Source: a bacterium
GTDB lineage: Bacteria; JAJVIF01
Assembly: GCA_022072165.1 (NCBI GenBank)
Contig: JAJVIF010000001.1
Location: forward strand, 1,488,001 to 1,552,000
Length of the DNA stretch: 64,000 bases
Reading direction: 5' to 3'
Below are positions 1 to 64,000 of the stretch, one piece after another; the first letter of the stretch is position 1, and each line of letters starts with the position of its first letter. The notes beneath the pieces are model-generated. The model had not been told where the DNA came from, did not search any database, and worked only from the letters and a program-made list of their open reading frames with translations. The position numbers and the translations under genes are program-made.

Positions 1-3000
1 CGCCAGTTACTGCTCGGACCGCCAGGAAGCCCTCTTACGGATCGGGTCCTCGAGGATTTTGCTGCCCGGCTGCGGGATCCCGCCACCGACCCCCGGCGAG
101 TCCTGCTGCTGGTCCCCAATCACGCGGCGGTCCGGAATTGTCAGCGACGGCTGCAACAGCGGGCCGACCTCCCGGCCCTCCCCGACTCCATCGTCCCCCT
201 GAGTGCGCTGCCCCGACGTTTGGGAGCGATCCCGCCGGGCCGTTCGTTGCCCACGATGGTTGAGGGCTTGCTGTTGCGCGGAGCATTAGCGGAGGTCGCG
301 GCCAAACATCAACGACAGGGAAATGAGCCCCTGTTACCAGCGCATCGGGCGGGGGTGTTGCGGGCGGTCCGGGATCAGATTCGGGAATGCAAGCAGGCGG
401 CGTATCTGCCGGCCAAAGTGGAAGAACTGCAGTGGAACGAGCCGGAGGCGCGGACCCTGGGGCTCTTTCCCTGGGCACCGCTGAACCGGGTCTCTCAGGA
501 GCAGGGAGCCCGGCATCGGCAATCGCTTTTGCAGCAGTTCGCCGAAGTCTGGAGCGCTTATGAAACGCGCATCCACGCTGATCGCCCCCTTCCAGATGGC
601 GGCCTGTTGCCAGGCTGGCTCGACAGCGCGGACCAGTTGCTCTTTGGCGCAGTCGCGCTGGAGTCCACGCCGCCGGACCTCGACTGGCTCGGCATCGATG
701 GCTTTACCGAGTTCACCGCCCTGCAATGGCGACTCCTTCAGCCCCTCCTCCTGACTCCGGTGGTCCGCTTCGCGTTACCTGTCGATCGACTGGAGGACGG
801 ATTCTTCCTGTCGGATGCAGACCCGCGTCGCTGGTTCAGCGCCATCCTGATACAGGAGCGATTTTTCGAAGCGGTCCACGTCCAGACCGACGCCGGTGCG
901 CTGACATCGCTCTATGGTCTGCTCCCCGCAGTTACCCGGAGCGAACCGCTGGCGTCCACGCCCCTGCCGGGGGTCATCCTGAGTCGACCGCATGATCGGT
1001 CCCGGGAAGTCGCCTCGGTGTTGCGACGTGTCCAGCTTCGCATCCAGGCGGATCCAGCGGTGCGATACCGGCATCACGCGCTCGTCGTGCGCGATCTGGC
1101 GACGTACGGTCCGTTACTGGAGCGTGAGGCCTCACTCCTCGGGATCCCAATGCGTATTGAGCAGTCGCGGCCACTCACCGACCATCCGCTGGGGCAGGCC
1201 TGGGTCCGGGCCTGCCGTCTATTAGGGAGTCCGGAATGGACACCCGCGGGGGTACTGGAAATTCTGCAGCCCCTCACGGCCAACGAGGCGGTGTTCCGGG
1301 CGTCAGGGCAACTTCAGTCGTATCTGAGCGGACGCGCCTTGCCGACCAGCCCCGAAGAGTGGCGGTCGCTTCTGAAATCGCTGCCAACAATCTGGGAGGA
1401 ATCGCTGGCACCGGTCATCAGCCTCGTGGCGGACCTGCTGGACGCCCGGGACCATGCCGCCACCGGCGACCCGCAGGACTTCATTGATGCGGCGGTCGGC
1501 TGGCTGCAGGGGACGCTGCTTCCGCTCTGGCGACGCGAACAAACCGAGGATGCGGGAGTCGGCGGGACTGTCGCCTCGACTCTCCTGACGCTGGCGACGC
1601 TGCTGCTGGAACTCCCGGTCGATGCGGCCGCCCTGCAGGAACTGGAGATGGCTCCCTGGACGCTGATCGAACAGGCACTGGCATCGACCTCCTGGGAAGT
1701 CCGGGACGCCCGTCGCGAAGTCCTGCGAGTGGTCGATGCGGAAAGCGCTCGGGACATCGAGGCGGACCACATCGCCATTCTTGGGCTGACGCTGGGGAGC
1801 TGGCCGCGACGTCCGGCATCAGAGCCGTTTTTCGATGACGATTTGCGTCGGCTCCTCTCCGAGACACAGCGTGGTGAAGGAGCGGAACGACATCGGCGAC
1901 TCGATGCCTGGTCACGTCCGGACTGGAAAACCGAAGACACGACGCTGGCACTCGAAGGCTGGCTCTTCCGGGTCGCCTGCGGACGGGCGCGATCAACACT
2001 CCTCCTAAGTGCGCCTGCCACGGAAGAAGGCCAGCCGGTGGAACCATCCCCCTGGTGGCAACAGCTGGCGATCGCGACCGGAACCATCGAGGCGGACCTG
2101 CCAGGGCAACGACTCGCTCCAGTGACAGAGTGGGTCCATCCTGCGGATGCCCGGTACTGGCTCGCCTGCTGGCATCGGGAAGCCAGCGTGGCGGCAGCGC
2201 AGCACGATGCCAGCGGACGTCATGCCCGGGGGCAGCTTGGCCTGCAGGACTCGCATCTGGCGTCGGTGGTCGCGCCTCAGCTCGCCGCAGCGCTACAAGA
2301 AGAAGCCGTCGTTGGTCCGATTGTGCTGGAGGCAGCCGCCCAATGGCCGCAGGGGATCACCGGGCTCACGAATCCCTATCCCGAATGGGTGTTGCAACGT
2401 CCTTCAGCATCGGGACTCAATGACCTGGCGCAGTGCGCGTTCAAATTTTTCGCCGGACGTGTTTGTCATCTGACGGAACCCGATCCCCCGGTAACCGCCG
2501 GACTGGAAAGAAAGCAACGTGGCATTTTGGTACACAAGGCGCTCGAAGAATGGAGTCGCCATGATCCGAAGCATCGACTCCCCGCGCTCATGGAGGCTTT
2601 TGCGGAAGCATGGCAGTCGCAGATCAAGGACCCCGATTCACCGCTCTATCTACCGCAGCGCCTGGAGATGGAACGTCGGCTGGCGAAGGTCGCCGATGTG
2701 GAGCAAAGCGCGATTCCCTGGGAGCGTCTGGAGACCCGGGTGGAGGTCCGTTTCGGGGCCGATGGCGAGATCGCGCTGCCGCTGCCCGGGCAGGATCCGT
2801 TCGTGTTCACGGGGTTCATTGATCGTCTCGACATCGTGGATTTTCAGGGGACCAGGTGCGTCGCCCTGATGGACTACAAAAACAGCAAGAAGTCGCTGAA
2901 GGATAAAGAGAAGGATCTCCAGATGGCGGTGGCGAGCGACGACGCGGCAGAAGAGAGCGACTGGGGAGCCGCGCCGGTGGCCTCCGATGTCACGCTGCTG

Positions 3001-3360
3001 TCGAATGATGTCCAGTTGCCGCTCTATGCCTTCGCCGCCAATGTCCTCACCGGCCTGCCGGTCCTGGTGGCGTTCCATTACCCGCTAGGCGCGCCGGACA
3101 AGCGGTCCTTCGCCTTTATCCCCAGCACCGGCACCTGGCGAGTGGAAGACTGGAAGTCGGCGGAGCTGCGGGTCGCCACCGATGCGGAATGGACGCGCTG
3201 CATGGCGGCACTGAGCGGACGTATCTCGGAGTTGCTGGCGCAGATCGCTGCGGGACGCATCGAGCCGACACCACTGATTCGACGCTTCTGCGGTCCGGGC
3301 TCCTGCGCGTTTGCGCGATTGTGTCGCTATGACGATCTCCCCCAACGGAGCCGCTGGTGA
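1..3360 (+). CDS. addB: AddB-like ATP-dependent nuclease subunit (5' partial)
   Basis: The reading frame is open from base 1, so the start lies just outside the window. The fragment of 1119 residues has the AddB layout. Near the N-terminus is a degenerate P-loop (LLLGPPGSPLTD, lacking GKT) followed by a RecB-family-like VLLLVPNHAAVRN strand. A C-terminal PD-(D/E)XK nuclease follows, with GILVHKALEEW near residue 841, FTGFIDRLD, and the catalytic DYKNSKK near residue 958. Four cysteines (C812, C1097, C1102, C1108 of the fragment) match the iron-sulfur staple of AddB-type nucleases. AddAB resects double-strand breaks to load RecA. The stop codon overlaps the start of the AddA-like gene by 4 bp (GTGA), so the two are probably translationally coupled. 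The degenerate P-loop suggests this subunit does not hydrolyse ATP. Confidence 0.85.
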   Translation, partial: RQLLLGPPGSPLTDRVLEDFAARLRDPATDPRRVLLLVPNHAAVRNCQRRLQQRADLPALPDSIVPLSALPRRLGAIPPGRSLPTMVEGLLLRGALAEVAAKHQRQGNEPLLPAHRAGVLRAVRDQIRECKQAAYLPAKVEELQWNEPEARTLGLFPWAPLNRVSQEQGARHRQSLLQQFAEVWSAYETRIHADRPLPDGGLLPGWLDSADQLLFGAVALESTPPDLDWLGIDGFTEFTALQWRLLQPLLLTPVVRFALPVDRLEDGFFLSDADPRRWFSAILIQERFFEAVHVQTDAGALTSLYGLLPAVTRSEPLASTPLPGVILSRPHDRSREVASVLRRVQLRIQADPAVRYRHHALVVRDLATYGPLLEREASLLGIPMRIEQSRPLTDHPLGQAWVRACRLLGSPEWTPAGVLEILQPLTANEAVFRASGQLQSYLSGRALPTSPEEWRSLLKSLPTIWEESLAPVISLVADLLDARDHAATGDPQDFIDAAVGWLQGTLLPLWRREQTEDAGVGGTVASTLLTLATLLLELPVDAAALQELEMAPWTLIEQALASTSWEVRDARREVLRVVDAESARDIEADHIAILGLTLGSWPRRPASEPFFDDDLRRLLSETQRGEGAERHRRLDAWSRPDWKTEDTTLALEGWLFRVACGRARSTLLLSAPATEEGQPVEPSPWWQQLAIATGTIEADLPGQRLAPVTEWVHPADARYWLACWHREASVAAAQHDASGRHARGQLGLQDSHLASVVAPQLAAALQEEAVVGPIVLEAAAQWPQGITGLTNPYPEWVLQRPSASGLNDLAQCAFKFFAGRVCHLTEPDPPVTAGLERKQRGILVHKALEEWSRHDPKHRLPALMEAFAEAWQSQIKDPDSPLYLPQRLEMERRLAKVADVEQSAIPWERLETRVEVRFGADGEIALPLPGQDPFVFTGFIDRLDIVDFQGTRCVALMDYKNSKKSLKDKEKDLQMAVASDDAAEESDWGAAPVASDVTLLSNDVQLPLYAFAANVLTGLPVLVAFHYPLGAPDKRSFAFIPSTGTWRVEDWKSAELRVATDAEWTRCMAALSGRISELLAQIAAGRIEPTPLIRRFCGPGSCAFARLCRYDDLPQRSRW

Positions 3361-6300
3361 GCACTACCCTCCCCCCCGATTTACAGACCCTGCTCCTGGG
3401 AGGCATGAATCCGCCGCAGGAAGCAGCGGTCCGCGCGACAGGGCAGCATCTGGTCATCGAAGCTGGCGCGGGGTCGGGCAAAACGAGTGTCCTGACGACG
3501 CACTATGTCTGGCTCCTCCTGGAAGGTGCCACGCCGGCGACGGTGGATCAGCTGATGCTGGTGACCTTTACCCGCAAGGCGGCCGCCGAGATGCAGGGGC
3601 GGGTCCGGCAGCTGCTGCAAAAGGTGAGCCAGCGGGAGGATCAGTCAGGGAATCGCGCACGAACCGCGCTGGAGCAACTGGACCGTGCCTGGATCGGGAC
3701 CTTCGACAGCCTGACCGCACGTCTGCTCCGGGAGTACGCGCTGCTGGCGGATCTCGATCCCGGCTTCGTGATCCTGGAGGAATACGCCGCAGCGCAACTG
3801 CAGCGGCAGTCCCTGGAACGGCAACTGCGACAGTGGCAGCAGCAGGAGGGCCTCGGGCTGGCGTTTGGGGACATCTACGCCCGGGTTGCCTGGTATCTGT
3901 CACAGGACAATGCCAGCCTCGAGGAGTTCCTGGAAAACTTCATCGGGCTGTATGAGCGGATCCGGCTGGGAACACTGGGACATCTCACCACGGAAGCGCT
4001 GGTGAAGTCGCAGACGGTGTCAATCTGGTCGTGGCTCAACGAACTGCAATCTGCTGCTGATGACATCGAGATCCCTGCCAGCAAGTGGGACCCACTGAAC
4101 GGCTCCTGCCGTCTGATCGAGCTGACACGGAAGAGCCTGCCTGGGATCATGCTTGATGCCCAGTCCGAAGACTGGGAAGCAGTCGCGCGGCAATTACATC
4201 AACTAGCCCAGGACGTCTCCTTCCCGGGGGGAGCCCTGCAGGTGGTGCGCGAACTGCGGTCGATGCTCTCCAGGAAAGCTATCGCGGAAGAGATTTTGCC
4301 GCTCATCGTCCAGCAGCTGAGCGCGCCCTACCTCATGCAGTTGGCGGATCTCCTGCAGGCCCACGACCGGGAATACACCCGTCTCAAGCAGGAACTGGGC
4401 GTCCTCGATTTTCTCGATCTGAGTCTGCGACTCGATCAGCTCCTGGCCGACCCCGCTCATCGTTGGCTGGTACAGCGTCTGCGACAGCGGTTCCGGCATC
4501 TGCTGGTCGATGAGTTCCAGGACACCAATCGTCCACAATGCGCGTTTCTCGAAGCGCTGGGGGACCTGCCAGTCCGGGGCTCCGGGGCACCGACCGCCAC
4601 CCGCATCTGTGTGGTGGGGGACCCCAAGCAGAGCATCTATGGCTTTCGCAATGCCGACCTCGGGGAGTACCTCCATTTGCGCGATGACCTCCTGGGCGCT
4701 CGCCCGGACGTGCCCGTCGATATGCCGTCACCCCGGCTGATACGCCTCACCACGAATTACCGCTCGCGGTCTGATGTGCTGGACCTCGGCAACTCCCTGC
4801 TGGCCTTTCTGGAAGCAGATCTCGCCAGCGAAATGCCGCCGCTCTTTACGCCGGAGTCGCAACTGACACCAGGACTGACCTTTCCAGCAGCCAGCCCGGA
4901 GCAGCTGGCACTCCTGGCGACTCCGCCGGATCCGGAGACCGGCGCGAAAAGCGATGCCCTGCGGGAAGGGCGGCTGCTGGCGCGGTATCTGAGTCAGCTG
5001 GTGGATGCCGGGACCCCGATCTACCGGCGTTCGGATCAGACCACTTCCCCCCTGACCTGGGGAGATATCGCGGTGCTGGTCCGGACGTCCGATGGCTACC
5101 GGGGACTGGAAAAGGCGTTCCGGGAGTTTGGACTCCCCTACACCGTCGTGCAGGGTCGGGGCTTCTTTGAGGCCCCCGAAGTACAGGAGGTGCTGCAGGT
5201 CCTGCGCCTGTTGCGGAATGCCGGGGATGACATCGCCTGCGCCTCGGTCCTTACCGGCCCCCTGGGCGGGCTGTCGATGGAAGGATTGCTCACCCTGACC
5301 AACCGTCAGGGCTCCCGACGGGCTCCGGACAGAGTCCGCAAAACCCTCTGGGAAGTCGCTTCCGGGAGTCTCATATTGCTGGGACTCTCCCAAGAGGACA
5401 TCGCAGCCTGCCAGCGGGTCCGGGACCTCATCACTCAGCTGCGTCAGGGGCTCCTGACGGAGTCGCTGAGCATGGTGCTGGAGCGGCTGTATGACGCGAG
5501 CGGACTGCTGACCATCGCCATGACTCAGACCGATGGGCTCCGTCGATTCGCCAATCTCCGGCAGCTACAGCAGTTCGCCAGTAACTACCCCATCGCGGGT
5601 CAGGAAGCGCTGCGTCAGTTTGTGGACGCGATGGCGGAGTTCGAGATCCGGGAGGCCCGGATCGGCGAAGCGGCCGTCGATGTCCCCGGTAATGGCGCGA
5701 TCAGCCTCTTGACCATCCACGCGGCCAAAGGGCTGGAGTGGCCGATGGTCGTGATGCTGCAGATGGAGAAGACTCCGAATTCAGAGTCAACACGGTGGCA
5801 CTGGTCACCCGACGAAGGGCTGGGCATCAGTCTGCCCCTGACTGGCATTGATAGCCCTGTCCCGTCACTGACCCTGAAAGCGATTCGTCAGACGCTGAAA
5901 GCCCGACGCGATGAAGAACGTCTCCGGCTGCTCTATGTCGGCATCACCCGGGCGGAAGATCGCCTGGTGCTGTGTGGCCGCCTCAGCAGCTCACGCACGC
6001 AAGAGGGAGGGCCGCCGAAGCTCGTTGCCCGGGGCTGGCTGAAGAATCTGTACGACTGGGGACAGGTCGAGCCGGGCAATGCAGCCCCCCTGTGTCGCGA
6101 TGTCGCATCGCTGGGTGTCCTCGATACAGCGGCACTGGAGCTGCTGACCCCTGCCGGGGTGGTCGAGCCGGTCACGGATGCCAACGTGCCCCTGCCTGCG
6201 ACGGTCCAGGAGGCGGTCTCGCGCCTTGCCTGGACTCCCCCACCCCCGGACCTGCGTCCTGCGGTGATCAACGTGACGGCCCTCACTGCTTTCGCCCGGT

Positions 6301-7106
6301 GTCCTGCGCAATACGCCTTTCGCTATGAAGCGCAGCTGCCCCCTGATCGGTCGTTGCGGATGCGCCCTGATATCCGGGCCGAGATTTCCGCCGCCGGACT
6401 GGGCCAGGCGCTGCATCAGATGCTGCAACTGCATGTGGAGGGGCGTCTGGGAGAAACCCAGGCGAGCCGGGATGCCATGCTCCCGCTGGTGCTCGCCGAA
6501 GCGGGCATCACGCCCAACGGTCCAGCCCTGGCCCGACTCGCCACCCTGGTCGCGGGGTACCTGGCGCATCCGCTCCTCGCCAGCGACCTCCTCACAGCCC
6601 GACGCGTTTTCGCGGAGATGTCGCTGAGCTGGTGGCTGCCGGTGCCGGGATCCACTTCAGGTGAACGCGCATATCTGCAGGGGAAGCCCGACCTGCTCCT
6701 GGAAGCCGCGGATGGAACCTGGCGGGTGGTGGACTACAAGACGTATACCCCCAAGTGGGAAGAGTCGCAGGAGGAGAGCGACCTGACGCCGCTGACGCTG
6801 CAGCTCACTGCTTATGCGCTGGGAGTCAGCCGGTGGCAGGGGATCGCGCCGGAGTCGGTCCGGCTGGAGATCCTCGCGCCTCTGTCTCCTGAAGACGACG
6901 AGTCGGATGGTGGGGTCGTACTGACCTCAGTGGCACCAGACATTGCGCTGTTTGAGTCCTCACTGATGCAGTACCTGGAGGCGCTGAAATCCTGGTCTCC
7001 GCACGCGCGCCCCTATGTTGTCGATTCCCGGTGTTTCGCCTGCGGATACCACGAGCGGTGCCCCGGCTTTCTGGAACGTCGACCCGTCAGTGCAGCGCGA
7101 CAATAA
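3357..7106 (+). CDS. addA: AddA-like UvrD/Rep-family helicase-nuclease
   Basis: This 1249-residue protein is the motor and nuclease partner of the AddB-like subunit. Superfamily 1A helicase motifs are intact: Walker A GAGSGKT at 37-43, Walker B VDEFQDTN near 385, GDPKQSIYGFR near 421, TTNYRSR, TIHAAKGLEW near 785 and YVGITRAEDRL near 860. A RecB-type nuclease domain at the C-terminus carries VVDYKTYTPKW near 1125. Cysteines C982 and CFACGYHERC (C1226, C1229, C1235) form a second iron-sulfur-type staple, which Bacillus AddA lacks. The start is GTG inside the stop of the upstream gene. The 3' end overlaps the convergent transporter gene by 20 bp. The function is recombinational repair and degradation of linear DNA. 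Confidence 0.9.
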   Translation: MSTTLPPDLQTLLLGGMNPPQEAAVRATGQHLVIEAGAGSGKTSVLTTHYVWLLLEGATPATVDQLMLVTFTRKAAAEMQGRVRQLLQKVSQREDQSGNRARTALEQLDRAWIGTFDSLTARLLREYALLADLDPGFVILEEYAAAQLQRQSLERQLRQWQQQEGLGLAFGDIYARVAWYLSQDNASLEEFLENFIGLYERIRLGTLGHLTTEALVKSQTVSIWSWLNELQSAADDIEIPASKWDPLNGSCRLIELTRKSLPGIMLDAQSEDWEAVARQLHQLAQDVSFPGGALQVVRELRSMLSRKAIAEEILPLIVQQLSAPYLMQLADLLQAHDREYTRLKQELGVLDFLDLSLRLDQLLADPAHRWLVQRLRQRFRHLLVDEFQDTNRPQCAFLEALGDLPVRGSGAPTATRICVVGDPKQSIYGFRNADLGEYLHLRDDLLGARPDVPVDMPSPRLIRLTTNYRSRSDVLDLGNSLLAFLEADLASEMPPLFTPESQLTPGLTFPAASPEQLALLATPPDPETGAKSDALREGRLLARYLSQLVDAGTPIYRRSDQTTSPLTWGDIAVLVRTSDGYRGLEKAFREFGLPYTVVQGRGFFEAPEVQEVLQVLRLLRNAGDDIACASVLTGPLGGLSMEGLLTLTNRQGSRRAPDRVRKTLWEVASGSLILLGLSQEDIAACQRVRDLITQLRQGLLTESLSMVLERLYDASGLLTIAMTQTDGLRRFANLRQLQQFASNYPIAGQEALRQFVDAMAEFEIREARIGEAAVDVPGNGAISLLTIHAAKGLEWPMVVMLQMEKTPNSESTRWHWSPDEGLGISLPLTGIDSPVPSLTLKAIRQTLKARRDEERLRLLYVGITRAEDRLVLCGRLSSSRTQEGGPPKLVARGWLKNLYDWGQVEPGNAAPLCRDVASLGVLDTAALELLTPAGVVEPVTDANVPLPATVQEAVSRLAWTPPPPDLRPAVINVTALTAFARCPAQYAFRYEAQLPPDRSLRMRPDIRAEISAAGLGQALHQMLQLHVEGRLGETQASRDAMLPLVLAEAGITPNGPALARLATLVAGYLAHPLLASDLLTARRVFAEMSLSWWLPVPGSTSGERAYLQGKPDLLLEAADGTWRVVDYKTYTPKWEESQEESDLTPLTLQLTAYALGVSRWQGIAPESVRLEILAPLSPEDDESDGGVVLTSVAPDIALFESSLMQYLEALKSWSPHARPYVVDSRCFACGYHERCPGFLERRPVSAARQ

Positions 7107-8361
7107 TCGCGATTCCGACAGTCATGATCAGCACCGTAGAGTACCAGCCGTAGCGGAGATACTCGCCGAAGGAGAGGTCATAAGCCCGGCGCGCCCCTTC
7201 GGCGACGATGATGTTGGCAACCGAACCGAGAAGCGTGAAGTTTCCGGCGATGGTGGTGATCCAGGCCATGAGCAGCCACCCGAGTTCGGGATCTCCCAGA
7301 CGGTCAAGATGGGGTCCTGTCAGCAGCACCATTGGGACATTGGAGACAAGATTTGATCCGAGGGTCAGCATGGTCGCGAAGAGGGCCAGTCCAGGGAGTT
7401 GGTCGTAGCGCATCTGTGGTGCGAGATGTTCCCACTGTTCATGAAGGAGTCCGGTCTGCTCCAGCCCTCCGACGACGACAAAGAGGCTCGCGAAGAAGAC
7501 CAGGACGGTCCAGTCGATGCGAGCGAAGAGGGGGCTGGGGTCCCGCCGTGACAGGGTCATGGCCAGTACCCCACCACCTAAGGCGGCATAGCCCAGGTGC
7601 ATCCCCGCCAGAAACGCGACAAGCACCGCCGCACTGGCGACAGCGACAATCCGAATGCGTTGCCAGTCGGGTTCCCGGACTGGCAGCGCCGTGTCCGCGA
7701 CGTCGGTCACATCAGGCTCGGGATCCGTCGCCGGTGAAGCGGTATCAGAGTCGACGGGGACCAGCGACCGGCTGTAGTGGCGCTCCAGCAGCCAGGCATT
7801 GATGGCGAGTCCGGCCATCGCTGCCGGGGCGCATAGGAGGAAAAAGCGGAGAAACGCAATCTGGCTCAGATTGCCGATCAGCATGTTCTGGGGATTCCCC
7901 ACGAGTGTCGCTGCGCTGCCGATGTTCGCCGAGGTGGCGAGGGCCATCAGGTAGGGTCCCAATGGGAGTCGGCGCATCCGGCAGGTCATGACGATGACGG
8001 GGGTCAGCACGAGGCAGATGGTGTCGTTCACGAAAATCGCGCTGAGGCAACCGGCCAGCCAGACTGTGAGTCGCAACAGCTGGAGGTCGGAGAGCGCTGA
8101 CCCCAGGAGTCGGGCGCTGACCCAGGGGAAAAATCCTGCTTCCGCGAACTGGGCGGTCAGCAGCATCATGGCAAAGAGGAGCAGGAGGGTGTCGAGGTCC
8201 AGGGCGGCGTAACTGGCAGCCGGCGTGAGCACCCCGGTCAGTACCATCAGGACCGCTCCCAGCAGGGCTCCGCCCGGCCGGCCCAGCGGCAACCACCGAA
8301 GGCGCCGTGCGGCGATCAGCAGGTAGGTGCCACAGAAGATGACCAGCGCGAGCGTTGTCAT
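7087..8361 (-). CDS. SLC13/ArsB-type anion permease
   Basis: A 424-residue, very hydrophobic protein with about ten or eleven predicted membrane segments. The N-terminal half ([19 protein letters not shown], then [15 protein letters not shown] and [18 protein letters not shown]) shows the pattern of the ArsB/NhaD/SLC13 ion-transporter superfamily. The repeated N-x-x-P-x-x-L and G-N-P-Q-N motifs correspond to its re-entrant hairpins, and a second [11 protein letters not shown] repeat lies in the C-terminal half. The hydrophilic loop near residues 200-230 is typical. The substrate cannot be read from the sequence; arsenite, dicarboxylate, sulfate or sodium/proton exchange are all possible. It is transcribed convergently with addA and divergently from msrBA, about 70 bp away. 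Confidence 0.75.
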
Positions 8362-8432
8362 GCTGCAGTCGCGGGAACAAACTCCCCCGGTGCGGGGTTG
8401 AAGCGGGTAGCATACTCACGGAGGTGGATTCC

Positions 8433-9542
8433 ATGACGGACCGCACCACCTGGACCCTCCTGGTTGTCCTGGCCCTCGCCGGGGCAGGGATTGGGTCCGT
8501 GCTCACACGCTCCACTACGGCTGCCGAGGAGACTATGACACCTGAAGAACTCGCCCCGGCCTGCGAAACGGCCTGCGGCCTGCCCGACTCCGACGAGGAG
8601 TTGCGGAAGCTCCTGTCACCGGAGCAATACCGCATCATGAAGGAGAACGGCACCGAGCGTCCGTTCGCCAACGAGTACTGGGACAACCACAAAGAAGGGC
8701 TTTATGTCGACCGGATCACCGGGACCGTCCTCTTTTCCTCGAAGGACAAGTTCGACTCCGGTACCGGCTGGCCCAGCTTCACCCGCCCTGTCCATCGGGA
8801 GTACCTGGTGGAACTCGCCGATGCGAGTCACGGGATGGTCCGGACCGAGGTCCGCTCCCTCACCAGTGATTCCCATCTGGGCCATGTCTTTCCCGATGGC
8901 CCCCCTCCGACCCGCCAGCGCTACTGCATGAACTCGGCCTCCCTCCTCTTCATTGGGGTGGAGCATCTGGAAGAGACCGGCTACGGCAACTATCTGCCCC
9001 TCTTCGGCCAGCTCCCCACGAAGCCGGGGAACAATCCGGAAGCGATTCCGGGAGTCGTGGAACTGGCGACTTTCGGCGGGGGCTGCTTCTGGGGGGTCGA
9101 GACCTTCCTGCGGGATGTCCCCGGGGTGGTCGCGACCTCGGTCGGCTATGAGGGCGGACACACCGAACAGCCGACATACAAGCAGGTCTGCAGCAAGTCA
9201 ACGGGCCATGCGGAGGTCGCACTGGTGGCCTATGCGCCATCGGTCGTGAGCTACGAAACGCTGCTGAAGACGTTCTTCGAGTACCACGACCCGACCCAGC
9301 TGAATCGTCAGGGACCGGATGTCGGGGACCAGTACCGGTCGGTGATTTTTACGCACAATGCGGAGCAGGATCGGCTGGCGCGGGCGTTCATCGCGGATCT
9401 CACGAGTCGGGGCATTTTCCGTCAGCCCATCGTGACCCAGGTCCTCCCCTCGCAGACCTACTGGAAGGCCGAGGAGTACCACCAGCAGTACTTTGAGAAG
9501 CAGGGGCATGTGAGCTGCCATCCGCGTCAGCGGACGCTGTAA
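8433..9542 (+). CDS. msrBA: Exported MsrB-MsrA fusion, peptide methionine sulfoxide reductase
   Basis: A 369-residue protein that repairs oxidised methionine in both stereochemical forms. The chosen ATG follows a strong ribosome site (GGAGGTGG, 8420-8427) and begins with a signal-type segment ([19 protein letters not shown]), so it probably acts outside the cytoplasm. The MsrB domain comes first, with [12 protein letters not shown] and catalytic RYCMNSASL (C165). The MsrA domain follows with GGGCFWGVE (C218) and [20 protein letters not shown]. Two CxxC pairs that bind structural zinc in many MsrB proteins are absent: the usual CxxC before LFSS is replaced by RITG. The B-then-A order is the reverse of the common PilB/MsrAB arrangement. 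A good terminator follows. Confidence 0.92.
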
Positions 9543-9567
9543 CAGAGGCATACCATGCAAGTGCGGA

Positions 9568-9600
9568 GGACCGGTGCTGCACAGAGCACCGGTCCTTTGC
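9568..9600 (+). terminator. Rho-independent terminator after msrBA
   Basis: Perfect 12-bp inverted repeat (AGGACCGGTGCT / AGCACCGGTCCT) with a 6-nt loop, followed by a short weak T-rich tail. It lies about 25 bp after the msrBA stop codon. Confidence 0.75.
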
Positions 9601-9743
9601 TGTGTGGCAGAGTCAGGCGGAAGTGGGTCGCTGGCATCTGTCACCCTGACGCTCGATGTGGCCACCGGGGTGCGCAGCAAAGCAGAAGTCGCTGACTTCC
9701 TGCGACAGCACACTTCGCCGCTGTCGAGTGAAGAAACGCAGCG

Positions 9744-10163
9744 CTAGCGCTTCAGCAGATTCGCGGCGGTCTGGTAGTTCCAGGCCTCCCAGAGGGTGTA
9801 GATCCCGGCACCGATGAAGATGATGCCGACCAGACAGCCGATCGTCAGAATCCCGAGAAGAATCAGCATTCCACCGAGGAAAAATCCAATCGCCGCGGGC
9901 AACGTGTAGACCGCGTTGGTCTTGTCATTGCGCATCGCGAGGGCGACAAACGTGCCGTTCTTGATGGAACCGGCCAGGGTGACCGGGTCCCCATCCTGGA
10001 TGTCCGGTACTCCCTTGAGTTTGATCTGCGCCGAAGTGTTGTCGACCCGGAAGGCCAGGACCTGGGCGGTCCCGACCGCACCCCCCTGGCGTCCCACCTG
10101 TCCGGACGTTTCCGTCGAATGGCGAATGTTGCTGATGGTTCCCGAAAGGGTGGTGAGGGCCAA
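9744..10163 (-). CDS. Small membrane protein with two C-terminal TM helices
   Basis: I do not recognise the family. The N-terminal part (to about residue 90) is soluble and beta-rich with an OB-like feel (KGVPDIQDGDPVTLAGSI). The C-terminus holds two membrane segments (AIGFFLGGMLILLGILTIG and LVGIIFIGAGIYTLWEAW). The chosen start is TTG at 10163, preceded by AGAAGGA at a suitable distance, giving 139 residues. An in-frame GTG at 10205 would add 14 residues, but it sits inside a TATAGT box that looks like the -10 element, so I prefer the downstream start. It stands alone, between the msrBA terminator and the tmRNA gene. Confidence 0.6.
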   Translation of the reverse strand: MALTTLSGTISNIRHSTETSGQVGRQGGAVGTAQVLAFRVDNTSAQIKLKGVPDIQDGDPVTLAGSIKNGTFVALAMRNDKTNAVYTLPAAIGFFLGGMLILLGILTIGCLVGIIFIGAGIYTLWEAWNYQTAANLLKR

Positions 10164-10336
10164 GAGGGGATGTCCTTCTTCAGTAGGGTGAACAGCCTGC
10201 CTCACTATAGCGAACTCGCGCTCTACAACTTTGCTCGCCGTCCGCGAGCAGCATCAAATGCGGATGTCTGGAGGTAGCCGCAATGGCAATCGCCAGGCGA
10301 CGATGTCAGCGCGTTTGCGATTGCAATCTGGACATT

Positions 10337-10701
10337 TGGTGGAGACGGCGGGAGTCGAACCCGCGTCCGAATCAGGGTCCACCACGTCTCTTCTTACGGG
10401 CGTAGTTCCAGATTAGTTCTTACATCCCCGGATGCTCTGGTCCCCTGGCCCCGGCGACGCCAGTCCGACTGGGGTTTCGGCACTGCCCTGCTCGGACAGA
10501 CTCATCAGTGCCTACTCTCCAGTAAGGGTTGCACCTCACCCGACCCCTGGAGTACCAGGTCGGGATCAGCGTCGCGGTTTCTAGGCCGCGAGAGCGTAAG
10601 AAGCGTTGCCGTTTATAGGCGGTCCAGCGTTTTACGAGATGGCTGGGTTCTCGGCCCGAAGACGTAGCCAACCTGCTGACCGTCGAAACCGGTACGTCCC
10701 C
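10337..10701 (-). ncRNA. ssrA: Transfer-messenger RNA (tmRNA)
   Basis: On the minus strand the molecule begins GGGGACGTACCGGTTTCGAC and ends in GGGTTCGACTCCCGCCGTCTCCACCA-type sequence: a T-arm, an acceptor stem and an encoded CCA. The ends pair as a 7-bp acceptor stem with a G.U at the third pair, the identity element for alanyl-tRNA synthetase. An internal frame reads ...NGNASYALAA followed by TAG, the classic proteolysis-tag C-terminus; the resume codon is probably the GCT 14 codons before the final Ala codon. The length of about 365 nt is normal for one-piece tmRNA. It releases stalled ribosomes together with SmpB (gene at 23911-24405). Confidence 0.97.
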
Positions 10702-10766
10702 ACGGTGGTCGGCCTCCAGGGGGGTCGGACACGCTCCTGTCGCGACTTGCCCCTGTGCTGAACAGG

Positions 10767-10795
10767 AGTATACCAGCCACAGGCCGTAGCAATGG
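10767..10795 (-). promoter_or_regulatory. Candidate sigma-70 promoter of ssrA
   Basis: The minus strand has a near-consensus -10 TATACT at 10772-10767. The -35 region 17 bp upstream (CCATTG) is poor. Transcription would begin about 60 nt before the mature tmRNA 5' end, leaving a leader for RNase P to remove. Confidence 0.5.
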
Positions 10796-10950
10796 GGCAT
10801 CGGTTTCCGGCAGGTCACAATCGCAGGCACCTGGAAGAAACCAACGACCCGCCCGTACGACCAAGTGGCTACCCTGCCAGAGGACAGCGACCGTTGCTCG
10901 CCACATCGATAACTCCAGCCAGAGTACACAGAAAGTGAGACCCCACCCCC

Positions 10951-11850
10951 ATGCGTATCGCCATCACCGGCGCGACCGGCAACATCGGCAACGCCCTCGC
11001 CCGTCAGCTCCTGCAGACCAACGCCCACGAGATTCAGCTCCTGGTGCGCGATGCCAGCAAAGTCGCAGACCTGCTCGCCGCAGGCGCGACTGCCACGGTC
11101 GGTGACCTGGCGGACCCGTCGTTCCTGACCAGCGCCACCGCAGGTGCGGATGCCCTCTTCCTGATGATTCCCCCGAACATGCAGGTCCCGGACTTTCCGG
11201 CGTATCAGCAGAGGCTGGTGAGCCACGCCGTCGCGGCAGTTCAGACCAACCATCTGCCGCATGTGGTCCTCCTCTCTTCGGTGGGCGGACAGCAGCCGAG
11301 CGGGACCGGCCCGATCCTCGGACTCCACAAAGCAGAAAACGCGCTGCGCGAAGTAACCAGCGGTCTGACGATCCTGCGACCGGCGTACTTCATGGAGAAC
11401 TTCCTCTGGAGCGCAGGGAGCATCGCGGCACAGGGTGCGCTCTACAACCCGGTCCCTGGCGAGATCAAAATCCCGATGATCGCCACCCGCGATATCGCCG
11501 CTGCTGCCGCTACGGCGATCGCCGGACCTGCGCCAGCCACGCCCCAGATTGTGGAGCTCGCCGGGCCGGTGGACCTCAGCTACCAGGAGGTCGCTGCTGA
11601 CCTGAGCACCCTGCTGGGCAAGCCCGTAGCCCATGTCCAGGTGCCGGGCGCGGCTGTCCTTGAAGCTCTTCTGGGGATGGGAGTCAGCGCCAGCATGGCG
11701 GAACTCTATGTCGAACTGTACGAGGGGCTCGCGGCCGGGAAGATCGCGTATGAGCAGCCGGCGACCGTGGTCCGGACCAGCACCCCCTTCGGCCAGTTTG
11801 CTCAGGAAGTCCTCCTGCCAGCAATCACCGCCGCAGCGCCGGTCGGCTAG
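10951..11850 (+). CDS. NmrA-like NAD(P)-binding SDR protein
   Basis: A 299-residue atypical short-chain dehydrogenase of the NmrA/azoreductase-like type. The N-terminal Rossmann motif ITGATGNIGNALARQLL binds the dinucleotide, and VRDASKVADLLAAGATATVGDL is the usual second strand with its charged residue. LLSSVGGQQ and LRPAYFMENFL match the substrate-side motifs of NmrA relatives (quinone oxidoreductase QOR2, NmrA redox sensors). There is no clear YxxxK catalytic pair, so it may sense redox state rather than catalyse. No strong ribosome site precedes the ATG. A strong terminator follows, so it is monocistronic. Confidence 0.85.
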   Translation: MRIAITGATGNIGNALARQLLQTNAHEIQLLVRDASKVADLLAAGATATVGDLADPSFLTSATAGADALFLMIPPNMQVPDFPAYQQRLVSHAVAAVQTNHLPHVVLLSSVGGQQPSGTGPILGLHKAENALREVTSGLTILRPAYFMENFLWSAGSIAAQGALYNPVPGEIKIPMIATRDIAAAAATAIAGPAPATPQIVELAGPVDLSYQEVAADLSTLLGKPVAHVQVPGAAVLEALLGMGVSASMAELYVELYEGLAAGKIAYEQPATVVRTSTPFGQFAQEVLLPAITAAAPVG

Positions 11851-11884
11851 CGGTATCAAAGCCACAGCGCGAGAGTTGACCGCA

Positions 11885-11918
11885 GGGCATGATCCACTGG
11901 ATCATGCCCTTGCTTTTT
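11885..11918 (+). terminator. Rho-independent terminator
   Basis: Perfect 12-bp inverted repeat GGGCATGATCCA / TGGATCATGCCC, separated by one base, followed by TTGCTTTTT. It ends the NmrA-like transcript. Confidence 0.85.
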
Positions 11919-11949
11919 GCAGCTCACGTCTCAGTCCCGAGGACCACTC

Positions 11950-12438
11950 ATGACTTCCAACACCGCCACCACCCATGGCTATCACTCCGTGACACCCCAT
12001 CTCACCATCGCAGGGGCCACCGACGCGCTCAAGTTTTACGAAGCAGCGTTTGGGGCACAGATCCTGATGCAGATGCCGGCTCCCGATGGGCGTCTGATGC
12101 ACGCCTCGATACAGATCGGCGACTCGAAGCTGATGATCGCCGACGATTTCCCGGAGTACAACGGCGGCAAGTCGGGCGACCCGCGTCAGCTGGGCAACAC
12201 GACCGTCTCGCTGCATCTGTATGTTGAGGATCCCGATGCCTCGATGGAGCGGGCGGTGGCCGCCGGGGCGACCGTCATCATGCCCGTCCAGGACATGTTC
12301 TGGGGCGACCGCTATGGCATGTGCCAGGACCCCTTCGGCCATCGCTGGTCGATCGCCAAGCCCATCCGGAGCCTGACGGGCGACGAGATGATGGCGGCCA
12401 TGCAGGATGCCTTTTCACGGGCACCTGAAGCGGGATAA
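11950..12438 (+). CDS. VOC-family (PhnB/glyoxalase-like) protein
   Basis: A 162-residue vicinal-oxygen-chelate protein of the PhnB (COG2764) type. It has the beta-alpha-beta-beta-beta repeat, with YHSVTPHLTIAGATDALKFYEAAFGA at the N-terminus and DMFWGDRYGMCQDPFGHRWSIA near the C-terminus. The family folds as dimers with a metal site; many members have unknown substrates. The chosen ATG is preceded by GAGGACC. The next gene begins 11 bp after the stop. Confidence 0.88.
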   Translation: MTSNTATTHGYHSVTPHLTIAGATDALKFYEAAFGAQILMQMPAPDGRLMHASIQIGDSKLMIADDFPEYNGGKSGDPRQLGNTTVSLHLYVEDPDASMERAVAAGATVIMPVQDMFWGDRYGMCQDPFGHRWSIAKPIRSLTGDEMMAAMQDAFSRAPEAG

Positions 12439-12449
12439 TCCGGGTCACC

Positions 12450-12758
12450 ATGAGCGACATCGACACCCTGGCGCTACTGGAACAGCATCCGTCGCTGGAG
12501 AAGCGGACCTCCCGCTATGGCCAGTGCGCGGCCTGGTTTCTGGGGGCGCAGGAAATCGCGCATACCCATAAAAACGGCCGGCTTGATGTCCGGCTGGGGA
12601 AGTCGCGGATCCGGGAGCAACTCAACTGGCTGGAGGCGCAGGAGTCCGTGACCCTGCGCCCCCGGTCGGAGTGGCTGGAGCTGGATCCAGCGCATCCCCA
12701 GGCGCGGAAAGTGTTGCGTCGGCTGCTCTCCTGGATGCTGGACCTGGAGTCGGATTGA
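12450..12758 (+). CDS. Small DUF5519-like protein
   Basis: A 102-residue soluble protein. The segment AAWFLGAQEIAHTHKNGRLDVRLGKSRIREQL followed by RSEWLEL resembles the compact DUF5519 ('luciferase-like') family, whose function is unknown. The ATG has no ribosome site; a GATAAT box lies 10 bp upstream and overlaps the preceding stop, so a nearly leaderless mRNA is possible. Confidence 0.6.
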   Translation: MSDIDTLALLEQHPSLEKRTSRYGQCAAWFLGAQEIAHTHKNGRLDVRLGKSRIREQLNWLEAQESVTLRPRSEWLELDPAHPQARKVLRRLLSWMLDLESD

Positions 12759-12783
12759 CCCCGTGCGCCGGGTCCGGCACACT
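12755..12783 (+). promoter_or_regulatory. Sigma-70-like promoter, leaderless type
   Basis: TTGACC (12755-12760), a 17-bp spacer, then CACACT (12778-12783). The ATG of the DUF4287/DUF5655 gene lies only 6 bp after the -10, so the mRNA would start at or very near its start codon. Confidence 0.55.
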
Positions 12784-12789
12784 GCTCCC

Positions 12790-13428
12790 ATGCCGAAGCC
12801 CGCCGCTCATAGTTCTGCGACCTCCCGCTGGGGGATTCATCCCCTCGTGGACTATTCCCAGTCGCTGCTTGCCAACATGCAGCAGCGGACCGGGCGCACC
12901 TTCGAGGAGTGGGTCGCCCTCACGAAGAAGCAAAAGCTCGGGACCGTCAAGGAGCGCAAAGACTGGCTCAAAGCGACTCATGGCATCGGCTCCAGCACCG
13001 GTCAGATGATCGCCGACATGGTGGATGGCAACGGCTGGGACTGGGTGAATCCTGAGGCGTATCTGCAGACCGCCGATCGCTTCTACGCCGCCATGTTCGC
13101 GGGCAAAAAGGCGCATCTGCAGCCCATCGCTGAAGCCCTGATCGAGGCAGTGCAGCAGCTGGGCAGCGATGTCAAAGTCTGCCCCTGTCAGACCATCATC
13201 CCGGTCTATCGGACCCATGTCTTTGCCGAGATCAAGCCCGCCACCCTGAAACGGATCGACCTCGGCTTCGCGTTCGGCAATACGCCCCCGTCGCCGAAGC
13301 TCATCAACACCGGCGGCTTCGCCAAAAAGAACCGCATCACCTTTCGCTATCCTCTGGAGTCGGTCGACGACCTCACCAGGGAAGTCCGCGGCTGGCTCAA
13401 AGAGGCGTACAGCCGGGATGCGAAGTAG
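12790..13428 (+). CDS. DUF4287/DUF5655 domain protein
   Basis: A 212-residue protein of two parts. The N-terminal part (QRTGRTFEEWVALTKKQKLGTVKERKDWLKATHGIGSSTGQMI, shortened here) matches DUF4287, a helical domain. The C-terminal part, with VCPCQTIIPVYRTHVFAEIKP and LGFAF, matches DUF5655. Proteins with this architecture are common in diverse bacteria and have no assigned function. The in-frame GTG at 12763 is rejected because it lies inside the promoter spacer; the ATG at 12790 is preferred. Confidence 0.75.
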   Translation: MPKPAAHSSATSRWGIHPLVDYSQSLLANMQQRTGRTFEEWVALTKKQKLGTVKERKDWLKATHGIGSSTGQMIADMVDGNGWDWVNPEAYLQTADRFYAAMFAGKKAHLQPIAEALIEAVQQLGSDVKVCPCQTIIPVYRTHVFAEIKPATLKRIDLGFAFGNTPPSPKLINTGGFAKKNRITFRYPLESVDDLTREVRGWLKEAYSRDAK

Positions 13429-13528
13429 CACCACGGACAGCGACGTCGACTGCCCGGGAACTCCCGGGCGCTGGCAGACGTCATATCTGTACACCGCAGC
13501 AGATCAGCGCAGCGTGCCGGAGACCCAC

Positions 13529-15286
13529 ATGGCTGTCAGCCGACGTCAATTGCTGACTCTTGGAGCGGGGGCGACCGCCCTGGCGACAGCGGGAGCGCTG
13601 TCGCACAAGACACCGTCGCTCACCTTCGTCGCCCATGCCGATCCGGCGCTCGATGCGCCTCCGCCTGCGATGGACGTCCTGGCCCTGCAGCGGCTCGCGA
13701 ACGGACCATCTGTGGCGGATCTCGCCTCGGTGCGGCAACTGGGGCTGAAGGGCTACATCGCGGAGCAGCTGGAGCCCCCGGCGGATGACGGCCCCATCGT
13801 GGCAGCAAAGCTGCAAGAGCTGACATATCCCCTCTCGGTGCCAGTGACGACGAAAGCCGCGAATCCGCCGGAGCGCACCGGACGTCGGCAGCCCCTGGGG
13901 AGAAGTGGGAATCAGCGTCAGGGACGTCCTGAGTATGAAACCGTGGCTGATCCCCTCGAGTGGTGGAACGCCCCCCTGAGCGAGCGCTGGCGACTCCACA
14001 CGGAGGGAGGGCAGTACGACCGCGCTCTGCAGCGACGGCCGGGGCAGGAAATGCGGGTGGTGTCGGTGGTCCGGGGGCTCTACTCTCCCTGGCAACTGCG
14101 GGAAGTCCTGGTGGAGTTCTGGCATAACCACTTCAATATCGATCTGGAAGCAGACCGCCGGATTCCCCTGGTCTTTCCCGACTTCGATGCCACGCTCCGG
14201 CAACACGCACTGGGCAATTTCCGGGAGCTGCTGGAAGCGACTGCGGCGTCGCCGGCGATGCTTTACTACCTGAACAATGCGGCGAGCAAAGCCTCACCGG
14301 CCAATGAGAACTACGCCCGGGAGCTTTTTGAACTGCACACCCTGGGGGAAGCGCATTACCTCAACCGGCAGTATCGACGCTGGGACGAGGTGCCAGGGGC
14401 ACTCGCAGGGAAGCCCGTGGGGTATGTCGATGAGGATGTGTACGAGGCGGCCCGGGCCTTCACCGGCTGGACCGTCGCCGATGGCGGCGGCCTGAATCGT
14501 CAGGCACGGCAGGGAGCCGAGATGCCGAACACCGGCCGCTTTTACTATCACGCCGCCTGGCATGACCCGTATCAGAAGCGAGTGCTCGGGGTCGCGCTGG
14601 ACCCCAATCAGCCGCCCCTGGCGGATGGACGGCAGGTCCTGGACCTCCTGGCGGTGCATCCCGCGACCGCGCGCTTCGTGTGTACGAAGCTGGTCCGACG
14701 GCTGGTGGCGGATGATCCACCCGGCGAGGTTGTGGAAGCCGCGGTCAGCACCTGGGAGAGCGCGCTCCGGTCGCCGCATCAGTTGCGGGACGTGGTACGG
14801 ACCATCGTGTCCCATCCGCGCTTTCTGCAGGGCTGGGGGGCAAAGGTCAAAACTCCCCGGGAATTCACGCTGGCGTATCTGCGGGGGATTGGGGCCGAGT
14901 TCGCTCCCAGTCCGGGGCTCTTCCGACAATGGGAGCAGCTGGGCTATCGGCAATTCAGTTTCCCGGCACCGACCGGCCATCCGGATGTCGCGGGGTACTG
15001 GCTCAGCACCAACGGGATGCTGGGCCGGTGGAATCTCCTGCTCGCGACCCTGCAGCCACGATTCGGGATTGCCGCCGATGCCATCGCAGCGCTGACTCCT
15101 GCTGACGCACGGACCCCACAGGCGCAGGTTCGCTTCTGGAGCCGCCAGCTGCTGGGGACCGAGCTGTCTCCCCCAGGTCAGCAGGTCCTGTTACAGGCGT
15201 TGTCTCAGGGAGCGCGGGGCAACACCGATCCGCAGCGGCTGCTGACACTCCTCATTGCCATGACTCCGGCTTTCCAGCGCCGCTAG
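13529..15286 (+). CDS. Tat-exported DUF1800 family protein
   Basis: A 585-residue protein of the DUF1800 (PF08811) family. The N-terminus carries a twin-arginine signal (SRRQLLTLGAGATALATAG), so it is exported folded. Family hallmarks include VLVEFWHNHFNI, NENYARELFELHTLG, YEAARAFTGWT and FVCTKLVRRLVADDPP. The ATG at 13529 is chosen over upstream in-frame codons because it places the Tat motif at the N-terminus and follows GGAG. It sits 17 bp before a DUF1501 gene; the two families travel together in many genomes and are thought to form one exported system, but the reaction is unknown. Confidence 0.9.
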   Translation: MAVSRRQLLTLGAGATALATAGALSHKTPSLTFVAHADPALDAPPPAMDVLALQRLANGPSVADLASVRQLGLKGYIAEQLEPPADDGPIVAAKLQELTYPLSVPVTTKAANPPERTGRRQPLGRSGNQRQGRPEYETVADPLEWWNAPLSERWRLHTEGGQYDRALQRRPGQEMRVVSVVRGLYSPWQLREVLVEFWHNHFNIDLEADRRIPLVFPDFDATLRQHALGNFRELLEATAASPAMLYYLNNAASKASPANENYARELFELHTLGEAHYLNRQYRRWDEVPGALAGKPVGYVDEDVYEAARAFTGWTVADGGGLNRQARQGAEMPNTGRFYYHAAWHDPYQKRVLGVALDPNQPPLADGRQVLDLLAVHPATARFVCTKLVRRLVADDPPGEVVEAAVSTWESALRSPHQLRDVVRTIVSHPRFLQGWGAKVKTPREFTLAYLRGIGAEFAPSPGLFRQWEQLGYRQFSFPAPTGHPDVAGYWLSTNGMLGRWNLLLATLQPRFGIAADAIAALTPADARTPQAQVRFWSRQLLGTELSPPGQQVLLQALSQGARGNTDPQRLLTLLIAMTPAFQRR

Positions 15287-15303
15287 TAAAGGAACCAGCA
15301 ACG

Positions 15304-16536
15304 ATGACACTCCCCCTGAATCGTCGACAGTTCCTGAGCGGCACCGCAGGGCTGGCAGCAGGCCTGCTGACACAACAGGCAAGCACACCAGCCTGGAGCG
15401 CGCCAGCCACTGACTCCTGTCTGGTGCTCTGTTTCCTGCGGGGTGGCATGGATGGGCTGCATTTGCTGGCACCGGCAGATGATGCGGATTACATCGCGGC
15501 TCGTCCGGCCACGCTCCGGGTCACTGCGCGTGGCGAGGAGGCGGGGGTGTCGCTGGCCCACGGACTGACCTCACAGGACTGGCGGCTGCATCCGGCAGCG
15601 GCTCCACTGAAAGAACTCTATGACAGCGGAGACCTGGCGTTTGTCCACGCGAGCGGACTGCGCAACGGCTCCCGCAGTCACTTTGAAGCCCAGGACCTCA
15701 TGGAGCAGGGAGCGGCGGAGGGTCGGGACGGCAAGCAAAAGGTCGGCTGGCTGACGCGGTATGTCCAGCAGGCGGAGTTGACTACGGAATTGCCGGTGGT
15801 CTGTCTGGGGAGTGCGCCGCCGAAGTCGCTCCTTGGCTATGCCGATGCAGTTGCCATGCAATCGGTCGAGACATTTGGGCTGACGGGAAATCGCCAATTG
15901 CTCAACCGGATGCCCGATCTGCTCGCCGATCTCTACGCCGGCTCGGACCCGGTCGCGCGCGCCGGGGCGCAGACACTCACGTCCGTGGCGTCGGTGCAGT
16001 CCCGGATTTCACCTGCCCCAACGCCGGGGAATCAGAACCGCGGCCAGCTGACTCTGGGCGATCGGCTCGCTTCGGTGCAGCGTCTGCGGGACGAAGGCTT
16101 CGGGGTCCGGGTAGCCACTGTCGATGTCGGGGGGTGGGACACTCATTTCAATCAGGCGACGCGCTTGTCCGGGCTCTTCGAGGGGATGAGTCAGGCGTTG
16201 CACAGCTGGTGGACCGGTCTCAGTGCCGCAACGAGGCAGGCCACAACTCTTGTGGTGCTCAGTGAGTTTGGCCGACGAGTGAAGGCGAACCAGTCGGCGG
16301 GGACCGATCATGGTCATGCCAATGTGATGCTGGTGCTCGGTGGCGGGATCCGGGGTGGACGGATGTTCGGGAGTTGGCCCGGGCTGGCGGTGGAGCAGCT
16401 GGATAACCAGGTCGACCTCGCCATCACCACGGATTACCGGGAAGTGTTGGGCGAAGTCCTGACTGGGCGTCTGGGATGTCGGGACCTGCCGCAGGTGTTC
16501 CCGGGCGTCGGAGGGGAGCGTCTCGGGCTGATTTAG
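15304..16536 (+). CDS. Tat-exported DUF1501 (sulfatase-like) protein
   Basis: A 410-residue DUF1501 (PF07394) protein, related in fold to alkaline-phosphatase-like sulfatases. The signal RRQFLSGTAGLAAGLL is of the twin-arginine type. LVLCFLRGGMDGLHLLAP, VHASGLRNGSRSHFEAQDLMEQG, VDVGGWDTHFNQ and LSEFGRRVKAN...GTDHGHANVMLVLGGGIRGG are the conserved metal-site blocks of the family. It is co-transcribed with the DUF1800 gene. Confidence 0.92.
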   Translation: MTLPLNRRQFLSGTAGLAAGLLTQQASTPAWSAPATDSCLVLCFLRGGMDGLHLLAPADDADYIAARPATLRVTARGEEAGVSLAHGLTSQDWRLHPAAAPLKELYDSGDLAFVHASGLRNGSRSHFEAQDLMEQGAAEGRDGKQKVGWLTRYVQQAELTTELPVVCLGSAPPKSLLGYADAVAMQSVETFGLTGNRQLLNRMPDLLADLYAGSDPVARAGAQTLTSVASVQSRISPAPTPGNQNRGQLTLGDRLASVQRLRDEGFGVRVATVDVGGWDTHFNQATRLSGLFEGMSQALHSWWTGLSAATRQATTLVVLSEFGRRVKANQSAGTDHGHANVMLVLGGGIRGGRMFGSWPGLAVEQLDNQVDLAITTDYREVLGEVLTGRLGCRDLPQVFPGVGGERLGLI

Positions 16537-16653
16537 CTCTGGGAGCGGGTCGCTTGCTCCTGTGATTGCAACCCTCCATACTCCTGCCACGTCATAGACA
16601 CGCGGGTCCTTTATGGGCCCCAGATCCGACGTCGGAAAGGGCACAGTCACGCC

Positions 16654-17763
16654 ATGTCCATCTTTGCCAAGCTGCGCGGCGAGCTCATCGACATCATCGA
16701 GTGGCTCGACTCCTCCAACGACACCCTGGTCTGGCGCTTTGAGCGCTACAACAATGAGATCAAGCATGGCGCGAAGCTGGTGGTCCGGGAGGGCCAGGCG
16801 GCGGTCTTTATCGAGCAGGGACAACTGGCGGATGTCTTCCCGCCCGGGACCTACACCCTGAAAACAGAGAACCTCCCGGTGCTCTCGACCCTCCAGGGCT
16901 GGGCGCACGGCTTCAACAGCCCGTTTAAAGCCGAGGTCTACTTTGTCTCGACCAGGGTCTTCACCGACCTGAAGTGGGGTACGAAGAATCCCATCATGCT
17001 TCGGGACCCGGAGTTTGGGCCGATTCGTCTGCGGGCCTTCGGCTCCTTCACCATGCGGGTCAGCGACCCGGCCACTTTTATCCGCAATGTCTCGGGGACC
17101 GATGAGCACTTCACGGTGGATGAGCTCTCTGTCCAGCTGCGGAATTACATCGTCAGCCGCTTCGCCGATGTGCTGGGCGAGAGCCGCATCCCGGCGCTCG
17201 ACCTGGCGGCGAATTACGAGGAAACCGCGAAGTTCATCACCGAGCGGATCGCCCCTTCCTTTGAGCAGTACGGGGTCGAGATGAAGACCCTGCTGATCGA
17301 GAACATCTCCCTGCCGCCGGAAGTGGAAGCAGTCCTCGACAAACGGAGCAGCATGGGGATACTCGGCAATCTGCAGCAGTACACCCAGTTCCAGGTGGCG
17401 GAATCCATTCCCCATGCGGCCCAGAATCCTGGCGGACTGGCCGGGGCGGGGGTCGGTATGGGAGCCGGCATGATGATGGGCCAACAGATGGCGGGAGCCA
17501 TGAGCGCCCCGGCTCCGGCCGCGCCACCACCACTCCCTGGCGCAGAGCCGGCACTCGCGGTCTGGCATCTGTCCATCGGAGGGGCACAGCAGGCCGGTCC
17601 GTTCCCCCTGGCGCTGGTGGAAAGCAAGATTCGTGCTGGGGAAGTCACTCGAGACACCCTGGTCTGGAAGGCCGGACTGGCTGGCTGGCTGCCGGCCGGG
17701 GAGGTCCCGGACCTGGCTCCGGCCTTCGGCGCGATCCCGCCCCCCCTCCCGCCGCAGAGCTAG
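16654..17763 (+). CDS. SPFH-domain protein with C-terminal GYF_2 domain
   Basis: A 369-residue protein. Residues 1 to about 245 form an SPFH/virion-core-protein (YdjI-like) domain (WRFERYNNEIKHGAKLVVREGQAAVF, PPGTYTLKTENLPVLS). A Gly/Met/Ala/Pro-rich linker follows. The last 60 residues (VWHLSIGGAQQAGPFPLALVESKI...TLVWKAGLAGWLPAGEV) are a GYF_2 domain, which binds proline-rich peptides. It has no signal peptide or membrane segment. In Bacillus the relative YdjI is part of the PspA-linked ydjFGHI membrane-stress operon. The zinc-ribbon gene 12 bp downstream is the expected partner. Confidence 0.87.
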   Translation: MSIFAKLRGELIDIIEWLDSSNDTLVWRFERYNNEIKHGAKLVVREGQAAVFIEQGQLADVFPPGTYTLKTENLPVLSTLQGWAHGFNSPFKAEVYFVSTRVFTDLKWGTKNPIMLRDPEFGPIRLRAFGSFTMRVSDPATFIRNVSGTDEHFTVDELSVQLRNYIVSRFADVLGESRIPALDLAANYEETAKFITERIAPSFEQYGVEMKTLLIENISLPPEVEAVLDKRSSMGILGNLQQYTQFQVAESIPHAAQNPGGLAGAGVGMGAGMMMGQQMAGAMSAPAPAAPPPLPGAEPALAVWHLSIGGAQQAGPFPLALVESKIRAGEVTRDTLVWKAGLAGWLPAGEVPDLAPAFGAIPPPLPPQS

Positions 17764-17775
17764 CTCCATCCTGCT

Positions 17776-18918
17776 GTGACACAAACCGAGTTTCCCTGTG
17801 AGAACTGCGGCGCACTGGTCGCCTGGGACCCCACGGCCCAGGCGATTACCTGCGGCTATTGCGGGACAGCCAATGCGGTCCCGCAGGCAGAAGGCGACAT
17901 CCGGGAACTTGATTTTCACGAGTGGTTACAGGCCCATCAGGCTGAAGTCGCGACGGTCGAGGAGACCGTCTACAAATGCTCCAGCTGCGGTGCAGAATCG
18001 GCGGTCAGCGCCCATACAACAGCCGCGCTCTGTGCCTTTTGCGGGACGCCCATCGTCACGCAGGGACATTCACAACGGCACATCCGGCCTTCATCGCTGC
18101 TGCCGTTCGCCATCACCCGGGAGCAAGCGCTGGAGCGGTTCCGGCACTGGATCGGACGACAATGGTTTGCCCCGAACGATCTGAAGACGTACGCCCGTCC
18201 TGAAAAGAATCGACTCCAGGGGGTCTATCTTCCTCACTGGACCTTCGACTGCCGGACCACCACCTGGTACACCGGCCAGCGGGGCGAGGCGTACTACGTC
18301 ACCGTCACCTCCCGGAACTCCGATGGCTCCACCAGCAGCCGGCAGGAGCGCCGGATCCGGTGGTATCCCGCCAGCGGCATCGTCTGGAATCTCTTCGACG
18401 ATGTCATGGTGCCAGCGAGCCGGTCGCTCCCGGGTCCAATGGTGGAGCGGCTGGAGCCCTGGGACCTGGAAGCCCTCACGCCGTATCAGGATGGCTATCT
18501 TGCGGGGTTTGTCGCGGAGAGCTATCAGGTGGGACTGGAGGAAGGCTTTGGGCGCGCGAAGGAGCGGATGGAGCCGCAGATCGATGCCACGATCCGGGCG
18601 GACATCGGCGGCGATGAGCAGCGGATTCATACAAAGCGGATTCAGTACGACGGCATCACCTTCAAGCACATCCTCCTCCCCCTCTGGATCTGCTCCTACC
18701 GGTATCGCGACCGCATTTTTCGTTTCGTGGTGAATGCCCGGACCGGCGAGGTCTTCGGTGAGCGGCCGTATAGCTGGATCAAAATCACCCTCGCGGTACT
18801 GGCCGTGCTGATTCTGCTCTACGTCTGGATCGTCTACGGCGAAGGGGACCAGGTGCTGGCGGAAGTCGGGGGCACACTCCTGTTCGACTTCCTCCTCTCA
18901 GGTGGAAGCATCGAGTAG
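17776..18918 (+). CDS. Zinc-ribbon membrane protein (YdjG-like)
   Basis: A 380-residue protein. Two zinc ribbons open it: CENCGALVAWDPTAQAITCGYCG and CSSCGAESAVSAHTTAALCAFCG, each with CxxC pairs. A large soluble domain follows (YLPHWTFDCRTTTWYTGQRGEAYY, LPLWICSYRYRDRIFRFVVNARTGEVFGERPYS). One membrane segment (ITLAVLAVLILLYVWIVYG) sits near the C-terminus. The layout matches YdjG and the TFIIB-type zinc-ribbon proteins encoded next to SPFH/YdjI genes. The start is GTG. Co-transcription with the SPFH gene suggests a shared membrane-stress or membrane-domain role. Confidence 0.8.
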   Translation: MTQTEFPCENCGALVAWDPTAQAITCGYCGTANAVPQAEGDIRELDFHEWLQAHQAEVATVEETVYKCSSCGAESAVSAHTTAALCAFCGTPIVTQGHSQRHIRPSSLLPFAITREQALERFRHWIGRQWFAPNDLKTYARPEKNRLQGVYLPHWTFDCRTTTWYTGQRGEAYYVTVTSRNSDGSTSSRQERRIRWYPASGIVWNLFDDVMVPASRSLPGPMVERLEPWDLEALTPYQDGYLAGFVAESYQVGLEEGFGRAKERMEPQIDATIRADIGGDEQRIHTKRIQYDGITFKHILLPLWICSYRYRDRIFRFVVNARTGEVFGERPYSWIKITLAVLAVLILLYVWIVYGEGDQVLAEVGGTLLFDFLLSGGSIE

Positions 18919-18980
18919 CGGTCGGCTGTGTCACAATCCGGCCTCGACTCCCCAGTCCGTCGCGTCCCGAGGTTGCTCCT

Positions 18981-21860
18981 ATGCGTCCCCTGCTCCCAGT
19001 CGCGCTCAGCCTGTCTCTGCTCTCACCCGGCCTGACCGCCGAACACCCGGCCTCGCTGCTCTGGTCGCAGCTGTCACTGAATGCTTGTCAGGTCGACACC
19101 TTTGCTCAGGCGCATCCGACCTGGGATGGTAGGGGGGTGGTCATCGCCGTGCTGGATACCGGGGTCGAAGTGGAAGCCCCCGGGCTGCAGCGACTCCCCG
19201 ATGGCTCCCGCAAAGTCCTCGATGTCCGGGATTTCACCGGCGATGGGGACCTCTACTACAGCCGGGTCGAGCCGGGGCCTGATGCGGGCACCGTGATTTT
19301 TCGCGACACGGAGCAGCGTCCTGTTGTCTGTCGACTGCCCAAGGATCGCCAGCCGGTGAACGGCGAGTGGTATGGCCTCTGGCTCGATGAATCCCATTTC
19401 AGGGAGATGGGGGTCGAGGATGTCAATGACAACGGTCGCACCGATGACCGGGTCCCGGTTTTGCTCGCCCCATTCCAGGAGCCCGGCAGTGGTGCGCCGG
19501 TCTGGCGGGTTGCGTTCGATCAGAACGACGACCGCGACTTTGGCAACGAGCGCTGGATGACTGATTTCTGGCGCGCTGGCGATCTTGTGCAACTGACACG
19601 GAAAGCGCCTGAAGCACAGCTCCCGATGCTCAGTCTGGCACTCAATGTCTATCCTGCGGAGCATCGGCTATCGCTGCACTATGACAACGGCGGTCACGGG
19701 ACCCATGTCGCCGGGATAGCCGCCGGTCACAAGCTGTTGGACCAACCGGACTTCGATGGGGTCGCGCCTGGGGCCTGGGTGATCAGCCTCAAGATTGGCA
19801 GCAACAGCAAAGCCGGGGGCTCCACGACGCCAGGGAGCAAAATCGAAGCGTTCCGGTATGCGGCGCGCTATGCCCGGGAGCATGGGGTCCCGGTGGTCTG
19901 CAATCTGAGCTACGGCATCAGCTCGCTGGTGTCGGGGCAGTCCGACATCGACCACGCGCTGCAGCAGGTGCTCGTCGAGAATCCGGACCTCATCGTGGTG
20001 AGCAGTGCGGGGAACTCCGGTCCGACCCTCAACACCGTCGGCACGCCCGCCGCTGCACCGGATGCCATCGCTGCCGCGGCGCTCCTGCCGGCGGAAACGG
20101 CGAGGGATACCCGGGGGATGCCGTTGCCGGGCCATGCGGTCGCGCTCTTCTCCAGCCGGGGTGCAGAATTGCTGAAGCCCGATGTCATTACTCCCGGCTA
20201 CGCCACCTCGTCGGTCACCCTCTTTAATCGTGGCGGCGATGTCTATCAGGGGACCAGCATGGCCAGTCCCTACGCCGCCGGACTCTGTGCACGCCTCCTC
20301 AGCGGAGCCGTCCAGCAGTTTCCCGGACGTCCGGTCTATCGGATGTCTTTGCGTCGCGCTCTGGCGGACAGCGGCGCTGCCGTACCCGGGACAACCGTCC
20401 TCGACATCGGCGCGGGACTGCCGCAACTCCCCCGCGCCTGGGAAGCGCTGACACAGGCGATCCCGCAGCAGCGTGCGGAAGACCCGGTGACGTTCAACAT
20501 CACGACCCCCTCGCCGATGGGTCGCGGCGCCATGCCCGTAGCGCTCTTCCGGGGGCTGGAAGTCCCCCGGGATCCGCAGGTCTGGACCGTACAGGCGGTC
20601 TTCCCGCCCCTGACCGACATGGCACTCATCGACCAGTTCCAGCAGCGTTTTGTTGTCAGCACCGATGTGCCCTGGCTCGACCCAGTGGAGGAGACGGTGT
20701 ATTTGCGCGGGACGCAATCAGCGCAGGTGACGGTCCGCTACGACGCCACCCAGCTGCGGTCCACAGGACTGCACATCGGCCATGTCCTGCTGAAGGCGGC
20801 AGATCGACCGGGGTCGGCGCTGCATCAACTGGAATTGCGCAGCGTCGTGATCGTGCCGGAGCGCTTCGATGCCAGCCGGGGGCAGACCTGGACCGCCGGC
20901 GGCACGACCCCACTCGCCTGGGGAATGGATCGTCGGTTTCTCTATGTGCCGCCTTACGCGAGCGCGGTCCGGTTCCGCCTGGAGCGGAATCCCGCACTCC
21001 GAAAGGGTGTCCGGGTCAGGGCGCTGGGGCCGGTGCTCGGCGATGGCCGGTGGACTGGGCTGGATCTGGCGAAGGACGACCCCCGGGATCGGGTGGAATG
21101 GACCTGGTCCGATGTCGTGGGTGGCGTGGTGGAAGTGCCGGTCTACTGCCCGGAGGGTGATGCCCAGGTCCCCTGGTCATTGCAGGCGGAGCTCATCGCT
21201 ATCGCGTCGGTTCCCGCCGAACTCTCGCGCAGTGGTGGTGACTCGCCCCGCCTGGAGTTTGCGCTGATCAATCAGCTGGAGCAGTCGCTGCAGGTGCAGG
21301 GGAGCGGCATCATCGATGCCTCCCGTACGACCACCCAAACGACGCTGGGGAAAGACCCACGCTCGCAGGGCTACACCCGACGCATCACCATTCCGGCAGG
21401 ATCGCCAGGGCTGCGAGTGGGGGTCACCATGCCGATCGATGGCTACCTGGCTTTCACCGACTTCGCCATCGGGCTGTACGACACCCGGGGCAAGGCGCTC
21501 TACAAAGGCGGCCTCGATGGGCCGACCAGCAGCTTCACCTGGACGCGCAGCAGCACCAGCAGTGAGCAGACCGTAGAGCTCCGCCTGGAGCCCGCCTTTA
21601 CGGAGTACTGGGTGCCCCGTGAAGTGCCGGTCTCCCTGGACTTCGACACGCTGCTCGCGGAGCCGGTCTCCGCCCGGGTAGAAGTGCGGGGGGATGGCCG
21701 GGGCACGATTCCCCTCCCCGCCGGTCTGCCGGTGGATGTGGTGGCATCGTTTGGCCGTCTTCCAGGAGGTAAGACCAGGTATGTGGGGCGGATTACGCTC
21801 ACGGATGCCCGTCGGAGTGATGTCCTGCGGACCATTCCGGTCACCATCGGCGGGGAGTAA
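18981..21860 (+). CDS. Secreted subtilase (S8), tripeptidyl-peptidase-II-like
   Basis: A 959-residue exported serine protease. A signal peptide (LLPVALSLSLLSPGLTA) precedes the catalytic domain. The triad is intact: Asp59 in VLDTGVE, His239 in HGTHVAGI, Ser426 in GTSMASPYAAG, and SSAGNSGPT supplies the oxyanion Asn. A long insertion separates Asp and His, as in tripeptidyl peptidase II, and the region after the triad (TDVPWLDPVEETVYLRG, then beta-rich domains to the end) also fits TPPII-like enzymes. It probably digests extracellular peptides. A GAGG ribosome site precedes the ATG. Confidence 0.88.
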   Translation: MRPLLPVALSLSLLSPGLTAEHPASLLWSQLSLNACQVDTFAQAHPTWDGRGVVIAVLDTGVEVEAPGLQRLPDGSRKVLDVRDFTGDGDLYYSRVEPGPDAGTVIFRDTEQRPVVCRLPKDRQPVNGEWYGLWLDESHFREMGVEDVNDNGRTDDRVPVLLAPFQEPGSGAPVWRVAFDQNDDRDFGNERWMTDFWRAGDLVQLTRKAPEAQLPMLSLALNVYPAEHRLSLHYDNGGHGTHVAGIAAGHKLLDQPDFDGVAPGAWVISLKIGSNSKAGGSTTPGSKIEAFRYAARYAREHGVPVVCNLSYGISSLVSGQSDIDHALQQVLVENPDLIVVSSAGNSGPTLNTVGTPAAAPDAIAAAALLPAETARDTRGMPLPGHAVALFSSRGAELLKPDVITPGYATSSVTLFNRGGDVYQGTSMASPYAAGLCARLLSGAVQQFPGRPVYRMSLRRALADSGAAVPGTTVLDIGAGLPQLPRAWEALTQAIPQQRAEDPVTFNITTPSPMGRGAMPVALFRGLEVPRDPQVWTVQAVFPPLTDMALIDQFQQRFVVSTDVPWLDPVEETVYLRGTQSAQVTVRYDATQLRSTGLHIGHVLLKAADRPGSALHQLELRSVVIVPERFDASRGQTWTAGGTTPLAWGMDRRFLYVPPYASAVRFRLERNPALRKGVRVRALGPVLGDGRWTGLDLAKDDPRDRVEWTWSDVVGGVVEVPVYCPEGDAQVPWSLQAELIAIASVPAELSRSGGDSPRLEFALINQLEQSLQVQGSGIIDASRTTTQTTLGKDPRSQGYTRRITIPAGSPGLRVGVTMPIDGYLAFTDFAIGLYDTRGKALYKGGLDGPTSSFTWTRSSTSSEQTVELRLEPAFTEYWVPREVPVSLDFDTLLAEPVSARVEVRGDGRGTIPLPAGLPVDVVASFGRLPGGKTRYVGRITLTDARRSDVLRTIPVTIGGE

Positions 21861-21893
21861 CCCGCATTAAGCAGTTGTGCCACAATCCCCGCC

Positions 21894-22970
21894 GTGGCCA
21901 ACCCCAGTAAGGCGATTGCGGCAAGCCTGCCGGTCCTCCTGCGCTGTCGGACAGGTCGGGAGCAGGCTGCAGTCAGCGCCTGGTCCCGGCTGCTCCTGGT
22001 CGGAGTGCTGCTCTTCACGACGACCTGTGTTGGGACGCTGGGCCATATGCTGCTGGGTGGTCACTCGGCCTTCGATTCGTTTTACTTCACGCTGATTACC
22101 CTCGCGGCAATCGGGTATGGCGAGCCGGAGAATGTCACCACCGCCGAGCGCATTTTCAACACGGGCCTCATCGTCGTGGGCATTAGCCTCGTGGCGATGG
22201 CGACCGCGACGATTGTCCAGCTGATGCTCGAACTGGACCTCGATCCCCGGAGGCGCACCATGGAACGTGCGATCGCTGCCCTGGATGGGCACTACATTGT
22301 TTGCGGTGCCGGGAGGGTCGGACGGCACATCGTGCACGCACTGCAGCAGCGGAACACCAGCTATGTCGTGGTCGAAGCGGATCCGGACCTGTATCAGCAA
22401 CTGCTCGAGCAGGAGGTGCTGGTGATTCGGGGGGATGCGACGCAGGACGCGGTCCTCATCCAGGCCGGGGTCTCCAAAGCCCGGGGACTGCTGGCGGCGG
22501 TCGGCGACCACGCCGTTAATGCGTTCATTGTCCTGACCGGCAAAGCGCTGAACCCGGGATTGCATATTGTGGCCCGTGCCGACGATGAGGGGGATGAGCT
22601 GAAGATGCGGAAGGTGGGCGCGGACAAGGTCATCTTCCCCACGCGACTCGGTTCCCTCGCGATGGCGAATGCCCTCACGCGACCGGCGGTCGCCAGCTAT
22701 CTGGAATGGGCCATTGCGCTGGATGGGGTCGACCTGGAAATGGACGAAATCACCATTGCCGGGGAAAGCCAGATGGTGGGGCAGACCCTGGCCGACGCGA
22801 ACCTGCGGGCCGCCTTCCAGGTGACCGTGATCGCGGTGCGACGGGCTGATGGCACGGTGGTCTACAACCCCGGCGCAGACACCCGTATTGCCGGCGATGA
22901 TGTCTGGATTGTGGTGGGGAAACCGCAAGAGCTGCTGCAGCTGCGGTCCCAGGCGGCGCTGGTCCGCTAG
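21894..22970 (+). CDS. Potassium channel with RCK (TrkA-N/TrkA-C) domains
   Basis: A 358-residue two-helix channel. TM1 (LLLVGVLLFTTTCVGTLGHML) and TM2 (IFNTGLIVVGISLVAMATATIV) flank a pore helix and the filter TLAAIGYGEP, close to the usual TTVGYGD. A cytoplasmic RCK domain begins at HYIVCGAGRVGRHIV (Rossmann nucleotide site), and a TrkA-C domain closes the protein. Such channels open on binding of nucleotides or Ca2+. The start is GTG, with CACAAT 7 bp upstream and no ribosome site, so the mRNA may be leaderless. Confidence 0.9.
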   Translation: MANPSKAIAASLPVLLRCRTGREQAAVSAWSRLLLVGVLLFTTTCVGTLGHMLLGGHSAFDSFYFTLITLAAIGYGEPENVTTAERIFNTGLIVVGISLVAMATATIVQLMLELDLDPRRRTMERAIAALDGHYIVCGAGRVGRHIVHALQQRNTSYVVVEADPDLYQQLLEQEVLVIRGDATQDAVLIQAGVSKARGLLAAVGDHAVNAFIVLTGKALNPGLHIVARADDEGDELKMRKVGADKVIFPTRLGSLAMANALTRPAVASYLEWAIALDGVDLEMDEITIAGESQMVGQTLADANLRAAFQVTVIAVRRADGTVVYNPGADTRIAGDDVWIVVGKPQELLQLRSQAALVR

Positions 22971-23002
22971 CACCTCCAGCTCACAAACCCAGTGCCAGGT
23001 GA

Positions 23003-23034
23003 CAACAAAAACTCCCGCCGGCGCCCGGCGGGAG
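23003..23034 (-). terminator. Terminator of the histone-like gene, possibly bidirectional
   Basis: Perfect 10-bp stem (CTCCCGCCGG / CCGGCGGGAG) with a 3-nt loop at 23012-23034. On the minus strand it runs into TTTTTGTTGTC. It also lies 40 bp after the K+ channel stop on the other strand. Confidence 0.8.
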
Positions 23035-23076
23035 TGGGGAGTGTGTCCTGCCCATCGGGCAGGGCAGCCTCCGTGA

Positions 23077-23559
23077 CTACTTCTTGGCCGCAGACTTCTT
23101 GGCGGCGGCGGGCTTGGCAGCCGGCTTCTTGGCGGCGGCGGGCTTCGCAGCGGTCGCCTTCTTGACGGCCGGCTTCGCAGCCGTGGTCTTCTTGGCGGCG
23201 GGCTTGGCAGCCGTGGTCTTCTTGGCGGCGGCGGGCTTCGCAGCAGTCGCCTTCTTGACGGCCGGCTTCGCAGCCGTGGTCTTCTTGGCGGCGGCGGGCT
23301 TCGCAGCGGTCGCCTTCTTGACGGCGGGCTTCGCAGCCGCAGCCTTCTTGGGGGCGGCCGGCTTGGCAGCCGTGGTCTTCTTGGCGGCGGCCGGCTTCGC
23401 AGCGGCAGCCTTCTTGGGAGCGGCCGGCTTTGCAGCGGTCGCCTTCTTGGCGGCGGCGGGCTTGGCGGCGGTCGCCTTCTTGGCGGCCGGCTTCGCAGCC
23501 GTCGTCTTCTTGGCAGCAGCCGCGGGCTTCTTGGCCGCAGCCGGCTTAGGAGTAGCCAT
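23077..23559 (-). CDS. Lys/Ala/Pro-rich histone-H1-like DNA-binding protein
   Basis: A 160-residue low-complexity protein made almost wholly of Ala, Lys, Pro and Thr in repeated KPA(A/V)KK and KKTTAAKPA units from residue 3 to the end. It is extremely basic and has no hydrophobic core. Such tails resemble eukaryotic histone H1 and bacterial H1-like proteins (Chlamydia HctA/B, Bordetella BpH1, AlgP), which compact DNA through lysine-rich arms. The ATG follows a strong ribosome site (GGAGGA). It is monocistronic with its own terminator. The repetitive coding sequence could vary in length by slippage or recombination. The strict lysine spacing also leaves an opposite-strand frame open, which is not a gene. 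Confidence 0.8.
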   Translation of the reverse strand: MATPKPAAAKKPAAAAKKTTAAKPAAKKATAAKPAAAKKATAAKPAAPKKAAAAKPAAAKKTTAAKPAAPKKAAAAKPAVKKATAAKPAAAKKTTAAKPAVKKATAAKPAAAKKTTAAKPAAKKTTAAKPAVKKATAAKPAAAKKPAAKPAAAKKSAAKK

Positions 23560-23910
23560 GATTGAGTCCTCCGTGGTGGTCCCGCCAGGGGATCACCGGG
23601 TGTCATAAAAGGTGCTCGAACTGGTCGTCCCTTATCAGGACTCCCGGGAGCAGGGATCTGGCCTGCTCCCGCGAACCCTGACTTTGTCCCCGCTGCGTTC
23701 CATAATCTCCGCGAGCCAATAGTTGTGGTGCGGAATTCTGTGCAGCTTTGGAGCGTCTGGTGATACACCGGTGGGGAGAACGGTGGATGGTTCTCCCCCG
23801 ATAGTCACCATAACGCGTAAATCTTACCGGCAGTTGATACACCACTGCAAGAATGGCGCACCAACTTTCTGGACATCCCCCCACCCCCGTACGACTCCGC
23901 TGAGCGGGGG
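23560..23910. other. Gene-free, structured intergenic region
   Basis: About 350 bp between smpB and the histone-like gene hold no credible gene. Two hairpins stand out: CGGGAGCAGG/CCTGCTCCCG (23645-23671) and GGGGAGAAC/GTTCTCCCC (23773-23798). The 9-mer TGATACACC occurs twice, at 23761 and 23835. The region should contain the minus-strand promoter of the histone-like gene, but I see no convincing -35/-10 pair. Confidence 0.5.
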
Positions 23911-24405
23911 TCAGTCCTCCTGGTGCTGACTCTTGCGGACCCGATCCATCTCGCGCGCGGCATCCCGGGAGGCGATGACATCGCGACGCTCATACTGCCG
24001 TCGCCCCTTGCAGAGACCGATCTCGAGCTTCACCCGCCCCTCCTTGAAGTACATCCGCAGCGGGATCAGGGTCAGGCCCTTCTCGAGGGTCTTCTGCCGG
24101 AGCTTCAGGATTTCCCGCTTATGGACCAGCAGCTTGCGCGGACGTCGGGGGGCTTCCGCTGCCCGATCCGTGTTGAAGGCGTAAGCCGAGATCTTCATCC
24201 CATGGACCCAGAGCTCGCCCCGCTCCACTTTGGCGTAGGCATCCTGCAGATCCCCGCCCCCGGACCGCAACGACTTCACTTCTGCACCGGTTAGGACGAT
24301 GCCCGCCTCCAGCGTTTCGAGGATGTCGAAGTTGTGGTACGCCTTTTTGTTCCGATAGTCCTGGGTCCCCTGGTCGCCGGGGCCTTTGCCTGCAGGTTTT
24401 GCCAT
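23911..24405 (-). CDS. smpB: SsrA-binding protein SmpB
   Basis: A 164-residue SmpB, which binds tmRNA and mimics the codon-anticodon arm to rescue stalled ribosomes. NKKAYHNFDILETLEAGIVLTGAEVKSLRSG, GELWVHGMKISAY, HKREILKL, LTLIPLRMYFKEGRVKLEIGLCKGRRQYERRD are the family's blocks, and the basic C-terminal tail is present. The length is normal. It follows a small membrane-protein gene by 18 bp and alr further upstream, and is likely the last gene of that transcript. Its RNA partner ssrA is at 10337-10701. Confidence 0.97.
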   Translation of the reverse strand: MAKPAGKGPGDQGTQDYRNKKAYHNFDILETLEAGIVLTGAEVKSLRSGGGDLQDAYAKVERGELWVHGMKISAYAFNTDRAAEAPRRPRKLLVHKREILKLRQKTLEKGLTLIPLRMYFKEGRVKLEIGLCKGRRQYERRDVIASRDAAREMDRVRKSQHQED

Positions 24406-24423
24406 CGCCGGTCACCGGAGGGG

Positions 24424-24789
24424 CTACCCCTCGCTCCCTCCACGGGACTGCCGGGGCGGGGCGGGGCAACAGAGCCAGACCACGCTGGCACAGACAATCC
24501 AGTAGATGGTCACCAGGAGCCAGTCGGTCTGTCCGGTGCTGCCATCGCGAAAGTCCCAGTACCCGTAGCCCGCCAGGTAGTACCCCACCGCCACCACGAG
24601 GGTCCAGAGGCCAAAGAGGGGCCAGGATTTCACCTCGCGATCCAGAGTCGTGAAGCGTCGCAGGACATCGAGCTGCCCGCTGCCCCGTGCGGTGTCATAG
24701 GCGGCCTGACGCTCCGCGGCCCATTGATCCGCGTGCGGAGTATCAGCATCCCGACGATCTGCGCTGATGGATGTGCCGGACTCGTGCAT
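24424..24789 (-). CDS. Small two-TM membrane protein
   Basis: A 121-residue protein of unknown family. The first 55 residues are hydrophilic and acidic, then come WPLFGLWTLVVAVGYYLAGYGYW and DWLLVTIYWIVCASVVWLCC, two membrane segments, with a short charged tail. A consensus -10 TATACT (24804-24799) ends 9 bp before the ATG and no ribosome site is visible, so this gene and smpB may be driven by an internal leaderless promoter. Confidence 0.65.
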   Translation of the reverse strand: MHESGTSISADRRDADTPHADQWAAERQAAYDTARGSGQLDVLRRFTTLDREVKSWPLFGLWTLVVAVGYYLAGYGYWDFRDGSTGQTDWLLVTIYWIVCASVVWLCCPAPPRQSRGGSEG

Positions 24790-24849
24790 ACCGACATTAG
24801 TATAGCCGGGTCACACTGCAATCGTGTGCCGCTCAGCCGTGTTCGTCAC

Positions 24850-26016
24850 TCACACGCTGGCCGATGATTCCGCATCGTGCAGATAGTGACGCGCGATGCG
24901 CGGACCGAGCAGACTCAGGGGCTCGTACGCCACCATGCCGGCCCAGTCCGCGAGTTCCTGCAGCTGAATCTGCTCCTGCCCCTGGGTCCCCAGCAGCACG
25001 ACTTCATCTCCCACACTCACCGGCACGCCGGGCGGCACCCGAATCGCCGTGAAGTCCATGCTGACCTGGCCGGTCACGCGCGCCCGATGTCCCCGCACCA
25101 CCACCCGGGCGCGATCCGAGAACGCGGTCACATAGCCATCGGCATACCCAATCGGCAGCAGCGCGATGGTCTCGGCTTCCGCCGCGACAAACCGATGTCC
25201 ATAGCCAACCCCGGTCCCGGCGGGGATCTGTTTCACATCCACGACCCGGGACTTCAGCGTCAGCACCGGTCGCAGGTCAAGCGTCCGGGGTACTGATGGC
25301 GCCGGGAGACCGCCATACAGCGCGATGCCGACCCGGACCATGTCAGCGTGTGTCTGCGGGTAGTTGATGACCGCCGCGGTGTTCGCCGCATGAAGGGTCA
25401 CCTGCGCCATGACCTTCCGCATCGGCTGCAGGAGTCGCTCGAACTCGTGCCATTGGGCGATGGTGGCGAGCTGCGCCGGCAGGTCGGCGGAATGGAAGTG
25501 GGTGTAGATCCCGCGACAGGTCACTTCCGGATGCGCCATCGCCTCGTAGAGGACTTCCTGGGCCGCGGTGAGGGGCGCCCCGAGCCGGGTCATTCCCGTG
25601 TCGACCTTCACGTGGACCCGGGCCGGGAGTCCGACCTGTCGCGCCGCTTCCCTGAGGGCACGAATCTGGTCTGTGCGTCCCACGGTCTGGAGGATGCCGT
25701 GGGCGATGAGGTCCGCGCTGACCGCCGGGTCGCTATACCCCAGGACCAGGATGTCGCCGGTGATGCCGGCGGCCCGGAGGCGGAGGGCTTCTTCCAGGCT
25801 CGCAACCCCGAAGCGGGTCACACCTTCCCGGAACAGGGCCCGGGCGATCTGCTCCATGCCATGCCCATAAGCGTTGGCTTTGACCACCGCCATCAGCGCG
25901 GTGCCGGGACGGAGGATCGACTGCACCTGCCCGGCGTTGTGACGCAGGGCGGCGAGGTCGATTTCCGCCCAGACCGGCCGGGCCGCATGTGCGGGGAGAG
26001 TCATGCCGGGACTCAT
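24850..26016 (-). CDS. alr: Alanine racemase
   Basis: A 388-residue PLP enzyme that makes D-alanine for peptidoglycan. The PLP lysine is K46 in VVKANAYGHG. KVDTGMTRLG, YTHFHSAD, VRVGIALYGG and LPIGYADGY (catalytic Tyr) are all present, so both halves of the active site are complete. The start is the ATG at 26016, chosen because GGGAGGG precedes it. Longer in-frame starts upstream add non-homologous sequence. It is followed after 60 bp by the small membrane gene and smpB on the same strand. Confidence 0.96.
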   Translation of the reverse strand: MSPGMTLPAHAARPVWAEIDLAALRHNAGQVQSILRPGTALMAVVKANAYGHGMEQIARALFREGVTRFGVASLEEALRLRAAGITGDILVLGYSDPAVSADLIAHGILQTVGRTDQIRALREAARQVGLPARVHVKVDTGMTRLGAPLTAAQEVLYEAMAHPEVTCRGIYTHFHSADLPAQLATIAQWHEFERLLQPMRKVMAQVTLHAANTAAVINYPQTHADMVRVGIALYGGLPAPSVPRTLDLRPVLTLKSRVVDVKQIPAGTGVGYGHRFVAAEAETIALLPIGYADGYVTAFSDRARVVVRGHRARVTGQVSMDFTAIRVPPGVPVSVGDEVVLLGTQGQEQIQLQELADWAGMVAYEPLSLLGPRIARHYLHDAESSASV

Positions 26017-26220
26017 CGTACCCTCCCCTATGCCAAACCGGCTCCGGGGCGATACCCGAAGCCGGTGAACCTGGGCCCAGTGACGAGCGCGTGGAGCGTA
26101 GCGGACCGGATGGGCCGTCTGCGCCTGCTTGCGGTGGCTGCACCCACCGGCAGTGTGTCTCTTTAGATGCCAGCCTCCGGCTTTTCGTACGGAATCGTGG
26201 CAGGTCCTGGAGATACAGGA

Positions 26221-26242
26221 CATCCCCCGTCGCCGGGGGATG
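26221..26242 (-). terminator. Candidate terminator after csrA
   Basis: Perfect 9-bp stem CATCCCCCG/CGGGGGATG with a 4-nt loop, 40 bp after csrA. It lacks a T-run, so it is only a weak factor-independent candidate. The remaining sequence to 26017 shows nothing else I can support except, presumably, the alr promoter. Confidence 0.4.
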
Positions 26243-26280
26243 CGCTCTCGCAATCGGGATAAAAGTCTGGCTGCGGGGAG

Positions 26281-26556
26281 TTATCCCAGTGTGCCATTTC
26301 GTGGCAGGGGATCATCCTCATCGCGGTCCTGCGCGGGGAGTCGACGCTCCAGAGCGCGGAGGGTGGCGACCGACGCCTGGGATGCATCCTGATTGGCACG
26401 CTGGACCTGTTCCAGCAACTCGTGCCGCAGGATGCTGACCTCGCGGGGCGCGTTGATGCCGACTTTGACGACATCCCCCCGGACATCGACGATGGTGATC
26501 TCGATATCCTTGCCGATGAGGATCTTTTCGTTGGTTTTGCGGGAGAGGACGAGCAT
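26281..26556 (-). CDS. csrA: Carbon storage/translational regulator CsrA
   Basis: A 91-residue Csr[48 protein letters not shown] (shortened) carries the RNA-binding strands beta-1 and beta-5 and the GxxxAP..(V/I).R.E motif. CsrA binds GGA in mRNA leaders and blocks flagellin translation; FliW, encoded 21 bp upstream, antagonises it. The C-terminal 35 residues extend past the usual 60-residue core. It closes the flgN-flgK-flgL-fliW-csrA transcript. Confidence 0.97.
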
Positions 26557-26577
26557 GACGGGCCTTTCCTTAGGCGC

Positions 26578-27090
26578 TCACTGGTCGCTGGCTGCCGCAG
26601 CCCGCCAGGCCTCGAGGGCTGGCAGGAGGGGCACCGCAATCCGGTGGTCGCTCCGTTCACAGATGAGCTGCCACGCCTCTCTGGCAACGGGGTCCAGGAC
26701 GAGGGGGGCGAGCAGATTCACCGTGATGTGCTCTGGCTGCTGGGGGGGGACTGTCACTACACAGAGTGCGTGCAGTTCCGTGCGTCCCCCCAGCTGCAGC
26801 CGCAGCACATCCGACTCGTCCACTTCGATGCCAAAGTCCGGAAAAATCGTAGCCGGTTGCAGCAACGGAAAGGCAAGTTCCGGTTCCTGGGCGCTTTGCC
26901 ACCAGTAAAAGAGACTCCCCGGCTCCGGGGCGATCAGGACAAACCGCGCCAGATCCGGAAAGCCGTGCATCCCCTCGGGCATGGCGTAGATCTCCTCATG
27001 GGGGACCGTCAGCACCCCGAAGCGGGTGGTGGGAATGGTCGCCGCCGGGGGTGGGGTCACCACCGGAACGGTTACACGAACGACGGACAT
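26578..27090 (-). CDS. fliW: Flagellar assembly factor FliW
   Basis: A 170-residue FliW, which binds free flagellin and CsrA, so that CsrA is released to stop flagellin synthesis when flagellin accumulates. TTRFGVLTVPHEEIYAMPEGMHGFPDLARFVLI and VPPQQPEHITVNLLAPLVLD are diagnostic. The N-terminal 15 residues are an unusual extension. It lies between flgL and csrA as in Bacillus. Confidence 0.95.
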   Translation of the reverse strand: MSVVRVTVPVVTPPPAATIPTTRFGVLTVPHEEIYAMPEGMHGFPDLARFVLIAPEPGSLFYWWQSAQEPELAFPLLQPATIFPDFGIEVDESDVLRLQLGGRTELHALCVVTVPPQQPEHITVNLLAPLVLDPVAREAWQLICERSDHRIAVPLLPALEAWRAAAASDQ

Positions 27091-27107
27091 AGCGCCTCCC
27101 TGTGTCG

Positions 27108-29831
27108 CTAACGCAGGAAACTGATGAGACTGGGTTGCAGGACTCTGGCACCGACCTGGAGGGCGGCCTCCAGCGTCGCCTGATCGGCAGAGAGCTTCGT
27201 GATGACCTCGGCGATGTTGACCGCCTCCAGGCTGGCCCGCAGGCCCTGCAGATTCGCCGTGCTGTCGATGAGGACGGAAGTCGTAAGTTGCAGACGATTG
27301 CTGCGGGCACCCACCAGCGACTCAATGGCCAGGACGTTTTCCAGATCGAGATCGAGCTTCGCCAGCTCACTGGTATTGGCACGCTCGGCCCGACGGGGGT
27401 CGAGCATCGCTCCGCTGCGCAACTCGGTCCTGATCGGCAGGGTGCCTGGCAGCTCGCCAAAAATCTGGTTGAAGACGGTCCGTGGCTGCCCCTGAGGGGC
27501 GGCTGCTGTGATCGCAAAGTTGGTGATCGCGCCCAGCCCCGTGTTCTGAATGCTCAGTCGTCCATCGCGACCCAGGCTGACGATAGCCTGACTCCCCAGG
27601 ATGCGTCCGATTTCATCGGCCACACTTCCCAGAGTCTCGCCCGCCCGATGCTGGAACGAGTAAGTCTGACCATTCGCCGTCACGGTGATGAGATCGTTGT
27701 CAAAGAGCCCCAGGGGCTCGCCGGACACGGTCGTGAGTTCCTTGGCGATAGCCGACCGGTCGGCGATGTCGAGGAGGGAATCACGGAGCCCCATCAAGTC
27801 GCGGAACAGATTGCGGGGAGCCTGCTCGGTCCCCTCCCCCGGCGCGACTCCAGCCCCTTCAAGCGCACTGAAAGTGCCGAAGCCGAGGTCCGCCAGCAGA
27901 TCGCCCCCCAGGATCAGATCACCAGCGTGATACTGGCTTCCCTCGCCCACAGTCCGCAGCACGATGGGGCTGTTCGGTGCCAGGGTCTGGGTTTCAAAGA
28001 TCACTTGGCCTGCCGCTTCCGGCTGCTGGATCAGGGCATTGTTAAGCGCGGCGGCGACTGCCTGACTGTTTGGATAACTCCCGAGGGCCATCACGAAACT
28101 TAAGGGTCCGGTCTGGATGCCGCTCTTCGACACCGATGGCCCCAGGTCGAGGGTGAAGCCCCGGAACGTGGGAGTCGTGGTCAGGGGCAGGGTCGGCGCA
28201 GCCCCACCAGTGAGGCTGGCAGCGCGGTCGGTGAAGCCGCCGAACGACGCCAGGACACCGGGGATGAGATCGACCAGGGCCAGTTGCGACGTGTCGATCT
28301 GCCCCCCACGGGTGGTGGTCTCGAACTCCAGTCGCCCATCGACCAGCCGGACTTCTACCGCGCCCCGGAGTCGGACATCGGCCCGAATCTGGGCATTGAT
28401 TTCGTTCACCAGGTCCGAGAGGCTGCCGGTATTCGCGGCCCGCAGGTCGATTTCGATGGGACCCTGTTCCAGCCCTGAGGGTGTGACCAGCGGTCCCAGG
28501 TCAATGGCGAAACGATCGGTCCCATCGGTCCCGACAATCGAGGCGTTGGTGAGGGCGGCTGGTCCAGGACCCGCCACCAGATTAAGTGTCGCGCTGTCCG
28601 CCGCCGTATCGACCTGCCCATCGATGGTCCCGCCGACCTGGAGGTCCGCCAGGCCGATGCTGGCACCATTGCGCCAGGTCCGGAGCTCCAGTGTGCCGCC
28701 AAGGTCATTGACGATGATCTTGCGCGGTCCGAAAGTCAGATCGATCTGCTCCTGGATAGCAGTCGCCAGGTCTGCCGTGGAGGCATAGATGCCGTGGGGG
28801 ATCCGGATGGTCCGGGAAAGCGCGGTCCCCTCATTGGCGTTCGGTCCAAGATGGAGATTCAGAATGTCGTTGTCGCCGGTGATCTCCAGATTTACTACCG
28901 GACCCGCCGCATTGAAGATGGCCGGCGTGCTGTCGATCAGCGGCAGGGTGCCACCAGCCACCGGGTCCTGTGCGTGGGTGTAAGCCCCCCGGAGGCTCAG
29001 TCCCAATGCCTGCAGGAGGCGTCCACCCTGGTTGTCGGCGAAGGTGACGCCCTTCACGGCGTAGTCCGACACGACTTCCAGCGTGCCGCTACGAATGCGG
29101 GCTGATGCGCCCAACCCCGTAGTGAGATTGATCCGGCGCTCGAAGTCCCGTAGGGTGTCGCGGGGACCGACCGGAATGTCGGTGTCGTTCAGACGGAGGG
29201 TGCCGCTGAAGCCCAGGGGCGTACTGACCGGCAACGGCTTCCCGGTCCGTCCGGCGGTCTGCTCCAGGAAAATCTCATCGCCGGTGAAGTTGATGCCGAA
29301 GCGGGAATTCGCTCCGACTCGTCGCGCCAGCGACTGCTGATTCCCGCTGTAAAGGATGTCTTCGACCTGGCCATCGGAGAGCGCATCGAACAGATCAAAC
29401 GGCCGGGTAAGGGTCTCGGTTCCGGCGAAGAGATAGCGTCCGCTGAGCTGAGAGTTCCCGGTGAGGACGAGGTCCCGCAGATACTGATCGAGCTGGCCGC
29501 CAATGGAAGCGCGGTCGGCCCGGTTGAGAGAGCCATTGGCTCCCTGGAGCGCCAAGGTCCGGCTTTCCCGGACGGTAGTCACAACACTCTGCAGTCGCTG
29601 GTCGAGAAAATCGATCTGAGTCAGCCCATCGGTGATGCTCGCCTGGTACTGGGTGATCGCCGTGAGCTGGGTCCGATAGCCCAGGATCCGATTGATGTCG
29701 AGGGGACTGTCCGAGGGACGCTGAAAGTTCAGACCGGTGGTGAGCCGGATCTGATTCTGCTCCAGTCGTCGGGCGACGATGTTCAGATTCCGGAGAAAAG
29801 TGCTGTTCAGGCTGAGTTGCGTGACCCGCAT
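27108..29831 (-). CDS. flgL: Giant flagellar hook-associated protein 3 (FlgL)
   Basis: The protein joins hook to filament. The N-terminus (MRVTQLSLNSTFLRNLNIVARRLEQNQIRLTTGLNFQRPSDSP, shortened) and C-terminus (LAKLDLDLENVLAIESLVGARSNRLQLTTSVL and a final helical LEAALQVGARVLQPSLISFLR) have the flagellin-like coiled coils of FlgL. At 907 residues it is about three times the usual 300. Residues from about 170 to 790 are inserted beta-rich repeats (repeated FTLDLGPxVxxSGIQTGPLSF-like and DRFAIDLGPLVTPSGLEQGPIEIDLRA units), presumably surface-exposed domains. It is 11 bp downstream of flgK. Confidence 0.92.
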   Translation of the reverse strand: MRVTQLSLNSTFLRNLNIVARRLEQNQIRLTTGLNFQRPSDSPLDINRILGYRTQLTAITQYQASITDGLTQIDFLDQRLQSVVTTVRESRTLALQGANGSLNRADRASIGGQLDQYLRDLVLTGNSQLSGRYLFAGTETLTRPFDLFDALSDGQVEDILYSGNQQSLARRVGANSRFGINFTGDEIFLEQTAGRTGKPLPVSTPLGFSGTLRLNDTDIPVGPRDTLRDFERRINLTTGLGASARIRSGTLEVVSDYAVKGVTFADNQGGRLLQALGLSLRGAYTHAQDPVAGGTLPLIDSTPAIFNAAGPVVNLEITGDNDILNLHLGPNANEGTALSRTIRIPHGIYASTADLATAIQEQIDLTFGPRKIIVNDLGGTLELRTWRNGASIGLADLQVGGTIDGQVDTAADSATLNLVAGPGPAALTNASIVGTDGTDRFAIDLGPLVTPSGLEQGPIEIDLRAANTGSLSDLVNEINAQIRADVRLRGAVEVRLVDGRLEFETTTRGGQIDTSQLALVDLIPGVLASFGGFTDRAASLTGGAAPTLPLTTTPTFRGFTLDLGPSVSKSGIQTGPLSFVMALGSYPNSQAVAAALNNALIQQPEAAGQVIFETQTLAPNSPIVLRTVGEGSQYHAGDLILGGDLLADLGFGTFSALEGAGVAPGEGTEQAPRNLFRDLMGLRDSLLDIADRSAIAKELTTVSGEPLGLFDNDLITVTANGQTYSFQHRAGETLGSVADEIGRILGSQAIVSLGRDGRLSIQNTGLGAITNFAITAAAPQGQPRTVFNQIFGELPGTLPIRTELRSGAMLDPRRAERANTSELAKLDLDLENVLAIESLVGARSNRLQLTTSVLIDSTANLQGLRASLEAVNIAEVITKLSADQATLEAALQVGARVLQPSLISFLR

Positions 29832-29842
29832 CTGATGACTCC

Positions 29843-31651
29843 TTAGCGGATCAGTCCGAGGATCGTGTCGTAGATCCCCTGGAGTGTGGTGACGATGCGT
29901 GCGCTGGCCTCGTAAGCCTTCTGGAACTTGATCAGTTCGACCGCTTCCTCATCGAGATTGACCGCCGACACACTCTGGCGCAGGGCGTTCGCCTGATCGG
30001 TCAGGGCAGTCTGATTCTGGACCGCCCGCTGATTCGCCTGGGAGAGGGTGCCGAGGAGGCTGACGGTTGTGTTAAAGAAGCCGGCGAAGCTGCCGCCATC
30101 GCTGAAGAGATCCAGCCGGTCATCCAGGTCGGAGATGGCCAGCGCGCCCTGGTTGTCCCCGACTCCGGCAAACTCGCCGGGAATCAGCTCGCCGGCCGCA
30201 GCGATGAGTCCGGTGTCCTCCAGCAGGGGGCCATAGAGCGTCGTTTCGATCATCGCGCCCCGATAGGTCGCCCGGGCGAGGGTGTCAACATTCGCGACTC
30301 CCGGTGTCGACATACCGAGGACTGTCAGGGCGTTGCTGGTGCCATTGCGGACCGAAATTTCAGTCTCTTTGCCGGGTGGGTTGTAGAGATCGAAGCGGAC
30401 AAACTGACCGGCAAAGTCATCGCTGATGACCGCCCGGACCTGCGACTGCCCCTGGTTAATCCGCTCCAGCAACTGCCCCAGCGTGATGCCCTCGTTGGGG
30501 TCAACATCGGCATCATTGAGCTGGAAGCTCCGGCCCTGCACTTCGAACGTCCCCGCCGTAATCCCGAGCGTGCCGATACGGGTCTCCGGTCCGACGCCCA
30601 GTGTGGGAAAGGCAGCAGCGAGGTCGACACTGCTCGTGCGGCGCTGCGTGACGATCTCCTGGAAGAAGGGTCGACCGTTCACCCCATCGAGACCGTAGTG
30701 CTTGCGATGGGTGTAGTTGACGCGATTCACCAGCGCACTGGCGAGTTCGTTGAGTCGTCCTGCGATCCGCGGCAGCACCTCATCGCGCAATGTCAGAAAG
30801 CCCTTGAGCTGGCCTTCGGGGAGGGGCACTGTCGACCGGGTTTCCCGAATCCGCAGGGTGGGTCCCAGACTCGGGTCATTGGGATTCGGCAGGGTTTCCA
30901 GATGCAGCCCGCGGGTCTTGCTCACGATCTTGATGCCGGTGAGCTGGACATCGACCTGGCCGTTCCCCGACGGAACCGCCTGGACCGGCAGGATCTTTGC
31001 CAGGTCATCGATCAGGAGGTCGCGACGATCTGCGAGGTCGTTCGCCTGCTGGCCTGAAGCTTCGACTGCCGCGATCTGCCGGTTGAGGTCGGCGATCTGA
31101 TCGATCAGCCCATTGGCTTCCCGGACCCGCCCTTCGATGAGGACATCCTGATCCCGACGGAGGCGATCGATCTGCGCTGCAACATCCCGGAAGGTCCGGA
31201 GCAACGACTCGGTGTTCGTAATCAGCTGTGTACGGGCTGGTCGGGACTCCGGCGTGTTGGCAACATTGTTCCAGCCGGAGAAAAACTCTCCCATCAGCGT
31301 GCCGATGCCGGTGTCAGTCGGTTCGTTCAGCAGGGTTTCCAGCTGCGAGAAGACCAGAGTCTGGCTCGTCACGGTCTCCAGGGCGCTTGACTGCCGACGG
31401 TAGATGCTGTCCAGAAACTCATCCCGCAGTCGGGAGATGCTGGTGACGATGGGTCCCTGACCGATCTGGCCAGGAATGGCGTTGAAGCCAGGATACGCCA
31501 GGGCGGGAGCGGGAATGACATTGGCCCGCTGCCGGGTGAAGCCGGGCGTGCCGGCGTTGGTGATGTTGTGCCCCGTGACATCCAGGCCCCGCTGAGCAGC
31601 CTGGAGCCCACGCACCGCTGTGTTGAGACCCATCCAGGTGGAGTAGACCAT
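29843..31651 (-). CDS. flgK: Flagellar hook-associated protein 1 (FlgK)
   Basis: A 602-residue FlgK. The N-terminal rod-like motif STWMGLNTAVRGLQAAQRGLDVTGHNITNAGTPGFTRQ and the C-terminal AVNLDEEAVELIKFQKAYEASARIVTTLQ are diagnostic of the FlgK/FlgE axial family. Length and organisation are near normal, unlike the neighbouring FlgL and FliD. It is 5 bp downstream of flgN and 11 bp upstream of flgL, in one transcript. Confidence 0.97.
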   Translation of the reverse strand: MVYSTWMGLNTAVRGLQAAQRGLDVTGHNITNAGTPGFTRQRANVIPAPALAYPGFNAIPGQIGQGPIVTSISRLRDEFLDSIYRRQSSALETVTSQTLVFSQLETLLNEPTDTGIGTLMGEFFSGWNNVANTPESRPARTQLITNTESLLRTFRDVAAQIDRLRRDQDVLIEGRVREANGLIDQIADLNRQIAAVEASGQQANDLADRRDLLIDDLAKILPVQAVPSGNGQVDVQLTGIKIVSKTRGLHLETLPNPNDPSLGPTLRIRETRSTVPLPEGQLKGFLTLRDEVLPRIAGRLNELASALVNRVNYTHRKHYGLDGVNGRPFFQEIVTQRRTSSVDLAAAFPTLGVGPETRIGTLGITAGTFEVQGRSFQLNDADVDPNEGITLGQLLERINQGQSQVRAVISDDFAGQFVRFDLYNPPGKETEISVRNGTSNALTVLGMSTPGVANVDTLARATYRGAMIETTLYGPLLEDTGLIAAAGELIPGEFAGVGDNQGALAISDLDDRLDLFSDGGSFAGFFNTTVSLLGTLSQANQRAVQNQTALTDQANALRQSVSAVNLDEEAVELIKFQKAYEASARIVTTLQGIYDTILGLIR

Positions 31652-31656
31652 GTGCG

Positions 31657-32208
31657 TCAGCCCCTGGCATCGAGGAGCGCCGCCCCGGTGGAGGGAGTCG
31701 TGGGCTGCCCGAGATCGTCGTAGCCCCCCTCGCCAGGTTGCGTCCCCTGCAGGGCATGGGCAAAGAGGAGCCAGGTCTGCTGCAGCACCTCGGCGTGCTG
31801 GGTAATCAGCAACTGATTCAGTTCATGTTGACGTTCCAGGCTGCTCATCAGCTCGCGCAATGCGCCCGCAGTCTCCGACAAGCGCCACTCCCAGTCGGAC
31901 CCCGGCAACAGCGCCTGGAGTCGCTGCAGCACGCCGGACACCGTGAGGGTGGCCTCGCCGGTGCCCTCCTGATACTCCGCTTCGAGCGCAGCGTATCTCT
32001 CCTGCTGGGGGCGATGCTCCTGTTCCCAAAGCAGAATCGCTTCCTGGGCAGTGGCGATCCCAGCAGGATTGCAGGCGATGAGCTGGGTTCCCATCTCCCG
32101 GGTCCAGCGCAGTGCGCTCTCCTGGGAGGCGACTTCAGTGAGGAGCCAGCGATGCAGGGACTGGCAGAATGCGCTGAGGTCCAGGGTCGGGGGAGCCAGA
32201 GTCGCCAT
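31657..32208 (-). CDS. flgN: FlgN-type export chaperone
   Basis: A 183-residue all-helical protein in the place of flgN (between flgM and flgK). FlgN binds the C-termini of FlgK and FlgL until export. Heptad-like helices (ALEAEYQEGTGEATLTVSGVLQRLQALL; LRELMSSLERQHELNQLLITQHAEVLQQTW) match the family pattern, including the C-terminal L-NQLL...E-L. Sequence similarity is weak, so position carries much of the call. A sigma-28-like promoter lies 39 bp upstream. Confidence 0.8.
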   Translation of the reverse strand: MATLAPPTLDLSAFCQSLHRWLLTEVASQESALRWTREMGTQLIACNPAGIATAQEAILLWEQEHRPQQERYAALEAEYQEGTGEATLTVSGVLQRLQALLPGSDWEWRLSETAGALRELMSSLERQHELNQLLITQHAEVLQQTWLLFAHALQGTQPGEGGYDDLGQPTTPSTGAALLDARG

Positions 32209-32246
32209 CTCTCACCTGCCGGACTACAAGTCGGGTGCTCAGGGTG

Positions 32247-32274
32247 ATATCGGCTCCCGCCACCCGTTTCTTGA
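32247..32274 (-). promoter_or_regulatory. Sigma-28-like promoter of flgN-flgK-flgL-fliW-csrA
   Basis: Minus strand TCAA (32274-32271), 16 bp, GCCGATAT (32254-32247). It precedes flgN by 39 bp. Confidence 0.65.
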
Positions 32275-32304
32275 ATCAAACCAGCATCGAATCAGTGCGA
32301 CGCG

Positions 32305-32338
32305 ATCAAAACAAAGCCCCTCCGCTTGGGGAGGGGCT
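32305..32338 (-). terminator. Rho-independent terminator after flgM
   Basis: On the minus strand the 9-bp stem AGCCCCTCC/GGAGGGGCT with a 6-nt loop is followed by TTTGTTTTG. It separates flgM from the flgN transcript. Confidence 0.85.
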
Positions 32339-32366
32339 GGGCTGGCTTTCATCGATCCAGGGAGGA

Positions 32367-32642
32367 CTAGTAGGCGGGTTCTAGACCGAAGAGAATCCGG
32401 GCGAGCTCCCCGGGGTCGGGCTCGTAGGTGCCGTTGGCGACCTGCTGCTGTAACTCCGCCACCCGCGGATTGGGGACCGCTGGCTCCGTGAGCTTCGAGC
32501 GGAGACGGCTCACCAGGAGGGCGTCCGCCCCGACCTCGACGGTATCCCGTGGGGCAGCTGATGGCATCGCCTCTGCGGGCCGGGCCTTGGCCGGCTTCTT
32601 GAGCTGGGGAATCTCCCCGGGGCCGATTTCTGGGATCTTCAT
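32367..32642 (-). CDS. flgM: Anti-sigma-28 factor FlgM
   Basis: A 91-residue FlgM, which holds FliA (sigma-28) inactive until exported through the finished hook. The C-terminal sigma-binding half reads DALLVSRLRSKL...PNPRVAELQQQVANGTYEPDPGELARILF; the R-V-x-x-L-x-x-x-V-x-x-G-x-Y signature is diagnostic. The N-terminal half is disordered and proline-rich as usual. It has its own sigma-28-like promoter and terminator, a standard negative feedback loop. Confidence 0.93.
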   Translation of the reverse strand: MKIPEIGPGEIPQLKKPAKARPAEAMPSAAPRDTVEVGADALLVSRLRSKLTEPAVPNPRVAELQQQVANGTYEPDPGELARILFGLEPAY

Positions 32643-32679
32643 CGCGTTGCTCCTGGCGTCCTACGGAGCGCCACCTGTT

Positions 32680-32706
32680 ATGTCGGCAGGTTTGCCCCGG
32701 GCTTTA
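32680..32706 (-). promoter_or_regulatory. Sigma-28-like promoter of flgM
   Basis: Minus strand TAAA (32706-32703), 15 bp, GCCGACAT (32687-32680). The -35 is consensus and the -10 has the GCCGA core. About 40 bp upstream of flgM. Confidence 0.7.
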
Positions 32707-32759
32707 GCCGAAAATCGCGGCGATGGCACCAGTGTAACACGCAGAAACGCTATGGCGTA

Positions 32760-33188
32760 CTAGCGATACCGCTGCCGAAACTGGGTTGCAAAGGCTCCGG
32801 AAGGCTTCGCCGGCTCGTTGCTGGGTCTCCCCGACGGGATTTCCCGCGACTTTTCAAGGCTGTCAGCCACCTGACGACCCAGCGAGGCGAGGCAGCTATT
32901 GCAGTATTCCCCTCGGGTGATCTGGGTCCCGCATTTGTGACAGGGATAGCCTGCCCCGGTCATTCCCTCTGGCTCCAGGAGCCCGGCGGTGATGAACTCC
33001 CGGATCCGCTGGGCCGGGACCTCTGTCGCTTCCACCACCCGGTCCATGTGGATGCCGGGATTGCCCTTCACGAAGTCGCGGACCAGTTTCCAGTCCCGTT
33101 CCTGGGCATCCAGGCATCCCTGGCAGCGTCGCGCCCCCCCCCGGGAGTCAAACATCCGGTTGCATTCGAAGCAGTTCGCCAAAACCAT
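32760..33188 (-). CDS. Flagellar operon zinc-finger protein (YvyF/TIGR03826-like)
   Basis: A 142-residue protein with an N-terminal zinc-binding CFECNRMF...CQGC, a winged-helix-like centre (VRDFVKGNPGIHMDRVVEATEVPAQRIREFITAGLLEPEG) and a second zinc ribbon CHKCGTQITRGEYCNSCL. This layout and the position next to flgM match YvyF of the Bacillus comF-yvyF-flgM region (TIGR03826). Its exact role is not established. The ATG at 33188 is chosen because GGAGG lies upstream and the family starts M-x-x-x-NCxxC. Confidence 0.85.
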   Translation of the reverse strand: MVLANCFECNRMFDSRGGARRCQGCLDAQERDWKLVRDFVKGNPGIHMDRVVEATEVPAQRIREFITAGLLEPEGMTGAGYPCHKCGTQITRGEYCNSCLASLGRQVADSLEKSREIPSGRPSNEPAKPSGAFATQFRQRYR

Positions 33189-33277
33189 GTTGAGGTTGCC
33201 TCCGGCACACGCAGTCCCCTGCTGCCGACAGGGCAACAGGATGCTGCATTAGAGTCGGCAGTTCGGGAGCGCGGGAC

Positions 33278-33703
33278 TTAAAGAAGCGTAATGGAAGCCG
33301 ACGCCTTTGCGGCTTCATCCCGAATCAGGACTTCATAGATCATCCGTCCCAGCCCCAGGCCCTGGTCCTTACCGCCCGCCATCGCATTGCCGAGTTCATC
33401 GAAGGCAAAGCCCTTCAGAAACTGGCTCTGGGCCGACTCACCAAACGCCCCTTTGCCCAGGGAGCCCTGAATGCGACGCATGATCATCCTGAGAAAGACC
33501 CCTTCCAGCGCTTCCGCCTGGGTGTCGATGTGCCGACGCTCCTGCTCGGACAGCAACGCTTCCGCATCAGCCAGCGTCCGGGGGCGAGCACGCCGTTCCT
33601 CACCGGCGTCAGGCAGCCGAAAGGCTGAAGTGGCTGAAGGCTGCGTCGTCCTGTCTGCGGGATGCGGGGCCGGAAGTGCCGGGGTGAGCGCGCTGATCTG
33701 CAT
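33278..33703 (-). CDS. flgJ: Rod-binding protein (FlgJ N-terminal domain only)
   Basis: A 141-residue protein holding only the rod-capping half of FlgJ: EALEGVFLRMIMRRIQGSLGKGAFGESAQSQFLKGFAFDELGNAMAGGKDQGLGLGRMIYE carries the family's F-x-x-M-x-x-x-x-R, F-D-E and G-G-G-L-G-x-x-(I/L) pattern. The muramidase domain of proteobacterial FlgJ is absent, so a separate enzyme must open the peptidoglycan for the rod. It is 5 bp downstream of flgI. Confidence 0.9.
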   Translation of the reverse strand: MQISALTPALPAPHPADRTTQPSATSAFRLPDAGEERRARPRTLADAEALLSEQERRHIDTQAEALEGVFLRMIMRRIQGSLGKGAFGESAQSQFLKGFAFDELGNAMAGGKDQGLGLGRMIYEVLIRDEAAKASASITLL

Positions 33704-33708
33704 GGCGA

Positions 33709-34983
33709 CTAGATCACCACCAGTTCGGCATCAATGGCACCAGCCGTTTTTAAGGACTGCAGAATTGCCACCGCATCCCGGATGCTGCCACCGACACTGG
33801 TGACTGCATCCAGCAAATCTTCAATGGTGCTGATGAGTTTGCGTGTCGCAGGGGACTCTGTCAGCTCCACCGAGGCTCCCGGCGTGACCGCAGTCGAGCC
33901 ACCCCCCAGAGGAGTCGTTGGCTGACTGACCGCGAAGCCCTCGGTGACCGTGATCGTGACATTTCCATGCGCGACATTCACCGGCTTGATCCGGACTTGG
34001 TGCCCCGCCACGATGGTGCCGTTGCGCTCATTGATCACGATCCGGGCAGGGATATCAGTCGCGACCTGGACCTGCTCCACGGTCGCCAGGAAATCGACAA
34101 AGCTCCCCCGGAACGACGCCGGCATCTGCAGGGCGATCCGCTGGGCATCTTCGGCGACTGCCAGACTCCCCGGAACTGACAGATTCAACGCGGCGGCGGC
34201 CCGCTGGGCGGTGGTGAAGTCGGGCTCCTTGAGGGTCCAGTAAAGCCGTCCCCCACGCGGCAGGTCGCTGGCGACCGGGCGTTCGATGAGGGCACCGTTC
34301 ATGACCCGTCCGACTGTCAGAAAGTTCTTCTGCGCTGAGGATTTCGCGCCGCCGCTCCCGCCGCTCGCCCCAACCGCACCCAGCGTAATGGGACCCTGGG
34401 CCAGCGCGATCAACTCGCCGTTCGGCGCCTTCAGCGGACTGAGCAACAGGATGCCGCCCTCCAGCGACTTGGTGCTGCCCATCGCCGAGACCGTCAGGTC
34501 GAGGGTGTCGCCGACCTGCACGAAAGGGGGCACTTCTGCAGTCAGGGTCACGGCGGTGGCGTTTTTGCCTTTGAGCAGCGCGGTCTCCAGCGGGAGGTCC
34601 TGACGCTTCAGGAAGTTGCTGATGATTTGGGAAGTCATGCGGGAGTCATCGCCGGTCCCGGCGAGTCCGACCACCACACCGACCCCATAGAGCTGATTGG
34701 TCCGCAGTCCACCGACCTTTCCAATGTCCTTGAGGCGGGGTCCCATACGGGGGTCGGTGAGACCCGTGAGATCCAGCGTGGCTTCCCCAGTCCCGCTGCC
34801 GGATCCGACCGGGAGTCCGAGGAGTCCGCCGCCCGTGCTCTCACTTCCAGCGGAGGCGATGTCGGCGAAAACTTCCGGGTCGTCCCGAACGACGCCATCC
34901 GCGCCATCGGCCCAGACCGAACCGGCAGAGAGCATCAGCAGAGAGCCGGCGATGAGGGCGATGAACCGTGTGCTGCGCTGCAT
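33709..34983 (-). CDS. flgI: Flagellar P-ring protein FlgI
   Basis: A 424-residue periplasmic ring protein with a signal peptide (FIALIAGSLLMLSAGSVWA). RLKDIGKVGGLRTNQLYGVGVVVGLAGTGDD, MTSQIISNFLKRQ, VTLTAEVPPFVQVGDTLDLTVSAMGS and the C-terminal SVGGSIRDAVAILQSLKTAGAIDAELVVI are FlgI hallmarks. A Ser/Gly-rich insertion of about 50 residues follows the signal peptide. Its presence implies a periplasm with peptidoglycan and an outer membrane. Confidence 0.97.
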   Translation of the reverse strand: MQRSTRFIALIAGSLLMLSAGSVWADGADGVVRDDPEVFADIASAGSESTGGGLLGLPVGSGSGTGEATLDLTGLTDPRMGPRLKDIGKVGGLRTNQLYGVGVVVGLAGTGDDSRMTSQIISNFLKRQDLPLETALLKGKNATAVTLTAEVPPFVQVGDTLDLTVSAMGSTKSLEGGILLLSPLKAPNGELIALAQGPITLGAVGASGGSGGAKSSAQKNFLTVGRVMNGALIERPVASDLPRGGRLYWTLKEPDFTTAQRAAAALNLSVPGSLAVAEDAQRIALQMPASFRGSFVDFLATVEQVQVATDIPARIVINERNGTIVAGHQVRIKPVNVAHGNVTITVTEGFAVSQPTTPLGGGSTAVTPGASVELTESPATRKLISTIEDLLDAVTSVGGSIRDAVAILQSLKTAGAIDAELVVI

Positions 34984-35017
34984 GAGAAACGCTCCCTGGG
35001 GGACGCTTGGAAAGAGG

Positions 35018-35641
35018 CTAGAAGAGCAGGTTGTAGAGCTTGCCGAGGATGCCGACCTTTTGTGAGCGACTCACGACACCCTTACCGGTGTAGTGGATCT
35101 CGACATCTGCCAGCTGGGTCGACAGCACGGTGTTTTCCGGCGCGATATCGAGAGTCCGCACCACGCCAGAAAGGGTCAGCGTCTCGGTTTCCTTGTTGAT
35201 CTGGATCGCGCGGACTCCCTCCACCTGGAGATGACCGTTGGGCAGGACTTCCCGCACGATGACAGTCAAGCGCCCGCTGAACTTCTGCCCGGCAGTGGTG
35301 GATGCTTTGGACTCGAACTCTTCCTTTGGCGAGATGTCCAGCGACTTCAACGGCTCGATCAGTCCATCCAGGCCTGTCAGGATGTCGAAGAACCCCTCGA
35401 CCCTGGCTTTCCCCGAATACTTCGGAGCCTTTTCAATGTCCGTGCCGACATTGCGGGAGGCGGTGGTGTTCTCGGCAATCAGGACCGTGAGGATGTCGCC
35501 GACCTGTCGCGCTGTCGTGTGCGTGAAAAGGTCGCCACCGGCAGGCGCAAAGAGGCTTTCGCTCTGGGCAGGGATGCCGCCAGCACCAACCAACGCCAGC
35601 GTGAGTCCAACAGTCAGCATGTGGGCATGCCAGGATCGCAT
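35018..35641 (-). CDS. flgH: Flagellar L-ring protein FlgH
   Basis: A 207-residue outer-membrane ring protein. SLFAPAGGDLFTHTTARQVGDILTVLIAENTTASRN and GSFSG-type LPNGHLQVEGVRAIQINKETETLTLSGVVR and QKVGILGKLYNLLF match FlgH. The signal peptide (LTVGLTLALVGAGGIPAQS) has no lipobox cysteine, and the protein contains no cysteine, so unlike proteobacterial FlgH it cannot be lipidated. It is 2 bp downstream of flgA and 34 bp upstream of flgI. Confidence 0.94.
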   Translation of the reverse strand: MRSWHAHMLTVGLTLALVGAGGIPAQSESLFAPAGGDLFTHTTARQVGDILTVLIAENTTASRNVGTDIEKAPKYSGKARVEGFFDILTGLDGLIEPLKSLDISPKEEFESKASTTAGQKFSGRLTVIVREVLPNGHLQVEGVRAIQINKETETLTLSGVVRTLDIAPENTVLSTQLADVEIHYTGKGVVSRSQKVGILGKLYNLLF

Positions 35642-35643
35642 GG

Positions 35644-36420
35644 TCAGTCCACCTCGGCCTGATTGAGTCCGGTCACCCGCGCGATCAGGCTCGCGCCGGT
35701 GTCGGGATTCTTGAACTTGATAAACGCTCCCCGGGATCCCGACTGGAGCGCAATGGCCTGGGTCTCAAGCGTCAGTCCACCCCGTAGCACCAGGACCCGG
35801 ACAGTCGCGCCCCGGCTGATGAGAATCGGCTCTTCGAGTTGCCGGGGTTCCAGCACCTGTCCGACCGCGCAGGCCCGGACCGGGATGCGTCCGAGGAGGG
35901 CATCCGGCGCTGTCACCGCCGCCTGCCCGGCACGTCCGCGCAGCGACACCCATGCCAGTGCCAGGTCGTCAGCGGTGAGCGGACGCCCCTTGGGGACTTC
36001 CCGGCTCGTCACGACCCGCAGCCCCTCAAGCTCGAACGCGAGACTGGCCGGCACGGTTGCCACCAGTCCCTGGCTGTCCCACGCCTGCACGCGAAGCCCC
36101 GTGAAGTCCGTGAGCGGAGTCGCGGGTGTCGCCTCGAAAGTCAGCAAGAGGGAGTCGCCATCGCGACTCACGACCGCCGGGAGTGCACGTCCCGTGGAGG
36201 CCAGCCGCACGCTCGGTGCGAAGTGATCGGGAAACTCGGTGAGGAGAGCTTCGAGGGCGAGCTGCAGGTCGCCTGCCTGCAACGGGCTGGGGAGGGTCAC
36301 CCGGGCGCGCAGGACTTCGGCGGGACGGCCGGCAGCGAAAGCCTGCTCCAGGCAGAGGCTGAAGACGATGAGGACTATGCCCATCACCGCCACCAGCAGT
36401 GTGAGTGTTTGTCGAATCAT
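35644..36420 (-). CDS. flgA: Flagellar P-ring assembly chaperone FlgA
   Basis: A 258-residue periplasmic protein needed to assemble FlgI. A signal peptide (LTLLVAVMGIVLIVFSLCL...AFA) precedes a C-terminal SAF domain: VTSREVPKGRPLTADDLALAWVSL, then LGRIPVRACAVGQVLEPRQLEEP, ISRGATVRVLVLRGGLTLETQAIALQSG and IKFKNPDTGASLIARVTG, all typical of FlgA. The ATG at 36420 is preferred to an upstream in-frame ATG at 36474 because it puts the signal peptide at the N-terminus and follows GGAGGAG. It heads the flgA-flgH-flgI-flgJ set. Confidence 0.93.
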   Translation of the reverse strand: MIRQTLTLLVAVMGIVLIVFSLCLEQAFAAGRPAEVLRARVTLPSPLQAGDLQLALEALLTEFPDHFAPSVRLASTGRALPAVVSRDGDSLLLTFEATPATPLTDFTGLRVQAWDSQGLVATVPASLAFELEGLRVVTSREVPKGRPLTADDLALAWVSLRGRAGQAAVTAPDALLGRIPVRACAVGQVLEPRQLEEPILISRGATVRVLVLRGGLTLETQAIALQSGSRGAFIKFKNPDTGASLIARVTGLNQAEVD

Positions 36421-36464
36421 CAGGGCAGGGCTCCTCCCTTGGCAGATGCGCTCCGGCTCCTCCC

Positions 36465-36491
36465 TTATCGGCACCTAGCAGAGGTTCTGCA
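36465..36491 (-). promoter_or_regulatory. Sigma-28-like promoter of flgA-flgH-flgI-flgJ
   Basis: Minus strand TGCA (36491-36488), 15 bp, consensus GCCGATAA (36472-36465). It lies 45 bp before flgA. The -35 is weak. Confidence 0.6.
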
Positions 36492-36501
36492 ACGGACGCA
36501 A

Positions 36502-36526
36502 ACGACCGGCCGTAGGGGCCGGTCGT
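36502..36526 (-). terminator. Terminator after flgG
   Basis: 10-bp perfect stem ACGACCGGCC/GGCCGGTCGT with a 5-nt loop, followed on the minus strand by TTTGCG. It separates flgG from the flgA promoter. Confidence 0.65.
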
Positions 36527-36575
36527 AAGCACAGTCATCGCGTCGGTGGAGTGGTCCGGACCTGGTCCGTCGGGG

Positions 36576-37364
36576 TTAACGTCGCAGGTTGTTGGTGATG
36601 CTGAGGAGCTCGTCAGCGACCTGCACCGCTTTTGAGTTCGTCTCGAATGCCCGCTGGGCGATGATCAGATTCACGAGCTCATCGACAATGCTCACGTTGC
36701 TCTGCTCAATGAATCCCTGACGGAGCTGCCCGAAACCCTGATCAGCAGGGGTCCCCTCCTGCGGGGCACCGGAGGCATCGGTGACACCAAAGAGATTCCC
36801 GCCGAGACTCCGGAGCCCCGCCGGATTCTGGAAACGTGTCAAAGTGATCTGTCCCACGTTCACCAGCGACGCATCGCCGGGCTGAATCACGCTCACCTGA
36901 CCATCGACACTGATGTCAATCGCCAGGGCATCGGGGGGAATGACAATCGGTGGGTCGAGCAGGAGTCCATCGCTGGTGACCACCTGTCCGGCGGCATCGA
37001 GCTGGAAGCTGCCATCCCGGGAATAGGCTTCGGTGCCATCGGGCTGCAGCACCCGGAAGAATCCATCGCCGGCGATGGCGATGTCCAGCGGGTTTTCGGT
37101 CTGTTGTAACGAGCCGGGGGAGAAGAGTTTCTGGGAGGCGGCGGTCTGGACCCCGAGGCCCACCCGCAGTCCGCTCGCGACCTGGCCGCCGGTGAGGGTC
37201 GTGGCGCCCGCTTCCCGCATCGTCTGATAGAAGAGGTCGTGGAATTCCGCGCGATCCTTCTTGAACCCGGCGGTGTTGGCATTCGCGACGTTATGCGCGA
37301 TGGTGTCCGTCAGGAACTGGTTGGCTTCCATGCCACTGGCGGCGGTGTAGAGAGCGCGGATCAC
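36576..37364 (-). CDS. flgG: Flagellar distal rod protein FlgG
   Basis: A 262-residue axial rod protein of normal length. The N-terminal MIRALYTAASGMEANQFLTDTIAHNVANANTAGFKK and C-terminal GFIEQSNVSIVDELVNLIIAQRAFETNSKAVQVADELL are diagnostic, and PLDIAIAGDGFFRVLQPDGTEAYSRDGSFQLDAAG is the central block. A sigma-28-like promoter lies 36 bp upstream, and a terminator follows. Confidence 0.97.
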   Translation of the reverse strand: MIRALYTAASGMEANQFLTDTIAHNVANANTAGFKKDRAEFHDLFYQTMREAGATTLTGGQVASGLRVGLGVQTAASQKLFSPGSLQQTENPLDIAIAGDGFFRVLQPDGTEAYSRDGSFQLDAAGQVVTSDGLLLDPPIVIPPDALAIDISVDGQVSVIQPGDASLVNVGQITLTRFQNPAGLRSLGGNLFGVTDASGAPQEGTPADQGFGQLRQGFIEQSNVSIVDELVNLIIAQRAFETNSKAVQVADELLSITNNLRR

Positions 37365-37399
37365 TTCGGAGCCTCCTGCTGCATTCGCGACAGAACCTG

Positions 37400-37426
37400 C
37401 TATCGGCGGACTGCATCAGAACTAAA
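37400..37426 (-). promoter_or_regulatory. Sigma-28-like promoter of flgG
   Basis: Minus strand TTTA (37426-37423), 15 bp, GCCGATAG (37407-37400). Confidence 0.55.
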
Positions 37427-37481
37427 GGGACTTTATCCACGACCACGACGAGCACGATCAGGCCGACTCATCGTGGCCCGA

Positions 37482-38246
37482 CTACCCGCCGACCCGTCCG
37501 AGATCAGCCGCCGCCTGGCGCAGGGTCTCATCGAGCATCGTCACGACTTTCTGACTCGCCTCGAAGCTGCGCAGAATCGTGGTGAGCTCGGCAATGGCAC
37601 CGAGGGCGGAAACGTTACTCCGCTCGAGGAATCCCTGCTCCACAGAGGTATTACCGGCGGTCGGGACCGGACCAGCGGTGCCGGTGTCGCGAAAGAGGCT
37701 CTGTCCCAGCTTTTCCAGCTCCTGGAGGTCGGTGAAATTGACCCGCTGGAGAGTCGCCACTGGCAGGTTATCGACCGTCAGTTGCCCGGCGGAATCAATC
37801 CCGATCGCACTGCCCTGCGGCACCACAATGGGCTGGTTATTCGTATCCAGCACCCGACGTCCCTCAGCGGTCACCAGTTCCCGACTGGCATTGACCGTGA
37901 AGGATCCATCCCGGGTATAGGCCACCGCGTCTTCTGTGTGCTCCACGACGAAGAACCCTGGCCCCCGCAGGGCGAGGTCCAGCGGATTGCCGGTGGCTTC
38001 CAGGGTTCCCTGCTGCCAGTTGATGTATTCGGTGTCGGTGATGGCGCTGGTCCGGTGGTACCGCCCGATGATCCCCTCCCGGGATTCATTGACCCGTCCC
38101 AGCAGCACATCGCTAAAAGGGGCCGAACGTGCACGGTCTGCTTTGAAACCGTTGGTGTTGAGATTCGCGAGATTCGCGCTCACGACATCCAGCGCTTGCG
38201 ACTGCTGCGCCAGCGCTCCTCCACTCAGATAGAGCCCCCGAAGCAT
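37482..38246 (-). CDS. flgF: Flagellar proximal rod protein FlgF
   Basis: A 254-residue rod protein of the FlgF/FlgG type. It has MLRGLYLSGGALAQQSQALDVVSANLANLNTNGFKAD at the N-terminus and VEQGFLERSNVSALGAIAELTTILRSFEASQKVVTMLDETL at the C-terminus, with NPLDLALRGPGFFVVEHTEDAVAYTRDGSF in the middle. It is upstream of and shorter than flgG, so FlgF is the best assignment; a second FlgG is possible. It has its own sigma-28-like promoter. Confidence 0.9.
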   Translation of the reverse strand: MLRGLYLSGGALAQQSQALDVVSANLANLNTNGFKADRARSAPFSDVLLGRVNESREGIIGRYHRTSAITDTEYINWQQGTLEATGNPLDLALRGPGFFVVEHTEDAVAYTRDGSFTVNASRELVTAEGRRVLDTNNQPIVVPQGSAIGIDSAGQLTVDNLPVATLQRVNFTDLQELEKLGQSLFRDTGTAGPVPTAGNTSVEQGFLERSNVSALGAIAELTTILRSFEASQKVVTMLDETLRQAAADLGRVGG

Positions 38247-38315
38247 GGCGGCCTCCTGCCAGACTCACGCTGTCGGTCGCACCAGCAGGTGGCCGACAGG
38301 CAGTACTGCCGCCAT

Positions 38316-38342
38316 CTATCGGCAACTGTTAGCGCGACTACA
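38316..38342 (-). promoter_or_regulatory. Sigma-28-like promoter of flgF
   Basis: Minus strand TGTA (38342-38339), 15 bp, GCCGATAG (38323-38316), 70 bp upstream of flgF. Confidence 0.5.
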
Positions 38343-38378
38343 GGAAACGTGGCGGGAGGCGATTGCTGAGGAGTGGGG

Positions 38379-38729
38379 CTATGGCCGGGGGAACGAGGCG
38401 ACCCCTTCGGCCGCGTTGGGGTACATCTCGAAAAGACCAGTCAGGTGGGTGACGCCGAGGAGCTTGGCAACCTTTTCATTGACGCCGGCGATTTTCATCG
38501 CGCCGCCCCGTTCCTGCACCGACTTAAACGTCTTGACCAGGACCCCGAGTCCGGCGGAGTCGATCATGGGGCTGGCGGTGAGGTCGATGACCAGATTGGG
38601 GGGCTGATACGCGGTCAGGACCTGCGACACTGACTCTTCCATCCGGGCGACCGATGCAAAATCCAGCATCCCATGGACCCGGATCACGGGGATCCCCGCA
38701 TCCACTGTCGTCTCGAGCCTGAAGTTCAC
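38379..38729 (-). CDS. STAS-domain anti-sigma factor antagonist
   Basis: A 116-residue single STAS domain of the SpoIIAA/RsbV type. LVIDLTASPMIDSAGLGVLVKTFKSVQERGGAMKIAGVNEKVAKLLGVTHLTGLFEMYP carries the D-S-A-G-L-G motif with the phosphorylatable serine. Such proteins switch partners with serine-kinase anti-sigma factors. No kinase or phosphatase partner is in the window. The start is GTG at 38729; longer in-frame starts add low-complexity sequence not seen in the family. Confidence 0.87.
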   Translation of the reverse strand: MNFRLETTVDAGIPVIRVHGMLDFASVARMEESVSQVLTAYQPPNLVIDLTASPMIDSAGLGVLVKTFKSVQERGGAMKIAGVNEKVAKLLGVTHLTGLFEMYPNAAEGVASFPRP

Positions 38730-38867
38730 GTCCCGATGCCGTCCGTCCCCGTAAAGTCTGCCCGCTGCACTCAACCTGCCGCGAGCCTGGCACTCTCCGG
38801 CCCGCACCCCTGCGGTCGATTGTAGCGACTGCGTGGCAGTTTTCCTGCCGAAAATCAGACAGTCCGG

Positions 38868-40652
38868 CTAGTTCAGGACCGTCTCTTCCAGCTGACGGGC
38901 GATGGCGGCGAATTCGCCGCCCTTGAGGGCATCGTAGGCCCGCTGCTGTGCACTGGCGACCGAATCCCGGGTCCGGCGCTCCGTGACCCCTTCCGCCAGC
39001 TGCGCCAGCGCATTGTCGATGTCCACCATCAGTCGGACGACGGTCTCGTCTCCTTCATCTTTCCGCAAGTTGTAATCAGCGTGTAACGCTTCCAGGAGGC
39101 TGGCATCCAGGGCCCCTTCGGTCATCCCCAGCCGGGCATGGACACCGTAAATGTCGAGGAGATAGAGCGATGCCAGGAGGCGGTCCTTCTCCGCGACAAA
39201 CTGGGCGGTGAGTCGTTCGTTCTGCTTCTTGCCTTCCGCCGATTCGAAGTCGGGACTCTTCCAGAGAAGGACCAGTTCCATGGCATAGCCCCCGACGGTC
39301 TGGGCATGTCGCAGCGCCTTTTCGCGCATCACCATGCCAGCTTCCCGATTGGCTGCCAGGAGCGCGGGATCTGGACCATCAGCCACCGTCACCGCTTCCT
39401 CAACTGGCGCATCACTGAAGACTTCAGGATCGCCTCCGGGGAGCGCGAAGAGATCAATCTCACCGTCGGCAGACTCACTCTCTGATGGCTCAGCCGGCAG
39501 TTCATCAATGATCACAAATGCGCTGTCAGCCTCGGGAGTCTCCATCGCAGCGGTTTCACCGCCACCGGGGGTCTCGAATGTGATCTCCGGATCCGTGGAA
39601 GTATCGACTGGTGAGGTCGGCGTTCCGCTGACCGGCGATGCCGCCGGTCGGGGCTGCTGATCCGAGGGCAACCGAAAGATGTCGACCCCTGCCAGCGGAT
39701 CGGGCTTCGGGGCCGGTGCAATCTCCGTGACACGATCGGCCGGCTGGGACTCGGTCGGATTCCCGGGTGTAAAGAACGGCGGCGGTGTGGTGGCATCCGA
39801 GGGGACCTGCAGAATCGCTTCCGTGCCCGCCGGGGGTTCCCACAGATCCGTCTCCAGGTCCGGGGGCGGGTCCAGCGGAGTCACATCGATGGGCTTGATG
39901 GCTTCGCTGAAAACATCGCTCCAGGACTCGATGGGGGCCAGGCGGTTATCAGCGAAGCGTCGCGCCTGCTCGATCTGCGTCACGAGGCGTCCGATGACCG
40001 CGTTGCGATACAGGGAGAGGTCGAGGGCGAACTGGTCCTGGGGGAGCCCCAGACGTGCGGCATCGGCCATCGCCCGGTCATAGCGATCGAAGAGATCGAA
40101 GAAGTAATTCGCTGGGGTCAGCCCGTTACTGGCGGAGTAGCCGTAGTGCGCCAGATGCGTATAGAGATAGCGACCGGGGTCCTTGGGATCGGTGATCGAA
40201 GCCCCCTGGAGGAAGCGTGTCGCGAAGGCTTCCTGCGACTCCGCCTGCTTCGGGTCCGGCAGGTAGACCTCGTTGTAGTACCGGCCGAACATGACCCGGG
40301 CTTCCTGGTTATCCCACCAGAGGGCCATGGTCCGGGCGGCCTGGAGCGCCTGCCGCGCTTCAGCGAGGGGGGCGAGGTCGACCGGCGAGGTGGGAGCGAG
40401 AATCAGATCGGCGGCCCCGAGGCGGTCGCCCCGCTCCCAGGCTCGCTGAATTGTCACCAGGCGCTGGACCGCGAGGGCGTAATCCCCAAGTTCAGCATCC
40501 GGGGTGAGGTCCGGGACAAAGACTTCGAGAAAGCGCTCGACCCGTTGTGGCGTGGGCGACTGCCAGGCATCGCCCTCCTGTGCCCGGACACCTGGACTGA
40601 GCACCAGCCAGGCGGCCAGCGCTCCCATCACGATCGCCGATGTCCGTTGCAT
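38868..40652 (-). CDS. Secreted protein of unknown function in the flagellar island
   Basis: A 594-residue protein with a signal peptide (SAIVMGALAAWLVLSPGVRAQ). I do not recognise it. Residues 30 to 230 are helical and tetratricopeptide-like in feel (ALAVQRLVTIQRAWERGDRLGAADLIL, RYYNEVYLPDPKQAES). Residues from about 255 to 430 are an acidic Pro/Thr/Asp-rich linker, probably unfolded. The last 165 residues are again helical with coiled-coil potential. It starts 104 bp after the pseB-like gene. A TACAAT box at 40728-40723 may be its -10. A periplasmic role in motility is only an inference from position. Confidence 0.65.
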   Translation of the reverse strand: MQRTSAIVMGALAAWLVLSPGVRAQEGDAWQSPTPQRVERFLEVFVPDLTPDAELGDYALAVQRLVTIQRAWERGDRLGAADLILAPTSPVDLAPLAEARQALQAARTMALWWDNQEARVMFGRYYNEVYLPDPKQAESQEAFATRFLQGASITDPKDPGRYLYTHLAHYGYSASNGLTPANYFFDLFDRYDRAMADAARLGLPQDQFALDLSLYRNAVIGRLVTQIEQARRFADNRLAPIESWSDVFSEAIKPIDVTPLDPPPDLETDLWEPPAGTEAILQVPSDATTPPPFFTPGNPTESQPADRVTEIAPAPKPDPLAGVDIFRLPSDQQPRPAASPVSGTPTSPVDTSTDPEITFETPGGGETAAMETPEADSAFVIIDELPAEPSESESADGEIDLFALPGGDPEVFSDAPVEEAVTVADGPDPALLAANREAGMVMREKALRHAQTVGGYAMELVLLWKSPDFESAEGKKQNERLTAQFVAEKDRLLASLYLLDIYGVHARLGMTEGALDASLLEALHADYNLRKDEGDETVVRLMVDIDNALAQLAEGVTERRTRDSVASAQQRAYDALKGGEFAAIARQLEETVLN

Positions 40653-40756
40653 GTCGCGCCTCCCCTGGTATACCCATCGCGGCCCGGGTCATCCAGGCGC
40701 GGTCTTTCTGGTCCAACCTGAGATTGTAACGGGGTGCAGCAGGTTCGACAGTGCCC

Positions 40757-41779
40757 TTATGCCACTCGGACAGTCCGGACAGGCTCGATGAGGCGGTGCC
40801 GGACCAGATATTCCCGGATTTCAGGGATGGTCATGGGAGGGAGTTGCTGGGTCGAGAGGGGCACCGGAGTCCCTGTAGCCCCCGGAACGCCCCAGGGACG
40901 CACGATGTACATCTGGTCGGCTTCCTCGGCCACCAGGGCTTCTTCCGGGGTCATCAGCTCTTCGTGGAGCTTTTCGCCGGGACGGATCCCGGTGGTGACG
41001 ATGGGAATGTCCATGCCTGGCGCGAGGAGGTCGAGGACCGCCCGGGCCAGGTCCATCACCCGCATGACCGGCATCTTGAGGATAAAGGTCTCCCCCCCCT
41101 GCGCCTGGACGGCGGCATCCAGCACCAGACTCACGGCCTGGGGAATCGTCATGAAAAATCGGACCATCCCGGCATCGGTCACTGTCAGGGGGCCGCCGCG
41201 ACGTGTCTGCTCAACAAACAGAGGGAGAACACTGCCGTTGGAGCCAATGACATTGCCGAAACGGACATTGGCGCAGATAGTGGGATGGGGGCCCTTGTAG
41301 AGAGTCGCAGCAGCCACCAGCTTTTCCGCCAGGAGCTTGGTCGCTCCCATCGTATTGATGGGCGACACCGACTTGTCGGTATTGATCGCGATCAGCCGCT
41401 CCACGTCATGGTCCAGGGCCGCCTCGATCAGGTGCTGGGTCCCCAGGACATTGGTCTTGACCGCCTCGAAGGGGTTGTACTCGCACAGCGGTACATGCTT
41501 CAGAGCGGCGGCATGGAACACCACCTGGACTCCCTCCACTGCCCGCACCAGTCGATCCTTGTCCCGGATGTCGCCCAACAGGAACCGGACATTGGGATGG
41601 TGCTGCAGCTGCTGCCACATCGCGAACTGGTTGTTTTCGTTGCGCGACAGAATCCGGACCGCCGCTGGCTCGCAGGCCAGGACCTGCTGCACGATCTCCC
41701 GTCCGATGGACCCGGTGCCCCCGGTGACGAGGATAGTTTTGCCGCGAAAGGTGTCGCAGTACGACTGTGCGTGGGGCAT
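40757..41779 (-). CDS. pseB: PseB/CapD-like UDP-sugar 4,6-dehydratase
   Basis: A 340-residue NAD-dependent SDR enzyme. The nucleotide motif is TGGTGSIGREIV. The active region NTDKSVSPINTMGATKLLAEK has the T-D-K and M-x-x-x-K arrangement of UDP-GlcNAc 4,6-dehydratases such as PseB and CapD, in place of the usual Y-x-x-x-K. HAAALKHVPLCEYNPFEAVKTNVLGT and RFGNVIGSNGSVLPLF are also characteristic. It likely begins synthesis of a nonulosonate or related sugar for flagellin. A sigma-28-like promoter lies so close that the transcript would be nearly leaderless. An upstream in-frame extension to 41935 is rejected as it contains this promoter. Confidence 0.88.
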   Translation of the reverse strand: MPHAQSYCDTFRGKTILVTGGTGSIGREIVQQVLACEPAAVRILSRNENNQFAMWQQLQHHPNVRFLLGDIRDKDRLVRAVEGVQVVFHAAALKHVPLCEYNPFEAVKTNVLGTQHLIEAALDHDVERLIAINTDKSVSPINTMGATKLLAEKLVAAATLYKGPHPTICANVRFGNVIGSNGSVLPLFVEQTRRGGPLTVTDAGMVRFFMTIPQAVSLVLDAAVQAQGGETFILKMPVMRVMDLARAVLDLLAPGMDIPIVTTGIRPGEKLHEELMTPEEALVAEEADQMYIVRPWGVPGATGTPVPLSTQQLPPMTIPEIREYLVRHRLIEPVRTVRVA

Positions 41780-41789
41780 AGTGGCCCGG

Positions 41790-41816
41790 TTATCGGCAGC
41801 GTGGTAGCGTTTTGTA
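41790..41816 (-). promoter_or_regulatory. Sigma-28-like promoter of the pseB-like gene
   Basis: Minus strand TACA (41816-41813), 15 bp, consensus GCCGATAA (41797-41790). The start codon at 41779 is only 10 bp beyond the -10. Confidence 0.6.
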
Positions 41817-41879
41817 GCCCCTAGCCTGAGTCTCCAGATCGCCGCAGTCTTCAGTCTCCCCACAGGGAAGGTGGAATCA

Positions 41880-42623
41880 ATGTCTCTCAAAGCCCTGTCA
41901 ACCGCGAAAATCGAAGCAACTTTCGGCAAGTTCACCTACTCCCCCGCTCCTACAGCGGGACACATCGTGATTGATCCTGTGTGGGTCAAAGAGCAGATTG
42001 TCAGCCCGGTCCCAGCCCTGAAGCACTTCACCGGGGAACGACGCTGTCATCGACGCATCGCGCCCTTCCTGCAGGCGGCGTTTGAGGAAATCGCCCGTCA
42101 GGGACTCACCGGACGAGTCCTCACCTGGGGCGGCTCCTTCGTCCCCCGTCATAAGAACCACGATCCCAAACGGAGCCTGTCGTCCCACAGCTGGGGAATC
42201 GCCTGCGACATCAACGCCCAGTGGAATGGCTACGGCGTCACGCCCCCGCCCATCGGCGCGCATGGATCGGTCCGGGAACTGGTACCGATTCTCGAACGAT
42301 ACGGCTTTGCCTGGGGCGGATACTGGGATACCGCCGATGGGATGCACTTCGAGTTCGCCGACCTCACCCTGCTGGAAGCGGCTCCCCCTGCCCCCGTGCT
42401 GCTCCTCATCGATGGCACGCCCCATCCTGAGGTCCCGCTGGTCCGGGATGAGCAGCGTTTCTTCACGATCGCCGGACCGCTGGGAGCCGCACTGGGACGT
42501 CCGATGCCAGCCACCGAAGCCGGGCTGCGGGTCCCCCTCAGGGTGATCGCCGAGCTCGCGGGGTTCCGCGTGAAGTACCACCGCGACGAGGATCAGGAGC
42601 GGATCGAACTGCTGTCGGTCTGA
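41880..42623 (+). CDS. M15-family peptidoglycan peptidase with C-terminal stalk-like domain
   Basis: A 247-residue protein. Its N-terminal part has the zinc peptidase pattern of VanY/M15 D-Ala-D-Ala-type and endolysin-like enzymes: SLSSHSWGIACDIN (His and Asp ligands), then FAWGGYWDTADGMHFEF with the third His ligand. The last 75 residues (LLIDGTPHPEVPLVRDEQRFFTIAGPLG... VPLRVIAELAGFRVKYHRDEDQERIELLS) resemble the copper-amine-oxidase N-terminal stalk domain often joined to cell-wall hydrolases. No signal peptide is present, so export is unclear. The ribosome site is GGAAGGTGG. It is the only plus-strand gene between the sugar genes. Confidence 0.82.
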   Translation: MSLKALSTAKIEATFGKFTYSPAPTAGHIVIDPVWVKEQIVSPVPALKHFTGERRCHRRIAPFLQAAFEEIARQGLTGRVLTWGGSFVPRHKNHDPKRSLSSHSWGIACDINAQWNGYGVTPPPIGAHGSVRELVPILERYGFAWGGYWDTADGMHFEFADLTLLEAAPPAPVLLLIDGTPHPEVPLVRDEQRFFTIAGPLGAALGRPMPATEAGLRVPLRVIAELAGFRVKYHRDEDQERIELLSV

Positions 42624-42631
42624 TGTCAGGA

Positions 42632-43681
42632 CTACAGGGCCGGGACCGCAAGTGACACCAGCAAGGATGCCGGGACCGCCGCATCCGCCGGCAGGTCCGC
42701 AGGAAGCGGCTGGCCAAGCACCGCATCGAGGGCATCCGCGGGGACCTCGCCCTGGGGACGCGCAGCGTAGAGGTCTTCACGCCGTAAACGATGCCCTGCG
42801 GGCAGCGACCGTGTCAGGTATAGCCCCGGACGTCCTGCGGTGCGCAGCCCGGTCTCCCGGCCCTTCGCCTCCTTGACGCCATCCCCCCGCATCTGCCAGA
42901 GGAGGGGTGTGGCCTCGACCAGCTCCTGCAGCATGGCGGGGTCGGCGGACCCGGCCTGGTCCGGCCCCGGGAGTTCGCGATCGAGGGTGAAATGCTTTTC
43001 GATGAGGCAGGCACCCATCGCGATCGCCGCGAACGCGGCGAGGTTGCCGGTCCAGTGGTCGCTGAATCCTATGGGCCAGGAGAACTCCGCGGCGAGCGTC
43101 CGCAGCGCCAGCAAATTGACCTCTTCCGCTTCGGGCGGGTACTGCGTGATGCAATGCAGCAACACGATGCCCGGACAGCCCCCGGCTTCCAGCCGTCCGA
43201 CCCCATACGCCACTTCGTCCAGCGTCGTCATGCCCGTGGAGAGAATCACCGGCTTGCCGGTCGCCGCCACTGCATCCAGCAGGAGCGGATTGGTGCAGTC
43301 GCTCGAAGCGATCTTGAATGCCGGCACCTGCAGGACATCGTTGAGAAATGCCACCCAGTCGACACCGAAGGGTGTACAGAGAAAGGGGATCCCCTCAGCG
43401 ATCGCCACCTGATGCAACGCCTGGAAGTCAGACTCGGTGAGGGCCCATTCCTGGAACATCTCGACTGCGACCGGATTCGCCACAGGATTGAAGAGCCGTG
43501 AGGGGGTAAACGCCTGGAACTTCACGGCATCCGCGCCTGCTTTCCGGCCAGCCCGGATCATGGCCCCTCCCAGATGGGGGTCGCCGTTATGGTTGATGCC
43601 GATTTCTGCCAGGATCAGGGGGCGATGGCCGGGGCCTACGGGCTGACCGGCGATGGTGACAGATCGGGGAGTGCGGTCCAT
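42632..43681 (-). CDS. neuB: NeuB/PseI-type nonulosonate synthase
   Basis: A 349-residue enzyme condensing a hexosamine with phosphoenolpyruvate. LILAEIGINHNGDPHLGGAMIRAGRKAGADAVKFQAF, LCTPFGVDWVAFL, FKIASSDCTNPLLL, KPVILSTGMTTLDEV, LLHCITQYPPEAEEVNL, IGFSDHW and IEKHFTLDRELPGPDQAGSADP are the NeuB blocks with active-site residues intact. The C-terminal 65 residues form the SAF (antifreeze-like) domain. Whether the product is sialic, legionaminic or pseudaminic acid cannot be read. Its start lies inside the end of the spsF-like gene (46-bp overlap). Confidence 0.93.
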   Translation of the reverse strand: MDRTPRSVTIAGQPVGPGHRPLILAEIGINHNGDPHLGGAMIRAGRKAGADAVKFQAFTPSRLFNPVANPVAVEMFQEWALTESDFQALHQVAIAEGIPFLCTPFGVDWVAFLNDVLQVPAFKIASSDCTNPLLLDAVAATGKPVILSTGMTTLDEVAYGVGRLEAGGCPGIVLLHCITQYPPEAEEVNLLALRTLAAEFSWPIGFSDHWTGNLAAFAAIAMGACLIEKHFTLDRELPGPDQAGSADPAMLQELVEATPLLWQMRGDGVKEAKGRETGLRTAGRPGLYLTRSLPAGHRLRREDLYAARPQGEVPADALDAVLGQPLPADLPADAAVPASLLVSLAVPAL

Positions 43682-44403
43682 GCGGACTCCTTGAGGGACT
43701 GAATGGTGGAGGCGAGATGCTGTTCCGGGGGCTGGTTCCGGGTATGTCGGCTGGCTAATTCGCGAAGGGCGGTCCAGGCAAAGGCTGCCGGTGCGATCGG
43801 TTCCTCGGGGAGGAGGTTGGCGATCCAGCGGTAGTCGTCGGGGGTGTCTACGGTGAGGCGGAGGTCCGGGAGTCGGTACTCCACCGGGACCTGCCAGCGA
43901 GTGATCCGGAACTGCGCCGGACGCCGCAGGAGTCCCAGCGTGGCGTGTTCCCGTTCATCTGCTGCTTCCACCAGTTGATCCAGCCGCAACAGCGCTTCCC
44001 GCCGCACGATTTCTACGGTGGTCCCCAGGGGCGCTCCTTCGATGGAGCAGTAGTCGGCATCGGCAGCGACAGCCGCTGCGAGCGCTGATTGGATGAACTC
44101 CGGTAGCACGAAGGGGTTATCGGCGGTGGCTCGCAGGACCCACTCGACCCCCTTGCAGGACTCCGCCGCCAGCACCAGCCGTCGCAGCACATCCGCTTCC
44201 GGTCCCCTGACACAGTCCCCCGCGAGGTACTCCGACAGGGGATCGTCTGTCGCACTGTCAGGGATACAGGGGATGACCGAGACGACGGTCGCGAGTCGCT
44301 GGATCGACCAGTCGATGAGTCGCCAGGCACCGAGGGGCAGCAGCACTTTGCCCGGGAGGCGGGAGGCATTCAGGCGCGCCTGCAGGAGGGCCACAGCGGA
44401 CAC
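43636..44403 (-). CDS. spsF: SpsF-like nucleotidyltransferase (CMP-sugar type)
   Basis: A 255-residue protein of the COG1861/SpsF family, related to CMP-sugar cytidylyltransferases. ALLQARLNASRLPGKVLLPLG is the nucleotide-binding start, LRATADNPFVLPEFIQSAL the metal/substrate loop, and LRLTVDTPDDYRWI a third block; the family's GDGPL-type ending is replaced by unique sequence. It probably activates the NeuB product with CTP for the Maf transferase. The start is GTG at 44403 (a second GTG at 44394 is possible). Confidence 0.8.
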   Translation of the reverse strand: MSAVALLQARLNASRLPGKVLLPLGAWRLIDWSIQRLATVVSVIPCIPDSATDDPLSEYLAGDCVRGPEADVLRRLVLAAESCKGVEWVLRATADNPFVLPEFIQSALAAAVAADADYCSIEGAPLGTTVEIVRREALLRLDQLVEAADEREHATLGLLRRPAQFRITRWQVPVEYRLPDLRLTVDTPDDYRWIANLLPEEPIAPAAFAWTALRELASRHTRNQPPEQHLASTIQSLKESAWTALPDLSPSPVSP

Positions 44404-44411
44404 GAGGAGTG

Positions 44412-44438
44412 TTATCGACTCATAAACGCAAAAATCGA
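44412..44438 (-). promoter_or_regulatory. Possible sigma-28-like promoter of spsF-neuB
   Basis: Minus strand TCGA (44438-44435), 15 bp, GTCGATAA (44419-44412). One mismatch in each box compared with the best sites; again only 8 bp from the start codon. Confidence 0.4.
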
Positions 44439-44441
44439 GAC

Positions 44442-44801
44442 CTAGCCCGCCTGATCCAGAAATCGGGCTTCCGGACTGGCCTCCGGCGCATGGTAGCCCC
44501 GACTCACCCGCAGTTGATGAATGTTCCGCAATTCGGCAGCGAGCTGCTCCTGGCGTCCGGCGAGAGCCAGGGCGATGGCCTCGTCCTGCCCCAGGATGGT
44601 CTCCATGAGGGGCAGAAGCTGCTCGCGTACGGGAGCTTCAGCCGCAGCAGCCGGGCGATTCTCGTCCCGCATCCAGAGGTGCCGCTCCTGGAGCAATGTG
44701 AGGGCGGCTTCGAGCGACTCCGGGTCCGCCGCCATCGCGGCGAGGATCTGCTCATTCAGGGTCAGGATTTGCCGGTAAAAAAGGAGCGGCTCGGCGGCCA
44801 T
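44442..44801 (-). CDS. fliT: FliT-like flagellar chaperone
   Basis: A 119-residue helical protein directly after fliS, the usual place of fliT, the export chaperone of FliD. LLFYRQILTLNEQILAAMAADPESLEAALTLLQERHLWM and EQLLPLMETILGQDEAIALALAGRQEQLAAELRNIHQLRVSRGY match the length, helix pattern and D-x-x-I motif of FliT proteins. Direct similarity is low, so position is part of the evidence. Confidence 0.75.
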   Translation of the reverse strand: MAAEPLLFYRQILTLNEQILAAMAADPESLEAALTLLQERHLWMRDENRPAAAAEAPVREQLLPLMETILGQDEAIALALAGRQEQLAAELRNIHQLRVSRGYHAPEASPEARFLDQAG

Positions 44802-44819
44802 GGGGGAGGTCCTCGGCGG

Positions 44820-45263
44820 TCAGCCAGCGATGTTGATGTGTCGACGCGGCTCGGCTGCTGCGGGCTCGCTGTCAGCAACAGGAAGGACCGGGGGTTCCGT
44901 ACGGGATTTGCCGATCACTTCTTCCCAGAGGTCCCGGACCTGTTCGGCGATCCGCTGCGCTTCCTCAAAGCGGGCGTCATCCTTGCGGATGTTGGCATCC
45001 AGCAGGATGTCGTAGACCAGATAGTAGATCCCCTGCAGATGCGGCACATAGTCCCCCGCTTCGGGATCGAGGGCGATGAGGAGCTCCAGATAGATGTTTT
45101 GCGCCTTGATGGTGGCGTTGTGGCAGGTATCGAGCGCGCCTTCCGCCAGAGCTTTGCGGGCCTGGTGAATGAATCCGACCGCGCCATGCAGCAGCGCCTG
45201 AAGCTTGCGCTCCGGAGTCGCGGCGTTGATGGACTGCTCCATGTAGGTTTGCTTGACGTCCAT
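44820..45263 (-). CDS. fliS: Flagellin chaperone FliS
   Basis: A 147-residue FliS: YMEQSINAATPERKLQALLHGAVGFIHQARKALAEG has the family T-P-x-x-L-(I/L)-x-x-L-(Y/H)-x-G-A motif, followed by IKAQNIYLELLIALDPEAGDYVPHLQGIYYLVYDILLDANIRKD, the flagellin-binding groove. A C-terminal Pro/Ala-rich tail of about 30 residues is extra. The ATG at 45263 is chosen over one at 45290 that would overlap the upstream gene. Confidence 0.93.
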   Translation of the reverse strand: MDVKQTYMEQSINAATPERKLQALLHGAVGFIHQARKALAEGALDTCHNATIKAQNIYLELLIALDPEAGDYVPHLQGIYYLVYDILLDANIRKDDARFEEAQRIAEQVRDLWEEVIGKSRTEPPVLPVADSEPAAAEPRRHINIAG

Positions 45264-45273
45264 AAGCGCGCTG

Positions 45274-47232
45274 TTACGCCTCCTTCGCACTGACCACCGA
45301 GGATTCGACCAGGACCTGCCGGGCCTGACGGACTGCCGACTGCAGGGCCGGACGGAGCCGCATCATCGCCTGTACCACACTGGCGTAGAGCTTCAGGTAC
45401 GCCTCCAGCGCTTCCATGTAGACGTTGAAATTTGCCTGCTTGCCGCCGAGCGCCGCCTGCGCGTTGAGGAAGCTCTTGATGCCGGTCTGATTCGCCATCT
45501 CCAGCAACGTGGTCGCAAACCCATGCTTAAAAAGGCGCTTGCGCATGGCATCGGCGGCATGGAGTCGCTCAGCAGCGAGCCCCTCGGGCAGTCGCCCCAG
45601 GGTATGCATCGTGCGATACCACTCCGTGAGGTCGTTGAACGCCTGCCGGGCTTCGCGATCCAGGGACTCGAAGTCCGCCTGCAACTGATCTAACGACGCC
45701 ATAAAACGTGGGAGGTCCCGCGTCTGCGGCTCACGACGGGCGGCGGCCAGGCGCTCCCAGACATCCAGCGGCTGCGTGCAGTATTCGCCTGCGACATCGC
45801 TGAAGTCGCGGACCTGGACCCCTTCTTTCAGGATGCCGCCGCCGGTGGCGTTGATGACTGTGATGTCGGGTGACGTATGGGCGATTTCCCGGACAAACCA
45901 GCGGTGGTAGGCGAACATCTGCCGGTTGGTCTGCACCGGCTGACCATAAATGTCGGTCAGGGTCATCAGCCGGCTGTCGTTAAGTCGCGCGGCCTGGGCT
46001 TCAGCGGTCATTTCATGGCCCAGTTCCGTCTCAAAGTAGGTCCCGGGGACGTAGGTACGCCCACCCGGGAACGAGAGGTCCTGCCCGAGGAAGATGATGG
46101 GATTCCCCCCGACTCGCCGGGCCAGGTCAAAGACCATCGTAGCCACTGAGCCCCAGCACAGGACCTGCCCCATTTCCCCGAGTTCCTGCTCGATCCAGTT
46201 CATCAGGCGGTCGCGGAACGAGGCAATAAAGAGCCGGTCGCCATACTCCGCCAGCGAGGCGGGATAGGTCATCGGTTCGGCGCAGAGGTAGGAAGGCACC
46301 TGGCTGGCGAGTCCGGCGATGTGCCGGTGGTTCGCTTCCTGGGGGTCGCCAGCGCAGATCAGATGCGGGGTGATGCCCGCATTGAGCAGCGGCCTCAGAG
46401 CGGTGTCGCAGGCGATGATCAGACAGCGGTCCTGCACCTGACGCAGGGTCGGTAGGGTCTGCTCCAGGCTCGGACCAGCCGCAACACAGACTACCGGCAC
46501 GTTCCCAAAGCGATCAAAGAGCGTATTGACTCCTGGACTTCGGACCAGATGCGGCACGCTCTGTAACGTGTTGCTCAGGTACACATGCGCCATCACCATC
46601 AGGGTCTGCAGGTTCCCCGCGACCGTGTGCATGTAGCCCCGGATCTGATCCATGAGCTGTGCGGCGAAACCTTCTGGAAGACGACGATCAACATTGGGCG
46701 ATGACACAAAGGCGATGCCGCTGGCATGGACCATCGAAAAGCGGGTCGCCCAGGTGGAGAAAGCCTGCTCCTGGGTCGGACGAACCAGCAGCGTGACCCG
46801 GGGATCCCCCAGCAATGCTGCGAGAGGGCGATCCATCAGTGCCAGGCGGGCGCAGAGGAAGTCCGGCTCGATGATGAGGAGTTGTCCATCCGAAGGAAGC
46901 GCGGCCAGCGCCGCTTCCGCGACATACCCCAGGCCGAGACCGAACACGACCGCGTTGCCCCGGCGTGCGACTTCCGCCGCCTCGACGAGGTCACGAGCTT
47001 CAGCACCAGGGTCGTACTTCGAGTGGAGCCAGAGCTGGGCAGCGTCTGAACGGGCCTGGAGGGTGAGGTCGCCGGACCGGGCCGGCTCGATGAAGTATTG
47101 CCAGCCCCGGAGCCCCGCCGGTTGTTGCTGGAGTCCCAGTTGCTCCGCGAGGGCGAAGTCGTGGGCTGCGAGCGCTCGCAGATTCGCGGTGAGCAGGTCG
47201 GTGGGCTGCTCCACCATCAGCTGCGCGTTCAT
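45274..47232 (-). CDS. maf: Maf motility-associated glycosyltransferase (DUF115)
   Basis: A 652-residue Maf protein. Maf enzymes transfer nonulosonates from CMP-sugars to Ser/Thr of flagellin. NAVVFGLGLGYVAEAAL and IIEPDFLCARLAL are the N-terminal Rossmann part; the DUF115 core reads VPVVCVAAGPSLEQTLPTLRQVQDRCLIIACDTALRPLLNAGITPHLICAGDP, then VLCWGSVATMVFDLARRVGGNPIIFLGQDLSFPGGRTYVPGT. A helical C-terminal domain of about 150 residues follows. The ATG at 47232 has GGGAGGGG before it. Context with neuB-, spsF- and pseB-like genes strongly supports the role. Confidence 0.93.
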   Translation of the reverse strand: MNAQLMVEQPTDLLTANLRALAAHDFALAEQLGLQQQPAGLRGWQYFIEPARSGDLTLQARSDAAQLWLHSKYDPGAEARDLVEAAEVARRGNAVVFGLGLGYVAEAALAALPSDGQLLIIEPDFLCARLALMDRPLAALLGDPRVTLLVRPTQEQAFSTWATRFSMVHASGIAFVSSPNVDRRLPEGFAAQLMDQIRGYMHTVAGNLQTLMVMAHVYLSNTLQSVPHLVRSPGVNTLFDRFGNVPVVCVAAGPSLEQTLPTLRQVQDRCLIIACDTALRPLLNAGITPHLICAGDPQEANHRHIAGLASQVPSYLCAEPMTYPASLAEYGDRLFIASFRDRLMNWIEQELGEMGQVLCWGSVATMVFDLARRVGGNPIIFLGQDLSFPGGRTYVPGTYFETELGHEMTAEAQAARLNDSRLMTLTDIYGQPVQTNRQMFAYHRWFVREIAHTSPDITVINATGGGILKEGVQVRDFSDVAGEYCTQPLDVWERLAAARREPQTRDLPRFMASLDQLQADFESLDREARQAFNDLTEWYRTMHTLGRLPEGLAAERLHAADAMRKRLFKHGFATTLLEMANQTGIKSFLNAQAALGGKQANFNVYMEALEAYLKLYASVVQAMMRLRPALQSAVRQARQVLVESSVVSAKEA

Positions 47233-47261
47233 AGCCCCTCCCTGGGCGACCGGGGGACCGA

Positions 47262-48242
47262 TCAGTTGACCGGCGGATCCCCCGATGACTTTTTGCTTCC
47301 CGGACGCGGGACCTGCCACGCGTCATCCAGGTCATCGATGCTGACTTCTGTGATGCCATCGGTGTCGGCATGGGTCTGTCCGGTGTGGGTCCGGAAGGTC
47401 CGGGGGGCCACCTCGGCATCCGACAGCTGCTGGTCCGGGGACTCATCGAACTCGTCCCCGTCCTCATCGCTCTCCAGCAGGGCCTCGGACCAGGCTCCCT
47501 GTGCCGCCCCTTCCTGTCGCTCCCGGGCACGGCGTGCGATCTCTTCCCGGTACTCCGGTACCGCCTTCATGGCCGAGTCCAGCAGCAAAGGCATCACGGC
47601 GATGAACTGATAGACCAGTGGCGAGAGGTCGTAGGCCGCCACTTCGCCGGCAGCGGACCAGTCTTCATTTTCGGCAGCCGTCAGGAGTGCTTCGGCCTGC
47701 TCCTGCAACCGTTGCTGCAATCTGGCGACACTTCCCCCTTCATCGGACTCCAGCAGGACCCGGGCGAAGTCCAGTTGCAGGACCGTCCGGACCCCCTCGA
47801 GCATGGCCAGGAAGTGCTGCAGCAGTTCCATGCAGGCATCGAGCCCTTCCAGGCCCTCGTCGAGTTCCCCCTTACGGATCTGCGCTGCGCTGAACTCCAG
47901 TGCCCGGGAGAGCTCCGGCAGGTAGTCGGTGGAATGGAGCAGGCTGTCGATGGCGAGTGCCCGGGGCTCCGCAGTCTGGAGTTCCAGACGTCCAACATTC
48001 TCCAGGGCGAAGCCGTAGAGCAGTTCTTCCTGCTCCATCGACAGGGGCTCCTCATTGAGCTGCAGGCTGGTGACCACGCGCCCACCCGGCACGAGTTCCC
48101 GCTCAATGCGCTCCATGAGTTCGCCGAAGCTGGTAAGTCCCTCCAGCAGGACCTCCCGCACCTGGCCATCGATGGTGACCTGCATGGTCGTCCGTTCGGT
48201 CCTTTGCTCGTCAGGCGCAGCAGCGCCCTGATCCGTGGCCAT
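47262..48242 (-). CDS. Unknown flagellar-island protein with N-terminal ubiquitin-like segment
   Basis: A 326-residue cytoplasmic protein that I do not recognise. Residues about 20-85 (MQVTIDGQVREVLLEGLTSFGELMERIER... SLQLNEEPLSMEQ) look like a small ubiquitin- or ThiS-like beta-grasp fold. Residues 90-245 are helical (LEFSAAQIRKGELDEGLEGLDACMELLQHFLAMLEGVRTVL). The last 75 residues are acidic and probably unfolded. The ATG at 48242 has GGGAGGTGG 6 bp upstream. It lies between fliD and maf, 29 bp before maf, so a role in filament export or glycosylation is plausible but unproven. Confidence 0.7.
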   Translation of the reverse strand: MATDQGAAAPDEQRTERTTMQVTIDGQVREVLLEGLTSFGELMERIERELVPGGRVVTSLQLNEEPLSMEQEELLYGFALENVGRLELQTAEPRALAIDSLLHSTDYLPELSRALEFSAAQIRKGELDEGLEGLDACMELLQHFLAMLEGVRTVLQLDFARVLLESDEGGSVARLQQRLQEQAEALLTAAENEDWSAAGEVAAYDLSPLVYQFIAVMPLLLDSAMKAVPEYREEIARRARERQEGAAQGAWSEALLESDEDGDEFDESPDQQLSDAEVAPRTFRTHTGQTHADTDGITEVSIDDLDDAWQVPRPGSKKSSGDPPVN

Positions 48243-48315
48243 GAGCGGCCACCTCCCGGGAGTTGTCGGCAGCACGGCTGCCGTCTTGAGCGACAGCCCA
48301 TTATGACGCCGCTCG

Positions 48316-51300
48316 CTAGCGGGCTACGCTGATCCCTGACCCGGTCCCCTGCTGTTGCGCGCCGAGTCTGGCGGTCAGGAACTGACTGTCCCGCTGGAGC
48401 CGCGACAGCGCTCGCTCCACCTCCACGAACTGCTGCCGGATGCGGGCTTCGTAATCGGCCAGCCGCTCCTCAGCCCGACTCAACTCGGACCCCAATTCGG
48501 CGAGGCGCTGGTCCAGCACGCCGCCGGTGGTGATCTGCCGGTTAATGAGCCCGTTCAGACCGGTGAACTCTTTGAGGCTGTTCTCCAGACGACGTGCAAT
48601 CCCTGCGGCAGCCTGGGCATCAGCCCCGAAAGTCGAGCCGCTGCTCAGGCCGATGGTGTCCTGCAAACTGGCGCCGGCGTTGAGGTCCTGAATGGTGATG
48701 AGGGCTTTGCCGACCGTCTCGGTCCGGCTGAACTCCAGCCGCCCGGCGCTGTTGAGTCGAACGCCAATTTTGTCCGTGAGCCCCGCCTGTCCCAGGGCCG
48801 TGGTGATGCGATTGACCAGTTCGGCGCTGGTGTAGTACCCGGCATCAAGGGTGATGGTGGCGACATTGAGGGCATCGCCCACCGAGAACGAGAGGCGGCT
48901 GCCGAGGGTCAGTCCGAAATTCAGGTTGTTCTGGCTGGCGATGACGACTTTGGATTCCTGCGGATTGCCGAACAGCTGCTGCACGTCATTGGCACGATCT
49001 GTCAGCGACTCCCGCAGGGTCGCGTTGCTCTGCAGAGCCGTGAGAATCTCGTCGGGGTCCGTGGTGTCGGCCACCAGCCAGCCCTTTTGCAACTGGTCGT
49101 TCAGCACGCTGGTCCCGACACTTCCGGTATTCAGTCCCAGAGCACCCAGTCGATTCAGTGCGGAAGTCACCGACACCACCGGCTCCAGGATCGCCCGGCG
49201 ACTCTGGGTGACCGCCCGACGAATCGTCTGATCCCGATAAATGAGATCCCGCGTCAGCAGGGCTTCCCGTCGTGATTCGTATTCATCGATTTCCGCGAAG
49301 GTCAGGCTCTGCCGCTGGCGCTCCGTCAGTTCCCGGGTCTGTTCCACCTCATCATCGTTCAGCGGCCGGGGATTCAGCAGCAGCAGGGTCTCGTTGTAGC
49401 TCACCACGAAATCCCGAATTGCGAGCAGCGACTTCTCGGTATCAACCGTGATGTCGATGGCGACCGGGTCGGCACTGACACCAGTCAGATCCAGGGTGAC
49501 ATCGGGGAGAACATCCTTGATGGTGTTGGTGTTCCGGGTGTAGCTGACCCCATCCAGGGTGAACTCGGCACTCCGACGCGGCGTACCGATGGTCGTGGTT
49601 ACGGTCGGCGTGTTGGTCAGTCGCAGCGCAGCGAGGATGTTGGACGAGTCGGTCACGGCTCCGACCGTGATGCCGGTGGCGGTCGTGGACTCATCCAGCT
49701 TCTGCACCAGGCTGAGACGGTCCGTGACCGGGTCATAAGCGGCGGTGACTCCTGCCGGACTGTTGTTGATTTTCGTGATCAGCGACTGCAGCGTATCGAC
49801 CCCAGAATCTACGGTCAGCGTGACACCGTTGATCGTGAATGTGCCGCTGGTGGGGGTGATGCTGAGATTTGATCCCGAAAGCGGGCTGGTGAGCGAAACA
49901 GTCCCGGCATCCGCGCCGGGAATCGAAGTGCCGCCGGCAGCTTCCAGCAGTCCGGCGATCCGCAGGAAATTCGACGTGTCGCCAGGCCCACCGAGGCGGA
50001 TGCTCCCCTGCCCCGGCGTCGCGTTTTCCAGCGTGATGCGATCCAGCGCTTCGTCGTAGCGCGCGATGACTCCAGCCCCAGAGCTGTTGATCAGTCCCAG
50101 AACGCTGATCACGGTCTGGGTCGCGCTGGTGATGGCGATCACTTTTCCATTGATGGTGAACGTGCCGTCAATGTGGTCAATGGCGTTGGTCGATGAGGAC
50201 TCGACGGTTTGTGCGAACCCGGCATTGATGAGCCCTCGACCGATATCCAGGGGGGGCGTAGTGGTATTCGTCGACGCGCTGATCCCCGCCTGCCCCAGAA
50301 TCGCGGCTTTCGTGGCGGGGGCCTGATTCAGTTCGCTGCTCTCGACGGTCCGGATCTGGGCGACCCCGGCGCTAAACGTGTTCCCCCCCACGCCATTGAT
50401 CGTGATGCCAGGGATCAGTGTCGTGATGGCGGTCCCTTCCGCCTGACTGATGACCGTGCGCTGTTCGGGGCCGCCATTCTCAGGAGTAAAGACCGACACT
50501 GCCGTGACATCAGCCGCCAGGGTCGTGGCGTTAGTGGTGGTGACATCGGTGTCGATGCCAGCGGTGGGATCAAGCAGCGTCTCAAGGATGCCCCCAGCCA
50601 CATCGGTGAAGCGGAGATTTTCTCCCCCCCGGTTACTGCTGATTCTCAGAAAGACGCCACCGCCACCATCGTCCACGAGGGTCGCGGTCACCGAAGGGAC
50701 CTGCCCATTGATCGCCGCGACCAGGTCCTGGACGCTGCTTTGCTCGGTGAGTCCGAGGATCACGACAGGCGAGGCTCCGCCGGTCCCGGCATCGCGGTCG
50801 ATGGTGAATCGATTCCAGGTCGTGAGGCCGGGAATGGACCCCAGACGATCCTGTGGCTGGAGGGAGACGGTCCCGGTGACGGAACCTGCGAGGCCTTCGG
50901 AGAAGGTCAGCCGATGGCTCCCCCGGGCAGGGACCGAGAAGGCGGTACTGGTCGCAAGCTGGCGGGTTTCGGCAGCACCGGTCACCGAGCGGAACATCAC
51001 CGGCAAAGTCAGGGTGTTCCCGGTCGGGCCACCGTTGTTGAAGGTCAACCCGAGGCGGGTCTGGCTGGGACCAGCGACCGCATCTGTGACCACGAGCTTG
51101 CCGTTTTCGATGGTGGCGAGGGCAGTCCCGGCGTACGCCGTGTTAATCGCTGCCACCAGATCGTTCAGCGTATGCCCGGCCCCATAGGTGTAGTTCGTGG
51201 TGACCAGCGTGCCATCGGGCTGGGTGACATTGAGCGTAATGGAATCCAGGCCATCATCCAGCGACGCGCCGGTGAGCTGATCGAGATTGTTCAGAGGTGT

Positions 51301-52179
51301 GGTGCCATCGGCGACGACGGCGCTGTTGCCCGTCGTGAAGGTCACGGTCCCGGTCAGTTCCTGCGCGACTGCTGCGCCGCTTGCCTGGGTGGTCCCGAGG
51401 CCAATCGTGAAAGTCGAGCCTGAGAAGTCCGCGTCATTGAAGGTGAGTCCGCTCAAGGCGAAGTTCCCTGGCTGCGTGATGTCAGTTTCGGTCAGGACCA
51501 GTTCGCCCCGGGAGCCGAGCGTCACCTGCACTTCACCACCAAAGGCCGACTGGATCGTCTGCGTCAGTCGCTGGAGGGTATCGGTGCCGTTTCCCGCGAA
51601 AGTGAATGTGGCATTCACCGGTGTGCCATCTTTGCGGGAGCCAGCGATCGTGATGGTGTCACCGGCGGTGACCTGTGCAGCGCCGCGCCCTGCCTGCAGG
51701 GTCTGGGTGAGCAGGTCGGTGGCTACCGCCCGGGTCCCGCTGAGCTGCTCGCTGCTGACCTGGATGTTGGAAATCCCGGCAGTGTTCCCCTGGGCGAGGA
51801 GCGCCGCCGCCCGGTCGAAGCTCCTGTCTGCAAGTCCGCTGACCGCCCGGGCACCCTGTGCCAGTTGTGACACGGTCAGAATCGACTTCCCCGCCGTGGC
51901 GTTCAGCCCGGCGGTGATCCGCGCAATCGCTGGATTCGAAACCGCTGCTTTTTTGCTGAGGTAGGTCGACTCAAGGCGGAGGGCCAGACTGGTCCGTTGC
52001 AGCGACAGGAGCTGTGTATTCGCCAGCTGCAGCGTGGACTTCTGTTGCCTTGCCTGCGTGATCCGGGTCCCCAGAGCCGTGACCGGGAAGCGTCGGGCAT
52101 CCACGATGGCGCTGACGATGGAGTTGGTGTCGATGCCGGAGGCGAGTCCGCCGAAGGTGACCGGCCCAAAGTTGACCAT
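48316..52179 (-). CDS. fliD: Giant flagellar filament cap protein FliD
   Basis: A 1287-residue FliD, two to three times the usual 450-650. The N-terminus VTFGGLASGIDTNSIVSAIVDARRFPVTALGTRITQARQQKSTLQ and the C-terminus with its coiled coil (RITTALGQAGLTDKIGVRLNS...GLINRQITTGGVLDQRLAELGSELSRAEERLADYEARIRQQFVEVERALSRLQ) are those of FliD. About 800 residues between them are beta-rich repeats containing several flagellin_IN-like motifs (DTLQSLITKINNSPAGVTAAYD; TISVLGLINSSGAGVIARYDEALDRITLEN). It caps the growing filament. A sigma-28-like promoter lies 34 bp upstream. Confidence 0.95.
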   Translation of the reverse strand: MVNFGPVTFGGLASGIDTNSIVSAIVDARRFPVTALGTRITQARQQKSTLQLANTQLLSLQRTSLALRLESTYLSKKAAVSNPAIARITAGLNATAGKSILTVSQLAQGARAVSGLADRSFDRAAALLAQGNTAGISNIQVSSEQLSGTRAVATDLLTQTLQAGRGAAQVTAGDTITIAGSRKDGTPVNATFTFAGNGTDTLQRLTQTIQSAFGGEVQVTLGSRGELVLTETDITQPGNFALSGLTFNDADFSGSTFTIGLGTTQASGAAVAQELTGTVTFTTGNSAVVADGTTPLNNLDQLTGASLDDGLDSITLNVTQPDGTLVTTNYTYGAGHTLNDLVAAINTAYAGTALATIENGKLVVTDAVAGPSQTRLGLTFNNGGPTGNTLTLPVMFRSVTGAAETRQLATSTAFSVPARGSHRLTFSEGLAGSVTGTVSLQPQDRLGSIPGLTTWNRFTIDRDAGTGGASPVVILGLTEQSSVQDLVAAINGQVPSVTATLVDDGGGGVFLRISSNRGGENLRFTDVAGGILETLLDPTAGIDTDVTTTNATTLAADVTAVSVFTPENGGPEQRTVISQAEGTAITTLIPGITINGVGGNTFSAGVAQIRTVESSELNQAPATKAAILGQAGISASTNTTTPPLDIGRGLINAGFAQTVESSSTNAIDHIDGTFTINGKVIAITSATQTVISVLGLINSSGAGVIARYDEALDRITLENATPGQGSIRLGGPGDTSNFLRIAGLLEAAGGTSIPGADAGTVSLTSPLSGSNLSITPTSGTFTINGVTLTVDSGVDTLQSLITKINNSPAGVTAAYDPVTDRLSLVQKLDESTTATGITVGAVTDSSNILAALRLTNTPTVTTTIGTPRRSAEFTLDGVSYTRNTNTIKDVLPDVTLDLTGVSADPVAIDITVDTEKSLLAIRDFVVSYNETLLLLNPRPLNDDEVEQTRELTERQRQSLTFAEIDEYESRREALLTRDLIYRDQTIRRAVTQSRRAILEPVVSVTSALNRLGALGLNTGSVGTSVLNDQLQKGWLVADTTDPDEILTALQSNATLRESLTDRANDVQQLFGNPQESKVVIASQNNLNFGLTLGSRLSFSVGDALNVATITLDAGYYTSAELVNRITTALGQAGLTDKIGVRLNSAGRLEFSRTETVGKALITIQDLNAGASLQDTIGLSSGSTFGADAQAAAGIARRLENSLKEFTGLNGLINRQITTGGVLDQRLAELGSELSRAEERLADYEARIRQQFVEVERALSRLQRDSQFLTARLGAQQQGTGSGISVAR

Positions 52180-52212
52180 GGGCGATGCGCTCCTGTGATG
52201 GGCTAACGGTCT

Positions 52213-52239
52213 CTATCGGCAGTGGCTGCAAAAGCTGGA
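52213..52239 (-). promoter_or_regulatory. Sigma-28-like promoter of fliD
   Basis: Minus strand TCCA (52239-52236), 15 bp, GCCGATAG (52220-52213). Confidence 0.55.
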
Positions 52240-52271
52240 GCACCGGGAGTGCCGTGCTTTGGGTATAAGTC

Positions 52272-52302
52272 AAAAGCCGGCCCGGAGCGCGTCCGGACCG
52301 GC
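52272..52302 (-). terminator. Terminator of flagellin 1
   Basis: 11-bp stem with one mismatch (GCCGGTCCGGA / TCCGGGCCGGC on the minus strand), 5-nt loop, then TTTTG, 36 bp after the flagellin stop. Confidence 0.75.
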
Positions 52303-52337
52303 CAGCACAGAGACAGGTCTAGGGGACTGCCGCGAGA

Positions 52338-54932
52338 CTAGCCCCGAAATAACTGGAGGACGTTCTGCGGGAGCTGGTTGGCCTGCGCCAGGATGGCGGT
52401 GCCCGCCTGCAGGAGGATCTGCGACCGCGTGAACGCGATGGTCTCCTCCGCGATGTTGAGATCCCGAATCCCCGACTCCGAAGAGGCGAGATTCTGCCGG
52501 GTGATGTCGAGGTTCCGGATGGTGCTCTCCAGGCGGTTTTGCACCGACCCCAGGTTGGACCGGAGGCTGGAGACCTTGTCGATGGCGACATCTACCGACG
52601 TGATCGCGGCCTGGGCGCTGGCGGAGTTCGCCAGGATCAGGCCCCGAATCCCCAGGCTGTCCGAGGAGACCCCGGATATCGCCAGCGTAAGATCCTGCCC
52701 CTGATTCGCGCCAATCTGGAAGTTGATGGCGTTGGGCACCAGGTGGAGGAAAGTGGTCCCGATGAAGTCGGAAGTCACCGAGATCGTGGGCTTGGCCAGG
52801 GGGTCGAGGTTAATCGGCCCGCGGGTGTCATTCGCCCCCGGTCCGGGGACCGGGTCGAGCTTGAAGCCCTGATTGGTGTTGAACTTCAGTTCCACGCCCC
52901 GAATGACGCCGCGAACAGTGCCATCCTGGGTGATGGTCTCGTCGATCAGCGCCCCGGTCTCGATATTCACGACACTGACTTTGAAGGTCGCCAGCTTGCT
53001 GTTCTGGATGGTGAAGAGCGACAGCGCGTTGATGGTCTTCTCATCGCCGATGAAGGCGAGTTCCGCGCCGGGCACCGGACTGGTGATGGAGATGGTTCCC
53101 TTCGCCGGACCGATGAGGTTGAAGTTCACCAGGTTCGGGAAGTTGCCACCCGCCAGCGTGTCCTCGAGGTTGAGGTCCGAGGTCCGGTTGGGATCGGCGA
53201 TGGCGAGCGACAGCTTGCCGACCAGGTCCTGCACGGTGTCCGTGGCGTTGAGGAAGATCGTGGTGCGCCGTCCGGACCCCGGCACGGCCAGTCCGATTTC
53301 CACGGTGTCGCGTCCCAGGAAGACATTCTCTGCCTGGAAGCGGCTGATGGACCGGAGCTGCGTGTCGAGCTGGGCCACCAGCACGTTGTTGGTCGACGTG
53401 TGGAAGATCGCGGTCTCGCCCGCTTCCAGGATGGCATCGAAGCTGATGCGCAGCCCCTGGAGGGTATCGAGATTCAGTGCGGCGGCCGTACCGGCGCGTC
53501 CGATAGAGCCGGTGCCGGACACCGAGCCCGTATCGAGGTTTGTCACCCGGTAGGTGCGATTGGACAGCGCAGACACCCGGAAGGTGTAGCTGCCGGACAC
53601 CGCCGACACCTGCACGATCCGGCCATACTGCGCGAACTCGTTCTGCCCCGCCTTGTTGAAAACGATCTCATCGGTGCCGGTGGAAACACTGGCATCGAAG
53701 CGGACATCGATTTCACCCGTGGTGCTGTCGCCGAGCGTGAAGATGCCGCCCGCGACGTTCTCAATGATCCGGTTGCCGTTGGCGGTGATCGCCACCGACG
53801 CGGCATCGATGAAGGCTCGGGTGATGTCTGCCGCGCCCGCTGCGACCGAGAAAGCGGAGAAGCCGAGGTCGAGCTGGGAGCCGGAAGTATCGACATCTTC
53901 CAGGCCGAAGAACGAGAGCGCGATGCTCTGTCCCGCCGCGATCGAAACGGCCAGTTGCCCGGTGCCGGTCACACTGAACGCGCCGTTGGCACCAATGGAG
54001 AAGGCGATGCTCAGGAAGGCGGCCACACTGGAAAGCGTCGTACCCGCGGTGATCAACAGCGCGGCATCGACAGTCGAGCCGTTCACACGCTCGCCGCGGA
54101 CCCGCAGACGGTCTACACCGAGGGTCAGCTCCTTGGCGTTGAAAGTCCCCGCCAGGTCGTCCGCAGCAACAGCCACAGAGGTCCCCAGCACCGAGATAGT
54201 CGCGCTGCCATAGGAGACCAGGAGGCGGCCATTGGTGGTAGTGCTCTGGATTTCCAGCTCATCAATGCCGATCTGGGAGCCGGTGGCGTTCCGGAAGGAG
54301 GCATTGTTGAGGTAGGTGGTCAGCCCGTTGAACGACCCGACCCGATCCTCAGTGGCGATGGTGTTGAACTGGTCGGTCTTGTAGGTCGCCAGTTCCGGCG
54401 GCGCCAGCAGGGTAGTCCGGATCTGGAAGTTGCCACCTTTGCCAACATTCCCCAGGATGTTGACCTGGACAGTCGAGGGGTCATCCAGGGAGTAGAGGGC
54501 CGCAGCGGACCCATCGAGGAGCCGCTTGGTGTTGAACTCCGTGGTCCGGGCGATCCGGTCGACCTCGTCGATCAGCTGGTCCACTTCCTTCTGGATTTCG
54601 AGGCGGTCGCTGGAGGTGAGGACTCCGTTCGCCGCCTGGATCGCCAGTTCGCGGATCCGTTGCAGGATCGTGTTGGTCTCGGCCAGCGCCCCTTCCGCCG
54701 TCTGGAGGAGGCTGATCCCCTCCGAGGCATTCTGGGACGCCCGGGCGAGTCCCCGGACCTGCGCCCGCAGGCGCTCCGAAATCGTGAGACCGGCGGCGTC
54801 ATCCGCCGCCCGGTTGATTCGCAAGCCGGTGGAGAGTCGTTCGACGGATCGCTCCAGGTGCCGGCTGGTCTGCGCCAGACTGCGGGTCGCATTCAGCGCA
54901 ATGATGTTCTGATTGATCTGCAGGACACCCAC
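52338..54932 (-). CDS. fliC1: Large flagellin 1
   Basis: An 864-residue flagellin. The D0/D1 N-terminus (INQNIIALNATRSLAQTSRHLERSVERLSTGLRINRAADDAAGLTISERLRAQVRGLARASQNASEGISLLQTAEGAL, shortened) and C-terminus (SSLRSNLGSVQNRLESTIRNLDITRQNL...ALQLFRG-type LPQNVLQLFRG) are strongly conserved. About 600 residues between them form the outer D2/D3 region rich in Thr, Ser, Asn and beta strands, a likely glycosylation surface. The start is GTG after GGAGGA; the paralogue at 59223-61814 uses ATG at the same position. No cysteine is apparent, as usual for flagellin. Confidence 0.95.
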   Translation of the reverse strand: MGVLQINQNIIALNATRSLAQTSRHLERSVERLSTGLRINRAADDAAGLTISERLRAQVRGLARASQNASEGISLLQTAEGALAETNTILQRIRELAIQAANGVLTSSDRLEIQKEVDQLIDEVDRIARTTEFNTKRLLDGSAAALYSLDDPSTVQVNILGNVGKGGNFQIRTTLLAPPELATYKTDQFNTIATEDRVGSFNGLTTYLNNASFRNATGSQIGIDELEIQSTTTNGRLLVSYGSATISVLGTSVAVAADDLAGTFNAKELTLGVDRLRVRGERVNGSTVDAALLITAGTTLSSVAAFLSIAFSIGANGAFSVTGTGQLAVSIAAGQSIALSFFGLEDVDTSGSQLDLGFSAFSVAAGAADITRAFIDAASVAITANGNRIIENVAGGIFTLGDSTTGEIDVRFDASVSTGTDEIVFNKAGQNEFAQYGRIVQVSAVSGSYTFRVSALSNRTYRVTNLDTGSVSGTGSIGRAGTAAALNLDTLQGLRISFDAILEAGETAIFHTSTNNVLVAQLDTQLRSISRFQAENVFLGRDTVEIGLAVPGSGRRTTIFLNATDTVQDLVGKLSLAIADPNRTSDLNLEDTLAGGNFPNLVNFNLIGPAKGTISITSPVPGAELAFIGDEKTINALSLFTIQNSKLATFKVSVVNIETGALIDETITQDGTVRGVIRGVELKFNTNQGFKLDPVPGPGANDTRGPINLDPLAKPTISVTSDFIGTTFLHLVPNAINFQIGANQGQDLTLAISGVSSDSLGIRGLILANSASAQAAITSVDVAIDKVSSLRSNLGSVQNRLESTIRNLDITRQNLASSESGIRDLNIAEETIAFTRSQILLQAGTAILAQANQLPQNVLQLFRG

Positions 54933-55190
54933 GTCGGTGATTCCTCCATGAATACCGTGTTGGTGATGGGCCCCGGGGAAAATGCAACGACGGCGAGCGG
55001 CTGACCTGGGCTTCAGTCCGACTCCGTCGGCGCAGGAAGCCTGGCAGCGCTCACCGGCGACTGCGCGGGGCGCGGTACTGGCCCTCGCGTTGCCATCCCT
55101 GACAACGCGACGGATGTCCCGCAAGGTGGGGTGCCCTCCTGGCAGCCGCATCCTAGCAGGGGACCGGGAACTGCTCCGGTCCGTTCCCCG

Positions 55191-55217
55191 GTATCGGCAG
55201 CCAGCCGAGGGCCTTGA
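55191..55217 (-). promoter_or_regulatory. Sigma-28-like promoter of flagellin 1
   Basis: Minus strand TCAA (55217-55214), 15 bp, GCCGATAC (55198-55191). Both boxes are identical to those of flagellin 2. The predicted leader is about 250 nt. Confidence 0.75.
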
Positions 55218-55341
55218 GCCAGGAAATGAAGAAAGGTGGGGCTGGCACTCGAACAGCCACTGGCGGTCACACTGCGTCTTCAGGGCGTTCAAACTGAAAC
55301 TGCGATGTAAGAAAATTTACTGAATCTCATGCCGAAACCCC

Positions 55342-55370
55342 TTGACGCGGCCTTAACGAGACGGCATATT
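55342..55370 (+). promoter_or_regulatory. Sigma-70-like promoter of module A
   Basis: TTGACG (55342-55347), exactly 17 bp, CATATT (55365-55370). It lies about 40 bp before the ATG of the Cys-rich protein gene. The equivalent promoter of module B is split by an AG repeat. Confidence 0.7.
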
Positions 55371-55410
55371 GACGCCAGTTGTTATTTCCAGTGCATCTAG
55401 GAGGCCTGCC

Positions 55411-55863
55411 ATGTTGTTCAGAGTGTTCCTCGTGATCCTCTGTACGCTGGGTTTCTCAGGATCGACTCTCGCGCCCGCCCAGGCGGCGGACTGCTGTTGT
55501 TACCGGACCAGTGTCGTGCTGTGGGAGGACTGGTGGTATTGCCAGGTGGACTGCACACAGCAGGACCCCGCAGAGCTGTGCAAAATCAGGAAGCGCTGCC
55601 AGGGCTATACCGTCTCAGGAAAGTGCAAAACGAGCTGGTTCAGTTGCCTGGGGCACACGATGCTCTCGTGCGGATCAGCACCGGTCACCGGACAAGTCAC
55701 CTGTGAGTATGAACTGGTGAATCCGGAAGATCCCAACTGTGTTGCAGACCCGGAGCAGATCGCGCTCTGCATCAACATCGACTGCCCAACTGCACCGCCG
55801 CCAGGCGAGTACCACTGCAATCTGGGCGGACCCTGCTGTGACACAAGTGGTAACTGCTCATGA
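55411..55863 (+). CDS. Small secreted 18-cysteine protein, module A
   Basis: A 150-residue protein of a family I do not recognise. A signal peptide (LFRVFLVILCTLGFSGSTLAPAQA) is followed at once by ADCCCYR. The mature part of about 125 residues holds 18 cysteines, enough for nine disulfides, ending in LGGPCCDTSGNCS. All 18 cysteines align with those of the paralogue at 57137-57592, as do VDCT..DP.ELC, GKC, NPEDPNC-like and LCI. AGGAGG precedes the ATG. It sits 53 bp before a lipoprotein gene (or overlaps it by 4 bp if that gene starts at 55860). The content suggests a disulfide-rich extracellular or surface protein. Confidence 0.85.
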   Translation: MLFRVFLVILCTLGFSGSTLAPAQAADCCCYRTSVVLWEDWWYCQVDCTQQDPAELCKIRKRCQGYTVSGKCKTSWFSCLGHTMLSCGSAPVTGQVTCEYELVNPEDPNCVADPEQIALCINIDCPTAPPPGEYHCNLGGPCCDTSGNCS

Positions 55864-55916
55864 AGCCCGAGCGTACCGTTGTCGCACATCTGTTCAATCG
55901 GAAGGAGAGTCCTGAA

Positions 55917-56921
55917 TTGCGTACCCTGATCCTGTTCGTTTTGTGTCTGGTGTTCGCGGGGTGCTCGGCGAAGCGCACCAACAACACCACGACATCGCAG
56001 GATGTTATCGCTGCACCAAACCATGCCCTGACTCTGGTGCAGCAGTTCACGCCGGCTGATGAAGAGGCTCAGTGGTACCTCGCGGGGGACCCCCGGGCCA
56101 TCGCGTTTGTACAGAGCAGCCGGATGAGCAGTGCTTTCGAATGGGCCATCACTGGCTACCTGCGGGCGTATGGGCATCTGCCAGCCACTGTGGATGATCT
56201 GCTGGAGAGTGGCCTGGTGCTCTTCACACCGACTCGCCCGGATGGCACCCCGTATCCGTTCCAGGTGGTCCAGACGCTGCCCGAAGAGCCATCGACCGAA
56301 GCAGTACTGCTTGCCAAGGAAGGGGCGATCCTGCGGGGATGGTTACCTCCCGTCGATGCCAGCGTGAAGGCACGCCGCATCTATGTCAATCTGGATAAGC
56401 GCTACCAGATGTACAACTCGCGGCAGACGGTCATGCCGACCGTACCGCAGGCTGTCCTCGCGAATCGGGTCGCGCAGCAGGCATCCATCGGGGGCCTCTC
56501 ACCAGGTGCCTTCGCCAACCAGTTCCTGCATCAGTCGGATGGACTGGAGGAGCAACGGGCGGTCGCGCTGCTGGCTGCGAGCATCGGACTGATGAGCATG
56601 GATGCGCAGGCCCGGGGTCGGGTGGCGACCTCGCTGGAAGCCGTCCTGCAGGCGCATCGTCTCGCGTTTCGCGATGTCGCGACCGTCACCGGAAATGTCG
56701 ATCTGCTGGACTATCCTCTGGGAGTGCAATTGCGGACCTCGACAGACCGGAATCTGCTCCAGATCGCCATCAAGCCGAGTATCGAGGGACTGGATTACCA
56801 GTTGCTGAAGTTCATGCCGGATTACTCACTTGGGCGCGTCACGAAGCTGGATTTGTCAGGCGATGTCGCACCGCAGGAGGCCGGGTGTCACGACCTGGTC
56901 GCGACCCTCGTGCTGCAGTAG
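55917..56921 (+). CDS. Lipoprotein of unknown family, module A
   Basis: A 334-residue lipoprotein. RTLILFVLCLVFAGCS is a signal peptide with lipobox VFAGC. The body has AITGYLRAYGHLPATVDDLLESGLVLFT, a mostly helical centre, and a C-terminal block LDYPLGVQLRTSTDR...GLDYQLLKFMPD...EAGCHDLVATLVLQ that is shared with the lipoprotein of module B. The TTG start follows AAGGAGAG and gives almost the same length as its paralogue (332). An ATG at 55860, overlapping the previous stop by 4 bp, would add 19 residues before the signal peptide and is less likely. No known domain is recognised. Confidence 0.8.
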   Translation: MRTLILFVLCLVFAGCSAKRTNNTTTSQDVIAAPNHALTLVQQFTPADEEAQWYLAGDPRAIAFVQSSRMSSAFEWAITGYLRAYGHLPATVDDLLESGLVLFTPTRPDGTPYPFQVVQTLPEEPSTEAVLLAKEGAILRGWLPPVDASVKARRIYVNLDKRYQMYNSRQTVMPTVPQAVLANRVAQQASIGGLSPGAFANQFLHQSDGLEEQRAVALLAASIGLMSMDAQARGRVATSLEAVLQAHRLAFRDVATVTGNVDLLDYPLGVQLRTSTDRNLLQIAIKPSIEGLDYQLLKFMPDYSLGRVTKLDLSGDVAPQEAGCHDLVATLVLQ

Positions 56922-56958
56922 TTTCCCCCAGAGCGAGAGGTGTGACGGGGAAGTGGCC

Positions 56959-56984
56959 GAGCCCGGGAGTCCGCTCCCGGGCTC
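56959..56984 (+). terminator. Terminator-like hairpin after module A
   Basis: Perfect 11-bp stem GAGCCCGGGAG/CTCCCGGGCTC with a 4-nt loop, 38 bp after the stop. There is no T-run, so termination may be partial. Confidence 0.5.
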
Positions 56985-57064
56985 GCGTGTTGCTGGAGGG
57001 GGAATGAGCCAGCTTCCTGTGCAGTCACAGGCTGCAAATTACCCAGGAAAGCCGACTTACTTAG

Positions 57065-57100
57065 TTGACAAGAGAGAGAGAGAGAGAGAGAGAATATCTC
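57065..57100 (+). promoter_or_regulatory. Promoter of module B with repeat-filled spacer
   Basis: Consensus -35 TTGACA (57065-57070), then 22-24 bp almost wholly of AG repeats, then AATATCT (57093-57099) as the likely -10. The -10 lies about 40 bp before the ATG, as in module A, but the spacer is 5-7 bp longer than the optimal 17. Expression should depend on repeat number. Confidence 0.6.
57071..57093. repeat. AG dinucleotide microsatellite (about 11.5 units)
   Basis: An uninterrupted run of 23 bp of alternating A and G. It is the only simple dinucleotide tract of this length I noticed in the window and sits precisely between a -35 and a -10 element. Confidence 0.95.
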
Positions 57101-57136
57101 CACTCATAGAACGTCGAGCGTAGGAGGTCTTACAGG

Positions 57137-57592
57137 ATGCGCGCGTACTTCGCTTTGCTGAGCACGCTGATGGTTCTCTTCCTTTTCGCCATTCCTTCTG
57201 AAGCTTCGCAGCAGTGTTGCTGCTACAGAATTGTGAGCTTTAGCTGGATTGGCCTAAACGTATGCGACGTTGACTGTACTGAAGCTGACCCCCCAGAGCT
57301 TTGTGAAGTGGAAAAGTACTGTTGGGGGACCAACGTCAACGGCAAGTGCAAGAGCCACTCTGGGTCTTGCGGAATTGGGAACTGGACGCCTACGAACTGT
57401 GGTTCGACAGGGCAGTATGGTTCCTATACGTGCACACTCACACCAACTAATCCCAACGACCCGGCCTGCTTCGATACGGAAGAGGAACTACGCCTCTGTA
57501 TTGAAGTAAACTGCTTACCGGACCCCAATCCCACCTCATACACCTGCCCGCTGGGTGGCACCTGCTGTCACGCAAACGGGAACTGCAAATAG
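57137..57592 (+). CDS. Small secreted 18-cysteine protein, module B
   Basis: A 151-residue paralogue of the protein at 55411-55863. The signal peptide (YFALLSTLMVLFLFAIPSEA) is followed by SQQCCCYR. The mature part again has 18 cysteines at matching positions (CDVDCTEADPPELC, GKC, NPNDPAC, LCIEVNC, LGGTCCHANGNCK), though most other residues differ. GGAGG precedes the ATG by 9 bp. The gene is visibly richer in A and T than its neighbours. It lies downstream of the AG-repeat promoter and 34 bp before its lipoprotein partner. Confidence 0.85.
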   Translation: MRAYFALLSTLMVLFLFAIPSEASQQCCCYRIVSFSWIGLNVCDVDCTEADPPELCEVEKYCWGTNVNGKCKSHSGSCGIGNWTPTNCGSTGQYGSYTCTLTPTNPNDPACFDTEEELRLCIEVNCLPDPNPTSYTCPLGGTCCHANGNCK

Positions 57593-57626
57593 CCCACTCT
57601 TTTACTCAAGACTGGAGGTCTTCGCC

Positions 57627-58625
57627 ATGAAGTTCACCCCGATTCTCCTGATCTGCGGCGTCGTGTTGATGGGCTGTCAGCAGGCCCGCGAGCAAGCTGC
57701 ACCCGCGGCACCAAAGGAACCCACCGCCGCACCCGTTGCACAGGGTTTTGAGCCTTCCAATGCCATCTCTCGAGGATTGCTGGCAGGCGATATGGCCAGC
57801 CGGCAGACGGTTCGCACGAGTCTTCTCAAGGGCGAGTTGATGCACGCCGCGCTGGGGTACTACCGAATGATGGGCGAGTTGCCATCGCACGCAGCGCCAC
57901 TGCTGGAGCAGGGTCTGCTGATGCACACCACCACGGACAGCAGCGGTCAGGCGATGCCCTGCCAGGCGGTCGACTCGCTGCCAACGGAGGCGGCCGCAGA
58001 CCGGATGCTCCTTGCGATCGAAGGCGACCGGCTGCGGGCCTGGATCCCAGCTCTGGGAGAGGGAGCCCCTGCCCGCATTGCGGAGATTGCGATGTCCGGT
58101 CAAGTGCAGACACGGGCAGTCAGGGAGATCGGGCAACTGCCACTGCAGGATGCCGTTCTGCTAAAAGAGGAGTTGCGGCAGGCCGCCGCCGAGTCAGGCG
58201 GGCCTGCCAACGCCGGAGTGAATCAGTACATTCATCGTTCCCGGGGTGCTGCAGAGCAGCGACTGAGAGCGCTGAACTGGGCGAGCCTCGGCGTGTTGAA
58301 TCGCGGCGCCGCGATCCTCGGACGCGCCCCGGAATCGTATGGGGAGGTGCTCCCCATGCTGGGACTGGCACCGTTGGGGTATCGCCTGGAAGATGGTCCA
58401 GTGAAGCTGCTGGAACAGCCGCTGGGTGTCCAGTACATCGCGACCCTGGATCGTCAGCGGGTGCTGATGTATCAGAAGCCCTCCATGCCTGCGCTGGACT
58501 ACCAGATGCTGCAGTACGTCCCTGATGCGCGGACTGGGGAAGTCGCCATGTCCGAAGTGGGCGACACCATTGTTCCGGAGAGTTCAGGCTGTACCGAGGT
58601 ACTGGGGACGCTGCTGTTGCCATAA
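57627..58625 (+). CDS. Lipoprotein of unknown family, module B
   Basis: A 332-residue lipoprotein, paralogue of the one at 55917-56921. The signal FTPILLICGVVLMGCQQ has lipobox VLMGC. An Ala/Pro-rich stretch leads to the body. ALGYYRMMGELPSHAAPLLEQGLLMHT matches ITGYLRAYGHLPATVDDLLESGLVLFT of module A, and LLEQPLGVQYIATLDRQ...ALDYQMLQYVPDARTGEV...SSGCTEVLGTLLLP matches its C-terminus. A ribosome site GGAGG precedes the ATG. A strong terminator follows. No catalytic motif is visible. Confidence 0.82.
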   Translation: MKFTPILLICGVVLMGCQQAREQAAPAAPKEPTAAPVAQGFEPSNAISRGLLAGDMASRQTVRTSLLKGELMHAALGYYRMMGELPSHAAPLLEQGLLMHTTTDSSGQAMPCQAVDSLPTEAAADRMLLAIEGDRLRAWIPALGEGAPARIAEIAMSGQVQTRAVREIGQLPLQDAVLLKEELRQAAAESGGPANAGVNQYIHRSRGAAEQRLRALNWASLGVLNRGAAILGRAPESYGEVLPMLGLAPLGYRLEDGPVKLLEQPLGVQYIATLDRQRVLMYQKPSMPALDYQMLQYVPDARTGEVAMSEVGDTIVPESSGCTEVLGTLLLP

Positions 58626-58659
58626 GCCTGGTCCGCCATTGCTCTTCCAACGACCCTCG

Positions 58660-58695
58660 ATGCCCGGGAGGAACCTCCCGGGCATTTCGTTTTCC
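58660..58695 (+). terminator. Rho-independent terminator of module B
   Basis: 12-bp perfect stem ATGCCCGGGAGG/CCTCCCGGGCAT, then TTCGTTTTCC. Confidence 0.85.
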
Positions 58696-58704
58696 CCACA
58701 CACA

Positions 58705-58746
58705 CAAAAGAGCCCCGGGACGGGAGTGACCTCCCGGACCGGGGCC
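58705..58746 (-). terminator. Rho-independent terminator of flaG/flagellin 2
   Basis: On the minus strand two stem segments (GCCCCGG and GGGAG arms, with a 3-nt internal loop) end in CTCTTTTGTG. It faces the module B terminator. Confidence 0.75.
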
Positions 58747-58767
58747 TTGCGATGACTGTGCGTACCT

Positions 58768-59172
58768 TTACGCACTCAGGTCGGTGAGGACTCCCCGTCC
58801 CTCCGCCAGAGCGGCAGCGAGCCGCTGCGCTTCTTCGGACGGAATCTGGCGGAGCACTTCACCGGTGCGGTCGTTGATGATCCGTACTACTACCTGGCCG
58901 CTGTCCTGCACGTCGATCTGCGCTTTGATCTCGAAGAGGTCAAAGGTGAGATTGACCTTGCGGAGCGCTTCTGCCAGTTCCTGCAGCGAACGGGGCTGCG
59001 GCAGGGGTGGAGCAGAAACGGACGGCAAGACAGCCGGCGCTGGCGCGCTGGCCGCATCTGGCGGCGCAGCAGGCACAGCTGAAACGTCGGCGGACGCGAT
59101 CACAGGGCGGGCCTGCTTCGCTGCCGGCGCCGGAGCCGGGCGACCCGGACCAGTGAGGGGGTCAAGAGACAT
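58768..59172 (-). CDS. flaG: FlaG family protein
   Basis: A 134-residue FlaG protein. The C-terminal half is diagnostic: ELAEALRKVNLTFDLFEIKAQIDVQDSGQVVVRIINDRTGEVLRQIPSEEAQRLAAALAEG, with the I-D-x-x-T-G-E-V-(I/L)-R-Q-I-P-x-E motif. The N-terminal half is Ala/Pro-rich and unordered. FlaG affects filament length in several bacteria. It is 50 bp downstream of flagellin 2. Confidence 0.93.
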   Translation of the reverse strand: MSLDPLTGPGRPAPAPAAKQARPVIASADVSAVPAAPPDAASAPAPAVLPSVSAPPLPQPRSLQELAEALRKVNLTFDLFEIKAQIDVQDSGQVVVRIINDRTGEVLRQIPSEEAQRLAAALAEGRGVLTDLSA

Positions 59173-59222
59173 CTCGCCACCTCCCTATCCCGTGTGCCGT
59201 CGCTCTTGCCATAGCCGTACGG

Positions 59223-61814
59223 CTACCGGAAGAGCTGCAGCGCGTTCTGCGGCAGCTGATTGGCCTGCGCCAGGACCGCCGTCCCAGCCTGCAACAGGAT
59301 CTGGTTGCGGGTGAAGGCGAGGGTCTCCTCCGCGATGTTGAGGTCGCGGATGCCGGATTCCGACGCCGCCAGATTCTGTCGGGTGATCTCCAGGTTCCGG
59401 ATCGTGCTCTCCAGGCGGTTCTGCACGGACCCAAGATTTGACCGGAGGCTGGAAACCTTGTCGATAGCGACATCGACCTTGGTGATCGCCGCCTGCGCGC
59501 TGTCGGTGTTCGCCAGAATCAGGCCTTTGAGGCCCAGGCTCTGGCTGGAGACGCCCGCGATGGCGAGGGTCAGATCCTGTCCCTGATTCGCGCCAATCTG
59601 GAAGTTGATGGCGTTGGGCACCAGGTGCAGGAAGTTGGTGCCGACAAAGTTCGACGAAATCGAGATCGTCGGCTTGTCGAGCGGGTCGAGGTTGATGGGG
59701 TTGCGGGTGTCGTTCTGGCCGGTACCGTTCACCGGATCGAGCTTGTACCCCTGGGTGGTGTCGAAGTTGATCTCCACGCCCCGGATGACACCCCGGACGA
59801 AGCCGTCGGTGGTCTTCAGGGACTGCACCAGGGCTCCCGACTCCACATCCACAATGCTCACCTGGTACGACGGGAGCTTGCTGTTCTGGATGGTAAAGAG
59901 GGAGAGGGCGTTGAGGGTCTTCTCATCGCCGATGAAGGCGAGTTCGGCCCCCGGCACCGGGCTGGTGATGGAGATGGTCCCCTTTGCCGGACCGGTGAGG
60001 TTGAAGTTCACCAGGTTCGGGAAGTTCCCCCCTGCGAGGGTGGCTTCGAGGTTGAGGTCGTTGGTCCGGTTCGGGTCGGCGATGGCCAGCGAAATCTTGC
60101 CGACCAGGTCCGCCACCGTATCGGTCGCGTTGAGATAGATGGTGGTGCGGCGTCCCTGACCGGGGACCGCGAGTCCGATTTCCACGGTATCGCGCCCGGT
60201 GAAGACCCCTTCCGCCTGGAAGCGGCTGATGGACTTCAGCTGGGTGTCGAGCTGGGCGACCAGCACGTTGTTGGTGGAGGTGTGGAAGATCGCGGACTCG
60301 CCCGCCTCCAGGATGGCATCGAAGCTGAGGCGCAGGCCCTGCAGCGTGTCGAGACCCAGCGATGCGGCAGTCCCGGCCCGTCCGATGGACCCGGTCCCGG
60401 AGACCGAGCCGGTGTCGAGGTTCGTCACGCGGTAGGTCCGGTTCGAGAGCGCCGAAATCCGGAAGGTGTAGCTCCCGGAGACCGCCGACACCTGGACCAG
60501 CGTGCCGTATTGCGCAAACTCGTTCTGTCCCAGCGTGTTGAAGACCAGTTCGTCGGTGCCGGTGGTGACATCGGCGCTGAAGCGGATGTCGATCTCGCCC
60601 GTCGAGCTGTTGCCCAGGGTGAAGATGCCGCCGGTGACGTTCTCAATGACCCGGTTGCCGTTGGCGGTGATCGCCACCGACGCCGCATCGATGAAGACCC
60701 GGGAGATATCGGAGCCGCCGGCCGCCACGGACAACGGGGTAAACCCGAGGTCGAGCGTCGATCCCGAGTTGTCGAGATCATCCAGCCGGAACGAGCTGAT
60801 GGCGATGCTCTGGCCCGCCCCAATCGAGACCGCGAGGGTTCCGGTGCCGGTGACGCTGAACGCGCCGTTGGCACCCACGGAGAACGCGAGGCTCATGAAG
60901 GCGGCGACACTTCCCAGCGTGGTCCCAGCGGTGATCAGGAGGGAGGCATCGACTGCCGCCCCACCGGTGTTGGTCCCGGTCACGCGCAGGCGGTCGACCC
61001 CGAGGGTGATCTCCTTCGCATTGAAAGTCCCGGCCAGGTCATCGGCAGCAACCGCCACCGAGGTCCCGAGCACGGAGACGGTCGCGCTCCCGAAGGAAAC
61101 CAGGAGCCGGCCATTGGTGGTGGTGCTCTGGATTTCCAGTTCGTCGATGCCGATCGCCGTCCCCGTCCCGCTGCGGAACGTGGCGTTGTTGAGGTAGGTG
61201 GTCAGGCCGTTAAACGAGCCCACCCGGTCCTCGGTGGCGATGGTGTTGAACTGGTCGGTCTTGTAGGTCGCCAGCTGCGGGGCGTCCAGCAGGGTGGTCC
61301 GGATCTGGAAGTTCCCCCCCTTGCCGACATCGCCCAGGATATTGACGCTGACGGTCGTGGGGTCGTCCAGGGAGTAGAGGGCGGCCGCCGAGCCATCCAG
61401 GAGTCGCTTGGTGTTGAACTCCGTGGTGCGGGCAATGCGATCGACCTCGTCGATCAGCTGATCGACTTCCTTCTGGATTTCGAGCCGGTCGTTGGAAGTG
61501 AGGACACCGTTCGCGGCCTGGATCGCCAGCTCGCGAATCCGCTGGAGGATGGTGTTGGTCTCCCCCAGCGCGCCTTCCGCCGTCTGGAGGAGACTGATCC
61601 CCTCCGAGGCATTCTGCGACGCCCGGGCCAGGCCCCGGACCTGCGACCGGAGTCGCTCGGAAATCGTGAGACCGGCGGCGTCATCCGCAGCGCGGTTGAT
61701 GCGCAGGCCAGTGGAAAGCCGCTCGACAGAACGTTCCAGCGCTTTGCTGGTCTGGGAGAGGCTGCGGGTCGCGTTGAGTGCGATGATGTTCTGATTGATC
61801 TGCAGAACACCCAT
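59223..61814 (-). CDS. fliC2: Large flagellin 2
   Basis: An 863-residue paralogue of flagellin 1 with conserved ends (MGVLQINQNIIALNATRSLSQTS...; ...LPQNALQLFR) and an equally large, similar central region. The two proteins are alike along their whole length, so the copies arose by duplication rather than by sharing only the ends. The ATG follows GGAGGAA. A sigma-28-like promoter lies about 335 bp upstream, giving an unusually long leader of about 330 nt. flaG follows in the same direction. Confidence 0.96.
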   Translation of the reverse strand: MGVLQINQNIIALNATRSLSQTSKALERSVERLSTGLRINRAADDAAGLTISERLRSQVRGLARASQNASEGISLLQTAEGALGETNTILQRIRELAIQAANGVLTSNDRLEIQKEVDQLIDEVDRIARTTEFNTKRLLDGSAAALYSLDDPTTVSVNILGDVGKGGNFQIRTTLLDAPQLATYKTDQFNTIATEDRVGSFNGLTTYLNNATFRSGTGTAIGIDELEIQSTTTNGRLLVSFGSATVSVLGTSVAVAADDLAGTFNAKEITLGVDRLRVTGTNTGGAAVDASLLITAGTTLGSVAAFMSLAFSVGANGAFSVTGTGTLAVSIGAGQSIAISSFRLDDLDNSGSTLDLGFTPLSVAAGGSDISRVFIDAASVAITANGNRVIENVTGGIFTLGNSSTGEIDIRFSADVTTGTDELVFNTLGQNEFAQYGTLVQVSAVSGSYTFRISALSNRTYRVTNLDTGSVSGTGSIGRAGTAASLGLDTLQGLRLSFDAILEAGESAIFHTSTNNVLVAQLDTQLKSISRFQAEGVFTGRDTVEIGLAVPGQGRRTTIYLNATDTVADLVGKISLAIADPNRTNDLNLEATLAGGNFPNLVNFNLTGPAKGTISITSPVPGAELAFIGDEKTLNALSLFTIQNSKLPSYQVSIVDVESGALVQSLKTTDGFVRGVIRGVEINFDTTQGYKLDPVNGTGQNDTRNPINLDPLDKPTISISSNFVGTNFLHLVPNAINFQIGANQGQDLTLAIAGVSSQSLGLKGLILANTDSAQAAITKVDVAIDKVSSLRSNLGSVQNRLESTIRNLEITRQNLAASESGIRDLNIAEETLAFTRNQILLQAGTAVLAQANQLPQNALQLFR

Positions 61815-62147
61815 AGTGGTTTCCTCCGTGAAACCCTAAACGTGGGTGAGCAGCTGCCGAAAAAGAAAATGCGCGTCCGCAGCCCCCGGCGTACGGCTCC
61901 GACGCTCCGCGTCTGAAACCTCCGGGGTCTGTGGCACCCGCATCTACGGCAGCCGTTTGTCGCGATGTCTGTGGAGGCCACCCCCCACGGGATGGCGACG
62001 GACGCGCCTCACCCTCCTGGTGCCAGCGTGACCGGCGGGGGCAGACGGCTGTGAACTCGTCTGCAGCAGATCCTCCGATGACTGTCACCCAGAGCCCCAT
62101 ACCCCGACCGGGCGCCGGTCGCGGCTGAAAATCCGGGTTATCGCTGG

Positions 62148-62174
62148 GTATCGGCAGCCCGGCTTGAGGCTTGA
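62148..62174 (-). promoter_or_regulatory. Sigma-28-like promoter of flagellin 2
   Basis: Minus strand TCAA (62174-62171), 15 bp, GCCGATAC (62155-62148), identical boxes to flagellin 1. Confidence 0.75.
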
Positions 62175-62185
62175 GGGTCTCGGGG

Positions 62186-62205
62186 AAATTTTTCCGGAAA
62201 ATTTT
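62186..62205. promoter_or_regulatory. AT-rich near-palindrome between divergent promoters
   Basis: A 20-bp inverted repeat centred on CCGG at 62194-62197 (AAATTTTTCC / GGAAAATTTT, one mismatch per arm). It lies 12 bp upstream of the flagellin-2 -35 and 30 bp upstream of the glycosyltransferase -10. It could be an operator or an UP-element-like site. Confidence 0.4.
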
Positions 62206-62234
62206 GCCAGTCCTGCCTGACCCGGTGGCACCCC

Positions 62235-62241
62235 TGATAAT
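62235..62241 (+). promoter_or_regulatory. Extended -10 (TGATAAT), leaderless type
   Basis: TGATAAT ends 8 bp before the ATG of the glycosyltransferase, and no ribosome site is present. No -35 is evident. Confidence 0.45.
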
Positions 62242-62249
62242 CACCCCTA

Positions 62250-63353
62250 ATGTCCGCCCCCACCCTGGCTTTGGTGACTGACGCTGGCGCGCTCCACGCT
62301 CAGCGCTGGGCGATGGCCTTCCGCGACCGGGGCTGGCAAGTCCGCCTTCTCACCTGGGGGAGCCTGGCGGACCTGCCGGGCATCGAGACCATCCCCGTAC
62401 TCGACGCACGTCCAGGCGCGGGTCGGGGCCCCCTGAGTGCGCTCACCGGGTACCGCCAGCTCCGGCAGCGCTTGGAGGAGGCGGACCTCGTCCATGTCCA
62501 TTCCCTGCCGGCGGGTCGCTGGGTGACCTGCCTCACCGGACTCCCGCGACTGATGATCACGTCCTGGGGGACCGATGCCATGCCGCGTCAGGGGGCGCTT
62601 TCGGCGGCGCAGAAGCGCTGGGTGACCTACGGGCTGCGACAGGCGCAGGCGATCGGAGCCTACTCCCAGTTCGCCCGCACCGCCCTGATCCGCCACTACC
62701 GCCTGCCAGACGCGCGGGTGCACTGGACGCCTTTGGGTGTCGACCTGACCTGCTTCGATGCCTCCCGCTTCCCCACTCCGCCAGCGGAACCGCTGGTCAT
62801 CGGGTTCTTTAAGCACCTGCGCCCCATCTATGGCCCACAGGTGCTCCTGGAGGCGCTGTCGCTTTTTCGGCATCAGTGGACCGGTCCCTGGGAAGCACGA
62901 CTCTATGGCGATGGCCCGCTGCAACAGGATCTCGCACGCCGTATCGATGAGCTGCAGCTTCAGGAGCACGTACGACTCGCCGGACGAGTGCGCCATGAGG
63001 ACCTGCCAGCGGCAATGGCCGCTTGTCATCTGGTCGTGAGTCCGAGTTTGGTGGAGGAGTCGCTGGGATTGGCGAGTCTGGAGGCACAGGCGCTGGGACT
63101 GCCGGTCATTAACAGCGGTCTGGGAGGGATGCCGGAGACCTGCGTGCCCGGGGAGTCGGGATTCTTGGCACCGCCCGGCGAACCTGCCGCGTTGGCGTCG
63201 CTGCTGTTACGCCTGGCCCGAGACCCGGCATTGCGAGCACAGATGGGGCAGCGTGGACGTCAGTTTGTGCATGAAGCGGGCTACGTCTGGGCAAAGTGTG
63301 TGGATCGGGCAGATGCGATCCAACGATCGCTACTGGTGCCCCGAGAAAAATGA
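62250..63353 (+). CDS. GT4-family glycosyltransferase
   Basis: A 367-residue GT-B enzyme. LALVTDAGALHAQRWAMAFRDRGWQVRLLTW is the N-terminal domain start. The C-terminal domain has PLVIGFFKHLRPIYGPQVLLEAL, ARLYGDGPLQQDLARRIDELQLQEHVRLAGRV and SPSLVEESLGLASLEAQALGLPVINSGLGGMPE, with the E-x-x-G-L-x-x-L-E motif (EX7E) that binds the nucleotide-sugar phosphates. The acceptor is unknown; surface polysaccharide or a flagellar glycan are both possible. It is divergent from flagellin 2. Confidence 0.9.
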   Translation: MSAPTLALVTDAGALHAQRWAMAFRDRGWQVRLLTWGSLADLPGIETIPVLDARPGAGRGPLSALTGYRQLRQRLEEADLVHVHSLPAGRWVTCLTGLPRLMITSWGTDAMPRQGALSAAQKRWVTYGLRQAQAIGAYSQFARTALIRHYRLPDARVHWTPLGVDLTCFDASRFPTPPAEPLVIGFFKHLRPIYGPQVLLEALSLFRHQWTGPWEARLYGDGPLQQDLARRIDELQLQEHVRLAGRVRHEDLPAAMAACHLVVSPSLVEESLGLASLEAQALGLPVINSGLGGMPETCVPGESGFLAPPGEPAALASLLLRLARDPALRAQMGQRGRQFVHEAGYVWAKCVDRADAIQRSLLVPREK

Positions 63354-63379
63354 CACCAGCCGCGACATGTCGCGGCTGG
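63346..63379 (-). terminator. Terminator of the beta-propeller gene
   Basis: Perfect 24-bp palindrome (12-bp arms CCAGCCGCGACA / TGTCGCGGCTGG at 63356-63379). On the minus strand it is followed by TGTCATTTTTC. Confidence 0.8.
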
Positions 63380-63407
63380 GGAGTCACGGCGGTTGTCAGC
63401 GTTGCGA

Positions 63408-64000
63408 CTACTGGGCGTCGTCAGAAGCGACGGTTCCCGATTCGATGGAGATCGCCTGGTCGGTGGGTGAGCCGGAATGCGGCACGGTCTCAATTCTGAC
63501 AGGCTCGCCCACATCGGCCTTCGGTGGCGCACTGGTGGGATTCAGGACCACCACGACCCCGGTGGGGGTCTTGCCGGTCTTGAGGGTCTTCTCGGGTGTG
63601 AAGTCTCCGAGACTCACGACCGTCAAAGTGTCATCCCCCCTGTTGGTCACCCACAGGCGACCGGCATGTGTGTCCAGGGCCAGCATGTATGGTTCAGCGC
63701 CGGTTTTGGCGCGATTCGAGACCTGACCTGTGGTGGCATCGATGCGGAGGGCCTCGCCTTTGTCCTGCAGGGTGGCGTAGTAGAACGCTCCGGTCCCATC
63801 GGCGATGATCCCCTGGGGCTGTCCATCCAGCGCCCATTCCCCGATGATCCCTTTGGTCTTGGCGCTGACGCCGACAATTTTGTTGCTGCCACTCACGGTG
63901 ACATAGAAGGAGGCGTTATCCGGGGCAGCGGCAATCTGACTGGGGCGATCGCCCACCGGGATCCGGGCGACTTCCACAGGCCCCTGGTCATTGCCGAGGA
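63408..64000 (-). CDS. YVTN-type beta-propeller protein (5' end outside window)
   Basis: The frame stays open to the window edge, so only the C-terminal 197 residues are seen. Repeats of about 43 residues (IPVGDRPSQIAAAPDNASFYVTVSGSNKIVGVSAKT; AEPYMLALDTHAGRLWVTNRGDDTLTVVSL) match YncE/YVTN propeller blades. The last 45 residues are a polar tail. Such proteins are usually exported or surface-located, but the signal region is not in view. Confidence 0.85.
   Translation of the reverse strand, partial: LGNDQGPVEVARIPVGDRPSQIAAAPDNASFYVTVSGSNKIVGVSAKTKGIIGEWALDGQPQGIIADGTGAFYYATLQDKGEALRIDATTGQVSNRAKTGAEPYMLALDTHAGRLWVTNRGDDTLTVVSLGDFTPEKTLKTGKTPTGVVVVLNPTSAPPKADVGEPVRIETVPHSGSPTDQAISIESGTVASDDAQ

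Follow-up and report, generated by a model that had tools for sequence, protein, structure and literature searches.

In our reading, the two plus-strand gene pairs described here are part of a repertoire of phase-variable (contingency) cassettes that extends across the genome. A cassette encodes a secreted cysteine-rich protein (C) and a lipoprotein (LP) that would anchor a disulfide-knotted C; we put the probability of this reading at roughly 60%. Judged from its sequence, this environmental bacterium carries more than 20 such previously unrecognised C plus LP cassettes, scattered through the genome. A preliminary description of the window (the whole stretch of 64,000 nucleotides that was analysed) overlooked both this family and an (AG)11.5 repeat inside the promoter of the second pair; promoter tandem repeats, which imply phase variation, are the most informative feature and were absent from that description.

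Two C–LP pairs between flagellin-type genes

The first pair consists of C1, a 150-residue secreted protein (55411-55863, plus strand) with a signal peptide and a ribosome binding site (AGGAGG, 55399-55404), and LP1, a 334-residue lipoprotein with a TTG start (55917-56921, plus strand), a VFAGC lipobox and a leave-one-out E-value of 3e-33 in the family comparison. The second consists of C2, with 151 residues and 18 cysteines (57137-57592, plus strand; AGGAGG at 57122-57127), and LP2, with 332 residues (57627-58625, plus strand), an LMGC lipobox and a leave-one-out E-value of 6e-28. C1 and C2 are 42-43% identical, and LP1 and LP2 34% (E 4e-45). All 18 mature cysteines of C1 and C2 align, as initially reported, and the proteins have common motifs at both ends, CCCYR after the signal peptide and LGGxCC...GNC; C1 contains a 19th cysteine inside its signal peptide. 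The motifs GYxRxxGxLP and LDYQ(L/M)L.(F/Y).PD are likewise common to both lipoproteins, each of which has a lipobox, and the pairs do interrupt minus-strand flagellar surroundings, since two paralogous flagellin-type genes flank them (52338-55292 and 59223-61814, minus strand). The designation of the locus as a tandem duplicated module needs to be amended, in that the two pairs are real but are merely two among many copies scattered through the genome.

Each of the two pairs has its own promoter, ribosome binding site and hairpin. The promoter of pair 1 matches the consensus (TTGACG-17 bp-CATATT, 55342-55370, plus strand), contains no tandem repeat and is predicted not to be switchable, and a terminator-like hairpin lacking a long T run lies 3′ of the pair (56960-56983, plus strand, z -2.4). 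In pair 2 the -35 box TTGACA (57065-57070) adjoins the (AG)11.5 simple sequence repeat (57071-57093), one of eight such arrays genome-wide, which fills the spacer as far as the -10 region GAATATC (57092-57098; all on the plus strand). The spacer is at present 21-22 bp long and the promoter is predicted to be off in its current state; the same GAATATC box is found at G000:C3:163530 behind an (AG)9.5 array, there with a spacer of 17-18 bp. A strong terminator-like hairpin (58662-58683, plus strand, z -6.4), followed by ATTTCGTTTT, lies 3′ of pair 2.

A family of paired genes scattered through the genome

Besides the two pairs, the same genome contains no fewer than 20 additional transcription units with C, LP or both, giving about 20-30 cassettes overall, and the identity among them is often only about 20%. 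The sequence that was read amounts to 1.84 Mb (56% of the genome), in stretches of which part was picked by LP homology or by arrays. Membership of the LP family is reflected in leave-one-out E-values below 1e-7 for 24 of 32 members, and a lipobox-like cysteine is present in nearly all LPs, including LP1 and LP2 (LP_o1, LP_g2 and probably LP_A4a do not have one). C lies immediately 5′ of LP in every complete unit, that of MAG AUK107 included, and the C:LP ratio is near 1:1, with few orphan LPs (L048, L084 and L088 are extra LPs without a C). The survey of adjacency proposed in the preliminary description shows C and LP side by side about 20 times in this genome and again in a second genome, from another family, and because of this recurrence we regard the C–LP pair as a system. 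An apparent co-divergence of C and LP (Mantel p 3e-4) was rejected, as the correlation was due solely to two tandem duplicates and the effect was gone after removing one member of each.

Neither family had been recognised initially, and neither C nor LP has a significant match in Pfam, NCBIfam or PDB; the PDB matches of LP cover mainly the lipoprotein signal region and none is significant. A PADLOC match to 'MzaB' (13.8 bits) and a Pfam match to Imm_superinfect (E 0.08) were dismissed as noise, and a pseudopilin-type assignment of LP, based on a 'Y....G..P' likeness by eye, had no supporting profile match. AlphaFold2 models built from two-row alignments were unusable (pLDDT 42 for C and 36 for LP). 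DNA-level scans of 84,980 genomes and viral contigs revealed no relatives of C, and a whole-genome search with a C profile missed even the known member in G002, so little weight attaches to the apparent lack of C in other genomes. Another family of the same class has a C–LP pair whose promoter carries a GT array, and the 385 genomes yielded no other convincing case; in MAG AUK107 the promoter contains a (TG)8.5 array, with 17-bp spacing and a TATAAT end.

Tandem repeats at cassette promoters

A pattern search of the whole genome gave eight AG/CT or GT/CA arrays that are 17 bp or longer; every one precedes a C/LP cassette, and seven directly adjoin a TTGAC -35 box. Tandem repeats of period 2 or 4-20 are located at cassettes in 20 of 24 cases within the 1.84 Mb, a partly selected sample, and in four of seven cases within 1.16 Mb drawn without regard to repeats or cassettes (chance probability about 1e-10). 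The repeats are therefore enriched at cassettes over the genome background, and in about 20 units the arrays lie within or adjoin the -35/-10 region. Repeats of 8-12 bp lie in the 5′ leader, beginning immediately 3′ of the -10 box, and in A2 and A11 repeats of 8 or 17 bp span the start codon or N-terminus. The promoters of six of 26 units, that of window pair 1 among them, have no qualifying repeat at present. The repeats are not exclusive to cassettes, because a 7-bp repeat lies 5′ of ssb and a 15-bp repeat 5′ of the EF-Ts gene.

Both 17-bp and 19-25-bp spacers are found within this single assembled genome, even between paralogs, and we predict that the former are on and the latter weak or off. 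The (CT)10 promoter has the form TTGACT-17-TATAAT, and a (GT)9 promoter also has a 17-bp spacer; a paralog 3.5 kb away has a (GT)13 promoter with a 25-bp spacer. Copy number also differs, 3.7 versus 2.6, between the near-identical promoters of one cassette and its fusion copy.

An alternative explanation, which we consider unlikely, is that expression is constitutive and that the repeats, rather than being switches, are debris of mutation or traces left when cassettes were duplicated. The nearly identical 10-bp unit carried by A12, A16 and A18 could indeed have been inherited with a duplication, but the repeat units as a whole are diverse (2, 8, 9, 10, 12 and 17 bp) and yet keep a constant position relative to the -35 and -10 boxes. 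Elsewhere in the genome such arrays are nearly absent, and the co-occurrence of 17-bp and >19-bp spacers in closely related promoters also argues against this explanation.

Predicted function and relation to known systems

The cysteines of C, which were proposed to be under selection for a disulfide-bonded fold, conform with that proposal: their pattern is conserved, their number is mostly even, and the genome contains a VKOR gene. Of 20 units, 18 have an even total of mature cysteines (p 2e-4, a post hoc value with cleavage sites placed by hand); single-C units have an even number in 13 of 15 cases, and double-C units are odd plus odd or even plus even. A first automated count, in which cleavage sites were poorly placed, gave 15 of 25 even, which is not significant. 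With its signal peptide and conserved even cysteine number, C is predicted to form disulfides. A distinct protein elsewhere in the genome (L186) has 48 cysteines in 172 residues.

A small secreted, cysteine-rich protein followed by a lipoprotein, occurring as many divergent paralogous pairs and with extra LPs that have no C, would also suit a bacteriocin-like polymorphic toxin-immunity arrangement, with LP as the membrane-tethered immunity protein for a secreted, disulfide-rich toxin, C. We regard this as slightly less probable still than mutational debris. Immunity genes normally stay on, but here a single switchable promoter serves both genes, and a cell in the off state would lose its immunity against siblings in the on state; for this reason a protective role of LP, one of those suggested initially, is disfavoured. 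Neither C nor LP matched any toxin, immunity or defence model, and a C:LP ratio near 1:1 with few orphan LPs also argues against it. Secreted metal-binding or redox modules, with metallothionein-like cysteines free of disulfides, are the most improbable reading, since for all the very high cysteine content and the existence of L186, Sec signal peptides send C to an oxidising compartment, the cysteines per unit are even, VKOR is present, the cysteine spacing is not CxC-repetitive, and the promoters look switch-like rather than metal-regulated.

We return to phase-variable cassettes, for which strong sequence evidence points to a switch architecture; we further infer actual switching, an effect of the 5′-leader repeats, C–LP binding, surface exposure and a benefit. 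Each unit would have its own sigma70-like promoter, driving an exported disulfide-rich C and its cognate LP. Slipped-strand mispairing would lead to gain or loss of promoter repeat units; two-base steps in the dinucleotide arrays, which occupy precisely the interval from -35 to -10, would set the spacer at 17 bp or at 19-25 bp, and unit loss or gain in the start-region repeats of A2 and A11 would shift the reading frame. One clone could then give rise to cells displaying different subsets of cassettes. C is probably a disulfide-knotted ectodomain, which LP would hold at, or carry to, the outer membrane. Because most cassettes sit behind slippery-repeat promoters, random on/off switching to vary the surface is their probable role, and the likely benefit would be escape from surface recognition by phage, grazing protists or competitors, or varied adhesion. 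The promoter arrays make this function testable, in that on and off states are predicted from repeat length.

Haemophilus hifA/hifB switch through (TA)n in the spacer (PMC2651432), and expression of Moraxella uspA2 is graded by upstream AGAT repeats (PMC7302503). The cassettes resemble these and Neisseria nadA as contingency loci with simple sequence repeats in the -35/-10 spacer, upstream, or at the ORF start of surface-protein genes (PMC2651432, PMC7302503, PMC2791445). They differ in that one orphan C plus LP family holds nearly all of the genome's tandem repeats in about 20-30 cassettes. The best-documented contingency loci are those of host-adapted pathogens and commensals; the present genome, by contrast, comes from a deep lineage whose class is represented here by four genomes. 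The Vsp and Vpma proteins of mycoplasmas are paralogous, stochastically expressed surface lipoproteins whose genes are shuffled by DNA rearrangement. By analogy, the LPs form a paralogous lipoprotein family with proposed stochastic expression, but the present cassettes consist of two genes behind repeat-bearing promoters and are not known to resemble the mycoplasma genes in sequence.

More tentatively, and at somewhat below even odds, this deep, little-sampled lineage may possess a switching repertoire of Neisseria scale devoted to one unrecognised class of module, a disulfide-knotted ectoprotein with its cognate lipoprotein, most double cassettes encoding two C proteins, both with odd cysteine numbers, joined by an inter-chain disulfide. 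If switching is real, its occurrence in such a lineage would suggest that repeat-based surface variation is a more general strategy, and it would provide a ready test of what drives switching (phage, predators or kin). The repeats are, in addition, useful markers in the sequence for fast-evolving surface genes beyond the reach of homology searches; three of the background repeats led to genes of this kind that such searches had missed.

Two gene pairs and their relatives in the same genome

The two plus-strand pairs of the window each consist of a cysteine-rich secreted protein (C) followed by a partner lipoprotein (LP): C1 (55411-55863, 150 aa) with LP1 (55917-56921, 334 aa, TTG start), and C2 (57137-57592, 151 aa) with LP2 (57627-58625, 332 aa). 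Open reading frames and alignments bear out the preliminary description of these four genes, including their sizes, the signal peptides of C1 and C2, the two lipoproteins and the 18 mature cysteines that align one-to-one; LP1 and LP2 are 34% identical (E 4e-45). Neither family had been recognised, and we find no match at a usable level to C or LP in Pfam or NCBIfam. A separate promoter, RBS and downstream hairpin accompany each pair, and the pairs therefore form two transcription units. They sit between two minus-strand flagellin-type genes (52338-55292 and 59223-61814) that are paralogous and very long (863 aa for the second); a similar gene of 875 aa is present in the MAG AUK107 (L097). Elsewhere in the window (23095-23514), a 33-bp tandem repeat is present in 13 copies within a long open frame.

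The source genome (3.26 Mb, four contigs) contains further LP genes matched by an LP2 query. In the first six of these further loci to be followed, LP is immediately preceded by an ORF that begins near CC and encodes a cysteine-rich protein with a signal peptide; among them are a frameshifted copy and a locus with two LPs. A profile search adds more LP genes, several again with C partners, and with the AUK107 pair these loci provide the recurrent adjacency for which a survey had been proposed. We note a cassette at L044:8517-9086 (minus strand) whose C gene is frameshifted and whose LP is intact.

The stretches read, 1.84 Mb or 56% of the genome, contain 26 unit promoters, and extrapolation from the density in unselected stretches suggests an estimated total of about 30-35 units. 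Double units (C-LP-C-LP) are present at C1:1587k, C1:1590k, C2:427k and C4:125k (contig and position), and the one at C3:75k is C-LP-C, perhaps with another lipoprotein. A second type, family B, is represented by three or four units, in which a cysteine-containing lipoprotein or exported protein accompanies a ∼430-aa lipoprotein. The LPs of family A, to which the window pairs belong, are homologous (leave-one-out profile E <1e-7 for 24 of 32), the second LPs of double units being more distant in this test; identity between units is often only ∼20%. Between two plus-strand LPs at L086:6278-7303 and 8134-9201, identity is ∼33% in the first 200 aligned codons and 96% in the final 70, a pattern that resembles recent gene conversion.

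Tandem repeats and promoter architecture

Most units have tandem repeats upstream of their C genes. In a control sample of 20 stretches of 20 kb, picked by position only, there are three repeats (8-bp x6.6, AG x10.5, 10-bp x4.9) once triplets and a single short CA run in coding sequence are set aside, and all three precede C-LP pairs that the homology search had missed. When repeats of period 2 or 4-20 are counted in 1.16 Mb of stretches chosen regardless of repeats or cassettes, four of seven are at cassettes, an outcome with a probability of about 1e-10 if repeats were placed at random. Of the remaining three, one is a coding 7-mer, one (15 bp) precedes EF-Ts and one (7-bp x4) precedes ssb. 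In the whole 1.84 Mb, some of which was selected through LP homology or arrays, the proportion is 20 of 24. A complete-genome pattern search for AG/CT and GT/CA arrays with a minimum length of 17 bp finds eight loci, each of them preceding a cassette. The ssb (single-stranded DNA-binding protein) repeat, (ACGCAAG)x4.1 at G000:C2:285946-285974 (L153:5946-5974) just upstream of the gene, is the sole clear non-cassette repeat longer than 20 bp within the sequence read.

The optimal sigma70 promoter spacer is 17 bp. The dinucleotide arrays run from the last -35 base, or the position beside it, to the -10, as in TTGACT-(17 bp)-TATAAT at C2:315k, TTGACG-(17)-TAGCGT at C1:1590k, TTGACG-(25)-TACTTT at its paralog C1:1587k, TTGACA-(21)-TACAAT at C2:427k and TTGACA-(19)-TAACCT at C4:125k; the eighth array, at C4:114k, is without a clear -35. 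At C3:163k, (AG)9.5 with a 17-18 bp spacing is followed by the same -10 box as in window pair 2, where TTGACA and GAATATC are 21-22 bp apart. Because 17 bp is taken as optimal, window pair 2 is predicted to be off in the sequenced clone, two repeat units from on.

Repeats of 8-12 bp begin at the -10 or immediately downstream of it, which places them in the leader, and the promoters concerned have spacers of 16-17 bp; the 8-bp repeat of unit A2 follows the ATG and codes for the N-terminus, and the 17-bp repeat of unit A11 includes RBS and ATG. The same promoter precedes a cassette and its partial duplicate at C1:479k/481k, with 3.7 and 2.6 repeat copies, respectively. The C2:340k unit, with a decayed GA tract in its spacer, and window pair 1, whose promoter has no repeat, are probably locked units. 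A switch architecture is strongly supported by these promoter sequences, with switching itself predicted.

Dinucleotide switching in a promoter spacer has been described for Haemophilus hifA/hifB (PMC2651432), and graded control through upstream repeats for Moraxella uspA2 (PMC7302503). The C-LP units resemble hifA/hifB in their spacer arrays but differ from both systems in gene family, in lineage and in having a genome's repeats concentrated on a single family. We therefore rate the switch type as already known and the C and LP protein families themselves as new.

Distribution outside this genome

A DNA-pattern scan of 84,980 genomes and viral contigs finds no relatives of C1 or C2. With the LP profile, 385 genomes yield convincing matches only in the source genome and G002 (MAG 'bacterium isolate AUK107', JAGGVT01; different family, same class), with G003, G048 and G192 marginal. 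The G002 contig has a C with 14 cysteines directly before LP, behind a promoter (TTGTGT-17-TATAAT) with a (TG)8.5 array; a whole-genome search with the C profile missed even this member. That the pairs are confined to one lineage is plausible, though the test of this is weak, since the class comprises only four genomes in the collection searched. In many other AUK107 stretches (L220, L225, L233, L234 and L097), arrays of a related 8-bp repeat (GTTAGCAG / CTAACCTG) are scattered, with no observed tie to C-LP pairs.

Relationship of C and LP

Since C and LP lie behind a common promoter they would switch together, which argues against a toxin-immunity pair and for co-display. A natural fusion at C1:480k (L087:8922-9845, minus strand) joins the N-terminal part of C to the LP body in one 307-aa open frame without a lipobox, adjoining its intact parental cassette. 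Its LP part is under purifying selection relative to the paralog (dN 0.16, dS 1.02). The fusion suggests that C and LP occupy a common compartment, although some of the divergence may predate it. Co-divergence of C and LP is absent beyond the two tandem duplicates. The simplest model is that C would be an ectoprotein tethered by LP through a putative C-LP contact.

After manual placement of the cleavage sites, 13 of 15 single-C units have an even number of mature cysteines. Of the five double units, four (two of them paralogs) combine two odd C proteins and the fifth combines two even ones, so that 18 of 20 units have an even total (p 2e-4, post hoc). Even totals fit full disulfide pairing, and in most double units an inter-chain disulfide may link the two C proteins. 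The genome encodes a VKOR disulfide-forming enzyme. It also encodes a protein of 172 aa that has a signal peptide and 48 cysteines arranged in CCxxGxCC-type repeats (L186:6969-7487, plus strand; G000:C1:1842969-1843487); by inspection this protein lies outside any C-LP cassette.
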